This document shows positions 1 through 64,000 of a DNA stretch of 64,000 nt, in pieces. Source of the stretch: Flavobacterium tiangeerense (GTDB lineage Bacteria > Bacteroidota > Bacteroidia > Flavobacteriales > Flavobacteriaceae). The position numbers were made by a program, and so were the translations under genes. The stretch is taken from the NCBI RefSeq assembly GCF_007830355.1, contig NZ_VLKO01000003.1, forward strand, positions 248,231-312,230, read 5' to 3'. Each line of letters starts with the position of its first letter. The stretch's first letter is position 1. The notes under the pieces are model-generated. The model was given only the letters and a program-made list of their open reading frames with translations. It ran no database searches and was not told the origin of the DNA.

Positions 1-225
1 AGTTTGTTCAGCAGTACTTTCTATAAAAAGAGAAAAATCTACTTTTCCGCGTTCGAGTTTCAGCGCAATTTGGTTGCGTAAACCCAGTTCCATTTCGCGG
101 TACAGCGAAGGCATGCGTACATTTAAATCCAAACCTTTACTGTTCAAGGATTTTACTTCGACTGTTATTTTTTTGGTTGGTAGTTGCAACGTCGCTTTAC
201 CAAAACCGGTCATTGATTGTATCAT
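1..225 (-). CDS. yicC: YicC family protein (5' part; cut by window edge)
   Basis: The reverse strand encodes the amino terminus of a YicC-family protein. It begins MIQSMTGFGKA, the start typical of this family, and continues in frame for about 75 residues to the window edge, so the carboxy-terminal endoribonuclease part (DUF1732) is missing. YicC proteins are RNA-cleaving enzymes linked to small-RNA turnover and stationary-phase survival; that role is family knowledge. The start at 225 is chosen because it gives the usual MIQSMTGFG opening. An ATG four codons inside (213) would remove the conserved first residues. Confidence 0.85.
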   Translation of the reverse strand, partial: MIQSMTGFGKATLQLPTKKITVEVKSLNSKGLDLNVRMPSLYREMELGLRNQIALKLERGKVDFSLFIESTAEQT

Positions 226-411
226 ATCATTTTATAAAAAGAGCTCAAAGATAAGGAAAAACTTTTTCAGTCTCAGTCTCAGTTTTTAGTGTGTAGTTTG
301 CAGTATTTAGTCATCGTTTTCAGTCTCAGTTTTCAGCAATCAAATTCGCAACCAAATCTCATTTTTGTAGACTACTTTTTACGACTGCCAACTGCAACTG
401 CCCACTGTAAA

Positions 412-1293
412 CTAGTTCTTTTTCATCGTCACCAAAAAAACGCCGGTAAATATCAATAGAGCCGACGCTATTTTTACCAAACTCAACTCATCTTTACCCA
501 AACTGATGGCAAAAATGGTTGCAAATAAAGGTTGTAAATAGATAAAAACGGCCACGGTTGTTGGTTTTAATTCTTTCATCGAAAGCAAATTCAATAAATA
601 CGTGAAGAAAGTTGAAAAAATCACTACAAATCCTATTTTCCATCCAATAGCTGCGGGTATTACAGCCCAATCAACAGCTTGAAATTGGCTCCAGCCAAAA
701 GGCAAAACCATTAAAAAACCAAACAAATAAATCCATTTTACAAACGTAAAAGCATTGTATTTATCCATTAATTTCTTGACTACAATAAGATAGAACCCAT
801 ACGAAATGGCATTGACCAAAACGAGAAAATTCCCCAATCCAGCATTGGTAGCATTGCCAATAGACTTGCCGTATAAAATTAAAAACGCAGTTCCTATAAG
901 TCCTAGGATGATTCCAAAAACTTTTCTTTTTTGCATACGTTCTTTCATGATAATGGCCGAAAGTGTCAATACAATCATGGGAGTAGACACCATAATTACT
1001 GCTGCACTTATGGGCGAAGTCAAGCTTAATCCTTTAAAAAAAGTAAGCATATTAAAGGCCACACCAAAAAAAGCAGCCGCTATAATTCTAGGAAAATCAC
1101 CAATCTCAATTTTTTCCTTTGGCATAAAAAGCCAAACCAACCAAAACAAAAGTACCGAGCCACCTACACGCAGCAAAATAAACCCATACGCATCAATATA
1201 GAAAGGCATAACATCCTTAGCAATGGTAAAGGTTACACCGTAAATAATAGAGACCAGTGTAGCGCCAATGAGTGCGAGATTTCTTTTAGACAT
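412..1293 (-). CDS. DMT-superfamily (EamA) transporter
   Basis: Integral inner-membrane protein of about 293 residues with ten predicted hydrophobic segments arranged as two EamA repeats. This is the size and layout of drug/metabolite exporters related to RhaT and YdcZ. The reading frame extends four codons upstream, but the ATG at 1293 opens a natural transmembrane start (MSKRNLALIG) and is preferred. The start overlaps the end of the ArsC-like gene by 8 bases, so the two are probably co-transcribed and translationally coupled. The substrate cannot be read from the sequence. Confidence 0.85.
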   Translation of the reverse strand: MSKRNLALIGATLVSIIYGVTFTIAKDVMPFYIDAYGFILLRVGGSVLLFWLVWLFMPKEKIEIGDFPRIIAAAFFGVAFNMLTFFKGLSLTSPISAAVIMVSTPMIVLTLSAIIMKERMQKRKVFGIILGLIGTAFLILYGKSIGNATNAGLGNFLVLVNAISYGFYLIVVKKLMDKYNAFTFVKWIYLFGFLMVLPFGWSQFQAVDWAVIPAAIGWKIGFVVIFSTFFTYLLNLLSMKELKPTTVAVFIYLQPLFATIFAISLGKDELSLVKIASALLIFTGVFLVTMKKN

Positions 1294-1642
1294 GGGCAAG
1301 AACAAGATTTACTTGATGCATGTTTTGTTGGCTGTTGCCAATGTAGATTTTGTCTTTGATAATAAATACCGGACGACTCAAAAACGTATAATGTTCCAAA
1401 ATGTATTTTTTGTAATCGTCTTCGGTTAAGGATTTATTTTTCAAATCCATTGATTTGTAAAGCTGTGCTTTTTTACTAAAAAGTGCTTCGTAACTGCCTG
1501 CAAGTTTGCGCATTTGCTCTAATTCTTCCAGCGTAATGGGGTCTTGTTTGATATCGTGAAATTTAAAATCATGTTCTTTAGGTAATGATTTTATAATTTT
1601 TCTGCACGTGTCGCAAGATGCGAGATAGTATATTTTGTCCAT
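1286..1642 (-). CDS. ArsC/Spx-family reductase-like protein
   Basis: A 118-residue thioredoxin-fold protein of the ArsC/Spx family. It has CDTC in the first loop after the beta strand (residues about 9-12) and the conserved Arg-Pro of the family near residue 89 (FLSRPVF). Family members reduce arsenate through glutathione or glutaredoxin, or (Spx) bind RNA polymerase. No ars operon partner is visible, so arsenate reduction is not proven. The frame is open for another 14 codons upstream, but the ATG at 1642 starts right before the first strand (MDKIYYLASC) and matches the family. The 3' end overlaps the DMT transporter gene. Confidence 0.75.
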   Translation of the reverse strand: MDKIYYLASCDTCRKIIKSLPKEHDFKFHDIKQDPITLEELEQMRKLAGSYEALFSKKAQLYKSMDLKNKSLTEDDYKKYILEHYTFLSRPVFIIKDKIYIGNSQQNMHQVNLVLAHV

Positions 1643-1686
1643 GGATAACATAATTTCTTTGTGCAAAGAAAATTCATTTGACACGG

Positions 1687-1717
1687 AAAATGATTATTTT
1701 TATAGAAAAAATAAAAA
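1687..1717 (+). repeat. 31-bp leader repeat, copy 1 (upstream of first DinB-fold gene)
   Basis: These 31 bases are identical to 2180-2210, directly upstream of the second DinB-fold gene. The ATG of the gene follows 2 bases later. The block contains TATTTTTA, one base off the Bacteroidota -7 box TAnnTTTG, so it may carry a promoter or a leader duplicated together with the gene. Confidence 0.85.
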
Positions 1718-1718
1718 A

Positions 1719-2174
1719 ATGCATCAAACATTTGATATTGCCAAAGCAAGTAGAAAAGTGTTGTCACAATTTCTGGAAAATTATACTTTGGAACAACTAA
1801 ATAAAAGGGCTCCGGGATTTAACAACAATTTAATTTGGAATATCGCCCATATTGTGGTTACACAACAAAGGTTAGTTTATAAATTTTCGGGAGTGCCTAT
1901 GATTATTTCTGACGAATTATTCGAAAAATACAAAGGTGGAACCAAGCCACTTCAAGATGTTACACAAGCTGAGGTTGATGAAATCCAGTCATTGCTTTTT
2001 GAAACTATTAATCAAACCGAAGCTGATTTTAATAATAAATTCTTTAAAGATTATCAGGAATATAAAACCTCAATAGGCCTGACTATTAAAAACATTGAAG
2101 ATGCATTATCTTTTAATAACTATCATGAGGCGCTACACATGGGCATCATTATGAGTATTAGAAAGTTTGTATAA
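1719..2174 (+). CDS. DinB-fold protein, paralogue 1
   Basis: A 151-residue four-helix protein of the DinB/YfiT-like superfamily. It shows the expected metal-site histidines: one in the second helix (WNIAHIVV) and an HxxxH pair near the C-terminus (YHEALHMG). The neighbour at 2213-2671 is a clear paralogue over the whole length (shared NNLIWNI.HI, SGxPM, VTQAEVDEI, EDAL.F.N.HE.LH, IRKF). Family members bind a divalent metal; several act as thiol (bacillithiol) transferases, and many have unknown function. The frame opens at 1635, but the ATG at 1719 is supported by alignment with the paralogue and by the duplicated leader just before it. Confidence 0.8.
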   Translation: MHQTFDIAKASRKVLSQFLENYTLEQLNKRAPGFNNNLIWNIAHIVVTQQRLVYKFSGVPMIISDELFEKYKGGTKPLQDVTQAEVDEIQSLLFETINQTEADFNNKFFKDYQEYKTSIGLTIKNIEDALSFNNYHEALHMGIIMSIRKFV

Positions 2175-2179
2175 GTCAA

Positions 2180-2210
2180 AAAATGATTATTTTTATAGAA
2201 AAAATAAAAA
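2180..2210 (+). repeat. 31-bp leader repeat, copy 2 (upstream of second DinB-fold gene)
   Basis: Identical to 1687-1717. Here an in-frame ATG lies inside the repeat at 2183, but in copy 1 the equivalent ATG is out of frame with the gene. The repeat is therefore more likely untranslated leader or promoter than coding sequence. Confidence 0.85.
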
Positions 2211-2212
2211 TC

Positions 2213-2671
2213 ATGAAGCAATTATTTGATGTAGCTACAACCAGTAGAAAAATGATGTCGAAATTCTTAGATAGCTATTCGCTGGATCAATTGAATGCCA
2301 TACCGCTAGGATGCAGCAATAATTTAATCTGGAACATTGGGCACATTATTGTCTCCCAGCAAATGCTAGTGTACAAACTTTCGGGTTTGCCTATGTTAGT
2401 TTCAGAGGAATTGGTGGAGAAGTATAAAAAAGGAACCCGCCCAGAGGGAGATGTTACACAAGCCGAAGTAGACGAAATAAAGGCCTTATTGTTTGCAACT
2501 ATAGCGCAAACCCAACGGGATTATGAGCAGAAAAAGTTTGTTTCTTACATGGAGTACACCACTTCTACGGGTGATCACGTCCTGCAAAATGCCGAAGATG
2601 CCTTGGCTTTCAGTAATTTCCATGAAGGCTTACATATAGGCAATATGCTCATCATTCGAAAGTTTATCTAG
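2213..2671 (+). CDS. DinB-fold protein, paralogue 2
   Basis: A 152-residue DinB-superfamily protein, tandem duplicate of the gene just upstream. It keeps the three-histidine metal site (NIGHIIVSQQ and NFHEGLHIGN). The two proteins differ at many positions, so the duplication is not recent, yet their 31-bp leaders are identical. The ATG at 2213 (MKQLFDVATTSRK) matches the start of the paralogue (MHQTFDIAKASRK); the earlier in-frame ATG at 2183 lies within the repeat. No partner gene indicates the substrate. A copy of an intergenic stem-loop repeat begins immediately after its stop codon. Confidence 0.8.
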   Translation: MKQLFDVATTSRKMMSKFLDSYSLDQLNAIPLGCSNNLIWNIGHIIVSQQMLVYKLSGLPMLVSEELVEKYKKGTRPEGDVTQAEVDEIKALLFATIAQTQRDYEQKKFVSYMEYTTSTGDHVLQNAEDALAFSNFHEGLHIGNMLIIRKFI

Positions 2672-2819
2672 GAGCCATATCCCGCCATTCGTTTCATCTC
2701 TGGCCCAAAACCCTATTTTTTCAAAGGCATAAAAGGAGCTTCCTGCGGTCGCTCTTTTCTACCAAGAAAAAATAGAGTTTTGGGCCAGAGGATTTTCACT
2801 GCTGTCGGGGCTAGGGGAT
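2672..2819. repeat. Dispersed intergenic stem-loop repeat, copy A
   Basis: A non-coding palindromic element that begins directly after the stop of the DinB-fold gene. It has a long hairpin: 2699-2722 pairs with 2766-2789 (23 of 24 positions), around a 43-base loop containing GGAGCTTCCTGCGGTCGCTC. The left end (GGAGCCATATCCCGCCATTCG) and right end (GGATTTTCACTGCTGTCGGG) resemble the ends of the copies at 23343-23487 and 27058-27175, and part of the copy at 10530-10633. Such elements are dispersed in flavobacterial genomes (recalled knowledge). The left-end GGAGCC overlaps the last base of the stop codon. Confidence 0.75.
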
Positions 2820-2865
2820 AGCGCTTTGTTGATAAAGATATTTTGTAAAGCAGACTGATCTTTTT

Positions 2866-3609
2866 TTACTTCAATTTCAAATAGGATTCTATTGTTGCGT
2901 ACGATAGCAATAATTCTTTTGGCCCATCGGCATAGGATGCTGCTTCGTAGGAGTTGTAATAAAGCAGTAATCCTTTATCAGTGTAAAAAATATTTTGAGG
3001 AAGCGCAAATTTATCCTCTTCAAACATCAATCCCGTAGCGTTTATCGATGCCGTACTTGGGATTTTATATTTGGCTCTGAATTTCTTTTCGGCGAAAGCC
3101 ATAAAAGCAGCTTTATCCTTAAAAATAGCTTCGTTTGTAATAGTCTTACCTGTTGATGGGTCAAACAATAAAGAACGCAAACCTTGATAGCCATGAGCAC
3201 CTCCCGTATAGGTGTAATGATTGATTTCTAGATTCAAAATCCCTTCTGATTGGTACCCTACTTTCCCTGTTACAGTAGCCTCCCAGCCAATAGTTTCACT
3301 TGGAAAATCTTTGTGTAATTTCTCGTAGGAATCAATAAAAGCAGTGGTTAAATCTTTATAATTTGTTGCGGCATATGGCTTTTCACCAAAGTAAACAATC
3401 TCTTTCAATACAGAAAATACTTTTTGGTTAATACTATCGGTCTCCACAGAATTGTCTTGTGCAACTGGAATTTTGATACTGATTTGTGGGCAGTTTTCTT
3501 GGCAAGCAATCTTCGATTTTTTTTCGAAAGAAACAGAAGTAAAGTGAAGTTCCTTTGTACAACTAGTTAAAAAAAGGAATAGTACTCCAAAAACGAAATA
3601 AGGTTTCAT
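2866..3609 (-). CDS. DUF3298/DUF4163-type lipoprotein
   Basis: A 247-residue predicted lipoprotein. The amino terminus has a short hydrophobic stretch followed by a lipobox (LFLTSC), so it should be lipidated and face the periplasm or outer membrane. The body matches the DUF4163-DUF3298 architecture of RsiV- and PdaC-like proteins: the central segment HYTYTGGAHGYQG is a family signature, followed by an FDPSTGK strand typical of DUF3298. Some relatives bind lysozyme or act on peptidoglycan; no function is assigned here. ATG 3609 is preferred over 3642 because it begins the signal sequence. A -7-like box (TACCTTTG, reverse strand 3638-3631) lies upstream. Confidence 0.7.
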   Translation of the reverse strand: MKPYFVFGVLFLFLTSCTKELHFTSVSFEKKSKIACQENCPQISIKIPVAQDNSVETDSINQKVFSVLKEIVYFGEKPYAATNYKDLTTAFIDSYEKLHKDFPSETIGWEATVTGKVGYQSEGILNLEINHYTYTGGAHGYQGLRSLLFDPSTGKTITNEAIFKDKAAFMAFAEKKFRAKYKIPSTASINATGLMFEEDKFALPQNIFYTDKGLLLYYNSYEAASYADGPKELLLSYATIESYLKLK

Positions 3610-3650
3610 TTGTAAATTGTTAATTATATACAAAGGTATCAACTTGTAGC

Positions 3651-3680
3651 TTGGTTAAAATAAATTAAAGGGTAAATTTG
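3651..3680 (+). promoter_or_regulatory. Promoter of the cystathionine gamma-synthase-type gene
   Basis: TTG at 3651-3653 and TAAATTTG at 3673-3680 are separated by 19 bases, a good match to the Bacteroidota consensus TTG-N17-23-TAnnTTTG. The gene starts about 30 bases downstream. Confidence 0.7.
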
Positions 3681-3710
3681 TGAAACATTTAGGTAATAAA
3701 ATCAAACGAT

Positions 3711-4856
3711 ATGAAATTCAATACAAAGGTAATCCACGGTGGGCAACACCATGATCCAAGTACAGGAGCAGTTATGCCGCCAGTATATCAAACATCAACA
3801 TTTGTACAAACTAGCCCAGGGCAGCCATTAAATCCAGACTATGAATACAGTAGGGCTGCAAATCCTACCAGAAGCGCTCTTGAAAACGCTTTGGCAAGTA
3901 TTGAGAACGGAACTCGTGGATTGGCTTTTTCATCAGGATTAGCGGCTACTGATTGTGTGTTGCGATCTTTCAAAGCAGGAGACGAAATCATTGCTATGGA
4001 TGATTTATATGGAGGAACGTACCGAATGTTTACGCGTATTTATAAAGATTCAGGAATAAAATTCCATTTTGTTGACATGAATGATTTAGAAAAATTCAAG
4101 TCGTTAATCAATGAAAACACAAAGATGGTTTGGGTAGAAACGCCTACAAACCCTTTAATGAAACTAGCCGATATTCAAGAAATTGCAAAAATCACGAAGG
4201 AAAACAACATTCTTTTTGCAGTTGATAACACTTTTGCAACGCCTTATTTGCAAAAACCATTAGACTTGGGAGCTGATATTGTAATGCATTCTGCCACCAA
4301 ATATCTAGGTGGACACTCTGATGTTATTGCGGGAGCTTTGATTGTAAAAGATGAAGCGCTAGGAGCACAATTGCATTTTCAACAATTTGCTACGGGAGCT
4401 ACACTTGGACCCATGGATAGCTTCTTAGTACTTAGAGGTATAAAAACTCTGCACTTGCGCGTACAAAGACATTGTGAAAATGGAGCTAAGGTGGTGGAGT
4501 TTTTAAACAATCATCCAAAAGTAAAAACAGTATATTATCCTGGATTACCGAGTCATCCCTATCATGAAATTGCTAAAAAACAAATGAGTGGTTTTGGCGG
4601 AATGGTATCTTTTACATTTGTATCGGGTAAAAAAGAGGATGCAATTGACTTTCTAGAAAAAGTTAAGGTATTTACTTTGGCCGAATCTCTTGGTGGTGTA
4701 GAGTCTTTAGCCAATCATCCAGCGTTGATGACACACGCATCTATCCCTGAAGATAAACGTAAGGAAATTGGAATTACGGATGATTTGGTTCGTTTGAGCG
4801 TAGGTATCGAGGACGCCGATGATTTGATCGAAGATTTGAAACAAGCATTGGCTTAA
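3711..4856 (+). CDS. metB: Trans-sulfuration PLP enzyme (cystathionine gamma-synthase type)
   Basis: A 381-residue cytosolic enzyme of the Cys/Met-metabolism PLP family. The PLP lysine sits in SATKYLGGHSD (about residue 197). Other family blocks are YSRAANPTR, FSSGLAAT, VETPTNPL, AVDNTFATP and the C-terminal LSVGIEDADDL. It should make cystathionine from an activated homoserine and cysteine, or cleave cystathionine; synthase and lyase members cannot be separated reliably by eye, so metB is the usual but not certain name. It stands alone with its own promoter and a strong terminator. Confidence 0.85.
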   Translation: MKFNTKVIHGGQHHDPSTGAVMPPVYQTSTFVQTSPGQPLNPDYEYSRAANPTRSALENALASIENGTRGLAFSSGLAATDCVLRSFKAGDEIIAMDDLYGGTYRMFTRIYKDSGIKFHFVDMNDLEKFKSLINENTKMVWVETPTNPLMKLADIQEIAKITKENNILFAVDNTFATPYLQKPLDLGADIVMHSATKYLGGHSDVIAGALIVKDEALGAQLHFQQFATGATLGPMDSFLVLRGIKTLHLRVQRHCENGAKVVEFLNNHPKVKTVYYPGLPSHPYHEIAKKQMSGFGGMVSFTFVSGKKEDAIDFLEKVKVFTLAESLGGVESLANHPALMTHASIPEDKRKEIGITDDLVRLSVGIEDADDLIEDLKQALA

Positions 4857-4862
4857 AATAAA

Positions 4863-4905
4863 AAACAAACCCCAAAACAGAAAGAATGTTTTGGGGTTTG
4901 TTTTT
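4863..4905. terminator. Bidirectional terminator
   Basis: A perfect 17-bp stem (4863-4879 with 4887-4903) around a 7-base loop, with A and T runs on either side. It lies between convergent genes and can end transcription from both. Confidence 0.9.
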
Positions 4906-4927
4906 ATACGTATAGAGGTTTAATTAA

Positions 4928-5731
4928 TTAATCTAAATAATGAATATATCCTACATTAAACCACACGAGCCAATCATTAGCTTTGTTTTCTTTATAAATT
5001 TTTGGGTTGGGATTAAGCCCGTCAACCCAGTTGGAAAAAAAATATTGAAATCGTAAATCGACCATCAAATCACCAGAATCGGTTAATTTATATCGAGATC
5101 CAACACTTGATACAACAGACCAAACGGTACCTTGTTCTGATGAAAAACCGTAAGGACGCCCTTCAGAAGGGGTGAGGTATTTAGGGAATGTAGTTGCAGC
5201 ATTTCCTAGCGGTCCTAATGAAGATTCAGCTTTGGCGTTGTAGGCACTAAACTGGCCACCTAAACTGATAAAAGGAGCAAAACCTCCCGTAACAGCTGTA
5301 AAATCTCTTATGTTCCAAGGGTAAAATTCAAGTTGCATTCCAAGGTTTGCCACCGCAGTACTTCCAGTCATGGCTCGTAATTGTTGAGCTCCAAGTGAAT
5401 TTTTACTCGGGTCAACATATTCACCAAAATGCTTTAGATTTGTTTTGTTATAAGACAACTCAGTCCTTAGCTTGAAGTGCTGGTTGAAAAAAGTTCTTGA
5501 AGTGTAATTATAATTCTTGTCGTAAGTAAAGTTCAGGTAATGAACTAACCCAATACCGATTCCTGTGTTACCAGCATTTGTTGAAAAATCATATCGCTCA
5601 CCATAATCCGATTGAAATGCTATTGGACCCGCAATAATACCTACTTCGTGCGAAAAACCGTCGAATTGAGCATTTGAATTGTTAGAAAATCCAAATATCA
5701 GTGCTAAAAGTGGTATTATGTGTCTGGCCAT
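4928..5731 (-). CDS. THC0290_0291-type outer-membrane beta-barrel protein
   Basis: A 267-residue protein with an N-terminal signal peptide ending near SNAQ, then amphipathic beta strands rich in aromatic and glycine residues. The segment GFSHEVGIIAGPIAFQSDYG is typical of the flavobacterial THC0290_0291 outer-membrane family. The protein ends in an alternating strand (WLVWFNVGYIHYLD), as expected for a small porin-like barrel. Function is unknown. A reverse-strand -7 box TATATTTG (5765-5758) lies upstream. The gene converges with the metB-type gene on the shared terminator at 4863-4905. Confidence 0.75.
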   Translation of the reverse strand: MARHIIPLLALIFGFSNNSNAQFDGFSHEVGIIAGPIAFQSDYGERYDFSTNAGNTGIGIGLVHYLNFTYDKNYNYTSRTFFNQHFKLRTELSYNKTNLKHFGEYVDPSKNSLGAQQLRAMTGSTAVANLGMQLEFYPWNIRDFTAVTGGFAPFISLGGQFSAYNAKAESSLGPLGNAATTFPKYLTPSEGRPYGFSSEQGTVWSVVSSVGSRYKLTDSGDLMVDLRFQYFFSNWVDGLNPNPKIYKENKANDWLVWFNVGYIHYLD

Positions 5732-5956
5732 TAGGAGCTAGTGTTTTCAAATCTTCACAAATATATAAAAACATCGAGTATTAAGAAGTAGAAAAACGAA
5801 TTAAAAATAAGCAGACAAAATCTTATTTACTTACGAAAGTGTTAAACATTAGCTTCAAAACAACATATCTTGAACATAATTGTTTGTTAATGGATAATAA
5901 AAAGATAATTCTATTGATAAATTTTAAAAACTGAGTCCGAATATTTTTATAAGATG

Positions 5957-5964
5957 TATATTTG
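5957..5964 (+). promoter_or_regulatory. -7 promoter box for gdhA
   Basis: TATATTTG matches TAnnTTTG and lies 45 bases before the gdhA start. No convincing TTG is seen at the expected upstream distance, so this is a partial promoter call. Confidence 0.5.
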
Positions 5965-6008
5965 TATATTATAACGAAATCGTTTTCTTAATTAATTACT
6001 TATATACT

Positions 6009-7352
6009 ATGTTACTAAAAATAAATGATTTTATGGCTCAAGTTGAGGCCAAGAATCCAAATGAACCTGAATTTATTCAAGCTGTTAGGGAATTTGCAGA
6101 AACTGTAATTCCATTTATTGCAGAGCAAAAAAAATACGATGGAAAAAATTTACTGCTTAGAATTACTGAGCCAGAGCGTTCTATTATTTTTAGAGTTCCT
6201 TGGGTTGATGATAAAGGAGAGATTCAAGTAAACAGAGGTTTTAGAATTCAAATGAACTCTGCCATTGGTCCATACAAAGGAGGAATTCGTTTTCACAATA
6301 CCGTAAATTTATCAGTACTTAAGTTTTTAGCATTCGAACAAGTTTTTAAAAACAGTTTGACTACATTACCTATGGGTGGTGGAAAAGGAGGTTCTGATTT
6401 TGATCCACAAGGTAAATCAGATGCTGAAGTAATGCGTTTTTGCCAATCGTTTATGACAGAATTGTGCAGACACATTGGGCCACAATTAGACGTTCCAGCT
6501 GGTGATATTGGTGTAGGAGCTAGAGAAATAGGATATTTATTTGGTCAATATAAAAGAATCAGAAATGAGTTTACTGGTGTTTTAACTGGTAAAGGATTAG
6601 CATACGGTGGATCTTTGATTAGACCAGAAGCTACTGGTTACGGTGTGGTATATTTTGCGGAGCAAATGTTAAACACTATCGGACAAAACATCAAAGGAAA
6701 AAGAGTTTCTATTTCTGGATTTGGAAATGTAGCATGGGGTGTTGCCTTAAAAGTAAATGATTTAGGTGGAAAAGTAGTTACTATTTCTGGTCCTGATGGA
6801 TATATCTATGATGAAGAAGGAATTTCAGGAGATAAGATTGACTTCATGCTTGAAATGAGAGCAAGAGGTGATAACAGAGCTGAAGCGTATTTAGAAAAAT
6901 ATCCAAATGCTGAATTCCACAAAGGAAAAAGCGTATGGGAAGTGAAAGTGGATGTTGCAATCCCATGTGCTACTCAAAACGAGTTGAACGAAGAAGATGC
7001 AAAAAAATTAATTGCAAACGGAGTAATGTGTGTAACAGAAGCTGCTAACATGCCATGTACTCTTGAAGCAATAAAAGAATTCTTGAAAGCTAAAGTACTT
7101 TTTGCACCTGGAAAAGCTGCAAATGCTGGAGGAGTAGCTGCTTCAGGACTTGAAATGACACAAAACTCTATCCGTTTAAACTGGACTAGTGAAGAGGTTG
7201 ATTCAAGACTTAAAGAAATTATGGTTGGAATTCACAATCAATGTAAGCAATATGGTACAGATGAAGAAGGATATGTAAACTACGTAAAAGGAGCAAACAT
7301 AGCTGGATTTGTAAAAGTTGCCGATGCAATGCTAGCACAAGGAGTGGTATAA
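6009..7352 (+). CDS. gdhA: Glutamate dehydrogenase, hexameric NADP type
   Basis: A 447-residue cytosolic enzyme that interconverts 2-oxoglutarate plus ammonia and glutamate. Length and motifs match the bacterial hexameric class: KGGIRFH, the active-site block PMGGGKGGSDFDPQGKSD, DVPAGDIGVG, the Rossmann motif GFGNVAWG, and the C-terminal ANAGGVAASGLEM. The SDFDP version of the active-site block is typical of NADP-dependent biosynthetic enzymes. Upstream is a TATATTTG box, downstream a terminator, so it is probably monocistronic. It feeds ammonia into amino-acid synthesis. Confidence 0.93.
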   Translation: MLLKINDFMAQVEAKNPNEPEFIQAVREFAETVIPFIAEQKKYDGKNLLLRITEPERSIIFRVPWVDDKGEIQVNRGFRIQMNSAIGPYKGGIRFHNTVNLSVLKFLAFEQVFKNSLTTLPMGGGKGGSDFDPQGKSDAEVMRFCQSFMTELCRHIGPQLDVPAGDIGVGAREIGYLFGQYKRIRNEFTGVLTGKGLAYGGSLIRPEATGYGVVYFAEQMLNTIGQNIKGKRVSISGFGNVAWGVALKVNDLGGKVVTISGPDGYIYDEEGISGDKIDFMLEMRARGDNRAEAYLEKYPNAEFHKGKSVWEVKVDVAIPCATQNELNEEDAKKLIANGVMCVTEAANMPCTLEAIKEFLKAKVLFAPGKAANAGGVAASGLEMTQNSIRLNWTSEEVDSRLKEIMVGIHNQCKQYGTDEEGYVNYVKGANIAGFVKVADAMLAQGVV

Positions 7353-7372
7353 TACACTGCTTAAATTATAAT

Positions 7373-7408
7373 AAACCTTCTATCGTGTATTCGGTAGAAG
7401 GTTTTTTT
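7373..7408 (+). terminator. Terminator after gdhA
   Basis: A 10-bp stem (7373-7382 with 7395-7404) followed by a T run. Confidence 0.85.
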
Positions 7409-7439
7409 ATGTAACAAATAGCCTTAACTTTCGTTTGTT

Positions 7440-7447
7440 TATATTTG
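7440..7447 (+). promoter_or_regulatory. -7 promoter box for porZ-recO
   Basis: TATATTTG matches TAnnTTTG. Transcription would begin near 7453, which makes the upstream GTG at 7458 an unlikely start and supports the ATG at 7470. Confidence 0.5.
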
Positions 7448-7469
7448 TAAATCAATAGTGCTACAAAGG

Positions 7470-9758
7470 ATGAAAAAGTTTTTTTCGCTTATCTTACTTT
7501 TTACAGGGATGTTTTTGGGTTTTGCCCAAAGTGACTTATCCTGGCAAGGTTATTTTTCTTATTCTGAAATTAAAGATATTTCACAAGCCCCAAATACTGT
7601 TTTCGCAGCTTCAGAAAACGCTTTGTTCTCTAAAAACACAGGTACAAATATTATAAAAACAACTACTACGGTTGATGGACTCTCAGGAGAAACTATTTCT
7701 ACGATATATCATAGCACAGCGCTCAACAAGACTGTAGTGGGGTACGAAAACGGACTTATTATAGTGATTAATGAGCAGGACGGAAGTATGTTGAGAATAG
7801 TAGACATTATCAATAAAAAACTGTCTCCTACTATAAAAAAAATCAATCATTTCTTAGAACATCAAGGAATACTTTATGTCTCCTGTGATTTTGGGATTGT
7901 ACAGTTTAACTTATCAACCATGCAATTTGGGGATACCTATTTCATTGGCGACGGCGGGACGGAAATGCAGGTACATCAAATGGCATTTTTTAATGGATAT
8001 TTTTATGCTGCTACTTCCAGTGGAATAAGAAGAGCCTTAGCAACAAACCCTAATTTAATTGATTATAATCAGTGGGAAACGCTAGCATCAGCCTCTTGGA
8101 TAGGAATTACAACTCTTAATCAAGAATTGTATGCTGTCAATGCTACAGGAGCAATCCAAAAATATAATGCAGTTACAAATGCTTTTGTGCTATTTTCACA
8201 ATTGCCAAATCCAGCAATAGATATGAGAGTTGGAGCAGGTATTATGGTTGTGAGTACTCCAAGCACACTATATTTGTATAACGGTCAAATGATTTTGCTT
8301 CGGGAACTAAGCGCCAATCAGATTCCTGAGACCAACATCACCTTTACGTGCGCTACCGTAATTGGTGATACGGTATATATTGGCACACAAGAAAACGGAT
8401 TATTTACAACCGCTCTTAATGGATCATCCGTATTTGAAAACAGTACACCCTCGGGACCATTAAGAAATAATATTTTCGCTTTAGATCTCACGCCATCTGT
8501 GCTTTGGGCAGTGTACGGAGAATTTGCAGGGGATTATAATCCATTTCCGTTGGATAGCTATGGCATTAGCAAATATAATAAAGAAGGCTGGCTTAATATT
8601 CCTTATGAATCGGTATTAGGAGCGCAAACTATAGGTAAAGTAATTGTGAATCCAATAAACGAAAATCAAGTGTATGCGAGTTCTTTTTTTTCAGGGCTTC
8701 TCAAAATTGAGAATGATGTTCCAACCATTTTATTCAATCAAACCAACAGCGGATTAGAGTCGCTTACTTTTGGTGGACCTAATAATGTTGATATAAGAAT
8801 CAATGCAACAGCATTTGACAAGTCGGGGAATTTATGGGTGACCAATAGTAGAATTAAAAACGGGCTTAAAGTTTTGCGTACCAATGGGCAATGGCAAAGC
8901 TATGCCATGGATAAAATTCTAGATGTGCCCGAAGAGAATAATTACGGCGCCATTGTAATAGATAAAAACGGTACAAAATGGCTGGCTACAAGTGAAGGTG
9001 GTGTGGTGGGATTCAATGAAAACGGGGCCGCTTTTAAGAAAATGACTGTGGGTGCCGATACTGGAAATTTACCCATTTCAAACGTAAGAACTGTAGCTTT
9101 AGATACTAGAAGCCAACTTTGGATAGGAACATCAAAAGGGTTGAGGGTTTTGAATAGCGTGAATAATTTCCTCTCAGATACGCCCTTAAAAGCTAATCCT
9201 GTTATAATCATTGATGACAATCTGCCTCAAGAATTGTTATTTGAGCAATTTATCACGTCCATTGTTGTAGACGGTGCTAATAATAAGTGGATAGGAACCG
9301 CTGATGCGGGACTTTTTCTTGTATCACCAAACGGTCAGGAAACCAAATACCATTTTACAACAAGCAATTCTCCGCTACCCAGCAACACTATTAATGACAT
9401 TGATATTAATGGGATAACTGGCGAAGTATTTATTGCTACTAGTAAAGGCATGATATCATTCAAGGGAGTTGCTACCAAGGCAAATGATGATTTAAGTAAG
9501 GCTTATGTATATCCTAATCCTGTTCGGCCAGATTTTCAAGGAACTGTAAAAATTGCAGGATTATTAGACAAAGCAAATGTTAAGATTACCGATGTGGGCG
9601 GAAACTTAGTATATGAAACTACCTCCGAAGGCGGAACAATAGAATGGGACACAACCGCTTTTGGGAAATACAAGGTTGCATCTGGAGTTTATATGATTTT
9701 TATTTCGGCACAAGATGGTGTTGAAACTACCATTAAAAAAGTAATGATAATTAGATAA
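7470..9758 (+). CDS. porZ: PorZ, type IX secretion system surface component
   Basis: A 762-residue exported protein with a signal peptide (cleavage near GFAQ), two beta-propeller-like regions with repeated W-IGT/WLAT blades (for example LWIGTSKGLRVL and KWIGTADAGLFL), and a C-terminal domain of type IX secretion style (YPNPVRPDFQGTV to VASGVYMIFI...VKKVMI-type ending). This architecture and its position next to recO match PorZ, which works at the cell surface with PorU, PorV and PorQ in the sortase step that attaches anionic LPS to T9SS cargo. The start at 7470 begins the signal peptide (MKKFF). The sortase partner genes are not in this window. Confidence 0.85.
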   Translation: MKKFFSLILLFTGMFLGFAQSDLSWQGYFSYSEIKDISQAPNTVFAASENALFSKNTGTNIIKTTTTVDGLSGETISTIYHSTALNKTVVGYENGLIIVINEQDGSMLRIVDIINKKLSPTIKKINHFLEHQGILYVSCDFGIVQFNLSTMQFGDTYFIGDGGTEMQVHQMAFFNGYFYAATSSGIRRALATNPNLIDYNQWETLASASWIGITTLNQELYAVNATGAIQKYNAVTNAFVLFSQLPNPAIDMRVGAGIMVVSTPSTLYLYNGQMILLRELSANQIPETNITFTCATVIGDTVYIGTQENGLFTTALNGSSVFENSTPSGPLRNNIFALDLTPSVLWAVYGEFAGDYNPFPLDSYGISKYNKEGWLNIPYESVLGAQTIGKVIVNPINENQVYASSFFSGLLKIENDVPTILFNQTNSGLESLTFGGPNNVDIRINATAFDKSGNLWVTNSRIKNGLKVLRTNGQWQSYAMDKILDVPEENNYGAIVIDKNGTKWLATSEGGVVGFNENGAAFKKMTVGADTGNLPISNVRTVALDTRSQLWIGTSKGLRVLNSVNNFLSDTPLKANPVIIIDDNLPQELLFEQFITSIVVDGANNKWIGTADAGLFLVSPNGQETKYHFTTSNSPLPSNTINDIDINGITGEVFIATSKGMISFKGVATKANDDLSKAYVYPNPVRPDFQGTVKIAGLLDKANVKITDVGGNLVYETTSEGGTIEWDTTAFGKYKVASGVYMIFISAQDGVETTIKKVMIIR

Positions 9759-9812
9759 TTTAGAGAGATGAATTTTTCAATCTTTATATTTTTCAATCTT
9801 TAAATTAAAATT

Positions 9813-10526
9813 GTGCAAGTCAAAACCAAAGCTATTGTTCTTTCATCACTAAAATTTCAGGAGAAAAGCTTGATTGTAAAATGTTTTACCCTATCGCACG
9901 GTTTAAAATCATATTTTGTTAGGGATGCTTTTTCGAGTCGGAAAGCGAGTCAAAAAAAGGCTTATTTTCAGCCTTTGACCATTCTTGAAATTGAGGCCGT
10001 TCATAAAAACAAAGGCACTTTAGAAAATTTTAAAGAGATAAAAATCAGCTCAGCTTTTCATTCCATACACTCCGATATTTATAAGAGCACCATGGTGATG
10101 TTCATTTCAGAAATGCTCCACCATTCCATTCACGAAGAGGAAGAAAACGAGCCCCTTTTTACTTTCCTAGAAACCGCATTACATTGGCTAGACAACCACG
10201 ATGAAATAGCTAATTTTCATCTAATACTATTATTAGAAACCACCAAATATCTCGGTTTTTACCCCGATACTTCGGATATGGACATGGCTTTTTTTGAAAT
10301 GACCGAAGGTATTTTTACACCCTTTCACGCCATCAGTTCGCTTACAGAACACGAAAGTAATTTGTTTAAAAAACTGATTGATTTAAAATTCGACAACAAT
10401 CAAAAAATTTTCCATGTCATAGAACGCCAAATCCTGCTGAAAATATTGATTGATTACTACAGTTTCCATTTAGACGGATTTAAAAAACCAAAATCACTCG
10501 ATGTTTTAAAAGAGGTTTTCTCCTAA
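9813..10526 (+). CDS. recO: DNA repair protein RecO
   Basis: A 237-residue protein with the N-terminal OB-fold opening typical of RecO (MQVKTKAIVLSSLKFQEKS) and a helical C-terminal region. RecO works with RecR to load RecA onto single-stranded DNA coated by SSB. Translation appears to start at a GTG. The C-terminal region lacks the zinc-binding cysteines found in some RecO proteins, as is common in Bacteroidota. It follows porZ by 54 bases on the same strand, a pairing I recall as conserved in Bacteroidota, so the two are likely co-transcribed. Confidence 0.88.
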   Translation: MQVKTKAIVLSSLKFQEKSLIVKCFTLSHGLKSYFVRDAFSSRKASQKKAYFQPLTILEIEAVHKNKGTLENFKEIKISSAFHSIHSDIYKSTMVMFISEMLHHSIHEEEENEPLFTFLETALHWLDNHDEIANFHLILLLETTKYLGFYPDTSDMDMAFFEMTEGIFTPFHAISSLTEHESNLFKKLIDLKFDNNQKIFHVIERQILLKILIDYYSFHLDGFKKPKSLDVLKEVFS

Positions 10527-10529
10527 AAT

Positions 10530-10633
10530 CTTGGGCGTGCCCCTGCGTAAAAACTCCGGGTCAGGCTGTCCGCTGTATCTTTTATTCCGTAAACTCCATA
10601 AAAGGATGCCGCTTCCATCCTTCACGCAAAACC
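10530..10633. repeat. Dispersed intergenic stem-loop repeat, variant copy B
   Basis: Directly downstream of recO. It contains GGGCGTGCCC, then GGCTGTCCGCTGTATCTTTT, a short hairpin (TTTTAT...ATAAAA) and GGATGCCGCTTCCATCC. The last block is shared with the copy at 27058-27175 (GGATGCCGCTTCCATC). It belongs to the same broad flavobacterial repeat class as the other copies but has different outer ends. Confidence 0.65.
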
Positions 10634-10854
10634 TTAAGATAAATCATAAAGAAGTAAAATTCTGTAAGATTTATTTATATATTAGCAATAAATAAAAGCA
10701 GCTGTTTGCCAGATAAAGCACCTTGTTTTGAGTGTAGATGCGCAATAGCGTTGCGTGTATTTATGAGTTGTGTGATATCGCTGAAAAAAACGTATCTAAT
10801 CAACAACTTTTTTAAAAGACTACTCTTAAAATAGTTTATTACGTACCAAAATAT

Positions 10855-10862
10855 TATTTTTG
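10855..10862 (+). promoter_or_regulatory. -7 promoter box for the restriction-modification pair
   Basis: TATTTTTG matches TAnnTTTG and lies 20 bases before the methyltransferase start, so the transcript would have a short leader. The -33 element is weak. The rest of the 10634-10854 gap holds only an imperfect CGCAA...TTGCG dyad near 10741 and no gene that I can support. Confidence 0.5.
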
Positions 10863-10882
10863 AAAATAAATCTTAAGTATAA

Positions 10883-11857
10883 ATGGAAAAGATAAAGTTT
10901 ATTGACCTTTTTTGCGGAATAGGTGGTTTTAGAACTGCGATGGATGAAGCGTGTCTTGAAAATGATATTATCCCAGAATGTGTATTTTCATCTGATATTG
11001 ATAACTTCTGTCAAGACAGTTATGAAGCTAATTTTGGAGAAAGACCATTTGGAGATATTACAAAAATTGACGAAAAAGATATTCCTGACCACGATATTTT
11101 ATTTGCAGGATTTCCTTGCCAATCATTTAGTATAATCGGAAAAATGCAAGGTTTTAACGATGTTCGTGGAACTTTATTTTTTGATATTGCGAGAATTTTA
11201 AAACACAAAAAGCCAAAGGCTTTTGTGTTAGAAAATGTAAAACAACTTTTTGGACACGATGGTGGAAATACTTTAAAAACTATTGTAAATGTGCTTGAAA
11301 AAGAATTGGGTTACAGCGTTCGATTTGCAGTCTTAAATGCTCTCGATTTTGGTCTTCCTCAAAAAAGAGAACGAATTATAATTGTTGGTCATAAAGAGCC
11401 TATTTTATTTAATTTTCCATCTCCAATAAGACCATTTAAACCATTATCAGAAATTCTTGAAAAGAAAGTTGATGCAAAATATTATGCATCCGAAATGATA
11501 TTAGAAAAAAGAAAAAACAAACATAAATCTGCATATAATCTTTCCATTTGGCACGAAAACAAATCAGGAAATATATGTTCGTATCCATATTCTTGTGCAT
11601 TACGCTCGGGTGCTTCACATAACTATTTACTTGTGAATGGAGAAAGAAGATTAACACCAAGAGAAATGTTTCGTTTGCAAGGCTTTCCTGATAAGTACAA
11701 AATTGTAGTTTCTGACGGACAAGCAAAAAGACAAGCAGGAAATGCAGTTCCTGTAAATCTAGTAAAAGCGGTTATTTTAAAACTTTTGCCTTATGTCGCA
11801 AACTCTATGGATATGACTTCGGTATTAAGAGATTATGAAGTAAGATATGGAGAATAA
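10883..11857 (+). CDS. C5-cytosine DNA methyltransferase (Dcm/HhaI class)
   Basis: A 324-residue DNA (cytosine-5) methyltransferase with all main motifs in order: motif I DLFCGIGGFR (SAM binding), motif IV GFPCQSFS with catalytic Cys79, motif VI ENV with Glu117, motif VIII QKRERI, motif IX RRLTPREMFRLQGFPD and motif X QAGNAVPV. The target-recognition region between VIII and IX is about 80 residues. It methylates a specific cytosine using SAM; the recognition sequence cannot be read by eye. The next gene overlaps by 11 bases and is the probable restriction partner. Confidence 0.93.
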   Translation: MEKIKFIDLFCGIGGFRTAMDEACLENDIIPECVFSSDIDNFCQDSYEANFGERPFGDITKIDEKDIPDHDILFAGFPCQSFSIIGKMQGFNDVRGTLFFDIARILKHKKPKAFVLENVKQLFGHDGGNTLKTIVNVLEKELGYSVRFAVLNALDFGLPQKRERIIIVGHKEPILFNFPSPIRPFKPLSEILEKKVDAKYYASEMILEKRKNKHKSAYNLSIWHENKSGNICSYPYSCALRSGASHNYLLVNGERRLTPREMFRLQGFPDKYKIVVSDGQAKRQAGNAVPVNLVKAVILKLLPYVANSMDMTSVLRDYEVRYGE

Positions 11858-12599
11858 TCAATCCCCAAAATTAAGAACTGTAAACAAATCAGTTTCAGCA
11901 TTTCCATTGAATGAATTTCCAAAAGAATTTCCATTTCTGTTAGGAAAGGAAATCATCTATTTACTAGCTTCAAAAGGAAAACCTGAATTGGAGGGTTCTG
12001 AATGGGAGAGTATTTTTGCAACTTGTATTGGAGCAGATTGGAAACCTTCCAATGTTGGTTTAGATGATGTTGTAATGGGAAATACTGCTTGGGGCGCAAA
12101 AACAGTAAAAGCAAAATATCCTTCAAAACAGAAAAAAGTCAGATTGATTTCCGGAAGAAATTCACCTAATTATTCCTTTGGAGAAAGAAGCGACCAAAAA
12201 GCAGACGCCAAATTCATCGGTAAACTTGTACTTGAAATTTGGAATGAAAGAGTTTCTTCAATTCGTGAAAAATATAAACATTTAAGAACAGTTGTACTTT
12301 TAAAATCTGACGATTTATCAGAAGTTGTAATTTTTGAATTTGACACAATTAGATATGACTACGAATTATATAATTGGGAATGGAATAAAAACGGAAATCT
12401 AACAGGAACGAATATAAAAACTAATGAACATTGTTTTACCTGGCAACCTCACGGTTCCCAATTTACAATTGTTGAAGAAGTCCCTGAAAAATGTTTAATT
12501 ATCAAAATTAAACAACCTGAAAAATTAGACAAAGATGCAATCTTAAAAGCATTAGGATTTGATAAATCGTGGGTTACTGTTTCTCAAAAATCTAAATAG
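11847..12599 (+). CDS. Putative type II restriction endonuclease partner
   Basis: A 250-residue protein that I cannot assign to a named enzyme. It overlaps the end of the C5 methyltransferase by 11 bases, the usual arrangement for a type II restriction partner. The segment around residues 67-90 (GADW..., GLDDVVMGNTAWGAKTVKAK) resembles a PD-(D/E)XK core, with an acidic pair followed after a short hairpin by A-K in place of (D/E)-X-K; this reading is tentative. There is no signal peptide or membrane segment, and the protein is rich in lysine. If active, it would cut the unmethylated form of the neighbour's site. Confidence 0.6.
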   Translation: MENNQSPKLRTVNKSVSAFPLNEFPKEFPFLLGKEIIYLLASKGKPELEGSEWESIFATCIGADWKPSNVGLDDVVMGNTAWGAKTVKAKYPSKQKKVRLISGRNSPNYSFGERSDQKADAKFIGKLVLEIWNERVSSIREKYKHLRTVVLLKSDDLSEVVIFEFDTIRYDYELYNWEWNKNGNLTGTNIKTNEHCFTWQPHGSQFTIVEEVPEKCLIIKIKQPEKLDKDAILKALGFDKSWVTVSQKSK

Positions 12600-12600
12600 A

Positions 12601-12673
12601 AACGAAACCGCATATTGCGCCATCACACAACAGCTAGGGTTTCGTTGCGTGCGCAGCGCGAACAATGAAACCC
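12601..12673. other. Palindromic intergenic sequence with alternative pairings
   Basis: In the gap after the restriction pair, GGGTTTCGTTG (12637-12647) can pair with CAATGAAACCC (12663-12673; 10 of 11). Alternatively, its inner GGTTTCGTT can pair perfectly with AACGAAACC at 12601-12609. There is no T run, so it is not an ordinary terminator. The rest of the gap to 12869 holds CGGCGGACTAGCCGG near 12690 and a small AATCTC/GAGATT hairpin near 12768, with no gene that I can support. Confidence 0.55.
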
Positions 12674-12869
12674 GTGTTGAATCATCCACGGCGGACTAGC
12701 CGGAACTGTCAGTCTGTAAAAATTACTTAAAATTTAGAAAGTATTTATGAGCTGCCAAAGAAAAATCTCAAATAGGAGATTCTCAAGAGGTTGATTTTTA
12801 GTTTTCTCACTGACTAAAGTTGGTTCTCGTTAATACTAAAAAAACAGACACAATAAAGACACAAACCTT

Positions 12870-13403
12870 ATGAATATTGAGCTATTAAAATACCCTACAG
12901 GTAAGTTTATCAAACCAACATTAATAACGAAAGACATTTTAAAAAAATGGATTTCTGATATTTCCACCTTTCCTCAGAGACTATCAAGCGAAGTCATAAA
13001 TTTAACTGACGAGCAACTTGATACTCCATACAGACCTGATGGCTGGACAATTAGGCAAGTAGTTCATCACTGTGCTGACAGTCATATGAACAGTTTAATT
13101 CGCTTAAAACTTGCATTGACAGAAGACAAACCAACAATAAAACCATATTATGAAGATCGTTGGGCAGAACTGCCTGATAGCAAAAATATGCAAATAGAAC
13201 CGTCATTAAAAATGATTGAAGGTATTCACGAAAGATGGACTGTTTTATTAAACAATTTAGCAGAAAGCGACTATTCAAAAATATTTATTCATCCCGAACA
13301 CGGAAAAGAGTTCAGGATAGACGAGAATATTGGGGTTTATGCGTGGCATTGCAACCATCATCTTGCTCATATAACTGAAACAAAGACACGAAACAACTGG
13401 TAA
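12870..13403 (+). CDS. YfiT-family metal-dependent hydrolase / putative bacillithiol transferase
   Basis: A 177-residue DinB-superfamily protein of the YfiT (BstA) branch. Family features are YPTGKF near the N-terminus, PDGWTIRQVVHHCADSHMN with the first metal histidine, and the C-terminal YAWHCNHHLAHI carrying the HxxxH pair. In Bacillus, YfiT/BstA transfers bacillithiol to electrophilic compounds; some Bacteroidota also make bacillithiol, so a detoxification role is plausible but not shown here. It is only distantly related to the two DinB-fold genes at 1.7-2.7 kb. It sits as a single gene in the accessory block between recO and ileS. Confidence 0.82.
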   Translation: MNIELLKYPTGKFIKPTLITKDILKKWISDISTFPQRLSSEVINLTDEQLDTPYRPDGWTIRQVVHHCADSHMNSLIRLKLALTEDKPTIKPYYEDRWAELPDSKNMQIEPSLKMIEGIHERWTVLLNNLAESDYSKIFIHPEHGKEFRIDENIGVYAWHCNHHLAHITETKTRNNW

Positions 13404-13486
13404 CTGTTATAAAAAGGATTGGATAGAAAAAAAACCAAACCGCTAAAAAACTTTCAGGAAATAGAAGAAATAATCTAAGAAGAAAT

Positions 13487-13990
13487 ATGATCCTAAAGAT
13501 AACATTGTGGAATCAATTGAAGTTATTGTCTTCATTACTAGTATTAACTTCATGTTATATTGGTTTATTAATATATGCCGAAATATCACTCGAAAAAAGA
13601 GAGATATTAATATTCTCATTACCATATTTAATTTTATTTTTTATTCCCATAGCTATTATCCATTTGAACCATTATATCAAGAGCAAAGGAATTATTTATA
13701 AAATTGATGAAACCGGAATAATAAAGAGTGTTAAAAATGAAGAGGAGTTTATACCAACAACTAACATAAAAGAAATAACATTTTTTATGACTCCTAACAG
13801 GTTCTTAGATAGTGCAACTAGAAGCTTTCCATTTGAAGATTATTACTATGCCGAAATCATAACGACAGACAAAAAAGTTATTTTTATAAGTTCATTTTTC
13901 TCTACAAAAATTGATAAAGTATTAGAAGTAAATTTTAAAGAGCTAAACATAAAAAAGTTAAAGACAATTTATCCATTAATAAATGCTTAA
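13487..13990 (+). CDS. Small membrane protein of unknown function
   Basis: I do not recognise this 167-residue protein. The first 65 residues contain two hydrophobic membrane segments (about residues 13-30 and 41-62). The rest is soluble and alternates strands (IIYKIDETGIIKSV, YYAEIITTDKKVIFISSFF), as in small bacterial PH-like domain proteins with two N-terminal membrane helices. That fold guess is an inference. It sits alone between palindromic spacers in the accessory block and is very AT-rich. Confidence 0.6.
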   Translation: MILKITLWNQLKLLSSLLVLTSCYIGLLIYAEISLEKREILIFSLPYLILFFIPIAIIHLNHYIKSKGIIYKIDETGIIKSVKNEEEFIPTTNIKEITFFMTPNRFLDSATRSFPFEDYYYAEIITTDKKVIFISSFFSTKIDKVLEVNFKELNIKKLKTIYPLINA

Positions 13991-14006
13991 AGGTATCGGC
14001 CAGCTA

Positions 14007-14027
14007 GCGCGGATTTGTAATCCGTGC
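14007..14027. repeat. REP-like palindrome
   Basis: CGGATT-TGT-AATCCG forms a 6-bp stem extended to 9 bp with one G.U pair (14007-14015 with 14019-14027). It is preceded by GGCCAGCTAGC and followed by CCCGC. I recall similar GCGCGGATTTGTAATCCG motifs in Bacteroidota beside REP-associated (IS200/IS605-like) transposase genes; no transposase is present here. A degenerate relative (ATTTATAATCC..GTGCCC) is at about 14796-14812. No gene is supported in the remaining gap to 14176. Confidence 0.55.
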
Positions 14028-14176
14028 CCGCAAAAATTAGCTACTTTGTCCAATCGAATGAAGTTGTTATTTGCTAGTTAGCAATGATTTGCAACCAGCT
14101 GAAGTGCCAGGAAAATTACTGTCATTGCCTCTTAACGAAGAAAAATAAAACTTAAAAAAAATTAATAATACCAAAA

Positions 14177-14707
14177 TTGACAAATTCAAGCAACATATTT
14201 TCTGAAATACAACTTTTAAATAATTCCATATTTAAAGTTTGCGGAATACAACTTGAAAATGTAGCAGCTGAAAAAGAAAGTCAAGAGTATTTTGCTCATA
14301 ATTTTGAACTGAACAAACAAAAAGTAAAATTCAGAATGGCGAAAATTACGCCAACCAAAACGGGGCAATTTGTATCAATTTGGAAACGAAATGAAAAGGG
14401 TATAACAGAACCGCATAATGTTGACGATTATTTCGAATTTTACTTTATTGCTACGCGTCAAGCAGAAAGGTTTGGAGTTTTTATTTTCAACAAAACAGTT
14501 TTGAGCGAAAATAGAATTTTGACAAGCCCCAAAGGGAAAGGAAAACTTGGAATTAGAGTTTACCCAAATTGGAGCGTAACAGAAAATAAACAAGCAAAAA
14601 AAACTCAAAATTGGCAAACAAAATATTTCGTAGAAATTGGAAACAGTAACGAAATTGACTTAAACAAGCTAAAAAAATTATTGAAAATAGAGTTAGAAAA
14701 AAACTAA
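14177..14707 (+). CDS. MepB-family protein
   Basis: A 176-residue cytosolic protein of the MepB family. Typical blocks are KVKFRMAKITPTKTGQFVSIWKR, the FIATRQAERFGVFIFNK segment, and FDV-like GKGKLGIRVYPNW. The name comes from mepB of the Staphylococcus aureus mepRAB efflux operon, but the biochemical role of the family is unknown and there is no MepA-type pump here. The start appears to be TTG at 14177, as no in-frame ATG precedes the conserved region. It is the last gene of the accessory block before ileS. Confidence 0.72.
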   Translation: MTNSSNIFSEIQLLNNSIFKVCGIQLENVAAEKESQEYFAHNFELNKQKVKFRMAKITPTKTGQFVSIWKRNEKGITEPHNVDDYFEFYFIATRQAERFGVFIFNKTVLSENRILTSPKGKGKLGIRVYPNWSVTENKQAKKTQNWQTKYFVEIGNSNEIDLNKLKKLLKIELEKN

Positions 14708-14821
14708 CGCCAAAAAAGCAAGGAACAGCTAACAGCTACAATTTCATTGCGTTCCCCGCAGTAAAAGAATACTAGAACGATACCTTATAGCTTGTATTTA
14801 TAATCCAGTGCCCACAAGTTT

Positions 14822-14932
14822 TATCAAATTTGTAAAATCGAGCGCACTTGTGATTCCGTTTTAGCCCTAAAACTATCAAAATTGTTTGGCAAACCAGTCA
14901 ATGATTTTTTTGAATTAGAAGGAGATGAATAA
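14822..14932 (+). pseudogene. 3' relic of an XRE/HTH_3 transcriptional regulator
   Basis: In this otherwise non-coding gap one frame reads ...ICKIERTCDSVLALKLSK and then LFGKPVNDFFELEGDE before a stop at 14930-14932. This matches the last third of small XRE-family regulators (pattern: IxxIE, then LALKLxKLF, VxxxFxLE). Upstream the frame does not extend to a start or to the first helices, so only a carboxy-terminal fragment is left. It marks decay or deletion at the border of the accessory block. The gap to ileS holds nothing else that I can support. Confidence 0.6.
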
Positions 14933-15061
14933 AAGTGTTTTTATCTCTTTGACAAAATGCTAGTAAATCGATTTTGGCTTAAAGCGTAACTTTCGACCTA
15001 CGACTTTCAACTTTCAACTTTAATTTACTACTTTCGCATTTCGATTAAAGAAAAGGATAAA

Positions 15062-18000
15062 ATGAGCACAAAATTTACTGAATACAAAGGACTTGACTTG
15101 CCAACAGTGGCGTCAGAAGTACTTGCTTTTTGGAAGAAAGAAACGATATTTGAAAAGAGTGTAACCACTCGCGAAGGCAATCAACCGTTCGTATTTTTTG
15201 AAGGCCCGCCTTCAGCAAATGGATTACCAGGAATTCACCACGTGATGGCACGTGCTATTAAAGATATTTTTTGCCGTTATAAAACTCAAAAAGGATTCCA
15301 AGTAAAGCGTAAAGCCGGTTGGGATACGCACGGTTTACCTGTGGAATTAGGTACCGAGAAAGAACTTGGAATTACAAAAGAAGATATTGGAAAAACCATT
15401 TCTATTGAAGAATACAACGAAGCGTGTAAAAGAACAGTTATGCGCTACACGGATGTATGGAATGATTTGACCGAAAAAATGGGGTATTGGGTAGATATGG
15501 AAGATCCGTATGTGACCTACAAACCGAAATACATGGAAACGGTTTGGTGGATTTTAAAACAAATCTACAACAAGGATTTGATGTACAAAGGATACACCAT
15601 TCAGCCGTATTCTCCAAAAGCAGGAACAGGATTGTCCTCACACGAGGTCAATCAGCCAGGAAGTTACCGCGATGTAACGGATACTACGGTTGTGGCACAA
15701 TTTAAAGTTCTTGAAGAAAGCCTCTCAGATTTGCAACGCATTTTTGAAATAGGGCACCTTTTTGAAGATACTTTTTTCCTAGCTTGGACCACTACACCTT
15801 GGACTTTACCAAGTAACACCGCGCTTACCGTAGGTCCTAAAATTGACTATGTTGTAGTAAGTACCTACAATCAATATACGTTTAAACCTGTCAATGTAAT
15901 TTTAGCAAAGGCATTGGTAAACAAACAATTTGCTGGAAAATATACAGAAGTACAAGAGGAAAGCGAATTGTTGAACTACAAAGAAGACGATAAAAAAATC
16001 CCATTCTTTATTACCGCAACGTGTAAAGGAGCCGATTTAGTCAACATCCAATACGAACAATTAATGCCATTGGTATTGCCGTATCAAAATGCTGAAAACG
16101 CTTTTAGAGTGATTTTAGGAGATTTTGTTACTACCGAAGATGGTACTGGAATTGTTCATACTTCGCCAACTTTTGGTGCAGATGATGCCAAAGTAGCCAA
16201 AGAAGCTACACCAGAAGTGCCACCATTATTAGTGCTTGACGAAAACGGAATTCCGGTTCCATTAGTAGACTTGCAAGGACGTTTTGTACAAGGACTTGGT
16301 GGTTACTCAGGCAAGTATGTGAAAAACGAATATTACAACGAAGGTGAAGCTCCAGAGCGTTCCGTTGACGTAGAAATTGCGATTCAATTAAAGGAAGAAA
16401 ACAAAGCGTTTAAAGTAGAGAAATACGTGCACAGTTACCCACATTGCTGGAGAACAGACAAGCCTATTTTGTACTATCCTTTGGATTCTTGGTTTATCAA
16501 AATATCAGAGGTTAAAGATAGAATGTTTGACCTAAACGAAACCATCAACTGGAAGCCAAAAGCAACTGGAGAAGGTCGTTTTGGGAACTGGTTGAAAAAC
16601 GCTAACGACTGGAATCTTTCCCGTTCTAGATATTGGGGAATCCCATTGCCAATTTGGAGAACTGAGGATAAACTAGAGGAAGTTTTAATTGGTTCTGTTG
16701 AAGAATTGTACAACGAAATAGAAAAATCAATCGCTGCTGGTTTTCAAAAAGAAAATCCTTTTAAAGGGTTTGAAATCGGAAACATGAGCGAGGAAAACTA
16801 TGATTTGATTGATTTACATAAAAATGTAGTCGATGAAATTACCTTGGTTTCGGCATCGGGTAAACCAATGACACGCGAAACCGATTTAATTGATGTTTGG
16901 TTCGATTCAGGTTCTATGCCGTATGCACAATGGCATTATCCATTTGAAAACAAAGAAAAAATAGATCAAAACCAAGATTTTCCAGCTGATTTTATTGCTG
17001 AAGGTGTGGATCAAACCCGTGGATGGTTTTATACCTTGCACGCTATTGGCACTTTGGTTTTTGATAAAGTGGCCTATAAAAATGTCGTTTCAAACGGATT
17101 GGTTTTAGACAAAAACGGACAAAAAATGTCCAAACGTTTGGGCAATGCTGCAGATCCTTTTGAAACTTTAAAAGAGTACGGACCAGATGCTACGCGCTGG
17201 TACATGATCTCAAATGCTAATCCTTGGGATAACTTGAAGTTTGACTTGGAAGGAATTGCTGAGGTGCGAAGAAAATTCTTTGGTACTTTATACAATACTT
17301 ATTCCTTCTTTAGTTTATACGCTAATATTGATGGTTTTACATACGCTGAAGCGGAGATTCCAGTACAAGAAAGACCAGAAATTGATCAATGGATTATTTC
17401 TGAGCTGAATACTTTAATCAAGGAAGTGGATGGTTTTTATGCTGATTATGAGCCTACAAAAGCAGCGAGAGCCATATCTGAATTTGTTCAGGAAAACTTG
17501 AGTAACTGGTACGTTCGTTTGTGCAGAAGACGTTTCTGGAAAGGGGAATATGCGCAGGATAAAATTGCTGCTTACCAAACATTATACACTTGTTTGTTAA
17601 CGGTAAGTAAACTAGGTGCGGCTATTGCTCCATTTTTCATGGATAAACTTTACAGAGATTTAACGCAAGCAACACAATCTGAAACGTTCGAGAGTGTACA
17701 TTTGGCGGAGTTTCCAAAATACGTTGAAAACTTTGTTAATAAGTCGTTAGAGAGTAAAATGCAGAAGGCACAAACCATTTCATCTTTAGTTTTATCACTA
17801 CGTAAAAAGGAAATGATTAAGGTGCGTCAACCTTTGCAAAAGGTAATGATTCCAGTACTTGACGATAATCAAAGAGCTGAAATTGAGGCCGTATCTGACC
17901 TTATAAAAGCAGAGGTAAACGTGAAGGAAATAGTACTTCTTGATGATGCATCAGGAGTTTTAGTGAAGCAAATTAAACCAAATTTTAAGGCACTTGGTCC

Positions 18001-18481
18001 TCGTTTTGGTAAAGATATGGGATTGATTTCCAAAGAGATACAAGGTTTTTCTAGAGAGCAAATTGCGCAATTAGATAAAGAAGGAAACCTCGATATTGTA
18101 ATTGCAGGAAATTCCGTAACTTTAACCTTAGAAGATGTGGAGATTACTTCGCAAGATATTGAGGGCTGGTTAGTAGCAAATTCAAATGGAATTACTGTTG
18201 CACTTGACATTACAATATCAGACGAATTAAGACAAGAAGGGATTGCTAGAGAATTAGTAAACAGAATTCAAAACATCCGTAAAGATTCAGGATTTGAAGT
18301 AACGGATACGATTAAAGTACAATTAAAGCGAAATGGAATTTTAGAAGAGGCTATCTTGAAAAATGAAGCATACATAAAATCAGAAACATTAACGCACGAT
18401 TTAGTTTTTGTAGATGATTTAAAAGAAGGTACAGAAATAGAATTTGACGAGATAAAAACAATGATATTAATTTCAAAATAA
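15062..18481 (+). CDS. ileS: Isoleucine--tRNA ligase
   Basis: An 1139-residue class I aminoacyl-tRNA synthetase that charges tRNA-Ile. Visible features are the HIGH-type motif in PPSANGLPGIHHVMARAIKD (about residue 56), the editing (CP1) domain with WTTTPWTLPSNTA, the LIDVWFDSGSMPYAQWHYP block, the signature QTRGWFYTLH, KMSKR (NGQKMSKRLGNAADP), and the anticodon-binding domain (WYVRLCRRRFWK). The length and the long C-terminal region place it with the larger, eukaryote-like IleRS class common in Bacteroidota; that class is often mupirocin-tolerant (family knowledge). The next gene follows after 6 bases. Confidence 0.95.
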   Translation: MSTKFTEYKGLDLPTVASEVLAFWKKETIFEKSVTTREGNQPFVFFEGPPSANGLPGIHHVMARAIKDIFCRYKTQKGFQVKRKAGWDTHGLPVELGTEKELGITKEDIGKTISIEEYNEACKRTVMRYTDVWNDLTEKMGYWVDMEDPYVTYKPKYMETVWWILKQIYNKDLMYKGYTIQPYSPKAGTGLSSHEVNQPGSYRDVTDTTVVAQFKVLEESLSDLQRIFEIGHLFEDTFFLAWTTTPWTLPSNTALTVGPKIDYVVVSTYNQYTFKPVNVILAKALVNKQFAGKYTEVQEESELLNYKEDDKKIPFFITATCKGADLVNIQYEQLMPLVLPYQNAENAFRVILGDFVTTEDGTGIVHTSPTFGADDAKVAKEATPEVPPLLVLDENGIPVPLVDLQGRFVQGLGGYSGKYVKNEYYNEGEAPERSVDVEIAIQLKEENKAFKVEKYVHSYPHCWRTDKPILYYPLDSWFIKISEVKDRMFDLNETINWKPKATGEGRFGNWLKNANDWNLSRSRYWGIPLPIWRTEDKLEEVLIGSVEELYNEIEKSIAAGFQKENPFKGFEIGNMSEENYDLIDLHKNVVDEITLVSASGKPMTRETDLIDVWFDSGSMPYAQWHYPFENKEKIDQNQDFPADFIAEGVDQTRGWFYTLHAIGTLVFDKVAYKNVVSNGLVLDKNGQKMSKRLGNAADPFETLKEYGPDATRWYMISNANPWDNLKFDLEGIAEVRRKFFGTLYNTYSFFSLYANIDGFTYAEAEIPVQERPEIDQWIISELNTLIKEVDGFYADYEPTKAARAISEFVQENLSNWYVRLCRRRFWKGEYAQDKIAAYQTLYTCLLTVSKLGAAIAPFFMDKLYRDLTQATQSETFESVHLAEFPKYVENFVNKSLESKMQKAQTISSLVLSLRKKEMIKVRQPLQKVMIPVLDDNQRAEIEAVSDLIKAEVNVKEIVLLDDASGVLVKQIKPNFKALGPRFGKDMGLISKEIQGFSREQIAQLDKEGNLDIVIAGNSVTLTLEDVEITSQDIEGWLVANSNGITVALDITISDELRQEGIARELVNRIQNIRKDSGFEVTDTIKVQLKRNGILEEAILKNEAYIKSETLTHDLVFVDDLKEGTEIEFDEIKTMILISK

Positions 18482-18487
18482 AATACG

Positions 18488-18868
18488 ATGGTAGATGAAG
18501 CTACACGATACTCTGACGCTGATTTAGCAGAGTTCAAAGAGTTAATACTCAATAAAATTCAAAAAGCACAAGCTGATTTAGATTTGATCAAAAGTGCTTA
18601 CATGAATGATTTAAATAACGGAACAGATGATACTTCGCCTACATTCAAAGCTTTTGAAGAAGGAAGCGAAACCATGTCTAAAGAAGCAAATTCACAATTG
18701 GCAATTCGTCAGGAGAAATTTATCCGGGATTTAAAAAACGCACTTTTCCGTGTTGAAAATAAGACTTACGGAGTTTGTAAAGTAACAGGTAAATTGATTG
18801 GGAAAGAAAGATTAAAAATCGTTCCTCATGCAACAATGAGTATTGAAGCAAAGAACTTGCAACGATAA
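18488..18868 (+). CDS. TraR/DksA-family protein with degenerate zinc finger
   Basis: A 126-residue DksA/TraR-family protein. It has a charged helical N-terminal coiled coil and a C-terminal region in register with the C4 zinc finger (YGVCKVTGKLIGKERLKI, then VPHATMSIEAK). Only one of the four zinc cysteines is left (Cys97), so zinc binding by this motif is unlikely. DksA proteins bind the secondary channel of RNA polymerase and act with ppGpp. The gene starts 6 bases after ileS and is probably co-transcribed with it. Confidence 0.82.
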   Translation: MVDEATRYSDADLAEFKELILNKIQKAQADLDLIKSAYMNDLNNGTDDTSPTFKAFEEGSETMSKEANSQLAIRQEKFIRDLKNALFRVENKTYGVCKVTGKLIGKERLKIVPHATMSIEAKNLQR

Positions 18869-18888
18869 ACCTCTTGTTAAACAAGATT

Positions 18889-18916
18889 TAACGCTCCATT
18901 GGGAGCGTTTTTTTTG
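18889..18916 (+). terminator. Terminator after the DksA-like gene
   Basis: AACGCTCC (18890-18897) pairs with GGAGCGTT (18902-18909) around a 4-base loop, followed by a run of T. A TATTTTTG box at 18927-18934 just beyond suggests that lspA has its own promoter. Confidence 0.85.
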
Positions 18917-18953
18917 ATTAAATTGTTATTTTTGCGCCATTAAAATTTATAAA

Positions 18954-19550
18954 ATGACATTACGAAAAGCGTATCTCCTTATTTTTATCTTATTGATTGT
19001 TGATCAAGTTTCTAAAATTTACATTAAAACTAATTTTGTTTTAGGGGAAGAAGTGGAAGTGTTCAATTGGTTCAAAATTCTATTCATTGAAAATGAAGGG
19101 ATGGCTTGGGGAGTTCAAATTCCAGGAGCGTATGGAAAATTGTTTTTAACTCTTTTTAGAATTGGTGCTGTTGGTGGTATAGGGTATTGGTTGTGGGATT
19201 CTGTAAAAAAGAAGAGTTCAGATTATTTGATTGTTGCCATTTCTTTAATTCTTGTTGGTGCTTTCGGTAACATTATTGATTCTGTTTTTTACGGTGTTAT
19301 TTTTAATGACAGTCAACAACAATTGGCTACTATGTTTTCGGATCAACCTTATGGAACTTGGTTTCACGGAAAAGTAGTAGACATGCTTTATTTCCCTTTC
19401 TGGCACGGAAATTTGCCTGATTGGTTGCCAATTTGGGGCGGAAAAGAATTTACTTTTTTCAACGCTATATTCAATGTTGCTGATATGGCAATTTCAACAG
19501 GAGTTGGAATCTTGATTTTTTTCAATAAAAAAGCATTTCATAACAGTTAG
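18954..19550 (+). CDS. lspA: Lipoprotein signal peptidase (signal peptidase II)
   Basis: A 198-residue inner-membrane aspartyl protease with four hydrophobic segments. It removes the signal peptide of prolipoproteins. The two catalytic aspartates are in GNIIDSVFYG and in NVADMAIS, the standard positions. Bacteroidota LspA proteins are longer than that of E. coli because of an extra periplasmic loop, seen here as VFYGVIFNDSQQQLATMFSD and the following aromatic segment. It supports the lipoproteins predicted in this window. It shares a bidirectional terminator with the convergent small lipoprotein gene downstream. Confidence 0.93.
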   Translation: MTLRKAYLLIFILLIVDQVSKIYIKTNFVLGEEVEVFNWFKILFIENEGMAWGVQIPGAYGKLFLTLFRIGAVGGIGYWLWDSVKKKSSDYLIVAISLILVGAFGNIIDSVFYGVIFNDSQQQLATMFSDQPYGTWFHGKVVDMLYFPFWHGNLPDWLPIWGGKEFTFFNAIFNVADMAISTGVGILIFFNKKAFHNS

Positions 19551-19571
19551 ATTTAATGTTATTCACACTAT

Positions 19572-19609
19572 AAAAAAAGACCTGTTCAATTTTGAACAGG
19601 TCTTTTTTA
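19572..19609. terminator. Bidirectional terminator
   Basis: A near-perfect 17-bp stem (19573-19589 with 19592-19608) with a 2-base loop and A/T flanks, between convergent genes. Confidence 0.9.
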
Positions 19610-19807
19610 TTAATTTTTATTTTGTCCGGGCGCGTAACGTTTAGCACTCTTTCCGCCATATATTTTTTTAGCTTGTCCTGGTGGAAGTGTTTTCGCTTTA
19701 TATGTTGATCTGCTGGTTCCAGTATGGATGCTACAGTTTGAAAATGAAACTGCAAATAGAATAACCATAACGCTTACGGCAAATCTTGAATTTTTAAATG
19801 TTCTCAT
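19610..19807 (-). CDS. Small predicted lipoprotein, function unknown
   Basis: A 65-residue protein with a hydrophobic signal and a lipobox-like end (VSFSNC), followed by a short basic, proline-glycine-rich tail (LPPGQAKKIYGGKSAKRYAPGQ). Similar small flavobacterial proteins are sometimes labelled quinol oxidase subunit 4, but nothing visible here supports an oxidase role. If mature, only about 40 residues remain beyond the lipidated Cys. It lies 45 bases downstream of the folate cyclo-ligase gene on the same strand and may share its transcript. A second overlapping frame (19522-19755) is a shadow. Confidence 0.6.
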   Translation of the reverse strand: MRTFKNSRFAVSVMVILFAVSFSNCSIHTGTSRSTYKAKTLPPGQAKKIYGGKSAKRYAPGQNKN

Positions 19808-19852
19808 AACTTGATTAGATTTTTATCTATTGGCAAAGTAACGATTAAAAAA

Positions 19853-20416
19853 TTAAAACGAATGCACCTCATTCGGGGTGACACAATAATCCAGTTTTAT
19901 ATCGCCTTCAAAAACACCTTCTATACTTTCTTCAGGTTCAAAAAAAGATAGTCCAATCTTGATTACATCTGGTTTGCATTCAGAGAGAAATTTATCATAA
20001 AATCCTTTTCCGTAACCTACGCGATGCCCGCTTTTATCAAAAGCTAATAGCGGTACAAAAACAACATCAATTTTAGTTGAGGGAACTTCAATTCCATCTA
20101 CAGGTTCTGGAATGTTGTATTTGTTTTTCTTAATTTTTGTATTGTCAGTAAGCAAAAAATGAGTCATATTTCGAGTTTCAAAATCAGCTTTGGACACAAT
20201 AATTTCCTTATCTTTTCCAGATAATAAATGAAGAATGAATTCGGTATTGATTTCTTTTTGTTCAGTTATGGGTAAAAAAATATGGAAGTAGTTTTTCTCC
20301 CAAATAGGAAGTTTGATTATTTTATTGGCAACAGCCAAACTCATTTCCTCTATTTCATTTTCAGATAAAGAATTTCGTAAGGCTTTGTATTTTTGTCGTA
20401 ACTCTGTTTTATTCAT
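19853..20416 (-). CDS. 5-formyltetrahydrofolate cyclo-ligase
   Basis: A 187-residue cytosolic enzyme that converts 5-formyl-THF to 5,10-methenyl-THF with ATP. The key block VVFVPLLAFDKSGHRVGYGKGFYD carries the conserved GxGxGxYD-type signature, preceded by NIPEP, and the N-terminal basic helix (NKTELRQKYKALR) is typical. The frame is open for 19 more codons upstream, but these overlap the preceding gene and the ATG at 20416 gives the family start. It lies 10 bases after the succinylglutamate-desuccinylase-like gene, so the two form a small operon. Confidence 0.9.
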   Translation of the reverse strand: MNKTELRQKYKALRNSLSENEIEEMSLAVANKIIKLPIWEKNYFHIFLPITEQKEINTEFILHLLSGKDKEIIVSKADFETRNMTHFLLTDNTKIKKNKYNIPEPVDGIEVPSTKIDVVFVPLLAFDKSGHRVGYGKGFYDKFLSECKPDVIKIGLSFFEPEESIEGVFEGDIKLDYCVTPNEVHSF

Positions 20417-20426
20417 TTTAATAATT

Positions 20427-21410
20427 TTATTCTCCTTCTTCGCCAAGAGCATTCGACAAATGATAAATGGCATCGCCCTCGTAAACTATCGGGGAATGAT
20501 TGGCATTGATAATATAACCGTCGTTAGGTGCTTTTACTTTTCGTTCAAACTTTCCGTAGGGATCAGTTATTGTGGCAAGAATGGTTCCTTTTGTTACAAA
20601 TTTACCTATCGAATTATAATCATGCAACAAACCAGAACATTTGGCACGTATCCAGCCCGATTTTTCAATATAAATCGTGTTGGTTTTTTGTTGTACTGCT
20701 GTATGTTTTAAATCTAGCATGTCGAGATGTTTAAGCAGTCTCTTCGCTCCATTTATGCCTTCTTCAGCAATATCATTATTAATATCTAGTGATTTTCCAC
20801 CTTCAAATAGTAACATTTTTACGTCCATTCTTTCGCTGGAACTCCTAAAAGATCCCATTATATTTCTGGAATATAAGGTGAAAGGGGCATTAAAAACATC
20901 GGCAAGAATTTTTAAATCAGCATTGTTGTGTGCTATTCTAATTTGTGGTGCGTTGAATCGACTAGCTCCACCAGCATGAAAATCAACGGCATATTGTACA
21001 ACAGGCATGATTTGGGATAGAATATGAAAGGCAAATCGGCTGGCCAAAGAACCCGTTTTACTTCCAGGAAAAACACGGTTTAAATCCCTGCCATCTGGAA
21101 ATTCTCTGGATTTATTAACAAATCCGTACACGTTAATGATAGGAATACAAATTATAGTGCCTCTTTTAGGTTTGTTTATTTTTTTATGAATAAGTTGTCG
21201 TACGATTTCAACACCATTTATTTCGTCACCATGAATACCAGCAGAGAATAAAACTACTGGACCCTCTATTTTTGAACGCCTTACAATTACAGGGATAGTT
21301 AATTTTGTAGTGGTGTGCAGTCGGGCAATTTCAACATTTATTGTTTTGCTTTCGCCAGGATATATGCTTTCGCCAAAAAGCACAATAGGAGTAGTATTGC
21401 TTTTTATCAT
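20427..21410 (-). CDS. Succinylglutamate desuccinylase/aspartoacylase-family zinc hydrolase
   Basis: A 327-residue M14-like zinc-dependent deacylase. The first zinc motif is GIHGDEINGVE (His and Glu), the second zinc histidine lies in VDFHAGG, and the GRDLNRVFPG block is typical. The C-terminal part has the beta-rich IRAKCSGLLHDY...VKAPNDGYII segment of the AstE/AspA subfamily. These enzymes remove acyl groups from acylated amino acids. The true substrate is unknown, and no RimK-type ligase or arginine-catabolism gene is nearby to help. Confidence 0.82.
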   Translation of the reverse strand: MIKSNTTPIVLFGESIYPGESKTINVEIARLHTTTKLTIPVIVRRSKIEGPVVLFSAGIHGDEINGVEIVRQLIHKKINKPKRGTIICIPIINVYGFVNKSREFPDGRDLNRVFPGSKTGSLASRFAFHILSQIMPVVQYAVDFHAGGASRFNAPQIRIAHNNADLKILADVFNAPFTLYSRNIMGSFRSSSERMDVKMLLFEGGKSLDINNDIAEEGINGAKRLLKHLDMLDLKHTAVQQKTNTIYIEKSGWIRAKCSGLLHDYNSIGKFVTKGTILATITDPYGKFERKVKAPNDGYIINANHSPIVYEGDAIYHLSNALGEEGE

Positions 21411-21502
21411 AAGTTCTTGAAAAGATAAAAATAAGCATAATAACGAATTACAACCTAGAATTAGGCTAAATATTTTGCAAGAAACAATTCACTAGCATTG
21501 AT

Positions 21503-21533
21503 TTGTATTTCGTAATTTTAGAAGTTAACTTTG
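21503..21533 (+). promoter_or_regulatory. uvrC promoter (near-leaderless transcript)
   Basis: TTG at 21503-21505 and TAACTTTG at 21526-21533 are spaced by 20 bases. The uvrC ATG begins only 5 bases after the box, so transcription should start at or very near the start codon. Confidence 0.7.
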
Positions 21534-21537
21534 TTAC

Positions 21538-23331
21538 ATGAATCCAACAGCTCTAGCCCTACAAATACAAACCTTACCAGACAATCCCGGCGTATACCAA
21601 TATTACGACAAAGAGGGAAAAATTTTGTATGTAGGCAAAGCCAAAAATCTAAAGAAAAGAGTTTCTTCTTATTTTAATAAAATTCACGACACTGCTAAAA
21701 CCAATGTGTTGGTAAAGAAGATTGTGACCATAAAACATATCGTGGTTCCTACTGAAACGGATGCACTCTTGTTAGAAAATAACTTGATAAAAACGTTGCA
21801 ACCACGGTATAATGTATTGCTACGCGATGACAAGAGTTATCCTTGGTTATGCATAAAGAAAGAACCTTTTTCACGCATATTTGCTACACGTAGGATGGTT
21901 AAGGACGGATCGGAATATTTTGGACCATATACCAGTTTCAAAACAGTAAGTACGATTTTAGAGCTTATTAAAGAATTGTATCCGCTGCGTACTTGTAATT
22001 ATGATTTAAGCAAGAACAATATTGAGAGTGGAAAATTTAAGGTATGTCTAGAGTATCATATTGGCAACTGTATGGGGCCATGTGAAGGTCATGAAACTAT
22101 TGAAAACTACCAAAAACAAGTTGATGCCATTCGTGAAATTCTGAAAGGAAATTTTAAGGAGAGCATGAAGGATTTCAAGCGGGTCATGACAAACTTAGCC
22201 GCTGATATGCATTTTGAAGAGGCGCAAAAAATCAAAGAAAAAATAGAGGTTTTAGAGAATTATCAATCTCGTTCTACCGTGGTGAACCCAAAAATTACCA
22301 ATATTGATGTTTTTTCCATTGTGTCTGATGAGGCAGCAGCTTATGTGAATTTTCTACAAATTTCGCACGGTTCTATCATTCGCTCCCACACTATGGAGAT
22401 CAAGAAAAAACTAGATGAACCTGACGAAGAGCTACTAGAACTTGCAATTATTGAATTAAGAGAGCGTTTTCAGTTGTTGTCTCGTGAAATAATTGTGCCT
22501 TTTCCTGTAGATCTGGGTGAAAACATAAAAATAACCGTTCCACAACTGGGAGACAAAAAGCAAATCTTGGATTTATCCATCCGCAACGCTAAATTTTATC
22601 GAATAGAACAACTCAAACAACTACAAATTGTAGATCCAGACAGGCATACCAATAGGATCATGGCACAAATGCAAAAAGATTTGCGCTTGCCCGTAGAACC
22701 TAGGCATATTGAGTGTTTTGATAATTCTAATATTCAAGGTACAAATCCGGTCTCGGCGTGTGTTGTTTTCAAAGATGGTAAACCTAGTAAAAAAGATTAC
22801 CGCCATTTTAACATCAAAACTGTCGAGGGTCCAGATGATTTTGCCTCCATGACAGAGGTGGTTTACAGACGATATAAACGCCTATTGGATGAAAACCAAC
22901 CATTACCTAATTTAATCATTATTGATGGGGGAAAAGGGCAGTTGTCATCAGCATTAAAGAGTATTGATGAGTTGGGTTTGCGCGGTAAAATTGCTATTAT
23001 TGGCATTGCCAAAAGGCTGGAAGAGTTGTTTTATCCCGGAGATTCTATCCCGTTGTACCTAGACAAAAAATCCGAAACGCTCAAAGTGATTCAACAATTA
23101 CGTAATGAAGCCCACCGTTTTGGAATTACGCATCATAGAGACAAACGCAGTAAAGCAGCGCTCAATTCATCTATAGAATCCATACCAGGTATTGGCGAAA
23201 AAACGATGTTGTCCTTGATTCAACATTTTAAAAGTGTTAAAAGATTAAAATTAGCCACAGAAAAAGAAATTTCAGACGTTGTAGGTAGTTCAAAAGCCAA
23301 AAAAATTACCGAATTTTACAACAACAAATAG
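21538..23331 (+). CDS. uvrC: Excinuclease ABC subunit C
   Basis: A 597-residue nucleotide-excision-repair nuclease that makes both incisions around a lesion in the UvrB-DNA complex. Domains in order: N-terminal GIY-YIG nuclease (PGVYQYYDKEGKILYVGKAK), a cysteine cluster (CLEYHIGNCMGPCEG), UVR motif (around residues 205-235, HFEEAQKIKEKIE), RNase H-like C-terminal nuclease (ECFDNSNIQGT, LIIIDGGKGQL), and a helix-hairpin-helix (IPGIGEKTMLSLIQHF). The promoter lies right before the ATG. The patatin/Omp85 gene follows after 9 bases. Confidence 0.95.
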   Translation: MNPTALALQIQTLPDNPGVYQYYDKEGKILYVGKAKNLKKRVSSYFNKIHDTAKTNVLVKKIVTIKHIVVPTETDALLLENNLIKTLQPRYNVLLRDDKSYPWLCIKKEPFSRIFATRRMVKDGSEYFGPYTSFKTVSTILELIKELYPLRTCNYDLSKNNIESGKFKVCLEYHIGNCMGPCEGHETIENYQKQVDAIREILKGNFKESMKDFKRVMTNLAADMHFEEAQKIKEKIEVLENYQSRSTVVNPKITNIDVFSIVSDEAAAYVNFLQISHGSIIRSHTMEIKKKLDEPDEELLELAIIELRERFQLLSREIIVPFPVDLGENIKITVPQLGDKKQILDLSIRNAKFYRIEQLKQLQIVDPDRHTNRIMAQMQKDLRLPVEPRHIECFDNSNIQGTNPVSACVVFKDGKPSKKDYRHFNIKTVEGPDDFASMTEVVYRRYKRLLDENQPLPNLIIIDGGKGQLSSALKSIDELGLRGKIAIIGIAKRLEELFYPGDSIPLYLDKKSETLKVIQQLRNEAHRFGITHHRDKRSKAALNSSIESIPGIGEKTMLSLIQHFKSVKRLKLATEKEISDVVGSSKAKKITEFYNNK

Positions 23332-23340
23332 TGTTTTTCT

Positions 23341-25713
23341 ATGAGCCAATTCCAGCTATCCGTTTCAAGCGCTCCGCAAAAAAGCTTTTTTTCTAATAAA
23401 AGCAAAGGAGCTCCTACGGTCGCTCTTTCCTTTCATGAAAAAATAGCTTTTTTTGCCTCTCGGCTTTTCACTGCTATCTGGGGCTTTAAAGAAATACCTG
23501 CAACAGTTCTTCCAGCAGTACTCTTTTGTTTATTTTCTTTTTTATTAGGATCGCAAACTACAGTTGCACAAGAACAAAAAAGACCTAAAATAGGTTTGGT
23601 TTTAAGTGGAGGAGGTGCCAAAGGTTTTGCTCATATTGGGGTTTTAAAAGTACTGGAGGAAGCAGGGGTTAAGATTGATTACATTGGCGGTACCAGCATG
23701 GGTGCAGTTATTGGCGGTCTTTATGCATCAGGATATAATGCGAAGCAAATAGACTCTATATTTCATACCACAAATTTTAACGAGTTATTAAACGATTTTA
23801 TTCCGAGATCTTCAAAGAATTTTTACGAGCGTGGAAATGATGAGTCCTATGCACTAGTACTCCCTTTTAACAAAATGAAAATAGGCATCCCCGAAGCTTT
23901 ATCAAAAGGGATGTACAACTATAATTTATTGAGTAGAATTACTAGAAATGTGAGTACTATTAAAGATTTTACTAAACTGCCCATACCCTTTTTATGTATA
24001 GGTACAAATATAGAAACTGGTGAGGAAGTGGTTTTGAACAAAGGCAATCTTGCACAGGCTATGATAGCAAGTTCGGCCTTTCCGTCTTTATTTGCACCTG
24101 TAGAAATTGATGGAAAAATACTTGTAGATGGAGGTGTTGTCAACAATTATCCTATTGAGGAAGTGCGTAAAATGGGCGCAGATATTATAATTGGTGTTGA
24201 TGTGCAAGACGGACTTCTGGACCGTACCCAATTAAAAAACGCTACAAAAATCTTGGTGCAAATTACAAGCTTGCAATCTATTGACCGTATGAAAAAAAAC
24301 ATTTCAAATACGGATATCTATATAAAGCCAGATATTTCTCAATACGGAGTCGTATCATTTGATAAAGGTAAAGAAATCATAAAAAAAGGGGAAGAGGCGG
24401 CAACACTCGTTTTAGATAAAATTAATACCATTGTCAATCCAGTAAAATTTTACACAAAACCAAGTCTTAAAATAATATCAGATAGCCTCTATATCCGAAA
24501 TATAAATGCAGGTAAACTAGAGAATTATACAAAGGAATACATCATAGGAAAACTCAGATTTAAATCCGGTGCCAAGACCACATTTACTGATTTGCTCAGG
24601 GGAATAAACAATATAAATGCCACACAAAACTTCAGCGCTATTTCTTATTCGCTAGAAAAGAATCAAAACGAACTGGATTTAAACTTAAATCTAACCGAAA
24701 ATGCTACAAAAACCTATCTGAAATTTGGGTTGCATTACGATGATTTATTTAAAAGTGGTGTCTTGATTAATTTAACTCGGAAAAAAGCAATTTTTAAAAA
24801 TGATGTTGCCTCTTTTGATATAGTTTTAGGAGATAATGTACGTTACAATTTAGATTATTATGTTGAAAATGGTTTTAATTTAAGTCTTGGATTCAAGTCT
24901 TTTTACAATCAATTTAGTAGAAACGTTTCTAATGATATAAGTCCTATAACAGCCAGTAATGCTGATATTAATTTTATAAATGTTGATTTTACGGACTTAA
25001 CAAATCAAATTTATTTTCAATCCCTATTTGTTCAAAAATTTTTGATAGGCGGTGGTATAGAGTTGAAATATTTAAAAATAAAATCTGAAACACTTGCCAA
25101 TGTAGATCCTATTATTGACAATAGTAATTACCTAAGTCTTTTTGGTTATCTAAAAGCTGATTCTTTTGACAATAAATATTTTCCAAAAAAAGGATGGTAT
25201 TTCTCAGGTGATCTACAAACGTATGTAGCATCATCAAATTATACGGGTGGTTTTCAACCTTATTCTATTGCAAAAGGTGATTTTGGGGTAGCAGCTTCTT
25301 TATTTAAAAATGCAACTGTAAAGTTTCAAACAGATGCTGGTTTCTCTTTTGGTCAACAAAGTGTCACTTTTTTTAATTTTGTTCTCGGCGGATATGGTTT
25401 CAACATGATAAATAATTTCAAATATTTGTACGGATATGATTATTTGAGTGTTGCCGGAAATAGTTATATCAAATCTACAGCAACTATTGATTATGAGTTC
25501 TTGAAAAAAAATCACCTTAATTTTTCGGCAAATTTCGCTAATATCGGTGACCGAATTTTTGAATCGGTAGATTGGATTTCTATTCCTAAATACTCTGGAT
25601 ATGCTGTAGGATATGGTATGGAAACAATTATTGGACCTATAGAGATTAAGTATACTTGGTCTCCTGAGCTTGCAAAAGGATTTACTTGGTTTAGCATAGG
25701 CTTTTTATTTTAA
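23341..25713 (+). CDS. Patatin-like phospholipase fused to an Omp85-type barrel
   Basis: A 790-residue predicted outer-membrane phospholipase. A patatin domain comes first (about residues 78-260): oxyanion motif SGGGAKG, nucleophile elbow GTSMG with Ser119, and DGG with Asp263, giving the Ser-Asp dyad. A POTRA-like linker and a C-terminal surface-antigen (Omp85) barrel follow, ending in ...GFTWFSIGFLF. This is the PlpD-like layout. The signal sequence (LPAVLFCLFSFLLGSQTTVAQ) starts only near residue 55. Residues 1-49 are encoded by a copy of the intergenic repeat seen at 2672 and 27058, and no other in-frame ATG, GTG or TTG was found before the signal. The start is therefore unusual and the export efficiency uncertain. 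Confidence 0.85.
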   Translation: MSQFQLSVSSAPQKSFFSNKSKGAPTVALSFHEKIAFFASRLFTAIWGFKEIPATVLPAVLFCLFSFLLGSQTTVAQEQKRPKIGLVLSGGGAKGFAHIGVLKVLEEAGVKIDYIGGTSMGAVIGGLYASGYNAKQIDSIFHTTNFNELLNDFIPRSSKNFYERGNDESYALVLPFNKMKIGIPEALSKGMYNYNLLSRITRNVSTIKDFTKLPIPFLCIGTNIETGEEVVLNKGNLAQAMIASSAFPSLFAPVEIDGKILVDGGVVNNYPIEEVRKMGADIIIGVDVQDGLLDRTQLKNATKILVQITSLQSIDRMKKNISNTDIYIKPDISQYGVVSFDKGKEIIKKGEEAATLVLDKINTIVNPVKFYTKPSLKIISDSLYIRNINAGKLENYTKEYIIGKLRFKSGAKTTFTDLLRGINNINATQNFSAISYSLEKNQNELDLNLNLTENATKTYLKFGLHYDDLFKSGVLINLTRKKAIFKNDVASFDIVLGDNVRYNLDYYVENGFNLSLGFKSFYNQFSRNVSNDISPITASNADINFINVDFTDLTNQIYFQSLFVQKFLIGGGIELKYLKIKSETLANVDPIIDNSNYLSLFGYLKADSFDNKYFPKKGWYFSGDLQTYVASSNYTGGFQPYSIAKGDFGVAASLFKNATVKFQTDAGFSFGQQSVTFFNFVLGGYGFNMINNFKYLYGYDYLSVAGNSYIKSTATIDYEFLKKNHLNFSANFANIGDRIFESVDWISIPKYSGYAVGYGMETIIGPIEIKYTWSPELAKGFTWFSIGFLF
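23343..23487. repeat. Dispersed stem-loop repeat, copy C, inside a coding region
   Basis: It starts immediately after uvrC, within the ATG codon of the patatin gene. Shared blocks with copy A are GAGCCA...TTCC.GCTATCCGTTTCA (left end), GGAGCT.CCT.CGGTCGCTCTTT (loop), GAAAAAATAG (stem) and CTTTTCACTGCTATCTGGGG (right end). It stays open in one frame and is read as residues 1-49 of the patatin protein. Confidence 0.75.
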
Positions 25714-25894
25714 ACTTAAATTAATTCAAAAATAATTACGATATTTGTGATAATGAAAGCAAATTGGACAGGTTTATTAGCGCATTTACAATTCCTAATC
25801 AAGAGAAATCCGGAGTAGCGAATCAATTTTTGATTTAGAAAAAAAACCAAGCGTTACCGCTGTAATTAATTACACCTTTTTTAAACAAAAAATT

Positions 25895-27052
25895 ATGCCA
25901 CTATATCATAAACTAGGGACTTTCCCTCAAAAAAGACACATACAATTCGAAAAACCGAATGGCGGTTTTTATTACGAACAATTGTTTGGAACCGAAGGTT
26001 TTCATGGTCATGCTTCTTTATCATACCATGTGCACCGCCCTACGCAAGTCAAAGAAATTCTCAAGTCGTATTCCGTTGAACCAAAAATAGCTATTGGTAA
26101 AAACATCAAATCGTTGTTGCTAAAAGGATTTGAATTAAAACCTGAAGATGATTTTTTAGACAGTCGCAAAGCGTTATTGGTTAATAAAGACTGTACCATC
26201 GGTCTGGCAGCGCCCAAAAAATCTTTAACAACGTATTTTTATAAAAATGCCGATGCCGATGAAATGATTTTCATCCACAAAGGAAAAGGAAAATTACGTA
26301 CCATGTTGGGAAACATTCCATTCGAGTATGGAGATTATCTTATCATTCCACGCGGAATTATATACCAAATTGAGTTTGATACCGATGATAACCGTTTGTT
26401 TTACGTAGAATCATTTGCTCCATTTTATACTCCAAAACGTTATAAAAACGAATCGGGTCAGCACTTAGAGCACTCTCCTTTTTGCGAGCGTGATTTTATT
26501 TTGCCAAACGAGTTAGAAACGCATGATGAAAAAGGAGATTTCCTTATCAAAATCAAAAAAGAAGGCATGATGCACGAAGTAGTGTATGCTACACATCCTT
26601 TTGACGTTATCGGTTGGGACGGTTATAATTTCCCATACGGTTTTAGCATTCACAATTTCGAGCCCATTACAGGACGAGTACACCAACCGCCACCAGTACA
26701 TCAAACTTTTGAAACTGCCACTTTTGTAGTGTGTTCATTCGTACCAAGATTGTATGATTACCATCCAAAATCAATTCCGGCACCTTACAATCACAGTAAT
26801 ATTGATAGTGATGAGGTCTTGTATTACGTAGATGGTGATTTCATGAGCCGTAATAACATAGAGCAAGGCCACATTACCCTGCACCCAAAAGGCATACCAC
26901 ACGGTCCAGCACCAGGAGCGATGGAGCGCAGTATAGGCCATAAAGGTACTGAAGAGTTAGCCGTAATGGTAGATACTTTCCGACCGTTGATGGTTACTGA
27001 GGAAGCCATGGGACTAGACGACGGTCAATATTATAAATCTTGGGTCGAATAA
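25895..27052 (+). CDS. hmgA: Homogentisate 1,2-dioxygenase
   Basis: A 385-residue non-heme iron dioxygenase of the cupin type that opens the ring of homogentisate to maleylacetoacetate in tyrosine catabolism. The iron-ligand region is visible as NHSNIDSDEVLYYV (His300, Glu307 by position) and HPKGIPHGPAPGAMERS. It is the shorter Bacteroidota form of the enzyme (about 385 rather than about 440 residues). The neighbour is HPPD, which makes its substrate. The 180-base gap before it holds no gene that I can support. A stem-loop repeat separates it from hppD. Confidence 0.9.
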   Translation: MPLYHKLGTFPQKRHIQFEKPNGGFYYEQLFGTEGFHGHASLSYHVHRPTQVKEILKSYSVEPKIAIGKNIKSLLLKGFELKPEDDFLDSRKALLVNKDCTIGLAAPKKSLTTYFYKNADADEMIFIHKGKGKLRTMLGNIPFEYGDYLIIPRGIIYQIEFDTDDNRLFYVESFAPFYTPKRYKNESGQHLEHSPFCERDFILPNELETHDEKGDFLIKIKKEGMMHEVVYATHPFDVIGWDGYNFPYGFSIHNFEPITGRVHQPPPVHQTFETATFVVCSFVPRLYDYHPKSIPAPYNHSNIDSDEVLYYVDGDFMSRNNIEQGHITLHPKGIPHGPAPGAMERSIGHKGTEELAVMVDTFRPLMVTEEAMGLDDGQYYKSWVE

Positions 27053-27057
27053 ATAAT

Positions 27058-27175
27058 CTTTCGCTTAAGATTTCAGGAGCTATTTCCTGCTGTACGCTAT
27101 ATCTTTTTCTGGTCTCGTAAAAAAAACGAGACCAGAAAAAGGATGCCGCTTCCATCAGGGCTAGGAGTACAACAT
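27058..27175. repeat. Dispersed intergenic stem-loop repeat, copy D
   Basis: Between hmgA and hppD. The ends read GGAGCTATTTCCTGCTGTACG and GGATGCCGCTTCCATCAGGG. The core is a perfect 16-bp stem (27103-27118 with 27126-27141) around a 7-base A-rich loop. It may also act as an RNA-stabilising or attenuating hairpin between the two catabolic genes. Confidence 0.75.
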
Positions 27176-27256
27176 TCAAAACCATTTTAATAAAATAACA
27201 AACAGATTCTTTTATTTGATAACATCTAAAAAAGAATTCAAAAACAAATAAATACC

Positions 27257-28417
27257 ATGTCAAAAGAAGTAAAATCTGTAGAATACGGACTAGAAAAAAT
27301 ATTTGAAGGAGCACAAGATTTCTTGCCTCTTTTAGGAACAGATTACGTAGAGTTTTATGTAGGTAATGCAAAACAATCTGCTCATTATTACAAGACAGCT
27401 TTTGGATATCAATCATTAGCTTACGCTGGTTTAGAAACGGGTGTAAAAGACAGAACATCTTATGTATTAAAACAAGATAAAATCAGAATTGTTTTAACTA
27501 CGCCATTAACGCAAGATTCACCTTTACATGATCATTTAAAAAAACATGGTGATGGTGTAAAAGTAGCTGCCCTATGGGTTGAAGATGCTACAAGTGCTTA
27601 CGAAGAAACCATGAAACGTGGTGCACGCTCTTTTATGGAGCCAACTGTCGAAGAAGATGAGTTTGGTCAAGTAGTTCGCTCAGGGATTTATACTTACGGT
27701 GAAACGGTTCACATATTTGTAGAAAGAAAAAATTACAACGGGATTTTCTTGCCAGGCTACAAAGAATGGAAATCAGATTACAACCCTGAACCAACAGGAT
27801 TAAAATACATAGATCACATGGTAGGAAATGTGGGCTGGAACGAAATGAATACTTGGGTAAAATTCTACGAAGAGGTGATGGGATTTGTTAACTTCCTTTC
27901 ATTTGATGACAAACAAATTAATACTGAATATTCAGCCTTGATGAGTAAAGTAATGTCAAACGGAAACGGAAGAATTAAATTCCCTATCAATGAACCTGCC
28001 GAAGGAAAGAAAAAATCACAAATTGAGGAGTATTTAGATTTTTATGGTGGGCCAGGAATACAACACATTGCTATTGCTACCGATGATATTATTAAAACAG
28101 TAAGCCAATTAAAAGCAAGAGGTGTAGAGTTCTTATCAGCGCCGCCACACGCCTATTATGAAGCTATTCCAGAGCGTTTAGGCGCTCACATGGATGTGAT
28201 GAAAGAAGATATCAACGAAATCGAAAAATTAGCCATCATGGTCGATGCCGATGAAGATGGTTATTTGTTGCAAATTTTTACTAAACCGGTTCAAGATAGG
28301 CCAACCTTGTTTTTTGAGATTATTCAAAGAATGGGAGCCAAAGGTTTTGGTGCTGGGAACTTTAAAGCCTTATTTGAATCAATTGAAAGAGAACAGCAAT
28401 TACGAGGAACGTTATAA
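27257..28417 (+). CDS. hppD: 4-hydroxyphenylpyruvate dioxygenase
   Basis: A 386-residue Fe(II) dioxygenase with two vicinal-oxygen-chelate halves that turns 4-hydroxyphenylpyruvate into homogentisate. Iron-site segments are YIDHMVGNV (first His), GIQHIAIATDDI (second His) and the C-terminal LFFEIIQRMGAKGFGAGNFKALFES with the Glu ligand. The length equals that of characterised HPPD enzymes. Next to hmgA it forms the central two steps of tyrosine breakdown. Maleylacetoacetate isomerase and fumarylacetoacetase are not in the window. Confidence 0.94.
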   Translation: MSKEVKSVEYGLEKIFEGAQDFLPLLGTDYVEFYVGNAKQSAHYYKTAFGYQSLAYAGLETGVKDRTSYVLKQDKIRIVLTTPLTQDSPLHDHLKKHGDGVKVAALWVEDATSAYEETMKRGARSFMEPTVEEDEFGQVVRSGIYTYGETVHIFVERKNYNGIFLPGYKEWKSDYNPEPTGLKYIDHMVGNVGWNEMNTWVKFYEEVMGFVNFLSFDDKQINTEYSALMSKVMSNGNGRIKFPINEPAEGKKKSQIEEYLDFYGGPGIQHIAIATDDIIKTVSQLKARGVEFLSAPPHAYYEAIPERLGAHMDVMKEDINEIEKLAIMVDADEDGYLLQIFTKPVQDRPTLFFEIIQRMGAKGFGAGNFKALFESIEREQQLRGTL

Positions 28418-28499
28418 AAGTTAATTATTTTTACATATTGTGAAAAAATAACCATTCAACGACCTGTTTTTTATTAAATGTTGTGTTAAACTTTATTTT

Positions 28500-28533
28500 T
28501 TGTAAATAAAACTGGATTTGTTAGCTACCTTTG
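28500..28533 (+). promoter_or_regulatory. Promoter of a small-RNA candidate
   Basis: TTG at 28500-28502 and TACCTTTG at 28526-28533 are spaced by 23 bases, at the long end of the accepted range. The sequence after it (CACTCGC) resembles the start regions of stable-RNA transcripts in this group. Confidence 0.6.
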
Positions 28534-28536
28534 CAC

Positions 28537-28651
28537 TCGCAAAAAGGGAAGGGGTGGTTTCCTTCCTAATTTCATATAAATTTCATAGTTTATAGTTTTT
28601 TGGTTAGTTAATAGCATAAAAACTCAGTCATTATTTGACTGAGTTTTTTTG
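28537..28651 (+). ncRNA. Candidate small non-coding RNA, about 115 nt
   Basis: This stretch has a promoter before it, no open frame of note, and a terminator at its end. A GGAAGG...CCTTCC hairpin lies near the 5' end (28547-28566). A 13-bp stem at the 3' end (AAAAACTCAGTCA with TGACTGAGTTTTT, 28618-28648) is followed by T. The AAAAACT of the terminator arm can also pair with AGTTTTT at about 28594-28600, which would break the terminator. The downstream gene has its own promoter (28635-28665), so this is not simply its leader. Its size is comparable with 6S-like RNAs of Bacteroidota, but I could not match it to a family. Confidence 0.5.
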
Positions 28652-28665
28652 TTTTAATATATTTG
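28635..28665 (+). promoter_or_regulatory. Promoter of the DUF3108-TDO pair
   Basis: TTG at 28635-28637 and TATATTTG at 28658-28665, spaced by 20 bases. The -33 element lies inside the terminator hairpin of the small-RNA candidate. Confidence 0.65.
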
Positions 28666-28709
28666 GAATAAAAATTGTAATACGAGTATATAAATTTATA
28701 AACTAAGAA

Positions 28710-29480
28710 ATGAAAAAATTACTTGTACTCTGTATCATTGGTATCACCTTTGGTTTTTCCTCACCCCAAGAGGATGCCTACGCAGTAGGAGAGTTTTTTA
28801 AATTCAGAATTCACTACGGCATTGTCAATGCGGGTTATGCTACTCTTGAAGTAAAAGATGCCAATGTAAACAATAAAAAAACGTTTCATATTGTTGGGAA
28901 AGGCTACACTACAGGTATGTCACGATTTTTCTTTAAAGTAGATGATTTATACGAAAGCTATATTGATAAAGAAACAAGAAATCCATACCAGTTTGTTAGA
29001 AAAATTGATGAAGGCGGATACACAAAAAATCAAGAAGGTTTTTTCAATCAATCCTCAAATAAAGTAGTTGTAAAAGATTATAAACATAAAACAGAAAAGG
29101 CACTTTATATTCCGAAAAACACTCAGGATATATTGTCAACATTTTACTACCTTAGGAATCATCCTAATATTGATAAGTTAAATGTTGGAGAATCTATAGC
29201 TGTAGACATGTTTTTTGATGATGAAACCACAAAATTCAAGCTTAAATTTATAGGTCGTGAAAATATAACCACTAAATTTGGCGTTGTTCCCTCCATGATA
29301 TTTCGTCCCTTAGTGCAATCAGGACGTGTGTTTAAGGAACAAGAAAGTGTTACGGTCTGGATATCAGATGATAATAATAAAGTGCCGTTACGCATAAAAG
29401 CTAGTTTAGCTGTAGGGTCTATAAAAGCAGATCTAGATGCTTATAAAGGGTTAAAAAGCCCATTTAAATTAAAAAAATAA
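28710..29480 (+). CDS. DUF3108 domain exported protein
   Basis: A 256-residue protein with a signal peptide (ending near FGFSSPQ) and a single DUF3108 domain, recognised by FKFRIHYGIVNAGYATLEV at the start and the central FYYLRNH and FKLKFIGRE strands. DUF3108 proteins are periplasmic or outer-membrane-linked beta-rich proteins of unknown function. Its stop codon overlaps the start of the TDO-family gene (TAATG), so the two are translationally coupled. The reason for pairing with a tryptophan enzyme is unclear. Confidence 0.8.
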   Translation: MKKLLVLCIIGITFGFSSPQEDAYAVGEFFKFRIHYGIVNAGYATLEVKDANVNNKKTFHIVGKGYTTGMSRFFFKVDDLYESYIDKETRNPYQFVRKIDEGGYTKNQEGFFNQSSNKVVVKDYKHKTEKALYIPKNTQDILSTFYYLRNHPNIDKLNVGESIAVDMFFDDETTKFKLKFIGRENITTKFGVVPSMIFRPLVQSGRVFKEQESVTVWISDDNNKVPLRIKASLAVGSIKADLDAYKGLKSPFKLKK

Positions 29481-30415
29481 TGAGTAATACAGAGGTTTCT
29501 GAAACTATTTTAAAAGAAATTGAGCAAAAATATCAGGCTATTAATCAAAAAGTAGAAACCCAACTTGAAGGTTTGCTTTGGTCTAAACCCATAACGTATT
29601 GGGATTATATTCAAACAGATGCTTTGCTGGGCCTGCAAACACAGCGCACCACCCTTCCCGATGAAATGGTGTTCATCATGTATCACCAGGTCAATGAGTT
29701 AATCTTCAAAATGATTCTTTGGGAAATCAAGCAAATTGCTTATCAGCCAGCTATTAATGCTGAATTTTTCACTGAAAGAGTCATGAGAATTAGCAGGTAT
29801 TTTGACATGCTTACAACTTCTTTCAGTATTATGGGTGACGGTATGGAGGTAGATCAATACATGAAATTTAGAAATACATTAACTCCTGCTAGTGGTTTTC
29901 AAAGTGCACAATATAGATTTATTGAGTTTTCATCCACTGACTTAATTAACCTTATTGATAATAGATTTAGAGGAAAAATAGATAGAGATACCCCATATGA
30001 GCATGCACTAGAACATTTGTATTGGCAAGCAGCAGGTAAGGATTATCACACGGGTAAAAAAACCTATTTGCTAGATGAATTCGAAAAGAAATACAAGAAA
30101 GAATTCCTAGCTTATATGAAAGAGTATAACACCATCAATATTTGGCAAAAATTCAAACAGTTGCCAGAGTTAGATCAGAAAAACCCAGAGTTAATCAAGG
30201 CTATGAGACATTATGATTATACTGTTAATATTACTTGGGTGTTGCAACATTTAAATACGGCTAAGAAGTATATTGATCAAAGTGGTCAAGGAGATGGAGA
30301 AGCAACTGGCGGAAGCGACTGGAAAAAATACATGCATCCTAAATACCAAAAAAGAATTTTTTTCCCGGAATTATGGAGCAGCCAAGAATTAGATAATTGG
30401 GGAGTTGAGGTGTAA
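29480..30415 (+). CDS. Tryptophan 2,3-dioxygenase-family protein
   Basis: A 311-residue all-helical heme protein of the TDO family. Conserved segments are YWDYIQTDALLGLQTQ near the N-terminus, MVFIMYHQVNELIFKMIL with the distal-site region, and FRNTLTPASGFQSAQYRFIE, which contains the substrate-binding arginine and the T-x-A-S-G-F-Q-S motif. It should open the indole ring of tryptophan to N-formylkynurenine. It is coupled to the DUF3108 gene and lies in an aromatic-amino-acid catabolic neighbourhood. The C-terminal half is more divergent than in the human or Xanthomonas enzymes, so family level is sure and substrate less so. Confidence 0.82.
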   Translation: MSNTEVSETILKEIEQKYQAINQKVETQLEGLLWSKPITYWDYIQTDALLGLQTQRTTLPDEMVFIMYHQVNELIFKMILWEIKQIAYQPAINAEFFTERVMRISRYFDMLTTSFSIMGDGMEVDQYMKFRNTLTPASGFQSAQYRFIEFSSTDLINLIDNRFRGKIDRDTPYEHALEHLYWQAAGKDYHTGKKTYLLDEFEKKYKKEFLAYMKEYNTINIWQKFKQLPELDQKNPELIKAMRHYDYTVNITWVLQHLNTAKKYIDQSGQGDGEATGGSDWKKYMHPKYQKRIFFPELWSSQELDNWGVEV

Positions 30416-30435
30416 ATTGAACGTAAACAGGTAGT

Positions 30436-31656
30436 TTGAAAAAAATATTAACAATAATTGCAGCATTATTTTTGATAATGTCATGTAAACAAGAGGAACT
30501 TAAAGTTGAAACAGTTAAGAGTATAACAAAATCAAAAAAAAGTGAGTTTGGTTTTATTTATGCGGATTTTAATGTTGTACATGATACCATTCATGATGGC
30601 GATACCTTTGGGACTTTACTGGAGAGTCAAAACATTGGTAATCGACAAGTTTATGATATTATAGCAAAAGTTAAAGATAGTTTTAATGTTAAAACAATTC
30701 GGCTAAACAAGCCTTTTACTATTCTTAGATCTAAAAACAAAACTAATGATTTACAGGTTTTTATTTATCAGCCTGATAATTTGAGTTATTATGTTGTAGA
30801 TTTTAGGGATACTGCAATTGTGGTGTATAAAAAAGTAAAACCCATAACTATTAAAAGACGAACAATAGGTGGTGTCTTGAAAGAATCTTTATCAGAAACG
30901 TTAGGGAATGCTAAAATAGAAGGTGCTTTAGCTAGTAAAATCACTAAGATTTATGCTTACTCTATAGATTTTATGAAATTGAAAAAAGGGGATCGTTTTG
31001 CATTGACATTTACGGAAAGGTATATCAATGATTCTATTTATGATGGAGTGGAGGAACTTGAGGCTTCTTTTTTTGAATACAAAGGAAAGTTTATTTATGC
31101 ATTTCCTTTTGCACAAAATCCAGAATCAGGTAAAGTAGATTATTATGACGAACAGGGTAAGACATTAAAAAATTTCTTTCTCAAATCTCCAATAAAGTTT
31201 AGTAGAATATCTTCTCGTTTTTCATCCAGTAGATTTCATCCCGTTCAGCATCGCTGGAAAGCACATAAAGGTACGGACTATGCTGCGCCAAGGGGAACAC
31301 CTATTACAACCACAGCAGGAGGAGTGGTTGAGCAAAGTGGTTATTCTGCCGGAAACGGAAACTTTGTAAAAGTCAAACACAATGGAACATTTTCTACTCA
31401 GTACTTACACATGTCTAAAATTCTTGTGAGACGCGGACAAAGAGTAACTCAAGGACAAGTTATTGGCTTAGTGGGTAGCACCGGCCTCGCAACTGGTCCT
31501 CACGTATGTTATCGTTTCTGGAAAAATGGAGTTCAGGTTGATGCATTAAGACTCAAATTGCCTACTGGCGAGCCCATGACAGGTGCAAATAAAAATAGGT
31601 TCTTACAACAAATAACTCCTTTGAAACAAGAACTGGATAGTATTGCAAATTTATAA
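30436..31656 (+). CDS. M23-family (LytM-type) lipoprotein peptidase with altered zinc site
   Basis: A 406-residue predicted lipoprotein starting at TTG, with lipobox LIMSC and a C-terminal peptidase_M23 domain. The zinc site is HKGTDYAAPRG (His277, Asp281). The usual HxH motif reads GPHVCYRFW here: His356 is kept but the second His, a zinc ligand, is Cys358. Cys can bind zinc, and this variant is, as I recall, common in Bacteroidota, so loss of activity should not be assumed. The family cuts peptide cross-links in peptidoglycan. It follows the TDO gene by 20 bases but is functionally unrelated. Confidence 0.85.
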   Translation: MKKILTIIAALFLIMSCKQEELKVETVKSITKSKKSEFGFIYADFNVVHDTIHDGDTFGTLLESQNIGNRQVYDIIAKVKDSFNVKTIRLNKPFTILRSKNKTNDLQVFIYQPDNLSYYVVDFRDTAIVVYKKVKPITIKRRTIGGVLKESLSETLGNAKIEGALASKITKIYAYSIDFMKLKKGDRFALTFTERYINDSIYDGVEELEASFFEYKGKFIYAFPFAQNPESGKVDYYDEQGKTLKNFFLKSPIKFSRISSRFSSSRFHPVQHRWKAHKGTDYAAPRGTPITTTAGGVVEQSGYSAGNGNFVKVKHNGTFSTQYLHMSKILVRRGQRVTQGQVIGLVGSTGLATGPHVCYRFWKNGVQVDALRLKLPTGEPMTGANKNRFLQQITPLKQELDSIANL

Positions 31657-31814
31657 GCAAACAGTACTTTATTTTAATAGTAGGTAGAGAGCATCTGCTT
31701 TTAAAAATGAAAATACTTTGCACTTCTATTTGTGAAACAATCGGGTTTTTAATCATTAAACTAATTTGAGTATTTTTACCCAAATTTTATTACAACTAAA
31801 AAAATACATTTTAA

Positions 31815-33458
31815 ATGGCTTTAGATACAATTAATCCAACAAACACTAATGCTTGGAAAAAACTGGAATTGCACTTTCAAACTATGCAAAAGGCAACAAT
31901 TCAAGATTTGTTCGAGTCAGATCCAGCAAGAACTGAAAAATTGAATATTCAATGGAATGATTTTTTAATAGATTACTCAAAAAATATCATTGATGAGGAA
32001 ACAGTTCAGTTGTTAGTAGAATTAGCAAATGAAGTTGGACTTAAAGCTGCTATTGCTGATTATTTTGATGGTACAGTGATTAATAAAACCGAGAGTAGAG
32101 CCGTGCTTCATACTGCTTTGCGTGCTGTTGAATCTGCAGTGGTCAATGTAGATGGGATAAATGTAATGCCCGAAGTATATGAAGTAAAAAATAAAATAAA
32201 AGGATTTACAAACGAAGTTGTTTCGGGTATACGAACTGGTTATACAGGAAAGCCTTTTACAGATATCGTAAATATAGGAATAGGAGGATCAGATTTGGGA
32301 CCAGCAATGGTAGTCGAGGCACTTCAGTTTTATAAAAACCATCTTAACGTTCATTTTGTTTCAAACGTGGATGGTGATCATGTTCAAGAGATTCTAAAAA
32401 AATTAAATCCTGAGACAACGCTTTTTGTAATTGTTTCAAAAACATTTACCACGCAGGAAACTTTAACGAATTCAGAAACGATTAAAGATTGGTTTCTAAA
32501 ATCAGCAAAACAAGAAGATGTTGCCAAGCATTTTGTTGCAGTTTCAACTAATCTTGAGAAAGTTACTGCTTTTGGAATAGATGCCAGCAACGTTTTTCCA
32601 ATGTGGGATTGGGTTGGCGGTCGTTTCTCTTTGTGGAGTGCAGTAGGTCTTACTGTCAGCTTATCAATAGGGTATGATAATTTTAATAGTTTGTTGAAAG
32701 GTGCTAATGAAATGGACGAGCATTTTAAGACAGCTGATTTTGATAAAAACATGCCTGTTTTATTGGCGATGTTGAGTGTTTGGTATAATAATTTCTTTGG
32801 TGCTGAAAGTGAAGCTTTAATTCCTTACACCCAGTACTTGCAAAAATTTGCACCTTATTTGCAGCAGGGTACCATGGAAAGTAATGGCAAAAGTGTTGGT
32901 CGAGATGGAAAACCTGTTAATTATCAAACAGGTACAATCATTTGGGGCGAACCAGGAACCAATGCACAACATGCTTTTTTTCAGTTGATACATCAAGGTA
33001 CAAAATTAATTCCAGCTGATTTCATAGGATTTGTTACTCCTTTATATGGAGATGCCAATCATCATGATAAGTTAATGTCTAATTTCTTTGCACAAACAGA
33101 AGCGCTGATGCACGGAAAATCTGCAACGCAAGTTCAAAAGGAATTTGATCTTCAAGGAATAATAGCTGAGAAAGCAGAATTCCTATTGCCCTATAAAATT
33201 TTCTCAGGTAACAAACCTACAAATACAATTTTAATTCAAAAATTAACTCCACATACTTTAGGTTCATTGATCGCTTTATATGAACATAAGATTTTTGTTC
33301 AAGGTATTGTTTGGAATATATTTAGTTTCGATCAATGGGGTGTTGAACTCGGTAAACAGTTGGCAAATTCTATTTTAGCGGAGATTACCACAAAAGAGGT
33401 TCAAAGTCATGATAGCTCTACCGCTTTTTTATTAAATCATTTTGTAAAAAATAAATAA
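31815..33458 (+). CDS. pgi: Glucose-6-phosphate isomerase
   Basis: A 547-residue glycolytic and gluconeogenic enzyme that interconverts glucose-6-phosphate and fructose-6-phosphate. Signature segments are [41 protein letters not shown], the [18 protein letters not shown] block, and the C-terminal [25 protein letters not shown]. The length agrees with the long bacterial/eukaryotic class. It is likely transcribed alone; the flanking gaps contain no strong terminator on its 3' side. Confidence 0.96.
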
Positions 33459-33670
33459 TATAAAATAGGTGGTAAAAAACCAATAATTATCTTAAAAACG
33501 GAAAGATTGATATATGAATAGTTTTTTAAATGAATTGATATGTCAGTTTTGACGTTTGTGATATATTTCTGATATTAAAATTAAAAATGTATTATTTTTT
33601 TGTCTTTTTAAATCTTAATTCTATAGATAAATAGTTATAAATTTGGCGTTATTGTTAAGTTTAATTTAAA

Positions 33671-33779
33671 AATATGTAAAAAAAATACATATTCATTGAT
33701 TTTTTCTAATTTCTTACTTTGGCAAGTAAGTATATTTAACATTGCGTTAACTTACTTAACTAAATTTGTTATAATTTTG
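33671..33779 (+). promoter_or_regulatory. Promoter region with dyads upstream of the TonB-dependent receptor
   Basis: A -7 box TAATTTTG is at 33772-33779. Upstream are three dyads: AATATGTA/TACATATT (33671-33678 and 33686-33693), CTTACTT/AAGTAAG (33713-33719 and 33724-33730) and GTTAA-N5-TTAAC at about 33746-33760. They could bind a regulator. The gap 33459-33670 holds nothing else that I can support. Confidence 0.5.
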
Positions 33780-33803
33780 CCAAATATTAATTAATAAATA
33801 ACA

Positions 33804-36593
33804 ATGAAGACAATGAAAAATTGGTTACTCACTGGATTAATGTTTTTTGTAGTTTCAGCAGTTTTTTCTCAAGGAAAAATTACAGGAACTATTACAGATG
33901 GTCAAGGTTCTTTACCAGGTGCAAATATTGTAATTAAAACTACAAAATTTGCTGCTACTGCAGGTTTTGACGGTAAATTTTCTATTAATACTTCCGTTAA
34001 ATCAGGAGAATTAGTTATTTCTTTTATAGGTTTCGAGCCTAAAACAGTTTTGTTTTCAGTTGAAAATGGAGCTACTCTTAATTTAGGAAGAATTGTTCTA
34101 GTTTCTGATTCTAATCAACTGGAAGAAATTGTTGTTAGAAGTTCGGTAATCGATATTGCAAGAGACAGAAAAACGCCTGTTGCAGTTTCTACAATTAAAG
34201 CTTCTGAAATTCAGGAAAAATTAGGGTCTCAGGAATTTCCTGAAATTTTAGCGAATACTCCTTCAGTATATGCTACCAAATCAGGTGGTGGTTTTGGAGA
34301 TTCAAGAATCAATATTCGTGGTTTTGATCAAAGAAACATTGCGGTAATGATTAATGGAATGCCTGTAAATGACATGGAAAACAGTGCGGTTTTCTGGAGT
34401 AACTGGGCAGGTTTGTCAGATGTTACTTCTGCAATGCAAGTTCAAAGAGGTTTAGGTTCTTCTAAATTGGCTATTTCTTCTGTAGGAGGTACTATCAATA
34501 TAGTTACAAAAGCTTCTGATATGAAACAAGGTGGTAATATTGCATCTACTTTTGGTAATGCAAATTATCTAAAAACACAAGCGTCTTATTCTACTGGTAA
34601 AATGGAAAATGGTCTTTCGGCTTCTGTTTTGTTGAGTCAAACACGTGGTGATGGTTATATAGATGGAACTAAGTTTCAAGGTTATAATTATTTTCTTGCA
34701 TTTGGTTATGAAATAAATAAAGACCACTCAGTTCAATTTACATTCACGGGTGCTCCTCAATGGCATAATCAAAGATCTGCTGCTCCAACAATTGCAACTT
34801 ATCAGAAATATGGTAGCAATGATGATCCGAATACTAGATACAACTCAGACTGGGGTTATTTAAATGGACAAGAGTATAGTTTCAGAACTAACTATTATCA
34901 CAAACCCGTAGGTTCAATCAACTGGGATTGGAAAATAAACGAAACAACTAAGTTGTCAACTGTACTTTATGGATCTTGGGGTCGTGGAGGAGGTTCTAAT
35001 GGTGCTGGAGCAATAAGAGGAAATAGATTTTTTGCAGATCCTTTGAGAACAGCAAATGGTTTAATTAATGTAGACTTGATACAAGCTTATAATTCTGGCC
35101 AACCTGTTGTTATTGGTGGAAGTACAGTTACAAGAGCTAAAATAGGCGGAGCATATCAAAATAGTGCTTCGACAACTAATAATAGCACTAATGGTATTTC
35201 TCAAATCGCTTCGGTTAACTCTCATAATTGGTATGGTGGTGTGATGAACTTGAATAAAAGATTAAATGAAAACTTAGTTTTAGATTTTGGTTTTGATGCA
35301 AGAACTTACAGAGGTATACATTACCAAGTGTTAAATGATTTGTTGGGTGCTGGTAATTATTCTGATAATACAGATGTTAACAATGTTAATGGAACAGGTG
35401 TTCAGGTTCCAAGGATTTTAACTAATACTTATGAAGCAAGACCAAAGGCAAATCCTTTTTACAGCGTTGATCAAGAAAAGATTAATTATAATAATGACGG
35501 TCTTGTTAGATGGTATGGTGCTTTTACTCAACTAGAGTATAGTAAGAATAATCTTACCGCATTTGTTCAGGGAGCAGTTTCTCAACAAGCTTTCAGAAGA
35601 GATGATTACTTTAAGTACAAAACAACTGATCCTTTATATTCTACAGATTATGAAAATATTCTTGGAGGAAACGTAAAAGGAGGAGCTAATTATAATTTTA
35701 ATGAAAACCATAATGTTTTTGTTAATGCAGGTTACTATTCAAAACAGCCATTCTTTAATGCGGTTTATCCTAATAATGCTTCTGTGTTAGGTGCAAATTT
35801 AACAAATGAGAAAATTACAGGATTAGAAGCTGGATACGGTTTTCGTTCAGCTGTTTTTAATGCTAATTTAAACGTTTACCATACTAATTGGAAAGACAGG
35901 TACCAAAGATCTTCTGACCAGGCTCTTGATAATCCAGGTGGTTATTATGATTTCTCAGGGATTACAGAAATCCACTCTGGTGTAGAACTTGAAGCTAATG
36001 CAAAAGTTAATGATCAGTTTAAAATAAACGCGATGTTCTCAGCTGGAAAATGGGTTTATGATGGAAATAGTGAAAGCAATAGATATGATAATGCAAATAA
36101 TCCAATTGGTGGAGGTACGTCAACAACTTTATATTTAGATAAAGTTAAAGTTGGAGATGCTGCTCAGCTTACAGCTTCTTTGGGAGCTTCTTATGAAGTC
36201 ATTAAAAGAGTTACATTAGATGCTAATTACAGATATTCAGATAAATTATACGCTTCTATTTCTCCAGGAAACTTTACTTCTGCGACTAATAAAGGTTCTT
36301 TAGAGTTGCCTTCTTATGGATTGATGGACGCTGGTTTTTCTTATAAAATGCTTGTAGGTAAAAACAAAGATAATTCTGTGAATTTCAGATTGAATGTAAA
36401 TAATGTTTTAAATGAAGTTTACATTGCAGAATCAAGAACAAATATTTTTGCAAATGATAATGTAAGTTCAACTAATGCAGCATTGGGAACTTATGCATCA
36501 AACAACAGACTATATAATGGTGTTGCAAATGCAAATCAAGTTTTCTTCGGTTTTGGAAGAACTTGGAACTTTAGTTTACGTTACAATTTCTAA
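33804..36593 (+). CDS. TonB-dependent receptor with carboxypeptidase-regulatory-like domain
   Basis: A 929-residue outer-membrane receptor. It has a signal peptide (ending near VFSQG), a CarboxypepD_reg-like N-terminal domain (GKITGTITDGQGSLPGANIV... to FIGFEPKTV), a plug domain (TPVAVSTIKASEIQEKLG, RGFDQRNIAVMINGMPVNDM, VQRGLGSSKLAISSVGGTIN), and a large beta barrel ending in the strand FSLRYNF. Substrates of such SusC-like receptors are carbohydrates, peptides, siderophores or other ligands. No SusD-like partner or heme/siderophore gene is adjacent, so the ligand is unknown. A strong terminator follows. Confidence 0.92.
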   Translation: MKTMKNWLLTGLMFFVVSAVFSQGKITGTITDGQGSLPGANIVIKTTKFAATAGFDGKFSINTSVKSGELVISFIGFEPKTVLFSVENGATLNLGRIVLVSDSNQLEEIVVRSSVIDIARDRKTPVAVSTIKASEIQEKLGSQEFPEILANTPSVYATKSGGGFGDSRINIRGFDQRNIAVMINGMPVNDMENSAVFWSNWAGLSDVTSAMQVQRGLGSSKLAISSVGGTINIVTKASDMKQGGNIASTFGNANYLKTQASYSTGKMENGLSASVLLSQTRGDGYIDGTKFQGYNYFLAFGYEINKDHSVQFTFTGAPQWHNQRSAAPTIATYQKYGSNDDPNTRYNSDWGYLNGQEYSFRTNYYHKPVGSINWDWKINETTKLSTVLYGSWGRGGGSNGAGAIRGNRFFADPLRTANGLINVDLIQAYNSGQPVVIGGSTVTRAKIGGAYQNSASTTNNSTNGISQIASVNSHNWYGGVMNLNKRLNENLVLDFGFDARTYRGIHYQVLNDLLGAGNYSDNTDVNNVNGTGVQVPRILTNTYEARPKANPFYSVDQEKINYNNDGLVRWYGAFTQLEYSKNNLTAFVQGAVSQQAFRRDDYFKYKTTDPLYSTDYENILGGNVKGGANYNFNENHNVFVNAGYYSKQPFFNAVYPNNASVLGANLTNEKITGLEAGYGFRSAVFNANLNVYHTNWKDRYQRSSDQALDNPGGYYDFSGITEIHSGVELEANAKVNDQFKINAMFSAGKWVYDGNSESNRYDNANNPIGGGTSTTLYLDKVKVGDAAQLTASLGASYEVIKRVTLDANYRYSDKLYASISPGNFTSATNKGSLELPSYGLMDAGFSYKMLVGKNKDNSVNFRLNVNNVLNEVYIAESRTNIFANDNVSSTNAALGTYASNNRLYNGVANANQVFFGFGRTWNFSLRYNF

Positions 36594-36615
36594 AATAGAA
36601 CTAATTTAATATTTA

Positions 36616-36653
36616 AAAACGGCATCTGCTTTTAGCAAGATGCCGTTTTTTTT
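36616..36653 (+). terminator. Terminator after the TonB-dependent receptor
   Basis: AAAACGGCATCT...AGATGCCGTTTT stem with a short loop and a long T run. Confidence 0.88.
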
Positions 36654-36695
36654 ATGTCTTTTTTTATTATATTTGTTAAAACAAAAAAAGTATTT

Positions 36696-37118
36696 ATGTA
36701 CCATTTTATTCAAAAATTTCATTCGGGCTGGGCGTATCTAGCACTTTTAATCCTAGTTGTTGCGGTTGTTAATTCTTTAATAGGATTGTTTTCTAAAAAG
36801 GATTTTACTTCAAAAGATCGAAAAATAGCATTATTTGCTTTGATTGCAATTCACATTCAATTATTAGTTGGAATTATTTTATATTTCGTTTCGCCATTAG
36901 GGTTAGATTCTTTTGGTCAAATGCAGGATAAAGCGTTGCGCTTAACTTCTCTAGAGCACCCGTTGATTAATATTATTGCCATTGTCCTTATTACAATAGG
37001 TTGGTCTAAACATAAAAAATTTGTTTCAAGTGAATCTAAATTTAAAACGTTTTCTATTTTTTACGGTATTGGTTTGCTTCTTATTTTAAGTAGGATTCCA
37101 TGGAAATTATGGTTGTAA
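36696..37118 (+). CDS. Four-helix membrane protein, cytochrome b-like annotation in relatives
   Basis: A 140-residue inner-membrane protein with four hydrophobic segments and histidines on or near them: HSGWAYLALL near residue 8, IAIHIQLLVGIILYF, SLEHPLINIIAIVLITIGWSKH. Relatives in flavobacteria are often named cytochrome B, and the paired histidines would suit heme binding; that is an inference. The ATG at 36696 is preferred over the earlier in-frame ATG at 36654, which overlaps the terminator. A GAAA-loop terminator follows. Confidence 0.65.
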   Translation: MYHFIQKFHSGWAYLALLILVVAVVNSLIGLFSKKDFTSKDRKIALFALIAIHIQLLVGIILYFVSPLGLDSFGQMQDKALRLTSLEHPLINIIAIVLITIGWSKHKKFVSSESKFKTFSIFYGIGLLLILSRIPWKLWL

Positions 37119-37126
37119 AAACCTGT

Positions 37127-37154
37127 AAAAGCTCTAGAAATAGAGCTTTTTTTA
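37127..37154 (+). terminator. Terminator with GAAA loop
   Basis: AAAAGCTCTA-GAAA-TAGAGCTTTT: a perfect 10-bp stem followed by T residues. Confidence 0.88.
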
Positions 37155-37198
37155 TCTAGGTATGGTTTTTGCAATTTTGTTCAACTAATACATAATAC

Positions 37199-37726
37199 AT
37201 GAAAAAATCAATTACTTTATTTATTTTTATAGCAATGGTAAGTATTGCTGTTTGTCAAAGATCTGTAGCGACAAAGCAGAACGTCTCTAATACTAAAGTT
37301 TCTTCTGTAAAAGGAGCAAGTAATAAAGGTCTAGTAGAAAAAGACTCCATCAAAAAAGAAAGAGCTATTACCGATATTCAGGAGAAAAAAGCTGATTCAA
37401 TGATGGCGACTTTGGGAACATTCAAATTGTATAAAAAAGAGTCTCATGCCTCATATTACGCCGATAAATTTAATGGTAAAAAAACATCTAGTGGCAGACG
37501 ATTTGATAACTCTAAGCTTACTGCTGCTCATAAAAAGCTTCCTTTTGGGACAAAAGTTAGAGTAACAAATGAAAAAAACGGAAAATCTGTAATTGTTGAA
37601 GTTATAGATCGTGGTCCCTTTGTTAGATCAAGAGAAATTGATTTAACCAAACGTGCTTTTATGGAAATTGCTTCTAATAAAGGTAGTGGTGGAATGCTTG
37701 TTACACTTGAAGTATTAAACAATTAA
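37199..37726 (+). CDS. RlpA-like double-psi beta-barrel protein
   Basis: A 175-residue exported protein with a short signal peptide and a C-terminal double-psi beta-barrel domain of the RlpA family (HASYYADKFNGKKTSSGRRF, LPFGTKVRVTNEKNGKSVIV, VIDRGPFVRSREIDLTKRAF). RlpA proteins act on glycan strands of peptidoglycan at the septum in some bacteria (lytic transglycosylase on naked glycans). There is no SPOR domain, so septal targeting is not evident. The stop codon directly touches the stop of the convergent CYTH gene. Confidence 0.85.
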   Translation: MKKSITLFIFIAMVSIAVCQRSVATKQNVSNTKVSSVKGASNKGLVEKDSIKKERAITDIQEKKADSMMATLGTFKLYKKESHASYYADKFNGKKTSSGRRFDNSKLTAAHKKLPFGTKVRVTNEKNGKSVIVEVIDRGPFVRSREIDLTKRAFMEIASNKGSGGMLVTLEVLNN

Positions 37727-38194
37727 TTACCATTCCTTAAAAGGTAAGATAATTAAGTTAGAGTTATAGTAGCGTTGTTCTCCTGTGACTTCATCTCCAA
37801 GCCAATTGGGTTTGTCAAATTTTTCGTTCTCAGAACTCAATTCGATTTCTGCAATGATTAGCCCTTCATTATCTCCATAAAATTCATCTACTTCATACGT
37901 ATGATTCCCAAACGGTATTTCGTATCTTGTTTTTGTGATAGCTCCTTTTTCGCACAACTTAAATAGTTCTTTGGCTTCTACCAGTGGTATCTCTTTCTCC
38001 CATTCGTATCTCGAAGTTCCAGATTCGTTTGAAATTCCTTTTATTGTAAGGTATCCTTTTTCATTTTTAATTCTTACTCGTACCGTACGTTCAGGATTTG
38101 AACTTAAATATCCTTGAAATACAATGCTTTTCGTGTGAATTTCTTCTTTAAAGGATTGATTTTTTACAATAAATTTTCTTTCAATTTCAATCAT
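37727..38194 (-). CDS. CYTH-domain protein (inorganic triphosphatase family)
   Basis: A 155-residue CYTH (TTM) fold enzyme. It has the N-terminal EIERKF motif, the RVRIKNEKGYLTIKG strand pair and the C-terminal EIELSSENEKF acidic strand that line the tunnel for triphosphate and metal. Members hydrolyse tripolyphosphate, thiamine triphosphate or act as adenylate cyclases; single-domain bacterial forms of this size are mostly triphosphatases. The gene is alone on this strand and its 3' end abuts rlpA without spacer. Confidence 0.88.
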   Translation of the reverse strand: MIEIERKFIVKNQSFKEEIHTKSIVFQGYLSSNPERTVRVRIKNEKGYLTIKGISNESGTSRYEWEKEIPLVEAKELFKLCEKGAITKTRYEIPFGNHTYEVDEFYGDNEGLIIAEIELSSENEKFDKPNWLGDEVTGEQRYYNSNLIILPFKEW

Positions 38195-38374
38195 AGTATT
38201 TTTGTTATTAGCAATTCAAATGTATTGTTTTTTATTTTAAGTTCTTATTCTCGATACAGAATTGTATTTTTCTTTGCTTTCAAATTAGTTTTTATCGTAA
38301 GCGGTATTGATTTTTGTTATCAAAGAAATCGTCATTCCATTTTTTGAATTGTAAATTTACATAAAATCTTATTC

Positions 38375-40477
38375 ATGAAATTTTTTTCAAAACCTACTGG
38401 TAAACCAACGTATGAATCCGTTTTCAAAAACTTTTTTGAAAGTAGCTCTAGCGGTTTTATTCCTAATGTATCCTATGATCTCTTGGTACGGTTGGTAAGC
38501 ATCCTTAGACCCTCAAGAAAAGAATTAAAGAAAACTGTTGACTTGCGGGATTTGATTTCTTTTTTAGAACAAAATCCATCTCTTTGTGAACAATTTTCCT
38601 TGTATTTGAAATTAGTATTAAAGGATTTAAAGTTCAATTCGGTACTATCTGATGCAGCCATATTGCAAGATGTAGATTTTATTTTCGAATTAAAGAAACG
38701 AATTGTAGCGAATTTTCTTCCTTTTCAACCAGAAAAAGACAGTTTAGAGTTTGTCTTGAACCAAATATTTTATTTGCCAACAGATGGAGATTGGATTAGT
38801 ACTATTTCGATTATTCAGTTAGAGTTTTTATTCAATTTATTAGAATTAGAAACTATTTATGGCTCAGGACCCGCTAATTTTGCCTTGTCTGAGGTGATGA
38901 TGTCCATGCATGTCATTACCCAGCGTGTTAGCGGTCGTGCCATGGAAAGGGAAGTGATCAAGATGGTTCCTGAATATGAGCAATTACAAAGTCCTTTTTC
39001 TGCTTTTGAAAAAGAATTATTTTTGATTGAGGATCGAATAAAAGAATTAAAGGAACATTTTATCACTCCTGATGATTTGTCTTATCAACAACTTTTGGTC
39101 TTGCATAAACAATGTTTGGATTTTGTAAATAAGGCGTTTCATAATAGTAGTAAGTTTGGCATATCGCTCCGTGTGAACCAAAATCTATTAAAAATAAAAC
39201 AACAGTTAGAACGATTAGAATTTTTAATTTCCTTGATAGTTGTTTCGGATGTAAATGGAACTACAACAAACACAATACGACTTGGTATACAATTAATTCA
39301 ATTTAACTGTTATAAGAGTAATATTCGAAAATTTATTGCCGAGAGTACACAACTTTTATCTTATGAAATCACTCAGCACACGGCTAAGACAGGTGAGCAC
39401 TACATAACCGAAACCCGAAAAGAATATTTTAAGATGTTGCGGACTGCAATAGGTGGTGGTTTTATAGTAGGAATATTGTGTTTGATTAAAATTGCGCTTT
39501 CAAAAGTTGAAACTAGTCTTTTTGGTCATGCTTTTTTGTATAGTATGAATTATGCATTTGGATTTATCTTAATTTATGTTTTAGGGTTTACATTAGCCAC
39601 AAAGCAACCAGCAATGACAGCATCAGCATTGATAAAGGCTTTAGAGGATGGTGCTTCTAAAAAAGGGAAAGAAATAGAAAAATATACGGCTTTTTCCATT
39701 TTATTTGCTCGTGTATTTCGATCTCAATTTATAGCCTTTGTTGGAAACGTTCTTATGGCGTTTCCGGTTTCGTTATTTGGTATATGGATCATAGATTATT
39801 ATTTTAATTATAATATTGCTGGATCAAAATGGGAAAACTTAGTTCAAGATTTAAGTCCAATACATTCCCTAGCTATGTTGCATGCCGCTATAGCCGGTGT
39901 TTTCTTATTTTTATCGGGTATTATTTCAGGTAGTGTTGCAAATAGGGACAAGCACAATCAGGTTTATTATAGAATTGCTGAAAATCCTTTTTTAAAACGA
40001 AATTTAGGCATCCAAAAGACTTTGGCATTATCAAAATTATATGAAAAACGCTGGGCTGGTATTATTTCAAATTTTTGGTTTGGTATTTTCATGGGTAGTA
40101 CAGCTTCATTTGGGTTGTTTGTAGGGTTGAATTTAGATATTAGACACATTACCTTTGCTAGTGGGAATCTTGCTTTAGCGTTATATGGATCTAATTATCA
40201 AGTAAGTCAAACAATGCTATTTTTGGGTATTTTTGGTATTGGAATTATAGGGTTAATCAATTTCCTCGTCAGTTTTAGTCTTTCATTAGGTCTCGCTTTT
40301 CGTTCTAGAGGAATGTCTTGGTTTGAATTGAGGCATATAGCAACCTCTATATGGAGGCATTTTAAAACTAAACCCTTGAGTTTCTTTTTCCCAACGGAGA
40401 GTAAAAATAAAACTGCCGTTATTGAAAACTATTTACAAATAGATAATGCTAAGGATGATAGTCATAAAAAAGTTTAA
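38375..40477 (+). CDS. Gcr-type 'site-specific recombinase' family membrane protein
   Basis: A 700-residue protein that matches the SpecificRecomb (gonococcal Gcr) family. The N-terminal half is soluble and helical. From about residue 355 there are six or so clear membrane segments (GGGFIVGILCLIKIAL, YAFGFILIYVLGFTLA, FVGNVLMAFPVSLFGIWII, AIAGVFLFLSGIISGSVA, and two more near the C-terminus), separated by conserved loops such as TKQPAMTASAL. I see no integrase or resolvase motif, so the recombinase name is doubtful. It is followed after 24 bases by dinB. Confidence 0.75.
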   Translation: MKFFSKPTGKPTYESVFKNFFESSSSGFIPNVSYDLLVRLVSILRPSRKELKKTVDLRDLISFLEQNPSLCEQFSLYLKLVLKDLKFNSVLSDAAILQDVDFIFELKKRIVANFLPFQPEKDSLEFVLNQIFYLPTDGDWISTISIIQLEFLFNLLELETIYGSGPANFALSEVMMSMHVITQRVSGRAMEREVIKMVPEYEQLQSPFSAFEKELFLIEDRIKELKEHFITPDDLSYQQLLVLHKQCLDFVNKAFHNSSKFGISLRVNQNLLKIKQQLERLEFLISLIVVSDVNGTTTNTIRLGIQLIQFNCYKSNIRKFIAESTQLLSYEITQHTAKTGEHYITETRKEYFKMLRTAIGGGFIVGILCLIKIALSKVETSLFGHAFLYSMNYAFGFILIYVLGFTLATKQPAMTASALIKALEDGASKKGKEIEKYTAFSILFARVFRSQFIAFVGNVLMAFPVSLFGIWIIDYYFNYNIAGSKWENLVQDLSPIHSLAMLHAAIAGVFLFLSGIISGSVANRDKHNQVYYRIAENPFLKRNLGIQKTLALSKLYEKRWAGIISNFWFGIFMGSTASFGLFVGLNLDIRHITFASGNLALALYGSNYQVSQTMLFLGIFGIGIIGLINFLVSFSLSLGLAFRSRGMSWFELRHIATSIWRHFKTKPLSFFFPTESKNKTAVIENYLQIDNAKDDSHKKV

Positions 40478-40501
40478 GTAATTGTATAATGCGCAACTTG
40501 G

Positions 40502-41584
40502 ATGCAAGAAGAAGTGTCAAATAGAAAAATTATCCATGTAGACATGGATGCTTTTTATGCATCGGTAGAACAAATGGATAATCCTGCCTTAAGAGGAAAA
40601 CCAATCGCTGTTGGTGGTTCTGAGGTGCGTGGCGTAGTGTCCGCAGCAAGCTATGAAGCTAGGAAGTTTGGCGTTAAAAGTGCTATGAGTGGTATTGTAG
40701 CTAAGAAAAACTGTCCTGATCTTATATTTGTTAAACCACGTTTTGATCGGTACAAAGAAATTTCAAAACAAATTCAAAAAATCTTTTACGATTATACAGA
40801 TCTTGTTGAACCATTATCTCTAGATGAAGCTTATCTAGATGTAACCCATAACAAAAAGGGAAATCCGAGTGCAACCTTATTAGCGCAAGAAATTAGAGCA
40901 CGAATTTTTAATGAAGTTGGACTTACTGCTTCGGCAGGGATATCAATTAATAAATTTGTTGCAAAAGTTGCTAGTGATTATAACAAACCAAATGGCCAAA
41001 AAACAGTTAATCCTGATGAAGTCATTTCATTTCTTGAGGCTTTACCTATTAGGAAATTTTATGGAGTTGGTAAGGTTACTACTGAGAAAATGTATCAACT
41101 AGGTATTTTTACCGGAATAGAGTTAAGAGACAAATCAGTAGCTTTTTTAGAAAAACATTTTGGTAAAATGGGAAACTACTTTCATGATGTGGTTAGAGGA
41201 ATACATAATAGCCCTGTAAAAAGTTCCCGAATAGCAAAGTCCGTGGCAGCAGAGCATACCTTTGATATCAATCTATCATCAGAAATTTTTATGATAGAAA
41301 AATTAGAAATGATTGCATCCTCATTAGAAAAAAGATTAAAAAGACACAACGTTTCTGGTAAAACGGTGACTTTAAAAATTAAGTACAGTGATTTTACACA
41401 ACAAACTAGAAGTAAAACGTTACCTTATTTTATTGCAGATAAATCTCTTATTTTAGAAATTGTTAAAGAATTATTGTATCAAGAACGGCTTAAAAATTCG
41501 GTAAGGCTATTAGGGATTTCAATGAATAACTTAAACACCGATGAAAAAAAATTTGTAGTAGTTCAGTTAAAATTTGAATTCTAA
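40502..41584 (+). CDS. dinB: DNA polymerase IV
   Basis: A 360-residue Y-family translesion DNA polymerase. Catalytic motifs are HVDMDAFYASVEQ near the N-terminus and EPLSLDEAYLDVT with the second acidic cluster; the steric-gate position lies in FYASVE. A helix-hairpin-helix region (LPIRKFYGVGKVTTEKM) and a C-terminal little-finger domain follow. The length is as in E. coli DinB. No beta-clamp motif was assigned with confidence. No LexA-type operator was recognised upstream. The gene lies 24 bases after the Gcr-type gene and may share its transcript. Confidence 0.94.
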   Translation: MQEEVSNRKIIHVDMDAFYASVEQMDNPALRGKPIAVGGSEVRGVVSAASYEARKFGVKSAMSGIVAKKNCPDLIFVKPRFDRYKEISKQIQKIFYDYTDLVEPLSLDEAYLDVTHNKKGNPSATLLAQEIRARIFNEVGLTASAGISINKFVAKVASDYNKPNGQKTVNPDEVISFLEALPIRKFYGVGKVTTEKMYQLGIFTGIELRDKSVAFLEKHFGKMGNYFHDVVRGIHNSPVKSSRIAKSVAAEHTFDINLSSEIFMIEKLEMIASSLEKRLKRHNVSGKTVTLKIKYSDFTQQTRSKTLPYFIADKSLILEIVKELLYQERLKNSVRLLGISMNNLNTDEKKFVVVQLKFEF

Positions 41585-41650
41585 CCACTCATTTGTAGTT
41601 GAACAATGGTTAAAGTTGGTAAAATAATATTTTTTCATTATCAATAAATA

Positions 41651-41658
41651 TACTTTTG
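41651..41658 (+). promoter_or_regulatory. -7 promoter box for the PAS gene
   Basis: TACTTTTG matches TAnnTTTG. The box covers the TTG at 41656, which therefore cannot be the start codon; the ATG at 41677 is used instead. Confidence 0.55.
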
Positions 41659-41676
41659 ACCAATAATGTAAACATC

Positions 41677-42192
41677 ATGAGTAATTTATCACAATACGAC
41701 GCCGCATTTTCAAGATTTTATAGCTGCATGCGAATCAAAACTTTGCCGCTGTATTCTTTTGATTTTCATCATGAATACACTAAGGTGCTGCAAAATACCT
41801 TTATAGATACCGCTAGAATAAAAGTTTTAGCAACAAAAAACAAATGGAAAAATACAGATTGGGATTTGCAGTCCATTTTAAGGGATGATGTTGTTATTGT
41901 AACTGATGTCAATCTAAAAATTGTTTTTGCATCGCACAATCTTATAAAAATGAACGGCTATGTTGAAGAAGAAGTTCTAGGGAAAAGCCCAAAAATATTT
42001 CAAGGAGAAGTAACAAACCGAATCACATCAAGTGAGATTAAAAAAGCTATAGATGCTCAAGAAGCTTTTGAGAATGTAGTAATGAATTATAAAAAAAATG
42101 GAGAAGTTTATGCTTGTTTAATAAAAGGATATCCTTTATTTAATAACAAAGGAGAGTTAAGTCACTACATAGCCTTTGAAAGAGCAGCATAA
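41677..42192 (+). CDS. Single PAS-domain protein (LOV-like, without the photoactive Cys)
   Basis: A 171-residue cytosolic protein with an N-terminal region of about 60 residues and one C-terminal PAS domain (DDVVIVTDVNLKIVFASHNL, NGYVEEEVLGKSPKIFQGE, YKKNGEVYACLIKGYPLFN, GELSHYIAFERAA). The arrangement around GKSPKIFQGE recalls the LOV motif GxNCRFLQG, but the flavin-binding Cys is replaced. There is no kinase, GGDEF or HTH part, so it may sense a ligand or act as an adaptor. A bidirectional terminator follows. Confidence 0.8.
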   Translation: MSNLSQYDAAFSRFYSCMRIKTLPLYSFDFHHEYTKVLQNTFIDTARIKVLATKNKWKNTDWDLQSILRDDVVIVTDVNLKIVFASHNLIKMNGYVEEEVLGKSPKIFQGEVTNRITSSEIKKAIDAQEAFENVVMNYKKNGEVYACLIKGYPLFNNKGELSHYIAFERAA

Positions 42193-42231
42193 AAAAAACC
42201 TTTCCAAAATAATTCTTGGAAAGGTTTTTTT
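42193..42231. terminator. Bidirectional terminator
   Basis: A 15-bp stem (42193-42207 with 42216-42230) with A and T flanks, between the convergent PAS and BI-1 genes. Confidence 0.9.
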
Positions 42232-42244
42232 GATTTAACCAGTA

Positions 42245-43015
42245 TTAGTTTTTACTGTTGAGTTTACTAAGCAGTCTAAGAAATTCAATATAAAGCCATA
42301 CCAGAGTAATCATTAATCCCATTGCGCCGTACCATTCCATGTACTTTGGCATTTTTTCCTGAGCTCCTTTTTCGATTCTATCAAAATCTAAAAATAAATT
42401 TAAGGAAGCTATTACTATTACAAATACGCTAATTCCTATGCTTATCCAAGAGTTACCATGGTGTACAGGAACAAAGCTAGTAAACATTGACAGTAACCAA
42501 GAAATTAAATAGTACGTTCCTATAGCTAGTGTTGCCGCAATTACAACTGATTTGAATTGTTCATTAACCTGTACAATTTTGTACTTATACAGACCCAGGC
42601 AAATCATAAATGTTACAAAAGTGGCACCAACAGCTTGAAGCACAATACCAGGATATAAAGCTTCAAAAATAGCGGATACTGCACCAATAAATAAACCTTC
42701 AAAAATAGCATAACCGGGAGCAAGATAGGGCGAGTATTGAGGTTTGAAAGCGGCTATAAGTACAAGTACTAAACCTACTACGGCACCGCCAATTGCAGGA
42801 ACAAGCGGATTCATTCCGTTAAAAGTAAGCCACCAGATTACTGTAGCTGATCCAATTAGAATCATAAACAATAGTAAGCTCTTGTTTATTGTGCCAGAAA
42901 TGGTCATTTCATCATTGTAGTCAATGATTGATGCTTGATTTATCTCTTCACTTTTTGAAACAGCAGTTGAAAATCTTTTACTATTTAAAAACGGATTATT
43001 TGAATTCAAACTCAT
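42245..43015 (-). CDS. Bax inhibitor-1 / YccA-family membrane protein
   Basis: A 256-residue inner-membrane protein with seven hydrophobic segments. Family blocks are PYLAPGYAIFEGLFIGAVSA and the C-terminal WYGAMGLMITLVWLYIEFLRLLSKL. It has a soluble N-terminal extension of about 50 residues containing NPFLNSKRF. Bacterial YccA-like proteins interact with FtsH or act as pH-dependent calcium leak channels (family knowledge). A terminator at 43092-43127 isolates it from pyk. Confidence 0.85.
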   Translation of the reverse strand: MSLNSNNPFLNSKRFSTAVSKSEEINQASIIDYNDEMTISGTINKSLLLFMILIGSATVIWWLTFNGMNPLVPAIGGAVVGLVLVLIAAFKPQYSPYLAPGYAIFEGLFIGAVSAIFEALYPGIVLQAVGATFVTFMICLGLYKYKIVQVNEQFKSVVIAATLAIGTYYLISWLLSMFTSFVPVHHGNSWISIGISVFVIVIASLNLFLDFDRIEKGAQEKMPKYMEWYGAMGLMITLVWLYIEFLRLLSKLNSKN

Positions 43016-43091
43016 AATTTTTGTGTTTTATTTACCCTCAAATATAATTGTATTTCCTGTAAATTCATACTTATGATTTCGGTTTTTTAGC

Positions 43092-43127
43092 AAAAAAAAA
43101 CCATTCACATAAGATATGGGATGGTTT
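43092..43127 (-). terminator. Terminator after pyk (reverse strand)
   Basis: On the reverse strand AAACCAT (43127-43121) pairs with ATGGTTT (43104-43098), with an inner CAT/ATG pair, followed by a run of T. It ends the acpP-to-pyk transcript. Confidence 0.75.
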
Positions 43128-43146
43128 AGCTAGGCTGTAATTAGTG

Positions 43147-44577
43147 TTATTCTATTTCAGAAACTCTCAGGGTGTTTACCATTCCTTTATCTTTAATAGG
43201 CATCGCTGCTAGATTGATAAGGAAATCTCCTTTTTGAACAAAGCCTTTTTGTTTCACAATCTCGTTTACATCTGTTACCGTATCATCAGTACTTACATCT
43301 TTAGTGTACATGAATGATTTTACACCCCATAATAAATTAAGTTGGGTCAAGATTCTTTCATTCGATGTAAAAACTAAAATGTGTGCATTAGGTCTCCAAG
43401 CCGAAATTTGAAAGGCTGTGTATCCACTGTTAGTAAGGGTACATATAGCTTTTGCTTTAATAACATTGGCCATGGTAGCAGCATGATGACAAATAGTTTT
43501 TGTAATAAAACGTTTGGTTTTAATTTGAGGGGTATTTTGTGGAACTTGAATTAGCGGAGAATCTTCAACTGCTTCAATAATTTGAGTCATTTTTTGAATA
43601 ACTTGAACAGGGTAGTTACCCGTTGCAGTTTCACCAGAAAGCATTACTGCATCTGCGCCATCCATTACAGAGTTTGCAACATCATTTACCTCTGCACGCG
43701 TAGGAGTCAAGCTAGTAATCATAGTCTCCATCATTTGAGTTGCTACAATTACTGGGATTCTAGCTGTTTTTGCTCTACGTATTAATTCTTTTTGAACTAA
43801 AGGTACTTCGTGAGCTGGTAATTCAACTCCTAAATCTCCACGAGCTACCATAAGTGCATCACAATAGGCTACAATTTTATCAATGTTCTCTAATGCTTCA
43901 GGCATTTCGATCTTTGCAACAATAGGAATTTTATACTCAGAATGTTCTGCTATTAATTCTTGTAGATCTTGTAAATCTCGTGGCGTTTTTACAAAGGATA
44001 ATGCAATCCAATCTACGTTTTGTCCAATGGCAAAAATAGCATCTTCAATATCTTTCTCAGTCATTGCTGGAAGGGATATCTTTGTATTAGGTAAGTTTAC
44101 CCCTTTTTTAGATTTAAGTTCACCACCTTGTATTACTCTTGCAACTACTTCAGATTTTTTATCGGTTTCAACAATTTCAAAAATAAGTTTCCCATCATCA
44201 AGTAATATTCTTTCTCCAGGATTTACATCATTTGGAAAGTTTTTATACTTCATAAATACTTTTTTTGCAGTACCAAGAATATCTTCGGCTGTGGTAAATG
44301 TTATTAAATCTCCATCATGAACAACAACGCCTTCCTCCATAACACCTACGCGTAATTTAGGACCTTGTAAATCACCAAGAATTGCTGTTGTATAACCAAA
44401 CTCTTTGTTTAACCCGCGAATAATATTTATTTTTTCTTTTACATCTTCGTAGTCTGCATGCGAAAAATTTACACGAAACACATTGACTCCTGCATCAATC
44501 ATGTCCTTGATGGTTTCTCTTGTACTACATGCTGGCCCTAGTGTAGCTACAATTTTAGTTTTTTTGTTTGTAAGCAT
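43147..44577 (-). CDS. pyk: Pyruvate kinase
   Basis: A 476-residue glycolytic enzyme that makes pyruvate and ATP from phosphoenolpyruvate and ADP. Motifs are KIVATLGPAC at the N-terminus, NFSHADY, the catalytic IVAKIEMPEALENID region, MVARGDLGVELP, and MLSGETATGNYPV. The C-terminal regulatory domain is present (AICTLTNSGYTAFQISAWRP). It is the last gene of the acpP-fabF-rnc-IPExxxVDY-pyk run and lies 5 bases from its upstream neighbour. Confidence 0.95.
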   Translation of the reverse strand: MLTNKKTKIVATLGPACSTRETIKDMIDAGVNVFRVNFSHADYEDVKEKINIIRGLNKEFGYTTAILGDLQGPKLRVGVMEEGVVVHDGDLITFTTAEDILGTAKKVFMKYKNFPNDVNPGERILLDDGKLIFEIVETDKKSEVVARVIQGGELKSKKGVNLPNTKISLPAMTEKDIEDAIFAIGQNVDWIALSFVKTPRDLQDLQELIAEHSEYKIPIVAKIEMPEALENIDKIVAYCDALMVARGDLGVELPAHEVPLVQKELIRRAKTARIPVIVATQMMETMITSLTPTRAEVNDVANSVMDGADAVMLSGETATGNYPVQVIQKMTQIIEAVEDSPLIQVPQNTPQIKTKRFITKTICHHAATMANVIKAKAICTLTNSGYTAFQISAWRPNAHILVFTSNERILTQLNLLWGVKSFMYTKDVSTDDTVTDVNEIVKQKGFVQKGDFLINLAAMPIKDKGMVNTLRVSEIE

Positions 44578-44582
44578 TTGTA

Positions 44583-45074
44583 TTAAAAAATTAAATTGTT
44601 TTTAGATTTTATTTTAGTTGTCTCTACGCTGTAAACCGCAGAAACTTTATTTATGGTATTTAATAGTGTTTTTATTTCGTTTAAATTCAAGGTGTCATCT
44701 GTATTTTCAATTTTAAAAAAGTAGTCTACTTTTTTAAACTCAGGTAATAAAAATACTTTTGTAGCTACATCCATCTTGATATCAGAAAATAAATTTTGAG
44801 AAAATTCTTTTTGTTTCTCTTGTAGCACTTCATTTTTATTTTGGATTAAATCCCAAGAAATTTCATTTTCAGGACCTTCATAGAAAAATCTTGAAAAATT
44901 TGTTTCTCCCTCCTTAATCTTAATTTGAATTTCATTGCTACATTTACTCAAATTGATAGGTAATTTTTGATTGATAAAATAAGCCAATCGATAATCTTCT
45001 AATGAGGTATGTATAGCAATAAGATGATAGTCTATTGCATCAAATTCACCTAAATTAAGTTTAAGATTTGCCAT
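44583..45074 (-). CDS. IPExxxVDY-family protein
   Basis: A 163-residue protein with the family motif LLPEFKKVDYFFKI near residue 113. It is found between rnc and pyk in many flavobacteria; its function is unknown. Predicted cytosolic, with mixed alpha/beta character and a C-terminal region rich in threonine and lysine. Only 5 bases separate it from pyk, so it is in the same operon. There is a gap of 114 bases to rnc upstream. Confidence 0.85.
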   Translation of the reverse strand: MANLKLNLGEFDAIDYHLIAIHTSLEDYRLAYFINQKLPINLSKCSNEIQIKIKEGETNFSRFFYEGPENEISWDLIQNKNEVLQEKQKEFSQNLFSDIKMDVATKVFLLPEFKKVDYFFKIENTDDTLNLNEIKTLLNTINKVSAVYSVETTKIKSKNNLIF

Positions 45075-45188
45075 TTCATCAAAAAATAAGATGTAAATAT
45101 AGCATTTCTATTGAAGTGTATAGTCTTCTAAATAAGATGTTTTTGTTAATTTATGAACGAAAACGATATAGTTTTATAGAAAATTGTA

Positions 45189-45929
45189 TTATTTTCTGTC
45201 CATTTTTTCTTGAAATGCAAAATAAGCGCGTTGGGATGCTTTTTCTTCTGCTTTCTTTTTAGAGGTAGCCCTTGCTTTTGCAATGACTTTATCGTCAATA
45301 CTGAGTTTAACACCAAAAAAACGTTGGCCATCAATAGAGTTGTCATCAAAAATATCGTAATGAAATATTTTTTTCTCTTTTTGACACCATTCAATTACTA
45401 AGCTTTTATAGCTAATTACCTTGCCTTCTAGACGTGCAATATCTACATAAGGAGTAATTACTCTGTTTCTAATGAATTTTTCACAAAACTCGTAGCCTCT
45501 ATCTAGGTAAATGGCACCTACTAGAGATTCAAAAATATTGCCATGAATATTTTCTCCAAAATGTTGAACAGGAACTTTGCTTTCTATAAATTGAATTAAA
45601 TTTAAATCTTTCCCTAGTTCATTTAAATGCTCACGACTTACAATTTTAGAACGCATTTTTGTAAGGTATCCTTCGTCACCGGCAGGCGCTTCATTAAATA
45701 AATGAGCGGCAATAACCGCGCTTAACATAGCATCCCCTAGAAACTCTAGGCGTTCATAATTGATGGGATTGCCAGATAAATCCAGTCTATTAGATGATCT
45801 ATGGGTGAAAGCTTTGGTGTAAAATTCTAGGTTTAAGGGAGGAAATCCTAGGATTTTCTGGATAGAATCAAAAAAAATCCCGTCAGTAACCGAACGGGAT
45901 TTTTTGAATATTTTTCTAATTATATTCAT
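45189..45929 (-). CDS. rnc: Ribonuclease III
   Basis: A 246-residue double-stranded RNA endonuclease for rRNA and other RNA processing. The catalytic signature is ERLEFLGDAML. The second acidic patch is in NIFESLVGAIYLDRG (Glu), and a C-terminal dsRNA-binding domain carries SIDGQRFFGVKLSIDDKVIAKA... with the final KKKAEEKASQRA helix. It follows fabF after 4 bases, the usual Bacteroidota order. Confidence 0.94.
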   Translation of the reverse strand: MNIIRKIFKKSRSVTDGIFFDSIQKILGFPPLNLEFYTKAFTHRSSNRLDLSGNPINYERLEFLGDAMLSAVIAAHLFNEAPAGDEGYLTKMRSKIVSREHLNELGKDLNLIQFIESKVPVQHFGENIHGNIFESLVGAIYLDRGYEFCEKFIRNRVITPYVDIARLEGKVISYKSLVIEWCQKEKKIFHYDIFDDNSIDGQRFFGVKLSIDDKVIAKARATSKKKAEEKASQRAYFAFQEKMDRK

Positions 45930-45933
45930 ACAA

Positions 45934-47187
45934 TTAGATTTCTAATTTTTTTACCAAAACGCAAGCATTATGGCCACCAAAACCAAATGTATTGCTCATT
46001 ACTACATTCATATCTCTTTTTTGAGCTTTATTAAATGTAAAGTTCAATTTTGAATCAATGTTCTCATCATCTGTAAAATGATTGATAGTAGGAGGTACTA
46101 AGCCGTGTTTTAAGGAAAGTATAGCAGATATAGTTTCTACAGCACCTGCAGCACCTAATAAGTGACCTGTCATTGATTTTGTAGAATTTAAATTCATGCT
46201 ATAGGCATGTTCACCAAATACATGAAGAATAGCTTTTGACTCTGCCATATCACCAAGAGGAGTAGATGTTCCATGCATGTTTACACCATCTACATCAGAA
46301 GGTTGTAATCCAGCATCTCTAAGGCAGTTTAGCATTACATTTTTAGCGCCCAATCCCTCTGGATGTGGAGCAGTAATGTGGTAAGCATCTGCCGACATAC
46401 CGCCACCACCTATTTCGCAATAGATGGTTGCGCCACGAGCAATAGCATGTTCATATTCTTCAAGAACCAAGGCGCCTGCTCCTTCTCCTAGAACAAAACC
46501 ATCTCTGTCTTTGTCCATTGGTCTTGAGGCCGATTTTGGATCGTCATTTCTTGTTGATAGTGCGTGCATAGCATTAAAACCTCCCATACCAGCAATTGTT
46601 ACTGCAGCTTCAGAGCCACCTGTAACCATAGCATCGGCATGACCAAGTCTAATATAATTGAAAGCATCTATAATGGCGTTTGTAGAAGAAGCGCATGCAG
46701 AAACAGTTGTAAAGTTAGGTCCTCTAAAACCATATTTAATGGAGATATGTCCTCCTGCAATATCAGCAATCATTTTTGGGATAAAGAAAGGATTGAATTT
46801 TGGCGTCCCGTCTCCTGAAGCAAAATTAAGAACTTCAATTTGAAAAGTTTCTAATCCGCCAATTCCTGATCCCCAAATAACGCCCACGCGGTCTTTGTCA
46901 ATTTTCTCCATATCAAAACCAGCATCTTTTACTGCTTCTTCAGATGCAACCATGGCATATTGAGCGTATCGGTCCATTTTGCGGGCTTCTTTACGGTCAA
47001 TGAAATTTTCAACATTAAAGTTTTTAACCTCGCATGCAAAGTGAGTTCTAAATTTAGAGGCATCAAAGTAAGTGATAGGTGCAGCTCCGCTAACGCCATT
47101 TATTAGCCCGTCCCAATACTCTTGTACAGTATTTCCAATAGGAGTAAGAGCGCCTAATCCTGTTACTACAACTCTTCTTAATTCCAT
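45934..47187 (-). CDS. fabF: 3-oxoacyl-ACP synthase II
   Basis: A 417-residue condensing enzyme of fatty-acid elongation. The catalytic Cys is in TVSACASSTNAI. The two histidines are in MHGTSTPLGD and in STKSMTGHLLGAAGAVE, with the usual FGFGGHNACVLVKK at the C-terminus. It uses malonyl-ACP and a growing acyl-ACP; its acyl carrier is the adjacent acpP product. A hairpin in the 178-base gap between acpP and fabF may lower fabF expression relative to acpP. Confidence 0.95.
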   Translation of the reverse strand: MELRRVVVTGLGALTPIGNTVQEYWDGLINGVSGAAPITYFDASKFRTHFACEVKNFNVENFIDRKEARKMDRYAQYAMVASEEAVKDAGFDMEKIDKDRVGVIWGSGIGGLETFQIEVLNFASGDGTPKFNPFFIPKMIADIAGGHISIKYGFRGPNFTTVSACASSTNAIIDAFNYIRLGHADAMVTGGSEAAVTIAGMGGFNAMHALSTRNDDPKSASRPMDKDRDGFVLGEGAGALVLEEYEHAIARGATIYCEIGGGGMSADAYHITAPHPEGLGAKNVMLNCLRDAGLQPSDVDGVNMHGTSTPLGDMAESKAILHVFGEHAYSMNLNSTKSMTGHLLGAAGAVETISAILSLKHGLVPPTINHFTDDENIDSKLNFTFNKAQKRDMNVVMSNTFGFGGHNACVLVKKLEI

Positions 47188-47313
47188 AAATTCTTTGTTA
47201 TGTTATCTTTAAACAAATAAAACCCACGCTGATACAGTATGAAATACTACAAAATAGCTATGGGTAATATAATAATATCTTTTGGATTGGAGTTCAATCT
47301 TGAATTTAATATT

Positions 47314-47358
47314 TTTAAAAAATAATAACACCCGTTCACATGAATGCAAGCGGGTGTT
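47314..47358 (-). terminator. Attenuator-like terminator between acpP and fabF
   Basis: On the reverse strand AACACCCG (47358-47351) pairs with CGGGTGTT (47334-47327) around a 16-base loop, followed by TATTATTTTTT. A partial terminator here would make acpP more abundant than fabF. Confidence 0.65.
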
Positions 47359-47365
47359 TGATTTA

Positions 47366-47602
47366 TTATTTTTTAGCTTCCTCGATGTAAGAGATTGCTT
47401 GACCTACAGTAGCGATGTTTTCTGCTTGATCGTCTGGAATTTGGATATCAAATTCTTTTTCGAATTCCATAATAAGCTCAACAGTGTCTAATGAGTCAGC
47501 TCCTAAATCATTAGTGAAGCTTGCTTCTGTTACAACTTCGTTTTCGTCAACGCCTAATTTGTCTACGATAATCGCTTTTACTCTTGATGCAATGTCTGAC
47601 AT
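47366..47602 (-). CDS. acpP: Acyl carrier protein
   Basis: A 78-residue acidic helical protein. The phosphopantetheine serine lies in [13 protein letters not shown], the canonical DSL motif, at about residue 36. It carries acyl chains for FabF and other fatty-acid enzymes. A promoter is visible upstream on the reverse strand: TTG (47661-47659) and TATTTTTG (47640-47633), spaced by 18 bases. It is the first gene of the cluster. Confidence 0.97.
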
Positions 47603-47632
47603 AATCTTTAATTTTAGAATTTAATTTGTTGG

Positions 47633-47721
47633 CAAAAATAAAAAACTTTATTTTAAAACAACTATTTAGTTAATAAATGTGACATCTAATTTATGAAATA
47701 TATTTTGACAAAGGTGTCACA
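47633..47721. promoter_or_regulatory. Divergent acpP/purN control region with dyads
   Basis: The acpP promoter (-7 at 47640-47633, reverse strand) lies next to a wide dyad TGTGACA (47678-47684) and TGTCACA (47715-47721). Inside it, TGACA-N4-TGTCA is centred near 47712. These half-sites may form an operator for one or both divergent genes. Confidence 0.45.
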
Positions 47722-47778
47722 ATGTTATTTATTTTCAATTATTATGCTTTTTTTTGTGGCTTCAAATAGAATGTAATT

Positions 47779-48348
47779 ATGAAAAAAATCGTGATTTTTG
47801 CCTCGGGATCGGGTACAAATGCTGAAAATATTATCCAATATTTCAAAAAAACTAGCTCAGCACGTGTTGCTGCAGTTTTTACAAATAATCCTAAAGCAGG
47901 TGTGATTACGAGAGTTCAAAAATACAATTTACCAATAGAGATTTTTACCAAATCACAATTATTTGAAAACGAAGTACTACAAAAAGTTCAAGCTCTCCAA
48001 CCAGATTTGATTGTTTTAGCTGGTTTTTTACTCCAATTTCCTTCAAATATTATTAATGCCTTCCCAAATAAAATTATAAACATTCATCCTGCATTATTAC
48101 CTAAATATGGTGGAAAAGGAATGTATGGGATGCATGTGCATCAAGCAGTTCTTGACAATAAGGAATTAGAAACGGGAATCACGATACACTATGTGAATGA
48201 AAATTACGATGAAGGCGCGATTATCGATCAACAAAGAGTTGCATTATCTGCGGTAGATACGGTTCCAACAATCGCCGAAAAGATACATGAACTAGAGCAA
48301 GAATTTTTCCCAATTATCATAGAGCGCATTTTAAACCAAAGTATATAA
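47779..48348 (+). CDS. purN: Phosphoribosylglycinamide formyltransferase
   Basis: A 189-residue enzyme of purine synthesis that transfers the formyl group of 10-formyl-THF to GAR. Visible features are the N-terminal IVIFASGSGTNAENII phosphate loop, NIHPALLPKYGGKGMYGMHVH with the catalytic Asn-His pair, and the EGAIIDQ segment with the conserved Asp upstream (NENYDEG). The rnhA gene follows after 5 bases. Confidence 0.94.
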   Translation: MKKIVIFASGSGTNAENIIQYFKKTSSARVAAVFTNNPKAGVITRVQKYNLPIEIFTKSQLFENEVLQKVQALQPDLIVLAGFLLQFPSNIINAFPNKIINIHPALLPKYGGKGMYGMHVHQAVLDNKELETGITIHYVNENYDEGAIIDQQRVALSAVDTVPTIAEKIHELEQEFFPIIIERILNQSI

Positions 48349-48353
48349 TTGTA

Positions 48354-48833
48354 ATGGGACACGATGTACACATATATACAGATGGTGCTGCCAAGGGTAA
48401 CCCAGGAAATGGCGGCTATGGAGTGGTAATGGAATGGGTAGCAAAACCGTATAAAAAAGAATTTTATGAAGGTTTTAGGCGAACTACGAATAATAGAATG
48501 GAATTACTAGGCGTAATTGTAGGACTTGAAAAATTAAAAAATCCCAATACGAGAGTATTAGTAGTTTCGGATTCTAAATATGTCGTAGATTCTGTAGAGA
48601 AAAAATGGGTTTTAGGCTGGGAAAAAAAAGGATTTGTTGACAGGAAAAATGCCGATTTGTGGAAACGGTTTTTACTAGTATACCGCAATCACAAAGTCGA
48701 TTTTAAATGGATCAAAGGGCATAACAATCATGTGCAAAACGAAAGGTGTGATGAATTAGCCGTTATGGCATCCATGCAAAAACAACTTTCTGTGGATGCT
48801 TTTTATGAAAAAGAGGAGGCTAAATTGTTGTAA
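48354..48833 (+). CDS. rnhA: Ribonuclease HI
   Basis: A 159-residue RNase H that degrades RNA in RNA-DNA hybrids. Catalytic acids are in YTDGAAKGNPGNGGYG (Asp), NNRMELLGVI (Glu), LVVSDSKYVVDSV (Asp) and NERCDELAV (Asp). The basic handle region KKWVLGWEKKGFVDRKNADLW is present. It is probably co-transcribed with purN. Confidence 0.94.
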   Translation: MGHDVHIYTDGAAKGNPGNGGYGVVMEWVAKPYKKEFYEGFRRTTNNRMELLGVIVGLEKLKNPNTRVLVVSDSKYVVDSVEKKWVLGWEKKGFVDRKNADLWKRFLLVYRNHKVDFKWIKGHNNHVQNERCDELAVMASMQKQLSVDAFYEKEEAKLL

Positions 48834-48874
48834 ATATGTTGTTTAAATTGGCAAAACTTTACATGTCTTGCGCT

Positions 48875-48905
48875 TTGCAACTTTATAACTTATAAACTAT
48901 CTTTG
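48875..48905 (+). promoter_or_regulatory. Promoter of the PfkB-family kinase gene
   Basis: TTG at 48875-48877 and TATCTTTG at 48898-48905 are spaced by 20 bases; the gene starts 23 bases later. Confidence 0.7.
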
Positions 48906-48928
48906 CCCCTTAATTTGAAACGTATATA

Positions 48929-49852
48929 ATGAATAAATTATTGATTGTTGGAACAGTAGCTTTTGACGCAATTGAAACTCCATTTGGGAAAACGGACAAA
49001 ATTTTAGGTGGTGCAGGAACATATATTGGTTTGTCTGCTTCTTTTTTTAATGTGCAATCAGCCATTGTTTCTGTAGTTGGAGATGATTTTCCTCAAGAAT
49101 ATTTAGATTTATTAACTTCAAGAAATATTGATATCTCTGGACTAGAAGTAGTACAAGGTGGTAAAACATTCTTTTGGAGTGGTCGTTACCACAATGACTT
49201 AAACTCAAGAGATACACTAGATACTCAATTAAATGTTTTGGCTGATTTTCAACCAAAAGTACCACAAGATTATAAAAATGCTGAGATTGTAATGCTAGGG
49301 AACTTACATCCATTAGTACAAAGCAGTGTTTTAGATCAAATGGAAACACAACCTAAATTAGTAGTGCTAGACACAATGAATTTTTGGATGGATTGTGCTT
49401 TACCTGAATTGCTAGACGTAATCAAGCGCGTTGATGTAATCACTATCAATGATGAGGAAGCGAGACAACTTTCTGGAGAATATTCTCTTGTTAAGGCTGC
49501 TGCCAAAATTCAAACTATGGGTCCTAAGTATGTGGTAATTAAAAAAGGAGAGCATGGCGCACTTATTTTTCATGATAAGGAAGTTTTCTTTGCTCCAGCA
49601 TTACCATTAGAAGAAGTGTTTGACCCAACAGGAGCAGGAGATACATTTGCAGGAGGATTTGCAGGTTACTTGACACAAAGCGAAAACATCTCTTTTGAGA
49701 ATATGAAAAATGCTATCATTCAGGGTTCTAACTTAGCTTCTTTTTGTGTAGAAAAATTTGGTACCGAGAGAATGCTAACTTTAGAGAAAACCGAAGTAGT
49801 GTCTCGATTAAAACAATTCAAATCGCTAACACAATTTGACATAGAATTATAA
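48929..49852 (+). CDS. PfkB-family carbohydrate/nucleoside kinase
   Basis: A 307-residue ribokinase-fold kinase. The N-terminal segment has GGAGTYIGLSAS in place of the substrate-binding GGxxxN region, and the C-terminal DPTGAGDTFAGGF holds the anion hole and catalytic Asp. The substrate is unknown; sugar and nucleoside kinases share these motifs. It has its own promoter and terminator, and lies before the amidophosphoribosyltransferase gene, which may hint at nucleotide metabolism. Confidence 0.88.
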   Translation: MNKLLIVGTVAFDAIETPFGKTDKILGGAGTYIGLSASFFNVQSAIVSVVGDDFPQEYLDLLTSRNIDISGLEVVQGGKTFFWSGRYHNDLNSRDTLDTQLNVLADFQPKVPQDYKNAEIVMLGNLHPLVQSSVLDQMETQPKLVVLDTMNFWMDCALPELLDVIKRVDVITINDEEARQLSGEYSLVKAAAKIQTMGPKYVVIKKGEHGALIFHDKEVFFAPALPLEEVFDPTGAGDTFAGGFAGYLTQSENISFENMKNAIIQGSNLASFCVEKFGTERMLTLEKTEVVSRLKQFKSLTQFDIEL

Positions 49853-49858
49853 TATCTT

Positions 49859-49884
49859 AAAACCTCGGAAACGAGGTTTTTTTT
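49859..49884 (+). terminator. Terminator with GAAA loop
   Basis: AAAACCTCG-GAAA-CGAGGTTTT, a 9-bp stem followed by T residues. Confidence 0.9.
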
Positions 49885-49989
49885 GTATAAAAATAGTAGC
49901 AGGAAATTTTAGTTTTTACTTTTGTAAAACATAAAACTTATGTTTTACTAATTTCAGAATATCACAACAACACAACAAATTACACTACA

Positions 49990-51888
49990 ATGAGCGATGC
50001 TTTACAACATGAATGTGGAATAGCTTTAATTAGATTACTTAAACCGCTTGAATATTATAAAGAGAAATATGGAACCGCATTTTACGGAATCCAGAAAATG
50101 TATCTTTTGATGGAAAAGCAACACAACCGAGGTCAAGATGGTGCTGGTTTTGCAAGTATTAAACTAGATGTAGAACCTGGTGAACGGTACATCAGTCGTG
50201 TACGATCAAATCATGCGCAGCCTATTCAAGATGTCTTTAAACAAATAAACGACAGAATAAACGAAGAAATGGCAGCGCACCCTGAGTATGCTGATGATGT
50301 GGCTTTACAAAAACAAAAGTTACCGTACCTTGGTGAATTGTTCTTGGGACATGTGCGTTATGGAACTTTTGGTAAAAATAGTATTGAAAGTGTTCACCCA
50401 TTTTTACGTCAGAATAACTGGATGCACCGTAACTTGATCTTAGCAGGAAACTTTAATATGACAAATGTTAAAGAGCTTTTTCAGAATTTAATAGATCTAG
50501 GACAGCATCCAAAAGAAATGGCTGATACTGTGACCGTAATGGAAAAAATAGGTCATTTTCTTGATAATGCAGTTACAGATTTGTATCAAGATTGCAAAAA
50601 CGAAGGATTGAGTAAGAGAGAGGCATCACCTGTAATTGCGGAACGATTAGATGTCGCTAAGATTTTAGCACGCGCAGCTAAAAATCTAGATGGAGGATAC
50701 GCCATGGCTGGACTTTTAGGTCACGGTGATTCTTTTGTATTTAGAGATCCTGCTGGTATTAGACCTGCATATTTTTATCAAGATGATGAAATTGTGGTAG
50801 TAGCATCAGAACGACCAGTTATTCAAACCGTGTTTAATGTTCCCTTTGAGTCTGTACAAGAAATCGAGCCAGGAAATGCCCTGATTATTAAAAAAAATGG
50901 TACGATTTCTATGAAAGAAATTTTACCTCCAACGGTTAAAAAAGCATGTTCTTTTGAGCGCATTTATTTTTCAAGAGGTAGCGATGCCGAAATTTACCAA
51001 GAAAGAAAAACTCTAGGAAGATTAATCTTGCCAGCAGTTTTAAAATCCATAGATGAGGATACTGACAATACCGTTTTCTCTTATATACCCAATACGGCTG
51101 AAACCTCGTTTTACGGATTAGTAGAGGCCGCTCAGGATTTTTTAAATCAAAGGAAAAATAATTTCATCTTAGAAAATAGAAATAATTTAACTAAGGAAAC
51201 GTTACAGGAGTTGCTTTCGGTTAAAATACGTACTGAGAAAGTAGCTATAAAGGATGCAAAATTAAGAACTTTTATTACTGAGGATAGTAGTCGTGATGAT
51301 CTTGTAGCGCATGTATATGATGTAACGTATGGTGTGATTAAACCCACAGACAACTTGGTTATTATTGATGATAGTATTGTAAGAGGTACTACTTTAAAAA
51401 TGAGTATCATCAAAATGATGGATCGTTTGAATCCAAAACGAATTGTAATTGTTTCATCGGCTCCGCAAATTCGTTATCCTGATTGTTACGGTATTGATAT
51501 GGCGAAACTAGAGGGATTAGTGGCTTTTAGAGCTGCTCTTGAGTTACTTAAAGAAAGGAATTTATATCATATTATAGATGAAGTGTATGCTAAATGTAAA
51601 GCACAAGAAAATTATAAAGATAATGATGTTGTGAATTATGTAACGGCTGTTTATGCTCCTTTTGAAGCTCAAGAGATTTCAGATAAAATTGCTGAAATGT
51701 TAAGTTCATCAGAAATAAAAGCCGAAGTGAAAATTATCTTTCAAACCGTTGAAGATTTACATATAGCTTGTCCAAAAAATTTAGGGGATTGGTACTTTAC
51801 TGGGGATTATCCAACTCCAGGAGGGAATAGGGTAGTGAACCGCGCTTTTATGAATTTTTATGAAGGTAAAGATGCACGAGCATATTAG
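49990..51888 (+). CDS. purF: Amidophosphoribosyltransferase (PurF-like, long form)
   Basis: A 632-residue enzyme with an N-terminal Ntn glutamine-amidotransferase domain (probable nucleophile in HECGIALI, Cys9 after processing; RGQDGAGFASI; LGHVRYGTFG) and a C-terminal phosphoribosyltransferase domain with the PRPP loop VIIDDSIVRGTTLK. It would make 5-phosphoribosylamine, the first step of purine synthesis. It is over 100 residues longer than E. coli PurF, with an extra segment between the domains. Bacteroidota often have two PurF-like genes, so whether this is the main enzyme is uncertain. A TACTTTTG box lies at 49917-49924. Confidence 0.85.
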   Translation: MSDALQHECGIALIRLLKPLEYYKEKYGTAFYGIQKMYLLMEKQHNRGQDGAGFASIKLDVEPGERYISRVRSNHAQPIQDVFKQINDRINEEMAAHPEYADDVALQKQKLPYLGELFLGHVRYGTFGKNSIESVHPFLRQNNWMHRNLILAGNFNMTNVKELFQNLIDLGQHPKEMADTVTVMEKIGHFLDNAVTDLYQDCKNEGLSKREASPVIAERLDVAKILARAAKNLDGGYAMAGLLGHGDSFVFRDPAGIRPAYFYQDDEIVVVASERPVIQTVFNVPFESVQEIEPGNALIIKKNGTISMKEILPPTVKKACSFERIYFSRGSDAEIYQERKTLGRLILPAVLKSIDEDTDNTVFSYIPNTAETSFYGLVEAAQDFLNQRKNNFILENRNNLTKETLQELLSVKIRTEKVAIKDAKLRTFITEDSSRDDLVAHVYDVTYGVIKPTDNLVIIDDSIVRGTTLKMSIIKMMDRLNPKRIVIVSSAPQIRYPDCYGIDMAKLEGLVAFRAALELLKERNLYHIIDEVYAKCKAQENYKDNDVVNYVTAVYAPFEAQEISDKIAEMLSSSEIKAEVKIIFQTVEDLHIACPKNLGDWYFTGDYPTPGGNRVVNRAFMNFYEGKDARAY

Positions 51889-52017
51889 AAATAAGAATAA
51901 AAGAGGTTTTAATCGATTTTATAAGTTGTTCATCTAATTTATTTGACTAAACAATATAAAATATATATATTTATATCACCATAATATTAGTAGGTTAAAT
52001 TTATGGTAGATTTGGGG

Positions 52018-52150
52018 CAAAAAGGGTGGAAGCAATTCCACCTTTTTTATTGGAATAAAGTTAGGGAAGAAATTATAATAAAGAGGAAAGAATAAAGAAA
52101 ATAGACTAAAGAAAAAAGACGAATAAGCCAAGTGTTTGTTCGTCTTTTTT
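52018..52150. terminator. Terminator hairpins after purF
   Basis: GGTGGAA/TTCCACC (52025-52031 and 52036-52042) with A and T flanks ends purF. A second hairpin, AAAAAGACGAA/TTCGTCTTTTT (52113-52123 and 52139-52149), is bidirectional. The rest of 51889-52243 is AT-rich with no gene that I can support. Confidence 0.75.
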
Positions 52151-52177
52151 AATAAGGAATAGTAATACTTTTTTAGA

Positions 52178-52218
52178 TAAAAAAAATAGACAAACAACTT
52201 TTAAGTCATTTGTCTATT
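52178..52218 (-). terminator. Terminator after superoxide dismutase (reverse strand)
   Basis: AATAGACAAA (52185-52194) pairs with TTTGTCTATT (52209-52218); on the reverse strand a T run follows. Confidence 0.8.
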
Positions 52219-52243
52219 CTCTATATTCTAATCTCTTAAAAGA

Positions 52244-52852
52244 TTATTTCTCTAAAGCATATCTTCTGGAAACTTCAGTCCAGTTGATTACGTTGAAAAA
52301 TGCTTCAATATAATCAGGTCTTCTGTTTTGGTAGTTTAAGTAGTAAGCATGCTCCCAAACGTCCATTGCTAAAATAGGTGTTCCGCCACAACCTACACCT
52401 GGCATTAATGGATTATCTTGGTTTGGTGTACCACAAACTTCTACTTTTCCGCCTTTTTGTACACAAAGCCAAGCCCATCCTGAACCAAATTGTGTAGCCC
52501 CAGCTTTGCTAAAACTTGCTTTGAATTCTTCAAATGTTCCAAAAGCGGTTTCAATTGCAGCAAGTAAATCTCCTGTTGGTAACCCACCACCATTAGGTGT
52601 CATCACTGTCCAAAATAAGTTATGGTTGTAAAATCCACCACCGTTATTGCGTACTGCAGCGTTTTTTAAATCAAGATTGATCAAGATATTTTCAATGGTT
52701 TTACCTTCCATGTCAGTACCTGCAATAGCTGCATTTAGATTGGTTGTGTAAGCATTATGATGTTTAGAATGGTGTATTTCCATTGTTCTAGCATCAATAT
52801 GTGGTTCTAATGCATCGTATGCATAAGGTAATTGTGGTAATTCAAAAGCCAT
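52244..52852 (-). CDS. Superoxide dismutase, Fe/Mn type
   Basis: A 202-residue dimeric superoxide dismutase. Metal ligands appear in the usual order: His in [17 protein letters not shown], His in [12 protein letters not shown], then Asp and His in [11 protein letters not shown]. The C-terminal [12 protein letters not shown] segment is standard. Iron and manganese forms cannot be told apart safely by eye, so no gene symbol is given. A -7 box (TAAATTTG, reverse strand 52896-52889) lies upstream. It protects the cytosol from superoxide. Confidence 0.94.
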
Positions 52853-53171
52853 GATATAATTGTTTTATAAGTGAATTAATATATTATTCAAATTTAAACA
52901 TTAAAGTTTGGAAACGGAAATTCTATTTCGTTATAATTTCATTAAATTAATTTATTAAGTACTATATTGCTGTGTAAGTAGTAATAAATCAATGTTTTAC
53001 AGGTGTTCGTAAAGGCGCTGAAGGTAATTGTTGATTAAAATGTTTAAAATGTGTTATTTATAGGTGGTACTATTTTTATTCCATTAAAGACTAAAAATAT
53101 ATCTAATAGGGTAAGTATTTAATTTTCAAATGTGGATTTTAAACCCTAGATAAATTAGCGCTAAGATTGAT
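52853..53171. other. AT-rich intergenic region with no gene
   Basis: Apart from the superoxide-dismutase -7 box TAAATTTG (52896-52889, reverse strand), no open frame, terminator or repeat stands out. Confidence 0.6.
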
Positions 53172-53855
53172 TTAGGATTGCGCCATAGCCATACAAACAA
53201 TACTTATTTTGGCTCCAGGAATTTTCAACAAAGCTCTTGAGCATGCCTCAAGTGTGGCTCCAGTTGTAATCACATCATCAATTAGTAGAAAGTGCTTGTT
53301 GTGATCTTTTTCATCAAATACAACATCAAACACGCTTTCTATACCCTCAGTACGACCTAATAAGTTTTTTTTTGATTGTGTTTTTGAGTATATATTTCTG
53401 TGTAAAATAGTATCGTTGTAACTAATTTTTAAGTTTGATGAAAGTGCTTTCCCAAACGTAGTAACTTGATTATAACCCCTTTCTCTAAGTTTTTTCGGGT
53501 GTAAAGGAACAGGTATAATGGCATCTACATCTTGTAGAGCTTCAACTGTTTTTAATTCATGTGCATACCAATCCCCTATTAGCGTTCCTACTTTTTCATG
53601 ACCCTTGTATTTCAAGTTGTGAATGATTTGCTGTACAATGCCTTTTTTTCTAAAATAAAATAAAGCTGATGCATGAATTACAGGAATTCGTCCATAGAAT
53701 TTTTTGAACGCTTCATTGTTTTCCATCAAATGATGATTTGTCAAGGGAATGTTGTGTCTGCAAAGGGTACAAATCACTAATTCATTGGCAACCAAAAAAG
53801 AATCGCACCCTGAACAAACTTTTGGAAAAAAGAGATTTATAAAGCTTTCAAACAT
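53172..53855 (-). CDS. ComF-family phosphoribosyltransferase-like protein
   Basis: A 227-residue ComF/GntX-type protein. The N-terminal four-cysteine zinc motif (CSGCDSFL and CTLCRHNI) is followed by a phosphoribosyltransferase-like domain (YKGHEKVGTLIGDW; loop FLLIDDVITTGATLEAC). ComF takes part in DNA uptake in naturally competent bacteria. In others the role is unknown, so competence is not inferred here. The gene is alone on this strand, upstream of glyS on the other. Confidence 0.88.
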   Translation of the reverse strand: MFESFINLFFPKVCSGCDSFLVANELVICTLCRHNIPLTNHHLMENNEAFKKFYGRIPVIHASALFYFRKKGIVQQIIHNLKYKGHEKVGTLIGDWYAHELKTVEALQDVDAIIPVPLHPKKLRERGYNQVTTFGKALSSNLKISYNDTILHRNIYSKTQSKKNLLGRTEGIESVFDVVFDEKDHNKHFLLIDDVITTGATLEACSRALLKIPGAKISIVCMAMAQS

Positions 53856-53937
53856 ATAATCAGGTATTTATTGATAAAAATAAACAAATCAATGGTCCAT
53901 TGACTCATAATTTTCTTTTTTTTAAGTTCACTTTTTA

Positions 53938-53945
53938 TATTTTTG
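53938..53945 (+). promoter_or_regulatory. -7 promoter box for glyS
   Basis: TATTTTTG ends 7 bases before the glyS ATG, so the transcript has almost no leader. No good -33 TTG is seen at the usual spacing. Confidence 0.5.
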
Positions 53946-53952
53946 CAGTACT

Positions 53953-55494
53953 ATGGCAAAACAAGAAGATTTATTTAAGAATGTAGTTTCGCATGCAAAA
54001 GAGTACGGATTTATTTTTCCGTCAAGCGAAATCTACGATGGTTTAAGTGCAGTCTATGACTATGCACAAAACGGAGTAGAATTAAAAAAGAACATACGCG
54101 AGTACTGGTGGAAAGCAATGGTGCAAATGAACGAGAATATTGTAGGCCTTGATGCTGCAATATTGATGCATCCTACCACCTGGAAAGCCTCAGGTCACGT
54201 TGATGCCTTTAACGATCCTTTGATTGATAATAAAGATTCTAAACGTAGATATAGAGCCGATGTTTTAATAGAAGATTATGCCGAAAAATTAAATTTAAAG
54301 GCAAAAAAAGAAATCGAAAAAGCAAAAGTTCGTTTTGGAGACGCTTTCAATGAGCAAGAATTCATTACGACTAATGCTAGAGTGGTTGAATATTTAGCCA
54401 AAGAAAGAGAAATTCTAGAAAGAATGGGCCGTTCTTTGGGCAATGGCGATCTTGAAGATGTCAAAGCTTTGATAGAAGAATTAGAAATTGCTTGTCCAGA
54501 ATCTGGTTCTCGTAATTGGACCGAAGTGCGTCAATTCAACTTGATGTTTGGTACTAAATTAGGGGCCTCAGCAGATACGGCAATGGATTTATACTTGCGT
54601 CCAGAAACTGCTCAAGGTATTTTTGTAAACTTCTTAAATGTGCAAAAATCTGGACGAATGAAAGTTCCTTTTGGAATTGCACAAACCGGAAAAGCGTTTA
54701 GAAACGAAATCGTAGCGAGACAATTCATTTTCCGTATGCGTGAGTTTGAACAAATGGAGATGCAATTTTTTGTACGTCCAGGCGAAGAAATGAAGCATTA
54801 TGAATTTTGGAAAGAAGCCCGACTAAAATGGCATTTATCTCTAGGTTTAGGGAAAGAAAGATACCGTTTTCACGATCACGAAAAACTAGCACATTACGCT
54901 AATGCTGCTGCTGATATAGAATTTGATTTTCCTTTTGGATTCAAAGAATTAGAAGGAATTCACTCTAGAACTGATTTCGATTTGAAAGCACATGAGCAAT
55001 TTTCAGGTAGAAAATTACAGTATTTTGACGCTGAATTGAACCAGAATTATGTGCCTTATGTGGTAGAAACCTCAGTTGGTTTAGACAGAATGTTCTTAGC
55101 AGTCTTTGCAACTTCGTTAAAAGAAGAAACGCTTGAAGATGGATCTACTAGAACAGTGCTGAAATTACCTTCAGTACTTGCTCCTACAAAAGCAGCTATT
55201 TTACCATTAGTTAAAAAAGACGGATTGCCAGAAATCGCTAGACAAATTATTGAAGATTTGAAATGGGATTTCAGTGTATCGTATGATGAAAAAGATGCGG
55301 TAGGGAGACGTTATAGAAGACAAGATGCATTAGGCACACCATTTTGTATAACAGTAGATCATCAAACTATTGAAGATCAAACGGTAACCATACGTCATAG
55401 AGATACTATGAAACAAGATCGTGTGGCTATTGCGGATTTAAAAGCCATTATTGAAAATGAAGTTTCAATGAAAAACTGGTTGATGAAAATGTAA
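53953..55494 (+). CDS. glyS: Glycine--tRNA ligase (dimeric alpha2 type)
   Basis: A 513-residue class II aminoacyl-tRNA synthetase of the alpha2 (eukaryote-like) type, which charges tRNA-Gly. Class II motif 2 is FRNEIVARQFIFRMREFEQ and motif 3 is VETSVGLDRMFLAVF. The N-terminal insertion and the C-terminal anticodon-binding domain (APTKAAILPLVKKDGLPEIA) match the family. Transcription seems to start within a few bases of the ATG. A bidirectional terminator follows. Confidence 0.94.
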   Translation: MAKQEDLFKNVVSHAKEYGFIFPSSEIYDGLSAVYDYAQNGVELKKNIREYWWKAMVQMNENIVGLDAAILMHPTTWKASGHVDAFNDPLIDNKDSKRRYRADVLIEDYAEKLNLKAKKEIEKAKVRFGDAFNEQEFITTNARVVEYLAKEREILERMGRSLGNGDLEDVKALIEELEIACPESGSRNWTEVRQFNLMFGTKLGASADTAMDLYLRPETAQGIFVNFLNVQKSGRMKVPFGIAQTGKAFRNEIVARQFIFRMREFEQMEMQFFVRPGEEMKHYEFWKEARLKWHLSLGLGKERYRFHDHEKLAHYANAAADIEFDFPFGFKELEGIHSRTDFDLKAHEQFSGRKLQYFDAELNQNYVPYVVETSVGLDRMFLAVFATSLKEETLEDGSTRTVLKLPSVLAPTKAAILPLVKKDGLPEIARQIIEDLKWDFSVSYDEKDAVGRRYRRQDALGTPFCITVDHQTIEDQTVTIRHRDTMKQDRVAIADLKAIIENEVSMKNWLMKM

Positions 55495-55512
55495 TACACG
55501 ATAATTATAGTA

Positions 55513-55546
55513 TAAAAAAAGCTTCTCGATTGAGAAGCTTTTTTGC
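55513..55546. terminator. Bidirectional terminator
   Basis: AAGCTTCTC (55519-55527) pairs with GAGAAGCTT (55532-55540), with A and T runs outside, between convergent genes. Confidence 0.88.
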
Positions 55547-56066
55547 TTAGAAACGGTAACCGAGTGTTATACCACCACGCGGAACAACATCATAAACGTT
55601 ATTGTTAAATAAATTTCGACCTACTCCTGCATTGATTTCAAAGACAAAGCCACGTTTGTGCACCCACTTTGACCCAAGACCAAAACCTAAGGCAAAATCA
55701 GTGAGCCTTTTTTCTCGTACGTTATAATTTTGACCATCATAATAGAAATTTGATTCTACCTCAGAATTTATCATACCAAATCCTTCTACAAAGAATCCAG
55801 CAGCTGGTTTTTTTCCAAAATAAGCACGGTAATATGGGGTTACATAATAAAAAGAATTAACATCTTCTCTTTTTCCATAAAAAAAAAGATATACCAACAC
55901 CTGAATCCTCTGTGATCAGCCGTTCATATGTTATTTCTACAATACCCGCTATTAGTAATACAGCATTTCCTTTAATTTCATTTTTCTTGAAGGTTGAAAC
56001 TTCTTTTTCTTGGCTAAACGCTATACAGCAGTAAAATAAACATAATAAAGTAGTTATTTTTCTCAT
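55547..56066 (-). pseudogene. Beta-barrel surface protein with a frameshift at a T9 run
   Basis: Two overlapping frames on this strand together make one protein of about 170 residues. The first (56066 down to 55857) begins with a signal peptide and runs to EDSGVGISFF, then falls out of frame to a stop. The second continues with FFYGKREDVNSFYYVTPYYRAYFGKKPAAGFFVEGFGM to the barrel-like end GITLGYRF. The break lies in a run of nine T (55887-55879); eight T would read GVGISFFYGKRED in one frame. It could be an inactive gene, a slippage-controlled (phase-variable) gene, or a sequencing error. The family resembles small DUF3575-like outer-membrane proteins. Confidence 0.7.
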
Positions 56067-56263
56067 GATTTTTTTTGATAAAAGTAAGATAAATTTTAAT
56101 TAAAAATTATTTTCACTAAAATATTTTAGAAAAGAGATATTTATTTTCCCCATAAATTTTGAGTATAAATCTTAGAATCATAACTAGTAGTATCGTATTG
56201 TAGAATAATTCAAAAAAAAATAAAACGTTATATTGTAAAGTTTTTCAATGAGGAAAATGTTTT

Positions 56264-56295
56264 TTGAACTTGGTATAGGATATTTTATACTTTTG
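56264..56295 (+). promoter_or_regulatory. Promoter of the LytTR regulator
   Basis: TTG at 56264-56266 and TACTTTTG at 56288-56295, spaced by 21 bases. Confidence 0.65.
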
Positions 56296-56377
56296 TTTTT
56301 AATTGTCGTTTAAAATACCACTTTTGAAAGTGCTGAAAATATTGAATTGTAGAGGATTATCAATTACAAACCCAAAA

Positions 56378-57181
56378 ATGCCATATAAATACATAATTAT
56401 AGATGACGACCCAGAAAGTCTCTTGCAAACTAAATTGGTTGCAGATGGATTTCAGGAACTTTGCTATGTGGGTTCCTCCTATAATGCCACTGACGGCTTA
56501 GATCTTGTATTAGAGTGCAAACCCGATATTATTTTTATAGAAATAGACCCAAAAGACTGCAAATCAAATTTGGCGTTGCATTTTATAGATTGCCTTTATA
56601 AATATTTGAGTGTCATGCCCATTTTTGTAGTTACTACTCGTGATAAAAAACTGGCGTATGACTCTTTTCAATATGGTGTTAGGGAATATTTGATCAAACC
56701 TATTGAGCCTTCTACTATTGTAAAATTTTTGTTGAGGTTAAATAAAAAAATAGAAAAGGAAGGAATTACAAATGAGATTGCAACATTTCACCATCAGCAG
56801 TTCCCTGTAGTAAGTTCAGTATCTGAAGTTCAATCCTTGCGTTTGTGTATTAAATCCTATGGTGACTACCGGTACATTGATGCAAAAGACATCTGTTTCC
56901 TAAAAGCAGATAATAATTCTACAGACATTCATTTGAACAATGGGGAACTAATAACGGCTTTTAAAACACTAAAATATTTTGAAACAGTTTTGTCTCAACC
57001 CTTCGCGAGGATTCATAAAAGTTACATCGTAAACAGAAACTACATTTCTAGAATTCACAGCGGGAATGCTCTTTGCTATATAAAAAACTCCAACGCACGC
57101 ATACCTTATTCTAAAATGTACAAAGCGAATGTTGACCAAATTATCACTGATTTTGCAAACGGGAATTATTTAGAAATATAA
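56378..57181 (+). CDS. LytTR-family response regulator with a Glu at the phosphoacceptor site
   Basis: A 267-residue regulator with an N-terminal receiver domain and a C-terminal LytTR DNA-binding domain (DYRYIDAKDICFLKADNN, HLNNGELITAFKTL, FARIHKSYIVNRNYISRI). The receiver has the acidic pair (IIIDDDP, residues 9-11), Thr in VVTTRDK and Lys in EYLIKPIEP. The phosphoacceptor Asp is replaced by Glu55 (PDIIFIEIDP). Glu there often mimics phosphorylation, so the protein may be constitutively active or uncoupled from a kinase. ATG 56378 starts the receiver domain exactly; an earlier TTG at 56303 is less likely. No kinase of the LytS type is adjacent. The peptide genes come next. Confidence 0.85.
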   Translation: MPYKYIIIDDDPESLLQTKLVADGFQELCYVGSSYNATDGLDLVLECKPDIIFIEIDPKDCKSNLALHFIDCLYKYLSVMPIFVVTTRDKKLAYDSFQYGVREYLIKPIEPSTIVKFLLRLNKKIEKEGITNEIATFHHQQFPVVSSVSEVQSLRLCIKSYGDYRYIDAKDICFLKADNNSTDIHLNNGELITAFKTLKYFETVLSQPFARIHKSYIVNRNYISRIHSGNALCYIKNSNARIPYSKMYKANVDQIITDFANGNYLEI

Positions 57182-57204
57182 ATTTCCACACTTTACCCAA
57201 GTTT

Positions 57205-57223
57205 CGTACCCGTACACTCGTAC
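57205..57223 (+). promoter_or_regulatory. Triple CGTAC motif upstream of the peptide genes
   Basis: Three CGTAC words (57205-57209, 57211-57215, 57219-57223) lie between the LytTR gene and the first peptide gene. They might be part of a regulator site. The evidence is weak. Confidence 0.25.
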
Positions 57224-57354
57224 ACAGACTTGTTCTACCATTAACCCATTTTTATTGATTGTTGTTTACTTTTTGTATAGTAGTTTTACCTCAAGATAAG
57301 CTGTTAATCAGCGCTGTAAAGAGTTAAAATAATATAAATATAAAACCCCAAATC

Positions 57355-57600
57355 ATGAAAAAATCAATTGCTACATTAGGATTATTCACGTTATTAATGG
57401 TACTTACTTCAGTAGAATCAAACGCGAAAATTACTCCATTAAGTAATAACAACGGACAAATTGAGATTTTGAATTTAAATACGATGAAGTTGGATATTAC
57501 TGGTAATGCTTCAGTTGGGGGAAACAAGAAAAACGATACGCCTCCTCCGACTGAACCTACTTTATTGGACAAAATATCTGATTGGTGGGATAGTTTATAA
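57355..57600 (+). CDS. Small secreted-type peptide precursor A (NASVGGNKKND family)
   Basis: An 81-residue precursor that I do not recognise as a named family. A signal peptide (basic start, hydrophobic core, end near ESNA) is followed by a short linker, then MKLDITGNASVGGNKKND at about residues 44-61. A 20-residue tail (TPPPTEP then TLLDKISDWWDSL) follows, which could form an amphipathic helix. The 11-residue motif is shared with the neighbour at the same residue positions. Gly-Gly in the motif resembles a processing site, but no peptidase or ABC exporter is adjacent. It lies between a LytTR regulator and a TPR histidine kinase. Confidence 0.75.
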   Translation: MKKSIATLGLFTLLMVLTSVESNAKITPLSNNNGQIEILNLNTMKLDITGNASVGGNKKNDTPPPTEPTLLDKISDWWDSL

Positions 57601-57638
57601 AAAGATATAGCAGATACAATTCTTTAAAAAAATTAATA

Positions 57639-57824
57639 ATGAAAAATACAATTATAACAACTGTTTTAATAGGATTAGTATTGGTGTTAACCTCCTTTAC
57701 CTTTAAGCAAGAATCTGCTCCATTAATAATGAATGCATCGAAAGTGATGACTTTTAAAATAGAAAACGTAAATATGGATCTTATCGCAAATGCATCTGTA
57801 GGAGGAAATAAAAAGAATGACTAG
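57639..57824 (+). CDS. Small secreted-type peptide precursor B (NASVGGNKKND family)
   Basis: A 61-residue precursor with a signal-like N-terminus (basic, then a hydrophobic run ending near SFTF), a variable middle, and MDLIANASVGGNKKND as the last 16 residues. It ends exactly where precursor A has its extra tail. The shared 11 residues (51-61) are coded with nine synonymous codon differences of eleven, so they are kept at the protein level. It follows precursor A by 38 bases and is probably on the same transcript. A terminator comes next. Confidence 0.75.
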   Translation: MKNTIITTVLIGLVLVLTSFTFKQESAPLIMNASKVMTFKIENVNMDLIANASVGGNKKND

Positions 57825-57848
57825 TACCTTGTACTGTTAAAATTTATC

Positions 57849-57881
57849 AAAGCTGTCAAATACATGACAGCTTTTTTTTTT
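57849..57881 (+). terminator. Terminator after the peptide genes
   Basis: AAAGCTGTCA (57849-57858) pairs with TGACAGCTTT (57865-57874) and is followed by a T run. Confidence 0.88.
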
Positions 57882-57907
57882 GACGACCATATAATTCCCT
57901 ATTTTTG
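57880..57907 (+). promoter_or_regulatory. Promoter of the TPR histidine kinase gene
   Basis: TTG at 57880-57882 and TATTTTTG at 57900-57907, spaced by exactly 17 bases, a strong match. The -33 element lies at the end of the terminator T run. Confidence 0.75.
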
Positions 57908-57927
57908 GTATTATAACTCATCGCCCA

Positions 57928-59952
57928 TTGAAGCCTACTTTTTATATTATTCTTTTGTTTCTTATTTTGGGTGTGAGCTGCACTCAAAAAAATACAGTTT
58001 CTAAAAATGAAGAGAAACCAAAAGATAGTTTAGAGATTTTTTTCTCCTTGGCTAACAATTTTGATTTATCTCTAGATCAAAGACAGCAGTACATACAAAA
58101 AGCTTCGGCAATAGTCAAACTTCAAAATAATGATTCTGTCTACCGAACAAATTTATTTAAAATAGCCAATCGATATTATAACTTAGATCGTTTTGAGGAT
58201 TATAAAAAAACGGTTACTTATATTATAAAAAAATCTGAAGCCAAACAAGATGCTCAAAGTGTAGCAAAAGGAAATGCTTATTTAGGCGACTATTTTCTTT
58301 TGAAAGAACGGGCAGACAGTGCTTTTTATTACTACAATAAAGCCGAAAATAAATATTTAGAGTTAAATGATACCTATAATGTTGCGTTAACGATTCTTAA
58401 TAAAGCCACGTTACAGTATATGGAAAGCGATTTTTTAGGAGCTGAAATGGCAGTTTTTAAAGTTTTAAAAGTTTTAAAAAACACAAATTATAACGATATT
58501 TTATACGATTCTTACAATCTTCTGGGTCAGATCTATAATGAACTTGAGGATTACAGCAATGCTATCGAGTATCATAACAAGGCATTATCTAGTATAGATG
58601 ATAAACTAATGAAATCGTTTGCTCAGCCAAAAGCAACTTCTTACAATAACATTGGATTTGTATATCAAAACAAGAAAATGTTTCGTGAAGCAAAAACATA
58701 TTTTGAAAAGGGACTAGAACAGAAAAATGTTTTTAAAGATAAGCCCGCTTTGTTTGCTATGTTGTTAAATAATTTAGCCTATACTAAATTTCAACTTAAA
58801 GAGAATGAGGGGTTACCTCAATTGTTTTTTCAATCTTTAAGGATAAGAGACAGTTTGCAAATTACTACAGGTATTATTGCAAGTAAAATTAATATTTCAG
58901 AGTATTTTTTGTCAAAAAAGGATACTCTAAAAGCTTTACAATTTGCTAATGAAGCATTGTATTTATCTAAAAAAGCAAACAATTCTCGTAGTACATTAAA
59001 TTCATTAAAGCAATTGTCTTTGGTAGACCCTAAAAATACAGCATATTATAGTAAAGAATATATTGTAGTTAGTGAAAGGAGACAAAAATCAGATCGTGCT
59101 ATAGGAAACAAATTTTCTCGTATAGAATTTGAAACAGAAGAAGTTATTGAAAAAAATGACTACTTAACCACCAAAAACCGAAATTTATTATACGGTTTGA
59201 TTTCATTTGTAACAGTAGGATTGTTGCTTTACCTAGTTAAAAATCAAAGAAATAAAAACAAGGTGTTGCTTTATAAACAAAGACAACAAAAAGCAAATGA
59301 AGATATTTACAATTTAATGATTTCGCAACAAAGTACGATAGACTTAGGGCGAGTTAAAGAAAAGAAAAGAGTAGCTCAAGAGTTGCACGATGGGGTTTTG
59401 GGTAGAATATTTGGTCTTAGGATAAACTTAGACACCTTGAACCAATTTGATGATTCAAATGCTATTGAAAAACGAAATGAATACTTAGTAGAACTGCGTA
59501 ACATTGAGCAAGATTTACGGGAAATATCACATGATTTAAGCAGAGAGAATAAAGAGTTGATCAATAATTTTGTAGTCATTTTACACAATCTTCTTGAAGA
59601 ACAAAGAAAAACTTTTTCTACAAATTTACACGCAAGTATTGACAATGCTATTGATTGGGACGCAATAAGTAATTCTATCAAAATCAATATTTATAGAATT
59701 GTGCAAGAAAGTTTACAAAACATAAATAAATATGCACATGCTAATTCCATCCATGTGAAGTGTTTAAAAAATGAGGATCAACTAATTTTAGAAATTATTG
59801 ATGATGGAATTGGTTTTAACACAATCAAAGCAAAAAAAGGAATAGGTTTGCAGAATATCAGGTCAAGAGCCTTAGATTGTAATGGGACTGCAATAATTAA
59901 TTCTATAATTAGTAAAGGGACCCATATTACAATTACAATACATTTAGTATAA
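57928..59952 (+). CDS. TPR-containing membrane histidine kinase (HisKA_3 type)
   Basis: A 674-residue sensor kinase starting at TTG. The N-terminus has a signal and a possible lipobox (LILGVSC). About 370 residues of TPR repeats (for example YYNKAENKYLELND, AIEYHNKALSSI and NIGFVYQNKKMFREAKTYFEKGL) face the periplasm. A membrane segment lies at about residues 420-438 (YGLISFVTVGLLLYLV). The cytosolic part has the HisKA_3 dimerisation helix with phosphoacceptor His487 (AQELHDGVLG) and an HATPase_c domain (IVQESLQNINKYAHA, IIDDGIGF, KGIGLQNIRSRA). It is followed by its likely response regulator after 19 bases, and preceded by the peptide genes. Confidence 0.9.
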   Translation: MKPTFYIILLFLILGVSCTQKNTVSKNEEKPKDSLEIFFSLANNFDLSLDQRQQYIQKASAIVKLQNNDSVYRTNLFKIANRYYNLDRFEDYKKTVTYIIKKSEAKQDAQSVAKGNAYLGDYFLLKERADSAFYYYNKAENKYLELNDTYNVALTILNKATLQYMESDFLGAEMAVFKVLKVLKNTNYNDILYDSYNLLGQIYNELEDYSNAIEYHNKALSSIDDKLMKSFAQPKATSYNNIGFVYQNKKMFREAKTYFEKGLEQKNVFKDKPALFAMLLNNLAYTKFQLKENEGLPQLFFQSLRIRDSLQITTGIIASKINISEYFLSKKDTLKALQFANEALYLSKKANNSRSTLNSLKQLSLVDPKNTAYYSKEYIVVSERRQKSDRAIGNKFSRIEFETEEVIEKNDYLTTKNRNLLYGLISFVTVGLLLYLVKNQRNKNKVLLYKQRQQKANEDIYNLMISQQSTIDLGRVKEKKRVAQELHDGVLGRIFGLRINLDTLNQFDDSNAIEKRNEYLVELRNIEQDLREISHDLSRENKELINNFVVILHNLLEEQRKTFSTNLHASIDNAIDWDAISNSIKINIYRIVQESLQNINKYAHANSIHVKCLKNEDQLILEIIDDGIGFNTIKAKKGIGLQNIRSRALDCNGTAIINSIISKGTHITITIHLV

Positions 59953-59971
59953 ACATTAAATACTAGAAAAA

Positions 59972-60667
59972 ATGACAATTGAAGCCCCAGCTAAAATTAA
60001 ATTTAATAATAATATTTTAATCGTAGATGATCATCCTTTTATAATTGAAGGGTATAAGAATGCTATTACTCGCTATAAAACCGATGAGTACACATTCATG
60101 ATTGATCAAGCTAAAAACTGTGAAACAGCCTATGATATTATTACTAATCCAGAAACGGCTCCTTTTGATATTGCTTTCCTTGACATCAGTATGCCTCCTT
60201 TTGAAAGTAAAAATATTTTCTCAGGTGAGGATTTAGCTAAGTTACTCCAAAGATACATGCCTAATTGTAAAATTATTTTACTGACTATGTATACTGAATT
60301 ATTGAAAATCAAAACGATTGTTAAAACCATCAATCCAGCTGGTTTGATTGTAAAAAATGATCTTAATTTTGAAGTTTTGATTTTTGCAATTGACACGATT
60401 ATCAACAATAAAAAATACTATAGTGATTCTATTGTACGTATGTTGGAATTAGTAGATGCAGATGCTGTTGAGATAGACGTTTTTGACAAACAAATATTAT
60501 TTCACTTATCTAAAGGAACAAAAAAAAGCGAATTAACACACTATATTCTTTTATCAGCAGGTGCCATTGAGAGAAGAAAGAAAGATTTAATGTTACTCTT
60601 AAAAATTGAAAGCGGATTAGATAAAGATCTGGTTCAAGAAGCTAAAGCAAAAGGATTGTTGTATTAA
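59972..60667 (+). CDS. NarL-like response regulator
   Basis: A 231-residue response regulator. The receiver has the acidic pair (ILIVDDHP), a normal phosphoacceptor Asp in FLDISMP, and Lys in GLIVKND. The C-terminal part (FDKQILFHLSKGTKKSELTH, then LSAGAIERRKKDLMLLL) fits a NarL/LuxR helix-turn-helix, though it is more divergent than usual. It lies 19 bases after the TPR histidine kinase and is its natural partner. In contrast to the LytTR protein upstream, its phosphoacceptor site is intact. Confidence 0.87.
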   Translation: MTIEAPAKIKFNNNILIVDDHPFIIEGYKNAITRYKTDEYTFMIDQAKNCETAYDIITNPETAPFDIAFLDISMPPFESKNIFSGEDLAKLLQRYMPNCKIILLTMYTELLKIKTIVKTINPAGLIVKNDLNFEVLIFAIDTIINNKKYYSDSIVRMLELVDADAVEIDVFDKQILFHLSKGTKKSELTHYILLSAGAIERRKKDLMLLLKIESGLDKDLVQEAKAKGLLY

Positions 60668-60750
60668 TTTTTTGATGCCAATTTTATTTTGAATCAACAT
60701 CAAAGGGCATTAGTATACATCAATACTATATAGAGATTCTTTTTATCAGA

Positions 60751-60796
60751 TAAAAAATGCCACAAAAAGTCTTGAACTTCTTGTGGCATTTTTAAA
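60751..60796. terminator. Bidirectional terminator
   Basis: A 13-bp outer stem AAAAATGCCACAA...TTGTGGCATTTTT with a smaller inner AGT/ACT pair, between the convergent response regulator and thiL genes. Confidence 0.88.
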
Positions 60797-60821
60797 TAGG
60801 TTCCGTTTTATAACCGAATAG

Positions 60822-61868
60822 TCATTCACTTAAAGCATCCCATCCACGGGCTTTGAGTGGAATTTTGGTATTTGCACGAGTGATTAAATGAATTCCTTCA
60901 CTTTCTTGGGTCATGTGACCAATAATTGTAAAGTTCGGATTGGCTTTTATTTTCTCAAAATCTTGTATTGAAATGGTAAATAACAACTCGTAATCTTCGC
61001 CGCCATTGATGGCAACAGTGGTGCTATCAATATTAAACTCTTCGCAAACATTGATAAACTGAGGGTCAATAGGTAATTTATCTTCATATAAATTACAACC
61101 TACTTTTGATTGTTTGCAAATATGCATGATCTCTGATGATAATCCATCTGATATGTCAATCATAGCCGTAGGTTTTACTTCTAGGGCATGTAATAATGTG
61201 CGCACATCTTTACGAGCTTCTGGCTTTAATTGACGTTCTATCAAATAAGTATAGGCGTCTAAGTCAGGTTGGTTATTTGGATTCACTTGAAACACTTGTT
61301 TCTCTCTCTCTAAGACTTGTAAACCCATGTAGGCAGCACCAATATCTCCAGTAACAACTAGTAAATCAGTTTCCTTAGCCCCATTTCTATACACGATTTC
61401 GTCTTCATTGGCTTCGCCAATAGCTGTTATACTTATGATCAATCCTTTTTGAGAGGATGTAGTGTCACCACCAATCACATCAACTTTGTATTCTGCAGCA
61501 GCATGTGTAATACCAGCAAATAATTCTTCTAAAGCTTCGAGTGGAAATCTGTTGGAAACGGCAACCGAAACGGTGATTTGAGTCGCCTTAGCATTCATGG
61601 CACAAATATCCGAAATGTTAACAACTACCGCTTTATATCCTAGGTGTTTTAAAGGCATGTATGCCAAATCAAAATGCACTCCTTCAATTAACAAGTCAGT
61701 AGACACTACCACTTTTTTGTCCTTGAAGTCTAAAACAGCTGCGTCATCACCAATTCCTTTTAGAGTAGAAGCTTGTGTAATTTCGAAGTTTTTTGTCAAG
61801 TGATCTATTAGGCCAAATTCTCCTAGTTGAGCAATGCTGGTGCGTTGTGGGTTTTTATCTTCTATCAT
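60822..61868 (-). CDS. thiL: Thiamine-monophosphate kinase
   Basis: A 348-residue enzyme that makes thiamine diphosphate from thiamine monophosphate with ATP. Motifs of the ThiL/PurM fold are GIGDDAAVLD, VSTDLLIEGVHFDLAYMPLKHLGYKAVVVNISDI, GGDTTSSQKGL, MIDISDGLSSEIMHICK and AINGGEDYELLFT. The N-terminus (RTSIAQLGEFGLIDHLTK) matches Bacteroidota enzymes. It is transcribed alone toward the shared terminator. Confidence 0.94.
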   Translation of the reverse strand: MIEDKNPQRTSIAQLGEFGLIDHLTKNFEITQASTLKGIGDDAAVLDFKDKKVVVSTDLLIEGVHFDLAYMPLKHLGYKAVVVNISDICAMNAKATQITVSVAVSNRFPLEALEELFAGITHAAAEYKVDVIGGDTTSSQKGLIISITAIGEANEDEIVYRNGAKETDLLVVTGDIGAAYMGLQVLEREKQVFQVNPNNQPDLDAYTYLIERQLKPEARKDVRTLLHALEVKPTAMIDISDGLSSEIMHICKQSKVGCNLYEDKLPIDPQFINVCEEFNIDSTTVAINGGEDYELLFTISIQDFEKIKANPNFTIIGHMTQESEGIHLITRANTKIPLKARGWDALSE

Positions 61869-62126
61869 TTAGCAAAGGTACAAAGGATTTTTGTTTGTCG
61901 CAAAGACTCAACGTTTCAAAGGATTTTTGAATCATCATAGATCAAAGGATTTATGGTTCTAAAAGTAGGTTTAAGTTAAAAGGAATTCATTTTTTTTACT
62001 TTGTTATTGTCATAAGGAACAGCAGTTTGCAATGCGAAAAAGGATAAAATAGTACTAAAAATAAGAAATAATTGGTAACATTTTAGTAAATAAGATACTA
62101 ATCTGACTTAACTAAACCAATAAATC

Positions 62127-63002
62127 ATGAAGTTAAAGATTAGTAACTTGAGCAAGACGTATAGCAATGGTGTAAAAGCATTGGATAATTTGAATTTAGA
62201 AATTGGAACGGGAATGTTCGGACTTTTGGGTCCTAATGGAGCGGGTAAATCTAGTTTAATGCGTACCATAGCTACTTTACAAAAACCGGATTCAGGATCC
62301 ATAGAGTTTGATGGAATTAATGTTCTTGAAAATCAAATGGAATTGCGTAAAATTTTGGGATACTTACCTCAAGAATTTGGTGTTTATCCTAATATGTCTG
62401 CAGAAGATTTACTAGATTATTTTGCCCGATTAAAAGGAATTTCATCTCAAAAAGAGCGAACAGTAATTGTCAAACAAGTATTGGAAGTTACTAATTTGTA
62501 TGACGTTAGAATGAAAAATGTAAATGGCTATTCAGGTGGTATGAAACAGCGTTTTGGTATTGCGCAATTGTTGTTAAATAATCCAAAGTTAATCATTGTT
62601 GATGAACCTACTGCTGGTTTAGATCCTGCGGAAAGACACCGTTTTTTAAACGTACTAAGAGAAATAGGTACAAATCATACCGTTATTTTTTCAACGCATA
62701 TTGTTGATGATGTAAAAGAATTATGTAATGAAATGGCCATTCTAAATGGTGGAAAAATATTAAATCAAAGTACTCCTAAAGCTGCAACAGCTGAACTTTC
62801 AGGTCAAATTTGGACCAAAATTATTGAAAGAGAAGCTTTGGAACAAAACGAAAAAGACTTTAATGTAATTTCTTCTAATTACAACCAAGACAACACGCTT
62901 AATATTAGGGTGTATAGTCAGGAAAAGCCAAATGAAAGTTTTGTTCAGGCAGAACCTCAGTTAGAAGATGTATATTTTGTTGCACTAAAAAAAGACCTAT
63001 AA
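62127..63002 (+). CDS. ABC transporter ATP-binding protein
   Basis: A 291-residue ABC ATPase. Walker A is GPNGAGKS (about residues 36-43), the Q-loop is in YLPQEFGVYP, the signature is YSGGMKQRFG, Walker B is LIIVDEPTAGLDP, and the H-loop His is in FSTHIVDD. The C-terminal extension beyond about residue 215 is typical of ABC-2 type exporter ATPases. The permease gene follows after one base. The 258-base gap upstream, divergent from thiL, holds no gene that I can support. Confidence 0.92.
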   Translation: MKLKISNLSKTYSNGVKALDNLNLEIGTGMFGLLGPNGAGKSSLMRTIATLQKPDSGSIEFDGINVLENQMELRKILGYLPQEFGVYPNMSAEDLLDYFARLKGISSQKERTVIVKQVLEVTNLYDVRMKNVNGYSGGMKQRFGIAQLLLNNPKLIIVDEPTAGLDPAERHRFLNVLREIGTNHTVIFSTHIVDDVKELCNEMAILNGGKILNQSTPKAATAELSGQIWTKIIEREALEQNEKDFNVISSNYNQDNTLNIRVYSQEKPNESFVQAEPQLEDVYFVALKKDL

Positions 63003-63003
63003 A

Positions 63004-64000
63004 ATGTTTGGAACCTTATTTACTTTTGAATTAAAAAGGTGGCAAAAAAATCCAACTTTTTATATATACGCCGGAATTTTCATGGCATTTTCTATGTTAA
63101 TGATGGCTAGTAGTCTTGGAATTTTTGATAGTTTTAAAACTACTACGGCCTCTAACGCTATGGCAAATTCGCCTATAGCATTAAACAATATGTTAAACGC
63201 ATTGTCAGTTTTCATTTATTTTTTATTGCCTTCCATAATAGGTGCGTCTGTTTATCGTGATTTTAAATATAACATGCATTCTATCTTGTTTTCGTATCCA
63301 TTTAGCAAATGGGATTACTTAATGAGTAAGTTTTTCAGTTCCTTATTAGTTGTTATTTTAATCACCCTTTGCGTTGGTTTAGGTGCTTTTTTAGCTTCAT
63401 TTTTACCAGGAGTAAATCCACAGTTATTGGGTCCGCATAGTTTTATGGCCTATTTGCAAAGTTACTTGATATTTGTAATCCCTAATTTGGCGTTTTTTGG
63501 TGTAATTGTTTTTTCAGTAGTAACAATTACCCGCAATATTTCGGTTGGTTTCATTACTGTCTTACTACTTTTATTTGTGCAAGGTATTGTAAGTAGTTTT
63601 ACAAAAGAAAGTGAGAATCGATTTTTGGTTGCGCTTTTTGACCCTTTTGGTGGTGAAGCTTTACGTTATTATACAAAGTATTGGACTGTTTACGAGAAAA
63701 ACGAAAATTTACTGCCTTTTAAGGGAGCTATTATTTACAATAGGGCAATCTGGTTGACTGTTTCTATGGTAATTCTAGGTCTTATGTACCGCTATTTTTC
63801 ATTTACTCAAACAGCATTAACACTAAGAAAAAGTAAAGATAACGAGCGTATTACAAAGAACAATTTTGGTGGAATCACTAAAGTCAACTTGCCTAAAGTA
63901 GGGTATGATTATTCAACCAAACAAAATTTGAAAACAGCTTGGAGTTTATCTCAAGTAGATTTTAAATTTATTGTGAAAAACTGGATATTTATCAGCATTG
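63004..64000 (+). CDS. ABC-2 type permease, N-terminal part (cut by window edge)
   Basis: An open frame starting at ATG 63004, one base after the stop of the ATPase gene, that runs without a stop to the window end (about 332 residues). It encodes an inner-membrane protein with six or so hydrophobic segments (IYAGIFMAFSMLMMASSL, LSVFIYFLLPSIIGASV, LLVVILITLCVGLGAFLAS, and others). In flavobacteria such permeases next to this kind of ATPase often continue into an M1-type aminopeptidase domain (recalled; the remaining part is outside the window). Confidence 0.85.
   Translation, partial: MFGTLFTFELKRWQKNPTFYIYAGIFMAFSMLMMASSLGIFDSFKTTTASNAMANSPIALNNMLNALSVFIYFLLPSIIGASVYRDFKYNMHSILFSYPFSKWDYLMSKFFSSLLVVILITLCVGLGAFLASFLPGVNPQLLGPHSFMAYLQSYLIFVIPNLAFFGVIVFSVVTITRNISVGFITVLLLLFVQGIVSSFTKESENRFLVALFDPFGGEALRYYTKYWTVYEKNENLLPFKGAIIYNRAIWLTVSMVILGLMYRYFSFTQTALTLRKSKDNERITKNNFGGITKVNLPKVGYDYSTKQNLKTAWSLSQVDFKFIVKNWIFISI

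What the first reader, a model, noticed from the sequence alone, without database searches (positions are those of the whole stretch)
56264..60667. Candidate peptide signalling module: LytTR regulator, two NASVGGNKKND peptides, TPR histidine kinase, NarL-like regulator
Two adjacent small precursors with signal-like N-termini share the 11-residue motif NASVGGNKKND at residues 51-61 of both. Nine of the eleven codons differ and all nine changes are silent (57505-57537 compared with 57789-57821), so the sequence is held by selection on the peptide. One precursor ends at the motif. The other carries a 20-residue tail that could form an amphipathic helix. They lie between a LytTR regulator, a class often tied to peptide quorum sensing in Firmicutes, and a two-component pair whose sensor has a large periplasmic TPR domain. 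A secreted peptide sensed by the TPR kinase is an attractive reading but an inference; the kinase has its own promoter.
Basis: partly seen in the sequence, partly recalled or inferred. Interest (0 to 1): 0.82.

Follow-up and report, generated by a model that had tools for sequence, protein, structure and literature searches.

The report
Swappable peptide-pheromone receptor locus in Flavobacterium
A four-gene locus in Flavobacterium encodes small peptide precursors, often carrying several identical copies of a roughly 14-residue unit, beside a sensor kinase whose predicted outer domain changes together with the peptide from species to species, so it is likely a bacterial pheromone-and-receptor pair, of a type our literature searches did not find described in this phylum.

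Summary
The locus is LytTR regulator, signal-peptide-like precursor(s), lipobox/TPR histidine kinase, NarL-type regulator. All 80 related loci recovered keep this order as far as their contigs reach. In 45 of 78 complete precursors the unit is repeated in tandem (about 2-6 copies, usually 14 residues ending in Asp). Copies differ almost only silently (pN/pS 0.02), yet the unit changes in concert between species and between proteins filed under one species name. Of nine locus pairs whose LytTR, kinase core and response regulator differ by at most 6%, the eight with changed units differ by 9-31% in the TPR domain; the one with nearly the same precursor differs by 2%. Two further pairs share peptide and TPR domain while the flanks differ. 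This is a swappable pherotype cassette and points to the TPR domain as the peptide receptor. Its predicted fold matches, among other TPR proteins, the Rap/NprR pheromone receptors of Bacillota, but it is predicted to be periplasmic. LytTR has Glu at the phospho-Asp site (81 of 81), and a triple 21-bp-spaced repeat precedes the precursor gene. Secretion, processing, binding and cell-to-cell action are untested.

The parts
56378..57181 (+). LytTR-type response regulator (267 aa); Glu55 at the usual phospho-acceptor position
   Evidence: Pfam LytTR 6e-17, Response_reg 4e-7; Glu55 in 81 of 81, Asp9 and Lys107 in 81 of 81
57195..57238 (+). AC-N19-AC-N19-AC triple direct repeat with 21-bp spacing, candidate LytTR operator
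   Evidence: Found in 74 of 80 loci within 80 nt of the LytTR stop, 0.88 expected from shuffles; alignment of 75 loci
57281..57289 (+). TAGTTTTAC, conserved candidate -7 promoter element (Bacteroidota type; the name is recalled)
   Evidence: Conserved columns in the alignment of 75 loci; sequence
57355..57600 (+). Precursor 1 (81 aa): signal-like N-terminus, unit NASVGGNKKND, then a 20-residue tail
   Evidence: tail LLDKISDWWDSL also in L059 and similar in L034
57505..57537 (+). Unit motif NASVGGNKKND in precursor 1
57639..57824 (+). Precursor 2 (61 aa): signal-like N-terminus, unit at the C-terminus
57789..57821 (+). Unit motif NASVGGNKKND in precursor 2, 9 silent changes against precursor 1
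57705..59166 (+). Region that corresponds to the variable peptide/TPR cassette in relatives (precursor 2 residue 23 to about kinase residue 370-413); ends approximate
   Evidence: DNA identity along sister loci
57849..57881 (+). Terminator-like hairpin with T run after precursor 2
   Evidence: a perfect-stem element of this kind in 50 of 72 loci
57928..59952 (+). TPR histidine kinase (674 aa, TTG start): lipobox-like Cys18, TPR domain, one hydrophobic segment, HisKA_3, HATPase_c
   Evidence: Cys18 in 72 of 72, His487 in 72 of 72
58006..59037 (+). TPR sensor domain (about residues 27-370), candidate peptide receptor
   Evidence: AlphaFold2 model, mean pLDDT 89.6; fold matches; divergence with the peptide
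59972..60667 (+). NarL-type response regulator (231 aa)
   Evidence: Response_reg 9.8e-11; follows the kinase in 72 of 72 complete loci, acceptor Asp in 72 of 72

Best explanation
The locus is most likely a peptide-pheromone system in which a precursor, predicted to be exported by a Sec-type signal, would be processed into about 10-14-residue peptides ending in Asp that are likely sensed by the predicted periplasmic TPR domain of the neighbouring histidine kinase. The kinase would phosphorylate the NarL-type regulator encoded directly behind it. The LytTR regulator has Glu in place of the phospho-acceptor Asp in all 81 loci; it likely drives the precursor gene through a triple 21-bp-spaced repeat without needing phosphorylation. 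Peptide and TPR domain form a cassette that diverges or is exchanged as one unit inside a conserved locus, as expected of a pherotype. Shown by sequence: gene order, tandem copies, selection on each copy, joint change of unit and TPR domain, cassette sharing, conserved repeat. Inferred: export, cleavage, binding, direction of signalling, and action between cells rather than within one envelope.
For: Four-gene order: precursor in 80 of 81 loci (window plus 80), kinase plus response regulator complete in 72; the remaining contigs end early. Tandem copies in 45 of 78 complete precursors. pN/pS between adjacent copies 0.022 in 46 precursors. Nine pairs with LytTR, kinase core and RR all at most 6% divergent: eight with changed units have TPR divergence 9.3-31.3%, one with a nearly identical precursor has 2.1%. 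Shared peptide and TPR with divergent flanks: L118/L127 and L117/L136. Partial Mantel of unit against TPR controlling for kinase core, LytTR and RR: r 0.207, p 0.003; LytTR and kinase core not significant (37 loci). Different units in proteins filed under one species name: F. gawalongense P0029 against L067, F. yafengii P0040 against L072. Predicted TPR fold matches LGN-peptide complexes and Rap/NprR pheromone receptors. Triple repeat before the precursor in 74 of 80 loci.
Against: No experiment shows export, cleavage or binding, and no signal-peptide or topology predictor was run; those statements rest on reading the sequence. No dedicated exporter, protease or outer-membrane route was found among the eight neighbouring proteins scanned. 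Changed TPR residues are not concentrated in the A helices, which I take as the concave side: A 0.254, B 0.344 in 53 close pairs. The response regulator also shows a partial correlation with the unit (r 0.206, p 0.019), and partial Mantel tests are known to be liberal. TPR superhelices are common, so the fold match alone shows no function. One divergent LytTR relative (L175) has no peptide or kinase in view.
Confidence: 0.72

Rival explanations
1. The same peptide-receptor pair acts inside the cell's own envelope, as a periplasmic self-sensing or export-timing signal, rather than between cells.
For: Precursor and sensor are both predicted to sit in the periplasm, and no release system was found beside them.
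Against: Rapid diversification and exchange of matched peptide/TPR cassettes is easier to explain by contact with other strains' peptides.
Confidence: 0.15
2. The precursor is an uncleaved repeat protein (envelope or surface component), and the TPR domain diversifies for another reason, such as a foreign ligand or phage; the link is neighbourhood only.
For: No cleavage has been shown, and tandem repeats can arise by slippage.
Against: Single-copy 59-61-aa precursors keep the same unit at the C-terminus. Spacers between units vary while the unit does not. When the peptide is shared, the TPR domain is shared although the flanks are not. Signal region and promoter stay 90-100% identical in most sister pairs in which unit and TPR change (exceptions are the L077/L086 promoter at 0.74 and the window/L059 signal region at 0.74).
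Confidence: 0.05
3. The peptide is an antimicrobial and the kinase is its sensing or immunity module.
For: Precursor 1 has a tail that could form an amphipathic helix; one of 44 precursors hits Bacteriocin_IIc weakly (E 0.015) and one hits the GatB leaderless bacteriocin model (E 6.6e-5).
Against: The helical tail was seen only in the window and its nearest relatives; the short Gly-rich acidic-ended units do not look membrane-active; no immunity or transport gene lies in the window's locus.
Confidence: 0.05

Closest known systems
RRNPPA receptors with Phr-type peptides, including tandemly duplicated Phr propeptides (PMC11343458: abstract, outline and two passages read)
   Same: TPR superhelix as predicted receptor, adjacent gene for a signal-bearing precursor, several peptide copies in one precursor
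   Different: Described in Bacillota with re-imported peptides (abstracts); here the TPR domain is fused to a histidine kinase, predicted periplasmic, in a Gram-negative genus
ComQXPA and Agr-type two-component peptide systems (recalled; ComQXPA census PMC4008528 seen as a listing with start of abstract)
   Same: Peptide gene beside a sensor kinase and response regulator; polymorphic peptide/sensor cassette
   Different: No ComQ or AgrB homologue among the neighbours scanned, no modified residue evident, sensor is a TPR domain instead of a polytopic membrane domain
Fungal KEX2-processed repeated pheromone precursors such as alpha-factor (PMC6339444: listing and start of abstract)
   Same: Signal-like N-terminus followed by identical tandem peptide copies
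   Different: Bacterial; no KEX2-like dibasic site shared by all units; the candidate receptor is a two-component kinase

Membership tests
RRNPPA (Rap/NprR-Phr) | TPR superhelix receptor fold | tested here: met
RRNPPA (Rap/NprR-Phr) | Receptor is a soluble Rap phosphatase or HTH regulator, without a fused histidine kinase | tested here: not met
   HisKA_3 and HATPase_c on the same chain
RRNPPA (Rap/NprR-Phr) | Receptor in the cytoplasm, peptide re-imported | not testable with these tools
   Sequence reading predicts the opposite: lipobox-like Cys in 72 of 72 and a hydrophobic segment followed by basic residues before the kinase core
RRNPPA (Rap/NprR-Phr) | Precursor with signal-like N-terminus encoded beside the receptor | tested here: met
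ComQXPA | Peptide gene, sensor kinase and response regulator adjacent | tested here: met
ComQXPA | ComQ isoprenyl transferase in the locus | tested here: not met
   Pfam scan of the locus proteins and eight neighbouring window proteins
ComQXPA | Trp in the peptide for prenylation | tested here: not met
   No Trp in the repeat units listed; precursor 1's tail has Trp outside the unit
Agr | AgrB-type processing protein and Cys in the peptide for a thiolactone ring | tested here: not met
   No such Pfam match in the window locus; Cys in repeat units only in L073 and one copy of L112
LytTR response regulators | LytTR DNA-binding domain | tested here: met
   Pfam 6e-17
LytTR response regulators | Phospho-acceptor Asp in the receiver domain | tested here: not met
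   Glu in 81 of 81
Double-glycine (ComC-like or bacteriocin) leader peptides | Match to the family models and a C39-type exporter nearby | tested here: not met
   No match for the two window precursors; among 44 precursors one weak ComC hit (E 0.014) and one weak Bacteriocin_IIc hit (E 0.015); no such exporter among the eight neighbouring window proteins scanned

The most novel reading that the evidence does not exclude
This is a previously undescribed family of Bacteroidota peptide pheromones: alpha-factor-like multicopy precursors read by an extracytoplasmic, kinase-fused counterpart of the Rap/NprR TPR receptors, split into many pherotypes that are exchanged as a cassette and set species- and strain-specific communication across Flavobacterium.
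Probability: 0.6. Interest if true: 0.95.

Novelty: new variant of a known kind. Interest (0 to 1): 0.88.

Why it matters
Ten full-text searches found no description of a peptide-pheromone system in Bacteroidota; most subscription papers and all bioRxiv preprints are outside that library, and only listings were seen except for one paper. If right, the finding gives the phylum a peptide language that can be tested at once with short synthetic peptides. It shows a pheromone receptor built from a TPR domain outside the cytoplasm, and offers dozens of natural ligand-receptor pairs for specificity work. It also bears on annotation: several of these precursors are named '3-oxoacyl-ACP reductase' in public records.

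Tried and rejected
Exact GGNKKND DNA pattern in the genus: only 3 of 398 genomes; too strict, because the unit varies. Single-sequence search in the family sample: 38 of 397 genomes at E<=0.1, but apart from the window's own genome the best E was 0.004, near chance. LytTR profile at E<=1e-45 in the family sample: 3 of 397 genomes, all in the window's genus (1 of 237 genera); only 6 candidates per genome were scored, so distant ones may be missed. Expected the changed TPR residues to concentrate in the A helices; the opposite was found. Considered and set aside: double-glycine bacteriocin, structural repeat protein, Agr or ComQXPA membership. Recent gene conversion as the reason for identical units was rejected because of the many silent differences. 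Known bias: repeat copies were recognised by amino-acid similarity, which lowers pN; the arrays allowed up to 2 of 14 mismatches per adjacent copy, and the observed amino-acid mismatch (1.5%) is far below that. Rows left out: one search uses 37 loci (F. johnsoniae-like and DGGSR types dropped, last 14 residues taken as unit); one search leaves out the F. johnsoniae-like type, so one search was run on all 72 loci. The pairs share loci and are not independent; the 74 of 80 loci with the operator repeat are related by descent. The AU test used too few replicates by the program's own warning. One search found 549 relatives but lists only 120, of which 35 or so sequences were read.
Full report
Observation. 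The two small genes, the shared 11-residue motif and the silent codon differences are as described. The window lies in a 3.5-Mb assembly; named relatives are mostly Flavobacterium. No further clear copy of the peptide was found in the assembly. No Pfam or NCBIfam model fits the two window peptides, and 44 diverse relatives give only scattered hits to unrelated models.

Association. Searching 398 genomes of the genus with precursor 2 gave 22 genomes at E<=0.01. In 21 the peptide lies next to an orthologous LytTR gene (G623); the exception, G446, looks like a chance hit. Independently, LytTR was used as bait in genome contigs: 314 relatives, of which the best 80 were kept. With the window that makes 81 loci. 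A precursor follows LytTR in 80; the one without (L089) ends 82 bp after LytTR. A complete kinase is present in 72, each followed by the response regulator; the other nine contigs end within 1.6 kb of LytTR. LytTR stop to precursor start has a median of 176 bp (range 167-844). In the window the flanking genes are housekeeping: a class II tRNA synthetase (glycyl type) upstream and an AIR-synthase-related protein (ThiL type) downstream (gene names from general knowledge). ORFs of the same lengths flank L071 and L127.

Spread. A LytTR profile match at E<=1e-60 occurs in 244 of 398 genus genomes. By hand count about 55 of these form a weaker group (about 1e-62 to 1e-79). Eight genomes of that group were examined. 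One was an ordinary orthologue with five copies (L172). Three had diverged multicopy precursors: L177 with five copies of an IGGRSQVPSFE-type unit, L178 with three of IGGRSSQGEFA type, L179 with imperfect copies. Three had a different small lipobox peptide in the same place (L173, L174, L176), and one had no peptide or kinase in view (L175). In a family-wide sample the LytTR profile at E<=1e-45 was found in 3 of 397 genomes, all of the window's genus. The precursor profile matched 549 database proteins at E<=0.01 (best 120 listed).

Precursor architecture. In 45 of 78 complete precursors the part after the signal-like N-terminus holds tandem copies, about 2-6 by eye, mostly of a 14-residue unit such as LVGGGSAGGNKKVD. 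Other relatives carry one copy (the window type) or two unlike units (many of the F. johnsoniae-like group). 69 of 78 complete precursors end in Asp; the rest end in KVDE (4), KTDN (3) or WDSL (2). Among adjacent copies in 46 precursors (one of them open at a contig end) synonymous differences are 0.318 per site and non-synonymous ones 0.0069, ratio 0.022; 32 of 46 have none of the latter. So the copies are held by selection on the peptide. Yet the unit differs between close species in all copies at once, and proteins filed under one species name differ: F. gawalongense P0029 against L067, F. yafengii P0040 against L072.

Receptor. Among all 72 complete loci, nine pairs have LytTR, kinase core and response regulator each at most 6% divergent. 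In eight of them the unit differs and the TPR domain is 9.3-31.3% divergent, for example L071/L072 (TPR 29.5%; kinase core 3.1, LytTR 2.6, RR 1.3%; unit 4 of 14 changed) and L077/L086 (TPR 24.6%; 0.4, 1.5, 2.6%; unit 1 of 14 changed). In the ninth, L130/L137, the precursors are nearly identical and the TPR domain differs by 2.1%. At DNA level the variable block begins after the signal region of the precursor and ends near kinase residue 370-413. The reverse also occurs. L118/L127 have identical precursor tails and TPR-region DNA of 97-100% in eight consecutive blocks, with LytTR at 84-90% and kinase core at 87-95%. L117/L136 have identical units and TPR DNA of 95-98%, with LytTR at 86-90% and kinase core at 88-93%.

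Statistics. Across 37 loci the unit distance correlates with TPR distance after control for kinase core, LytTR and RR (r 0.207, p 0.003); LytTR and kinase core do not (p 0.59 and 0.89); the RR does (r 0.206, p 0.019). In 61 close pairs of all types the peptide distance follows TPR (rho 0.72) more than kinase core (0.56) or LytTR (0.33); pairs are not independent. The TPR tree and the flank tree reject each other's topology (AU test with few replicates).

Control. LytTR keeps Asp9 and Lys107 in 81 of 81 loci but has Glu at the acceptor position in all, which suggests a phosphorylation-independent state. Between LytTR and precursor, AC-N19-AC-N19-AC occurs in 74 of 80 loci against 0.88 expected from shuffles; 21-bp spacing is what stacked LytTR sites would show (general knowledge). 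A terminator-like hairpin follows precursor 2, and a similar element was found in 50 of 72 loci.

Reading. The simplest account is a pheromone-receptor cassette inside a fixed chromosomal locus. What is shown is the comparative pattern. Export, cleavage, binding, the phosphotransfer partner and the regulated genes are inferred or unknown. Results against a simple model: the B helices vary more than the A helices, which I take as the concave side, the response regulator also correlates with the unit, and no exporter is seen among the neighbours scanned. The closest printed case found is tandem Phr propeptides of Bacillus phages (PMC11343458; abstract, outline and two passages read).

Noticed in passing
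window 55547-56066 (- strand): A small secreted-looking ORF (69 aa) and an overlapping 117-aa ORF in another frame look like one gene interrupted near a run of A; the nearest relative (L058) shows a related reading frame at the contig edge.
   Followed up: no
L173, L174, L176: A related but distinct locus: LytTR, a 54-58-aa peptide with a lipobox-like Cys and a Pro-rich end (GPGDxxLPKP type), then a TPR kinase, with a response regulator on the other strand. It may be a second signalling family.
   Followed up: partly
L118, L127: Two species with strain names of one series (F. undicola BBQ-18, F. sufflavum BBQ-12) share a nearly identical peptide/TPR cassette in divergent flanks, suggesting recent exchange.
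   Followed up: partly
P0029, P0033, P0035, P0037, P0040, P0071, P0127: Repeat precursors are annotated as '3-oxoacyl-ACP reductase' in public records, although they are 78-81-aa repeat peptides.
   Followed up: no
window 57541-57597: Precursor 1 carries a conserved tail (PTLLDKISDWW) after the unit, seen also in L059 and L034; its role is unknown.
   Followed up: no
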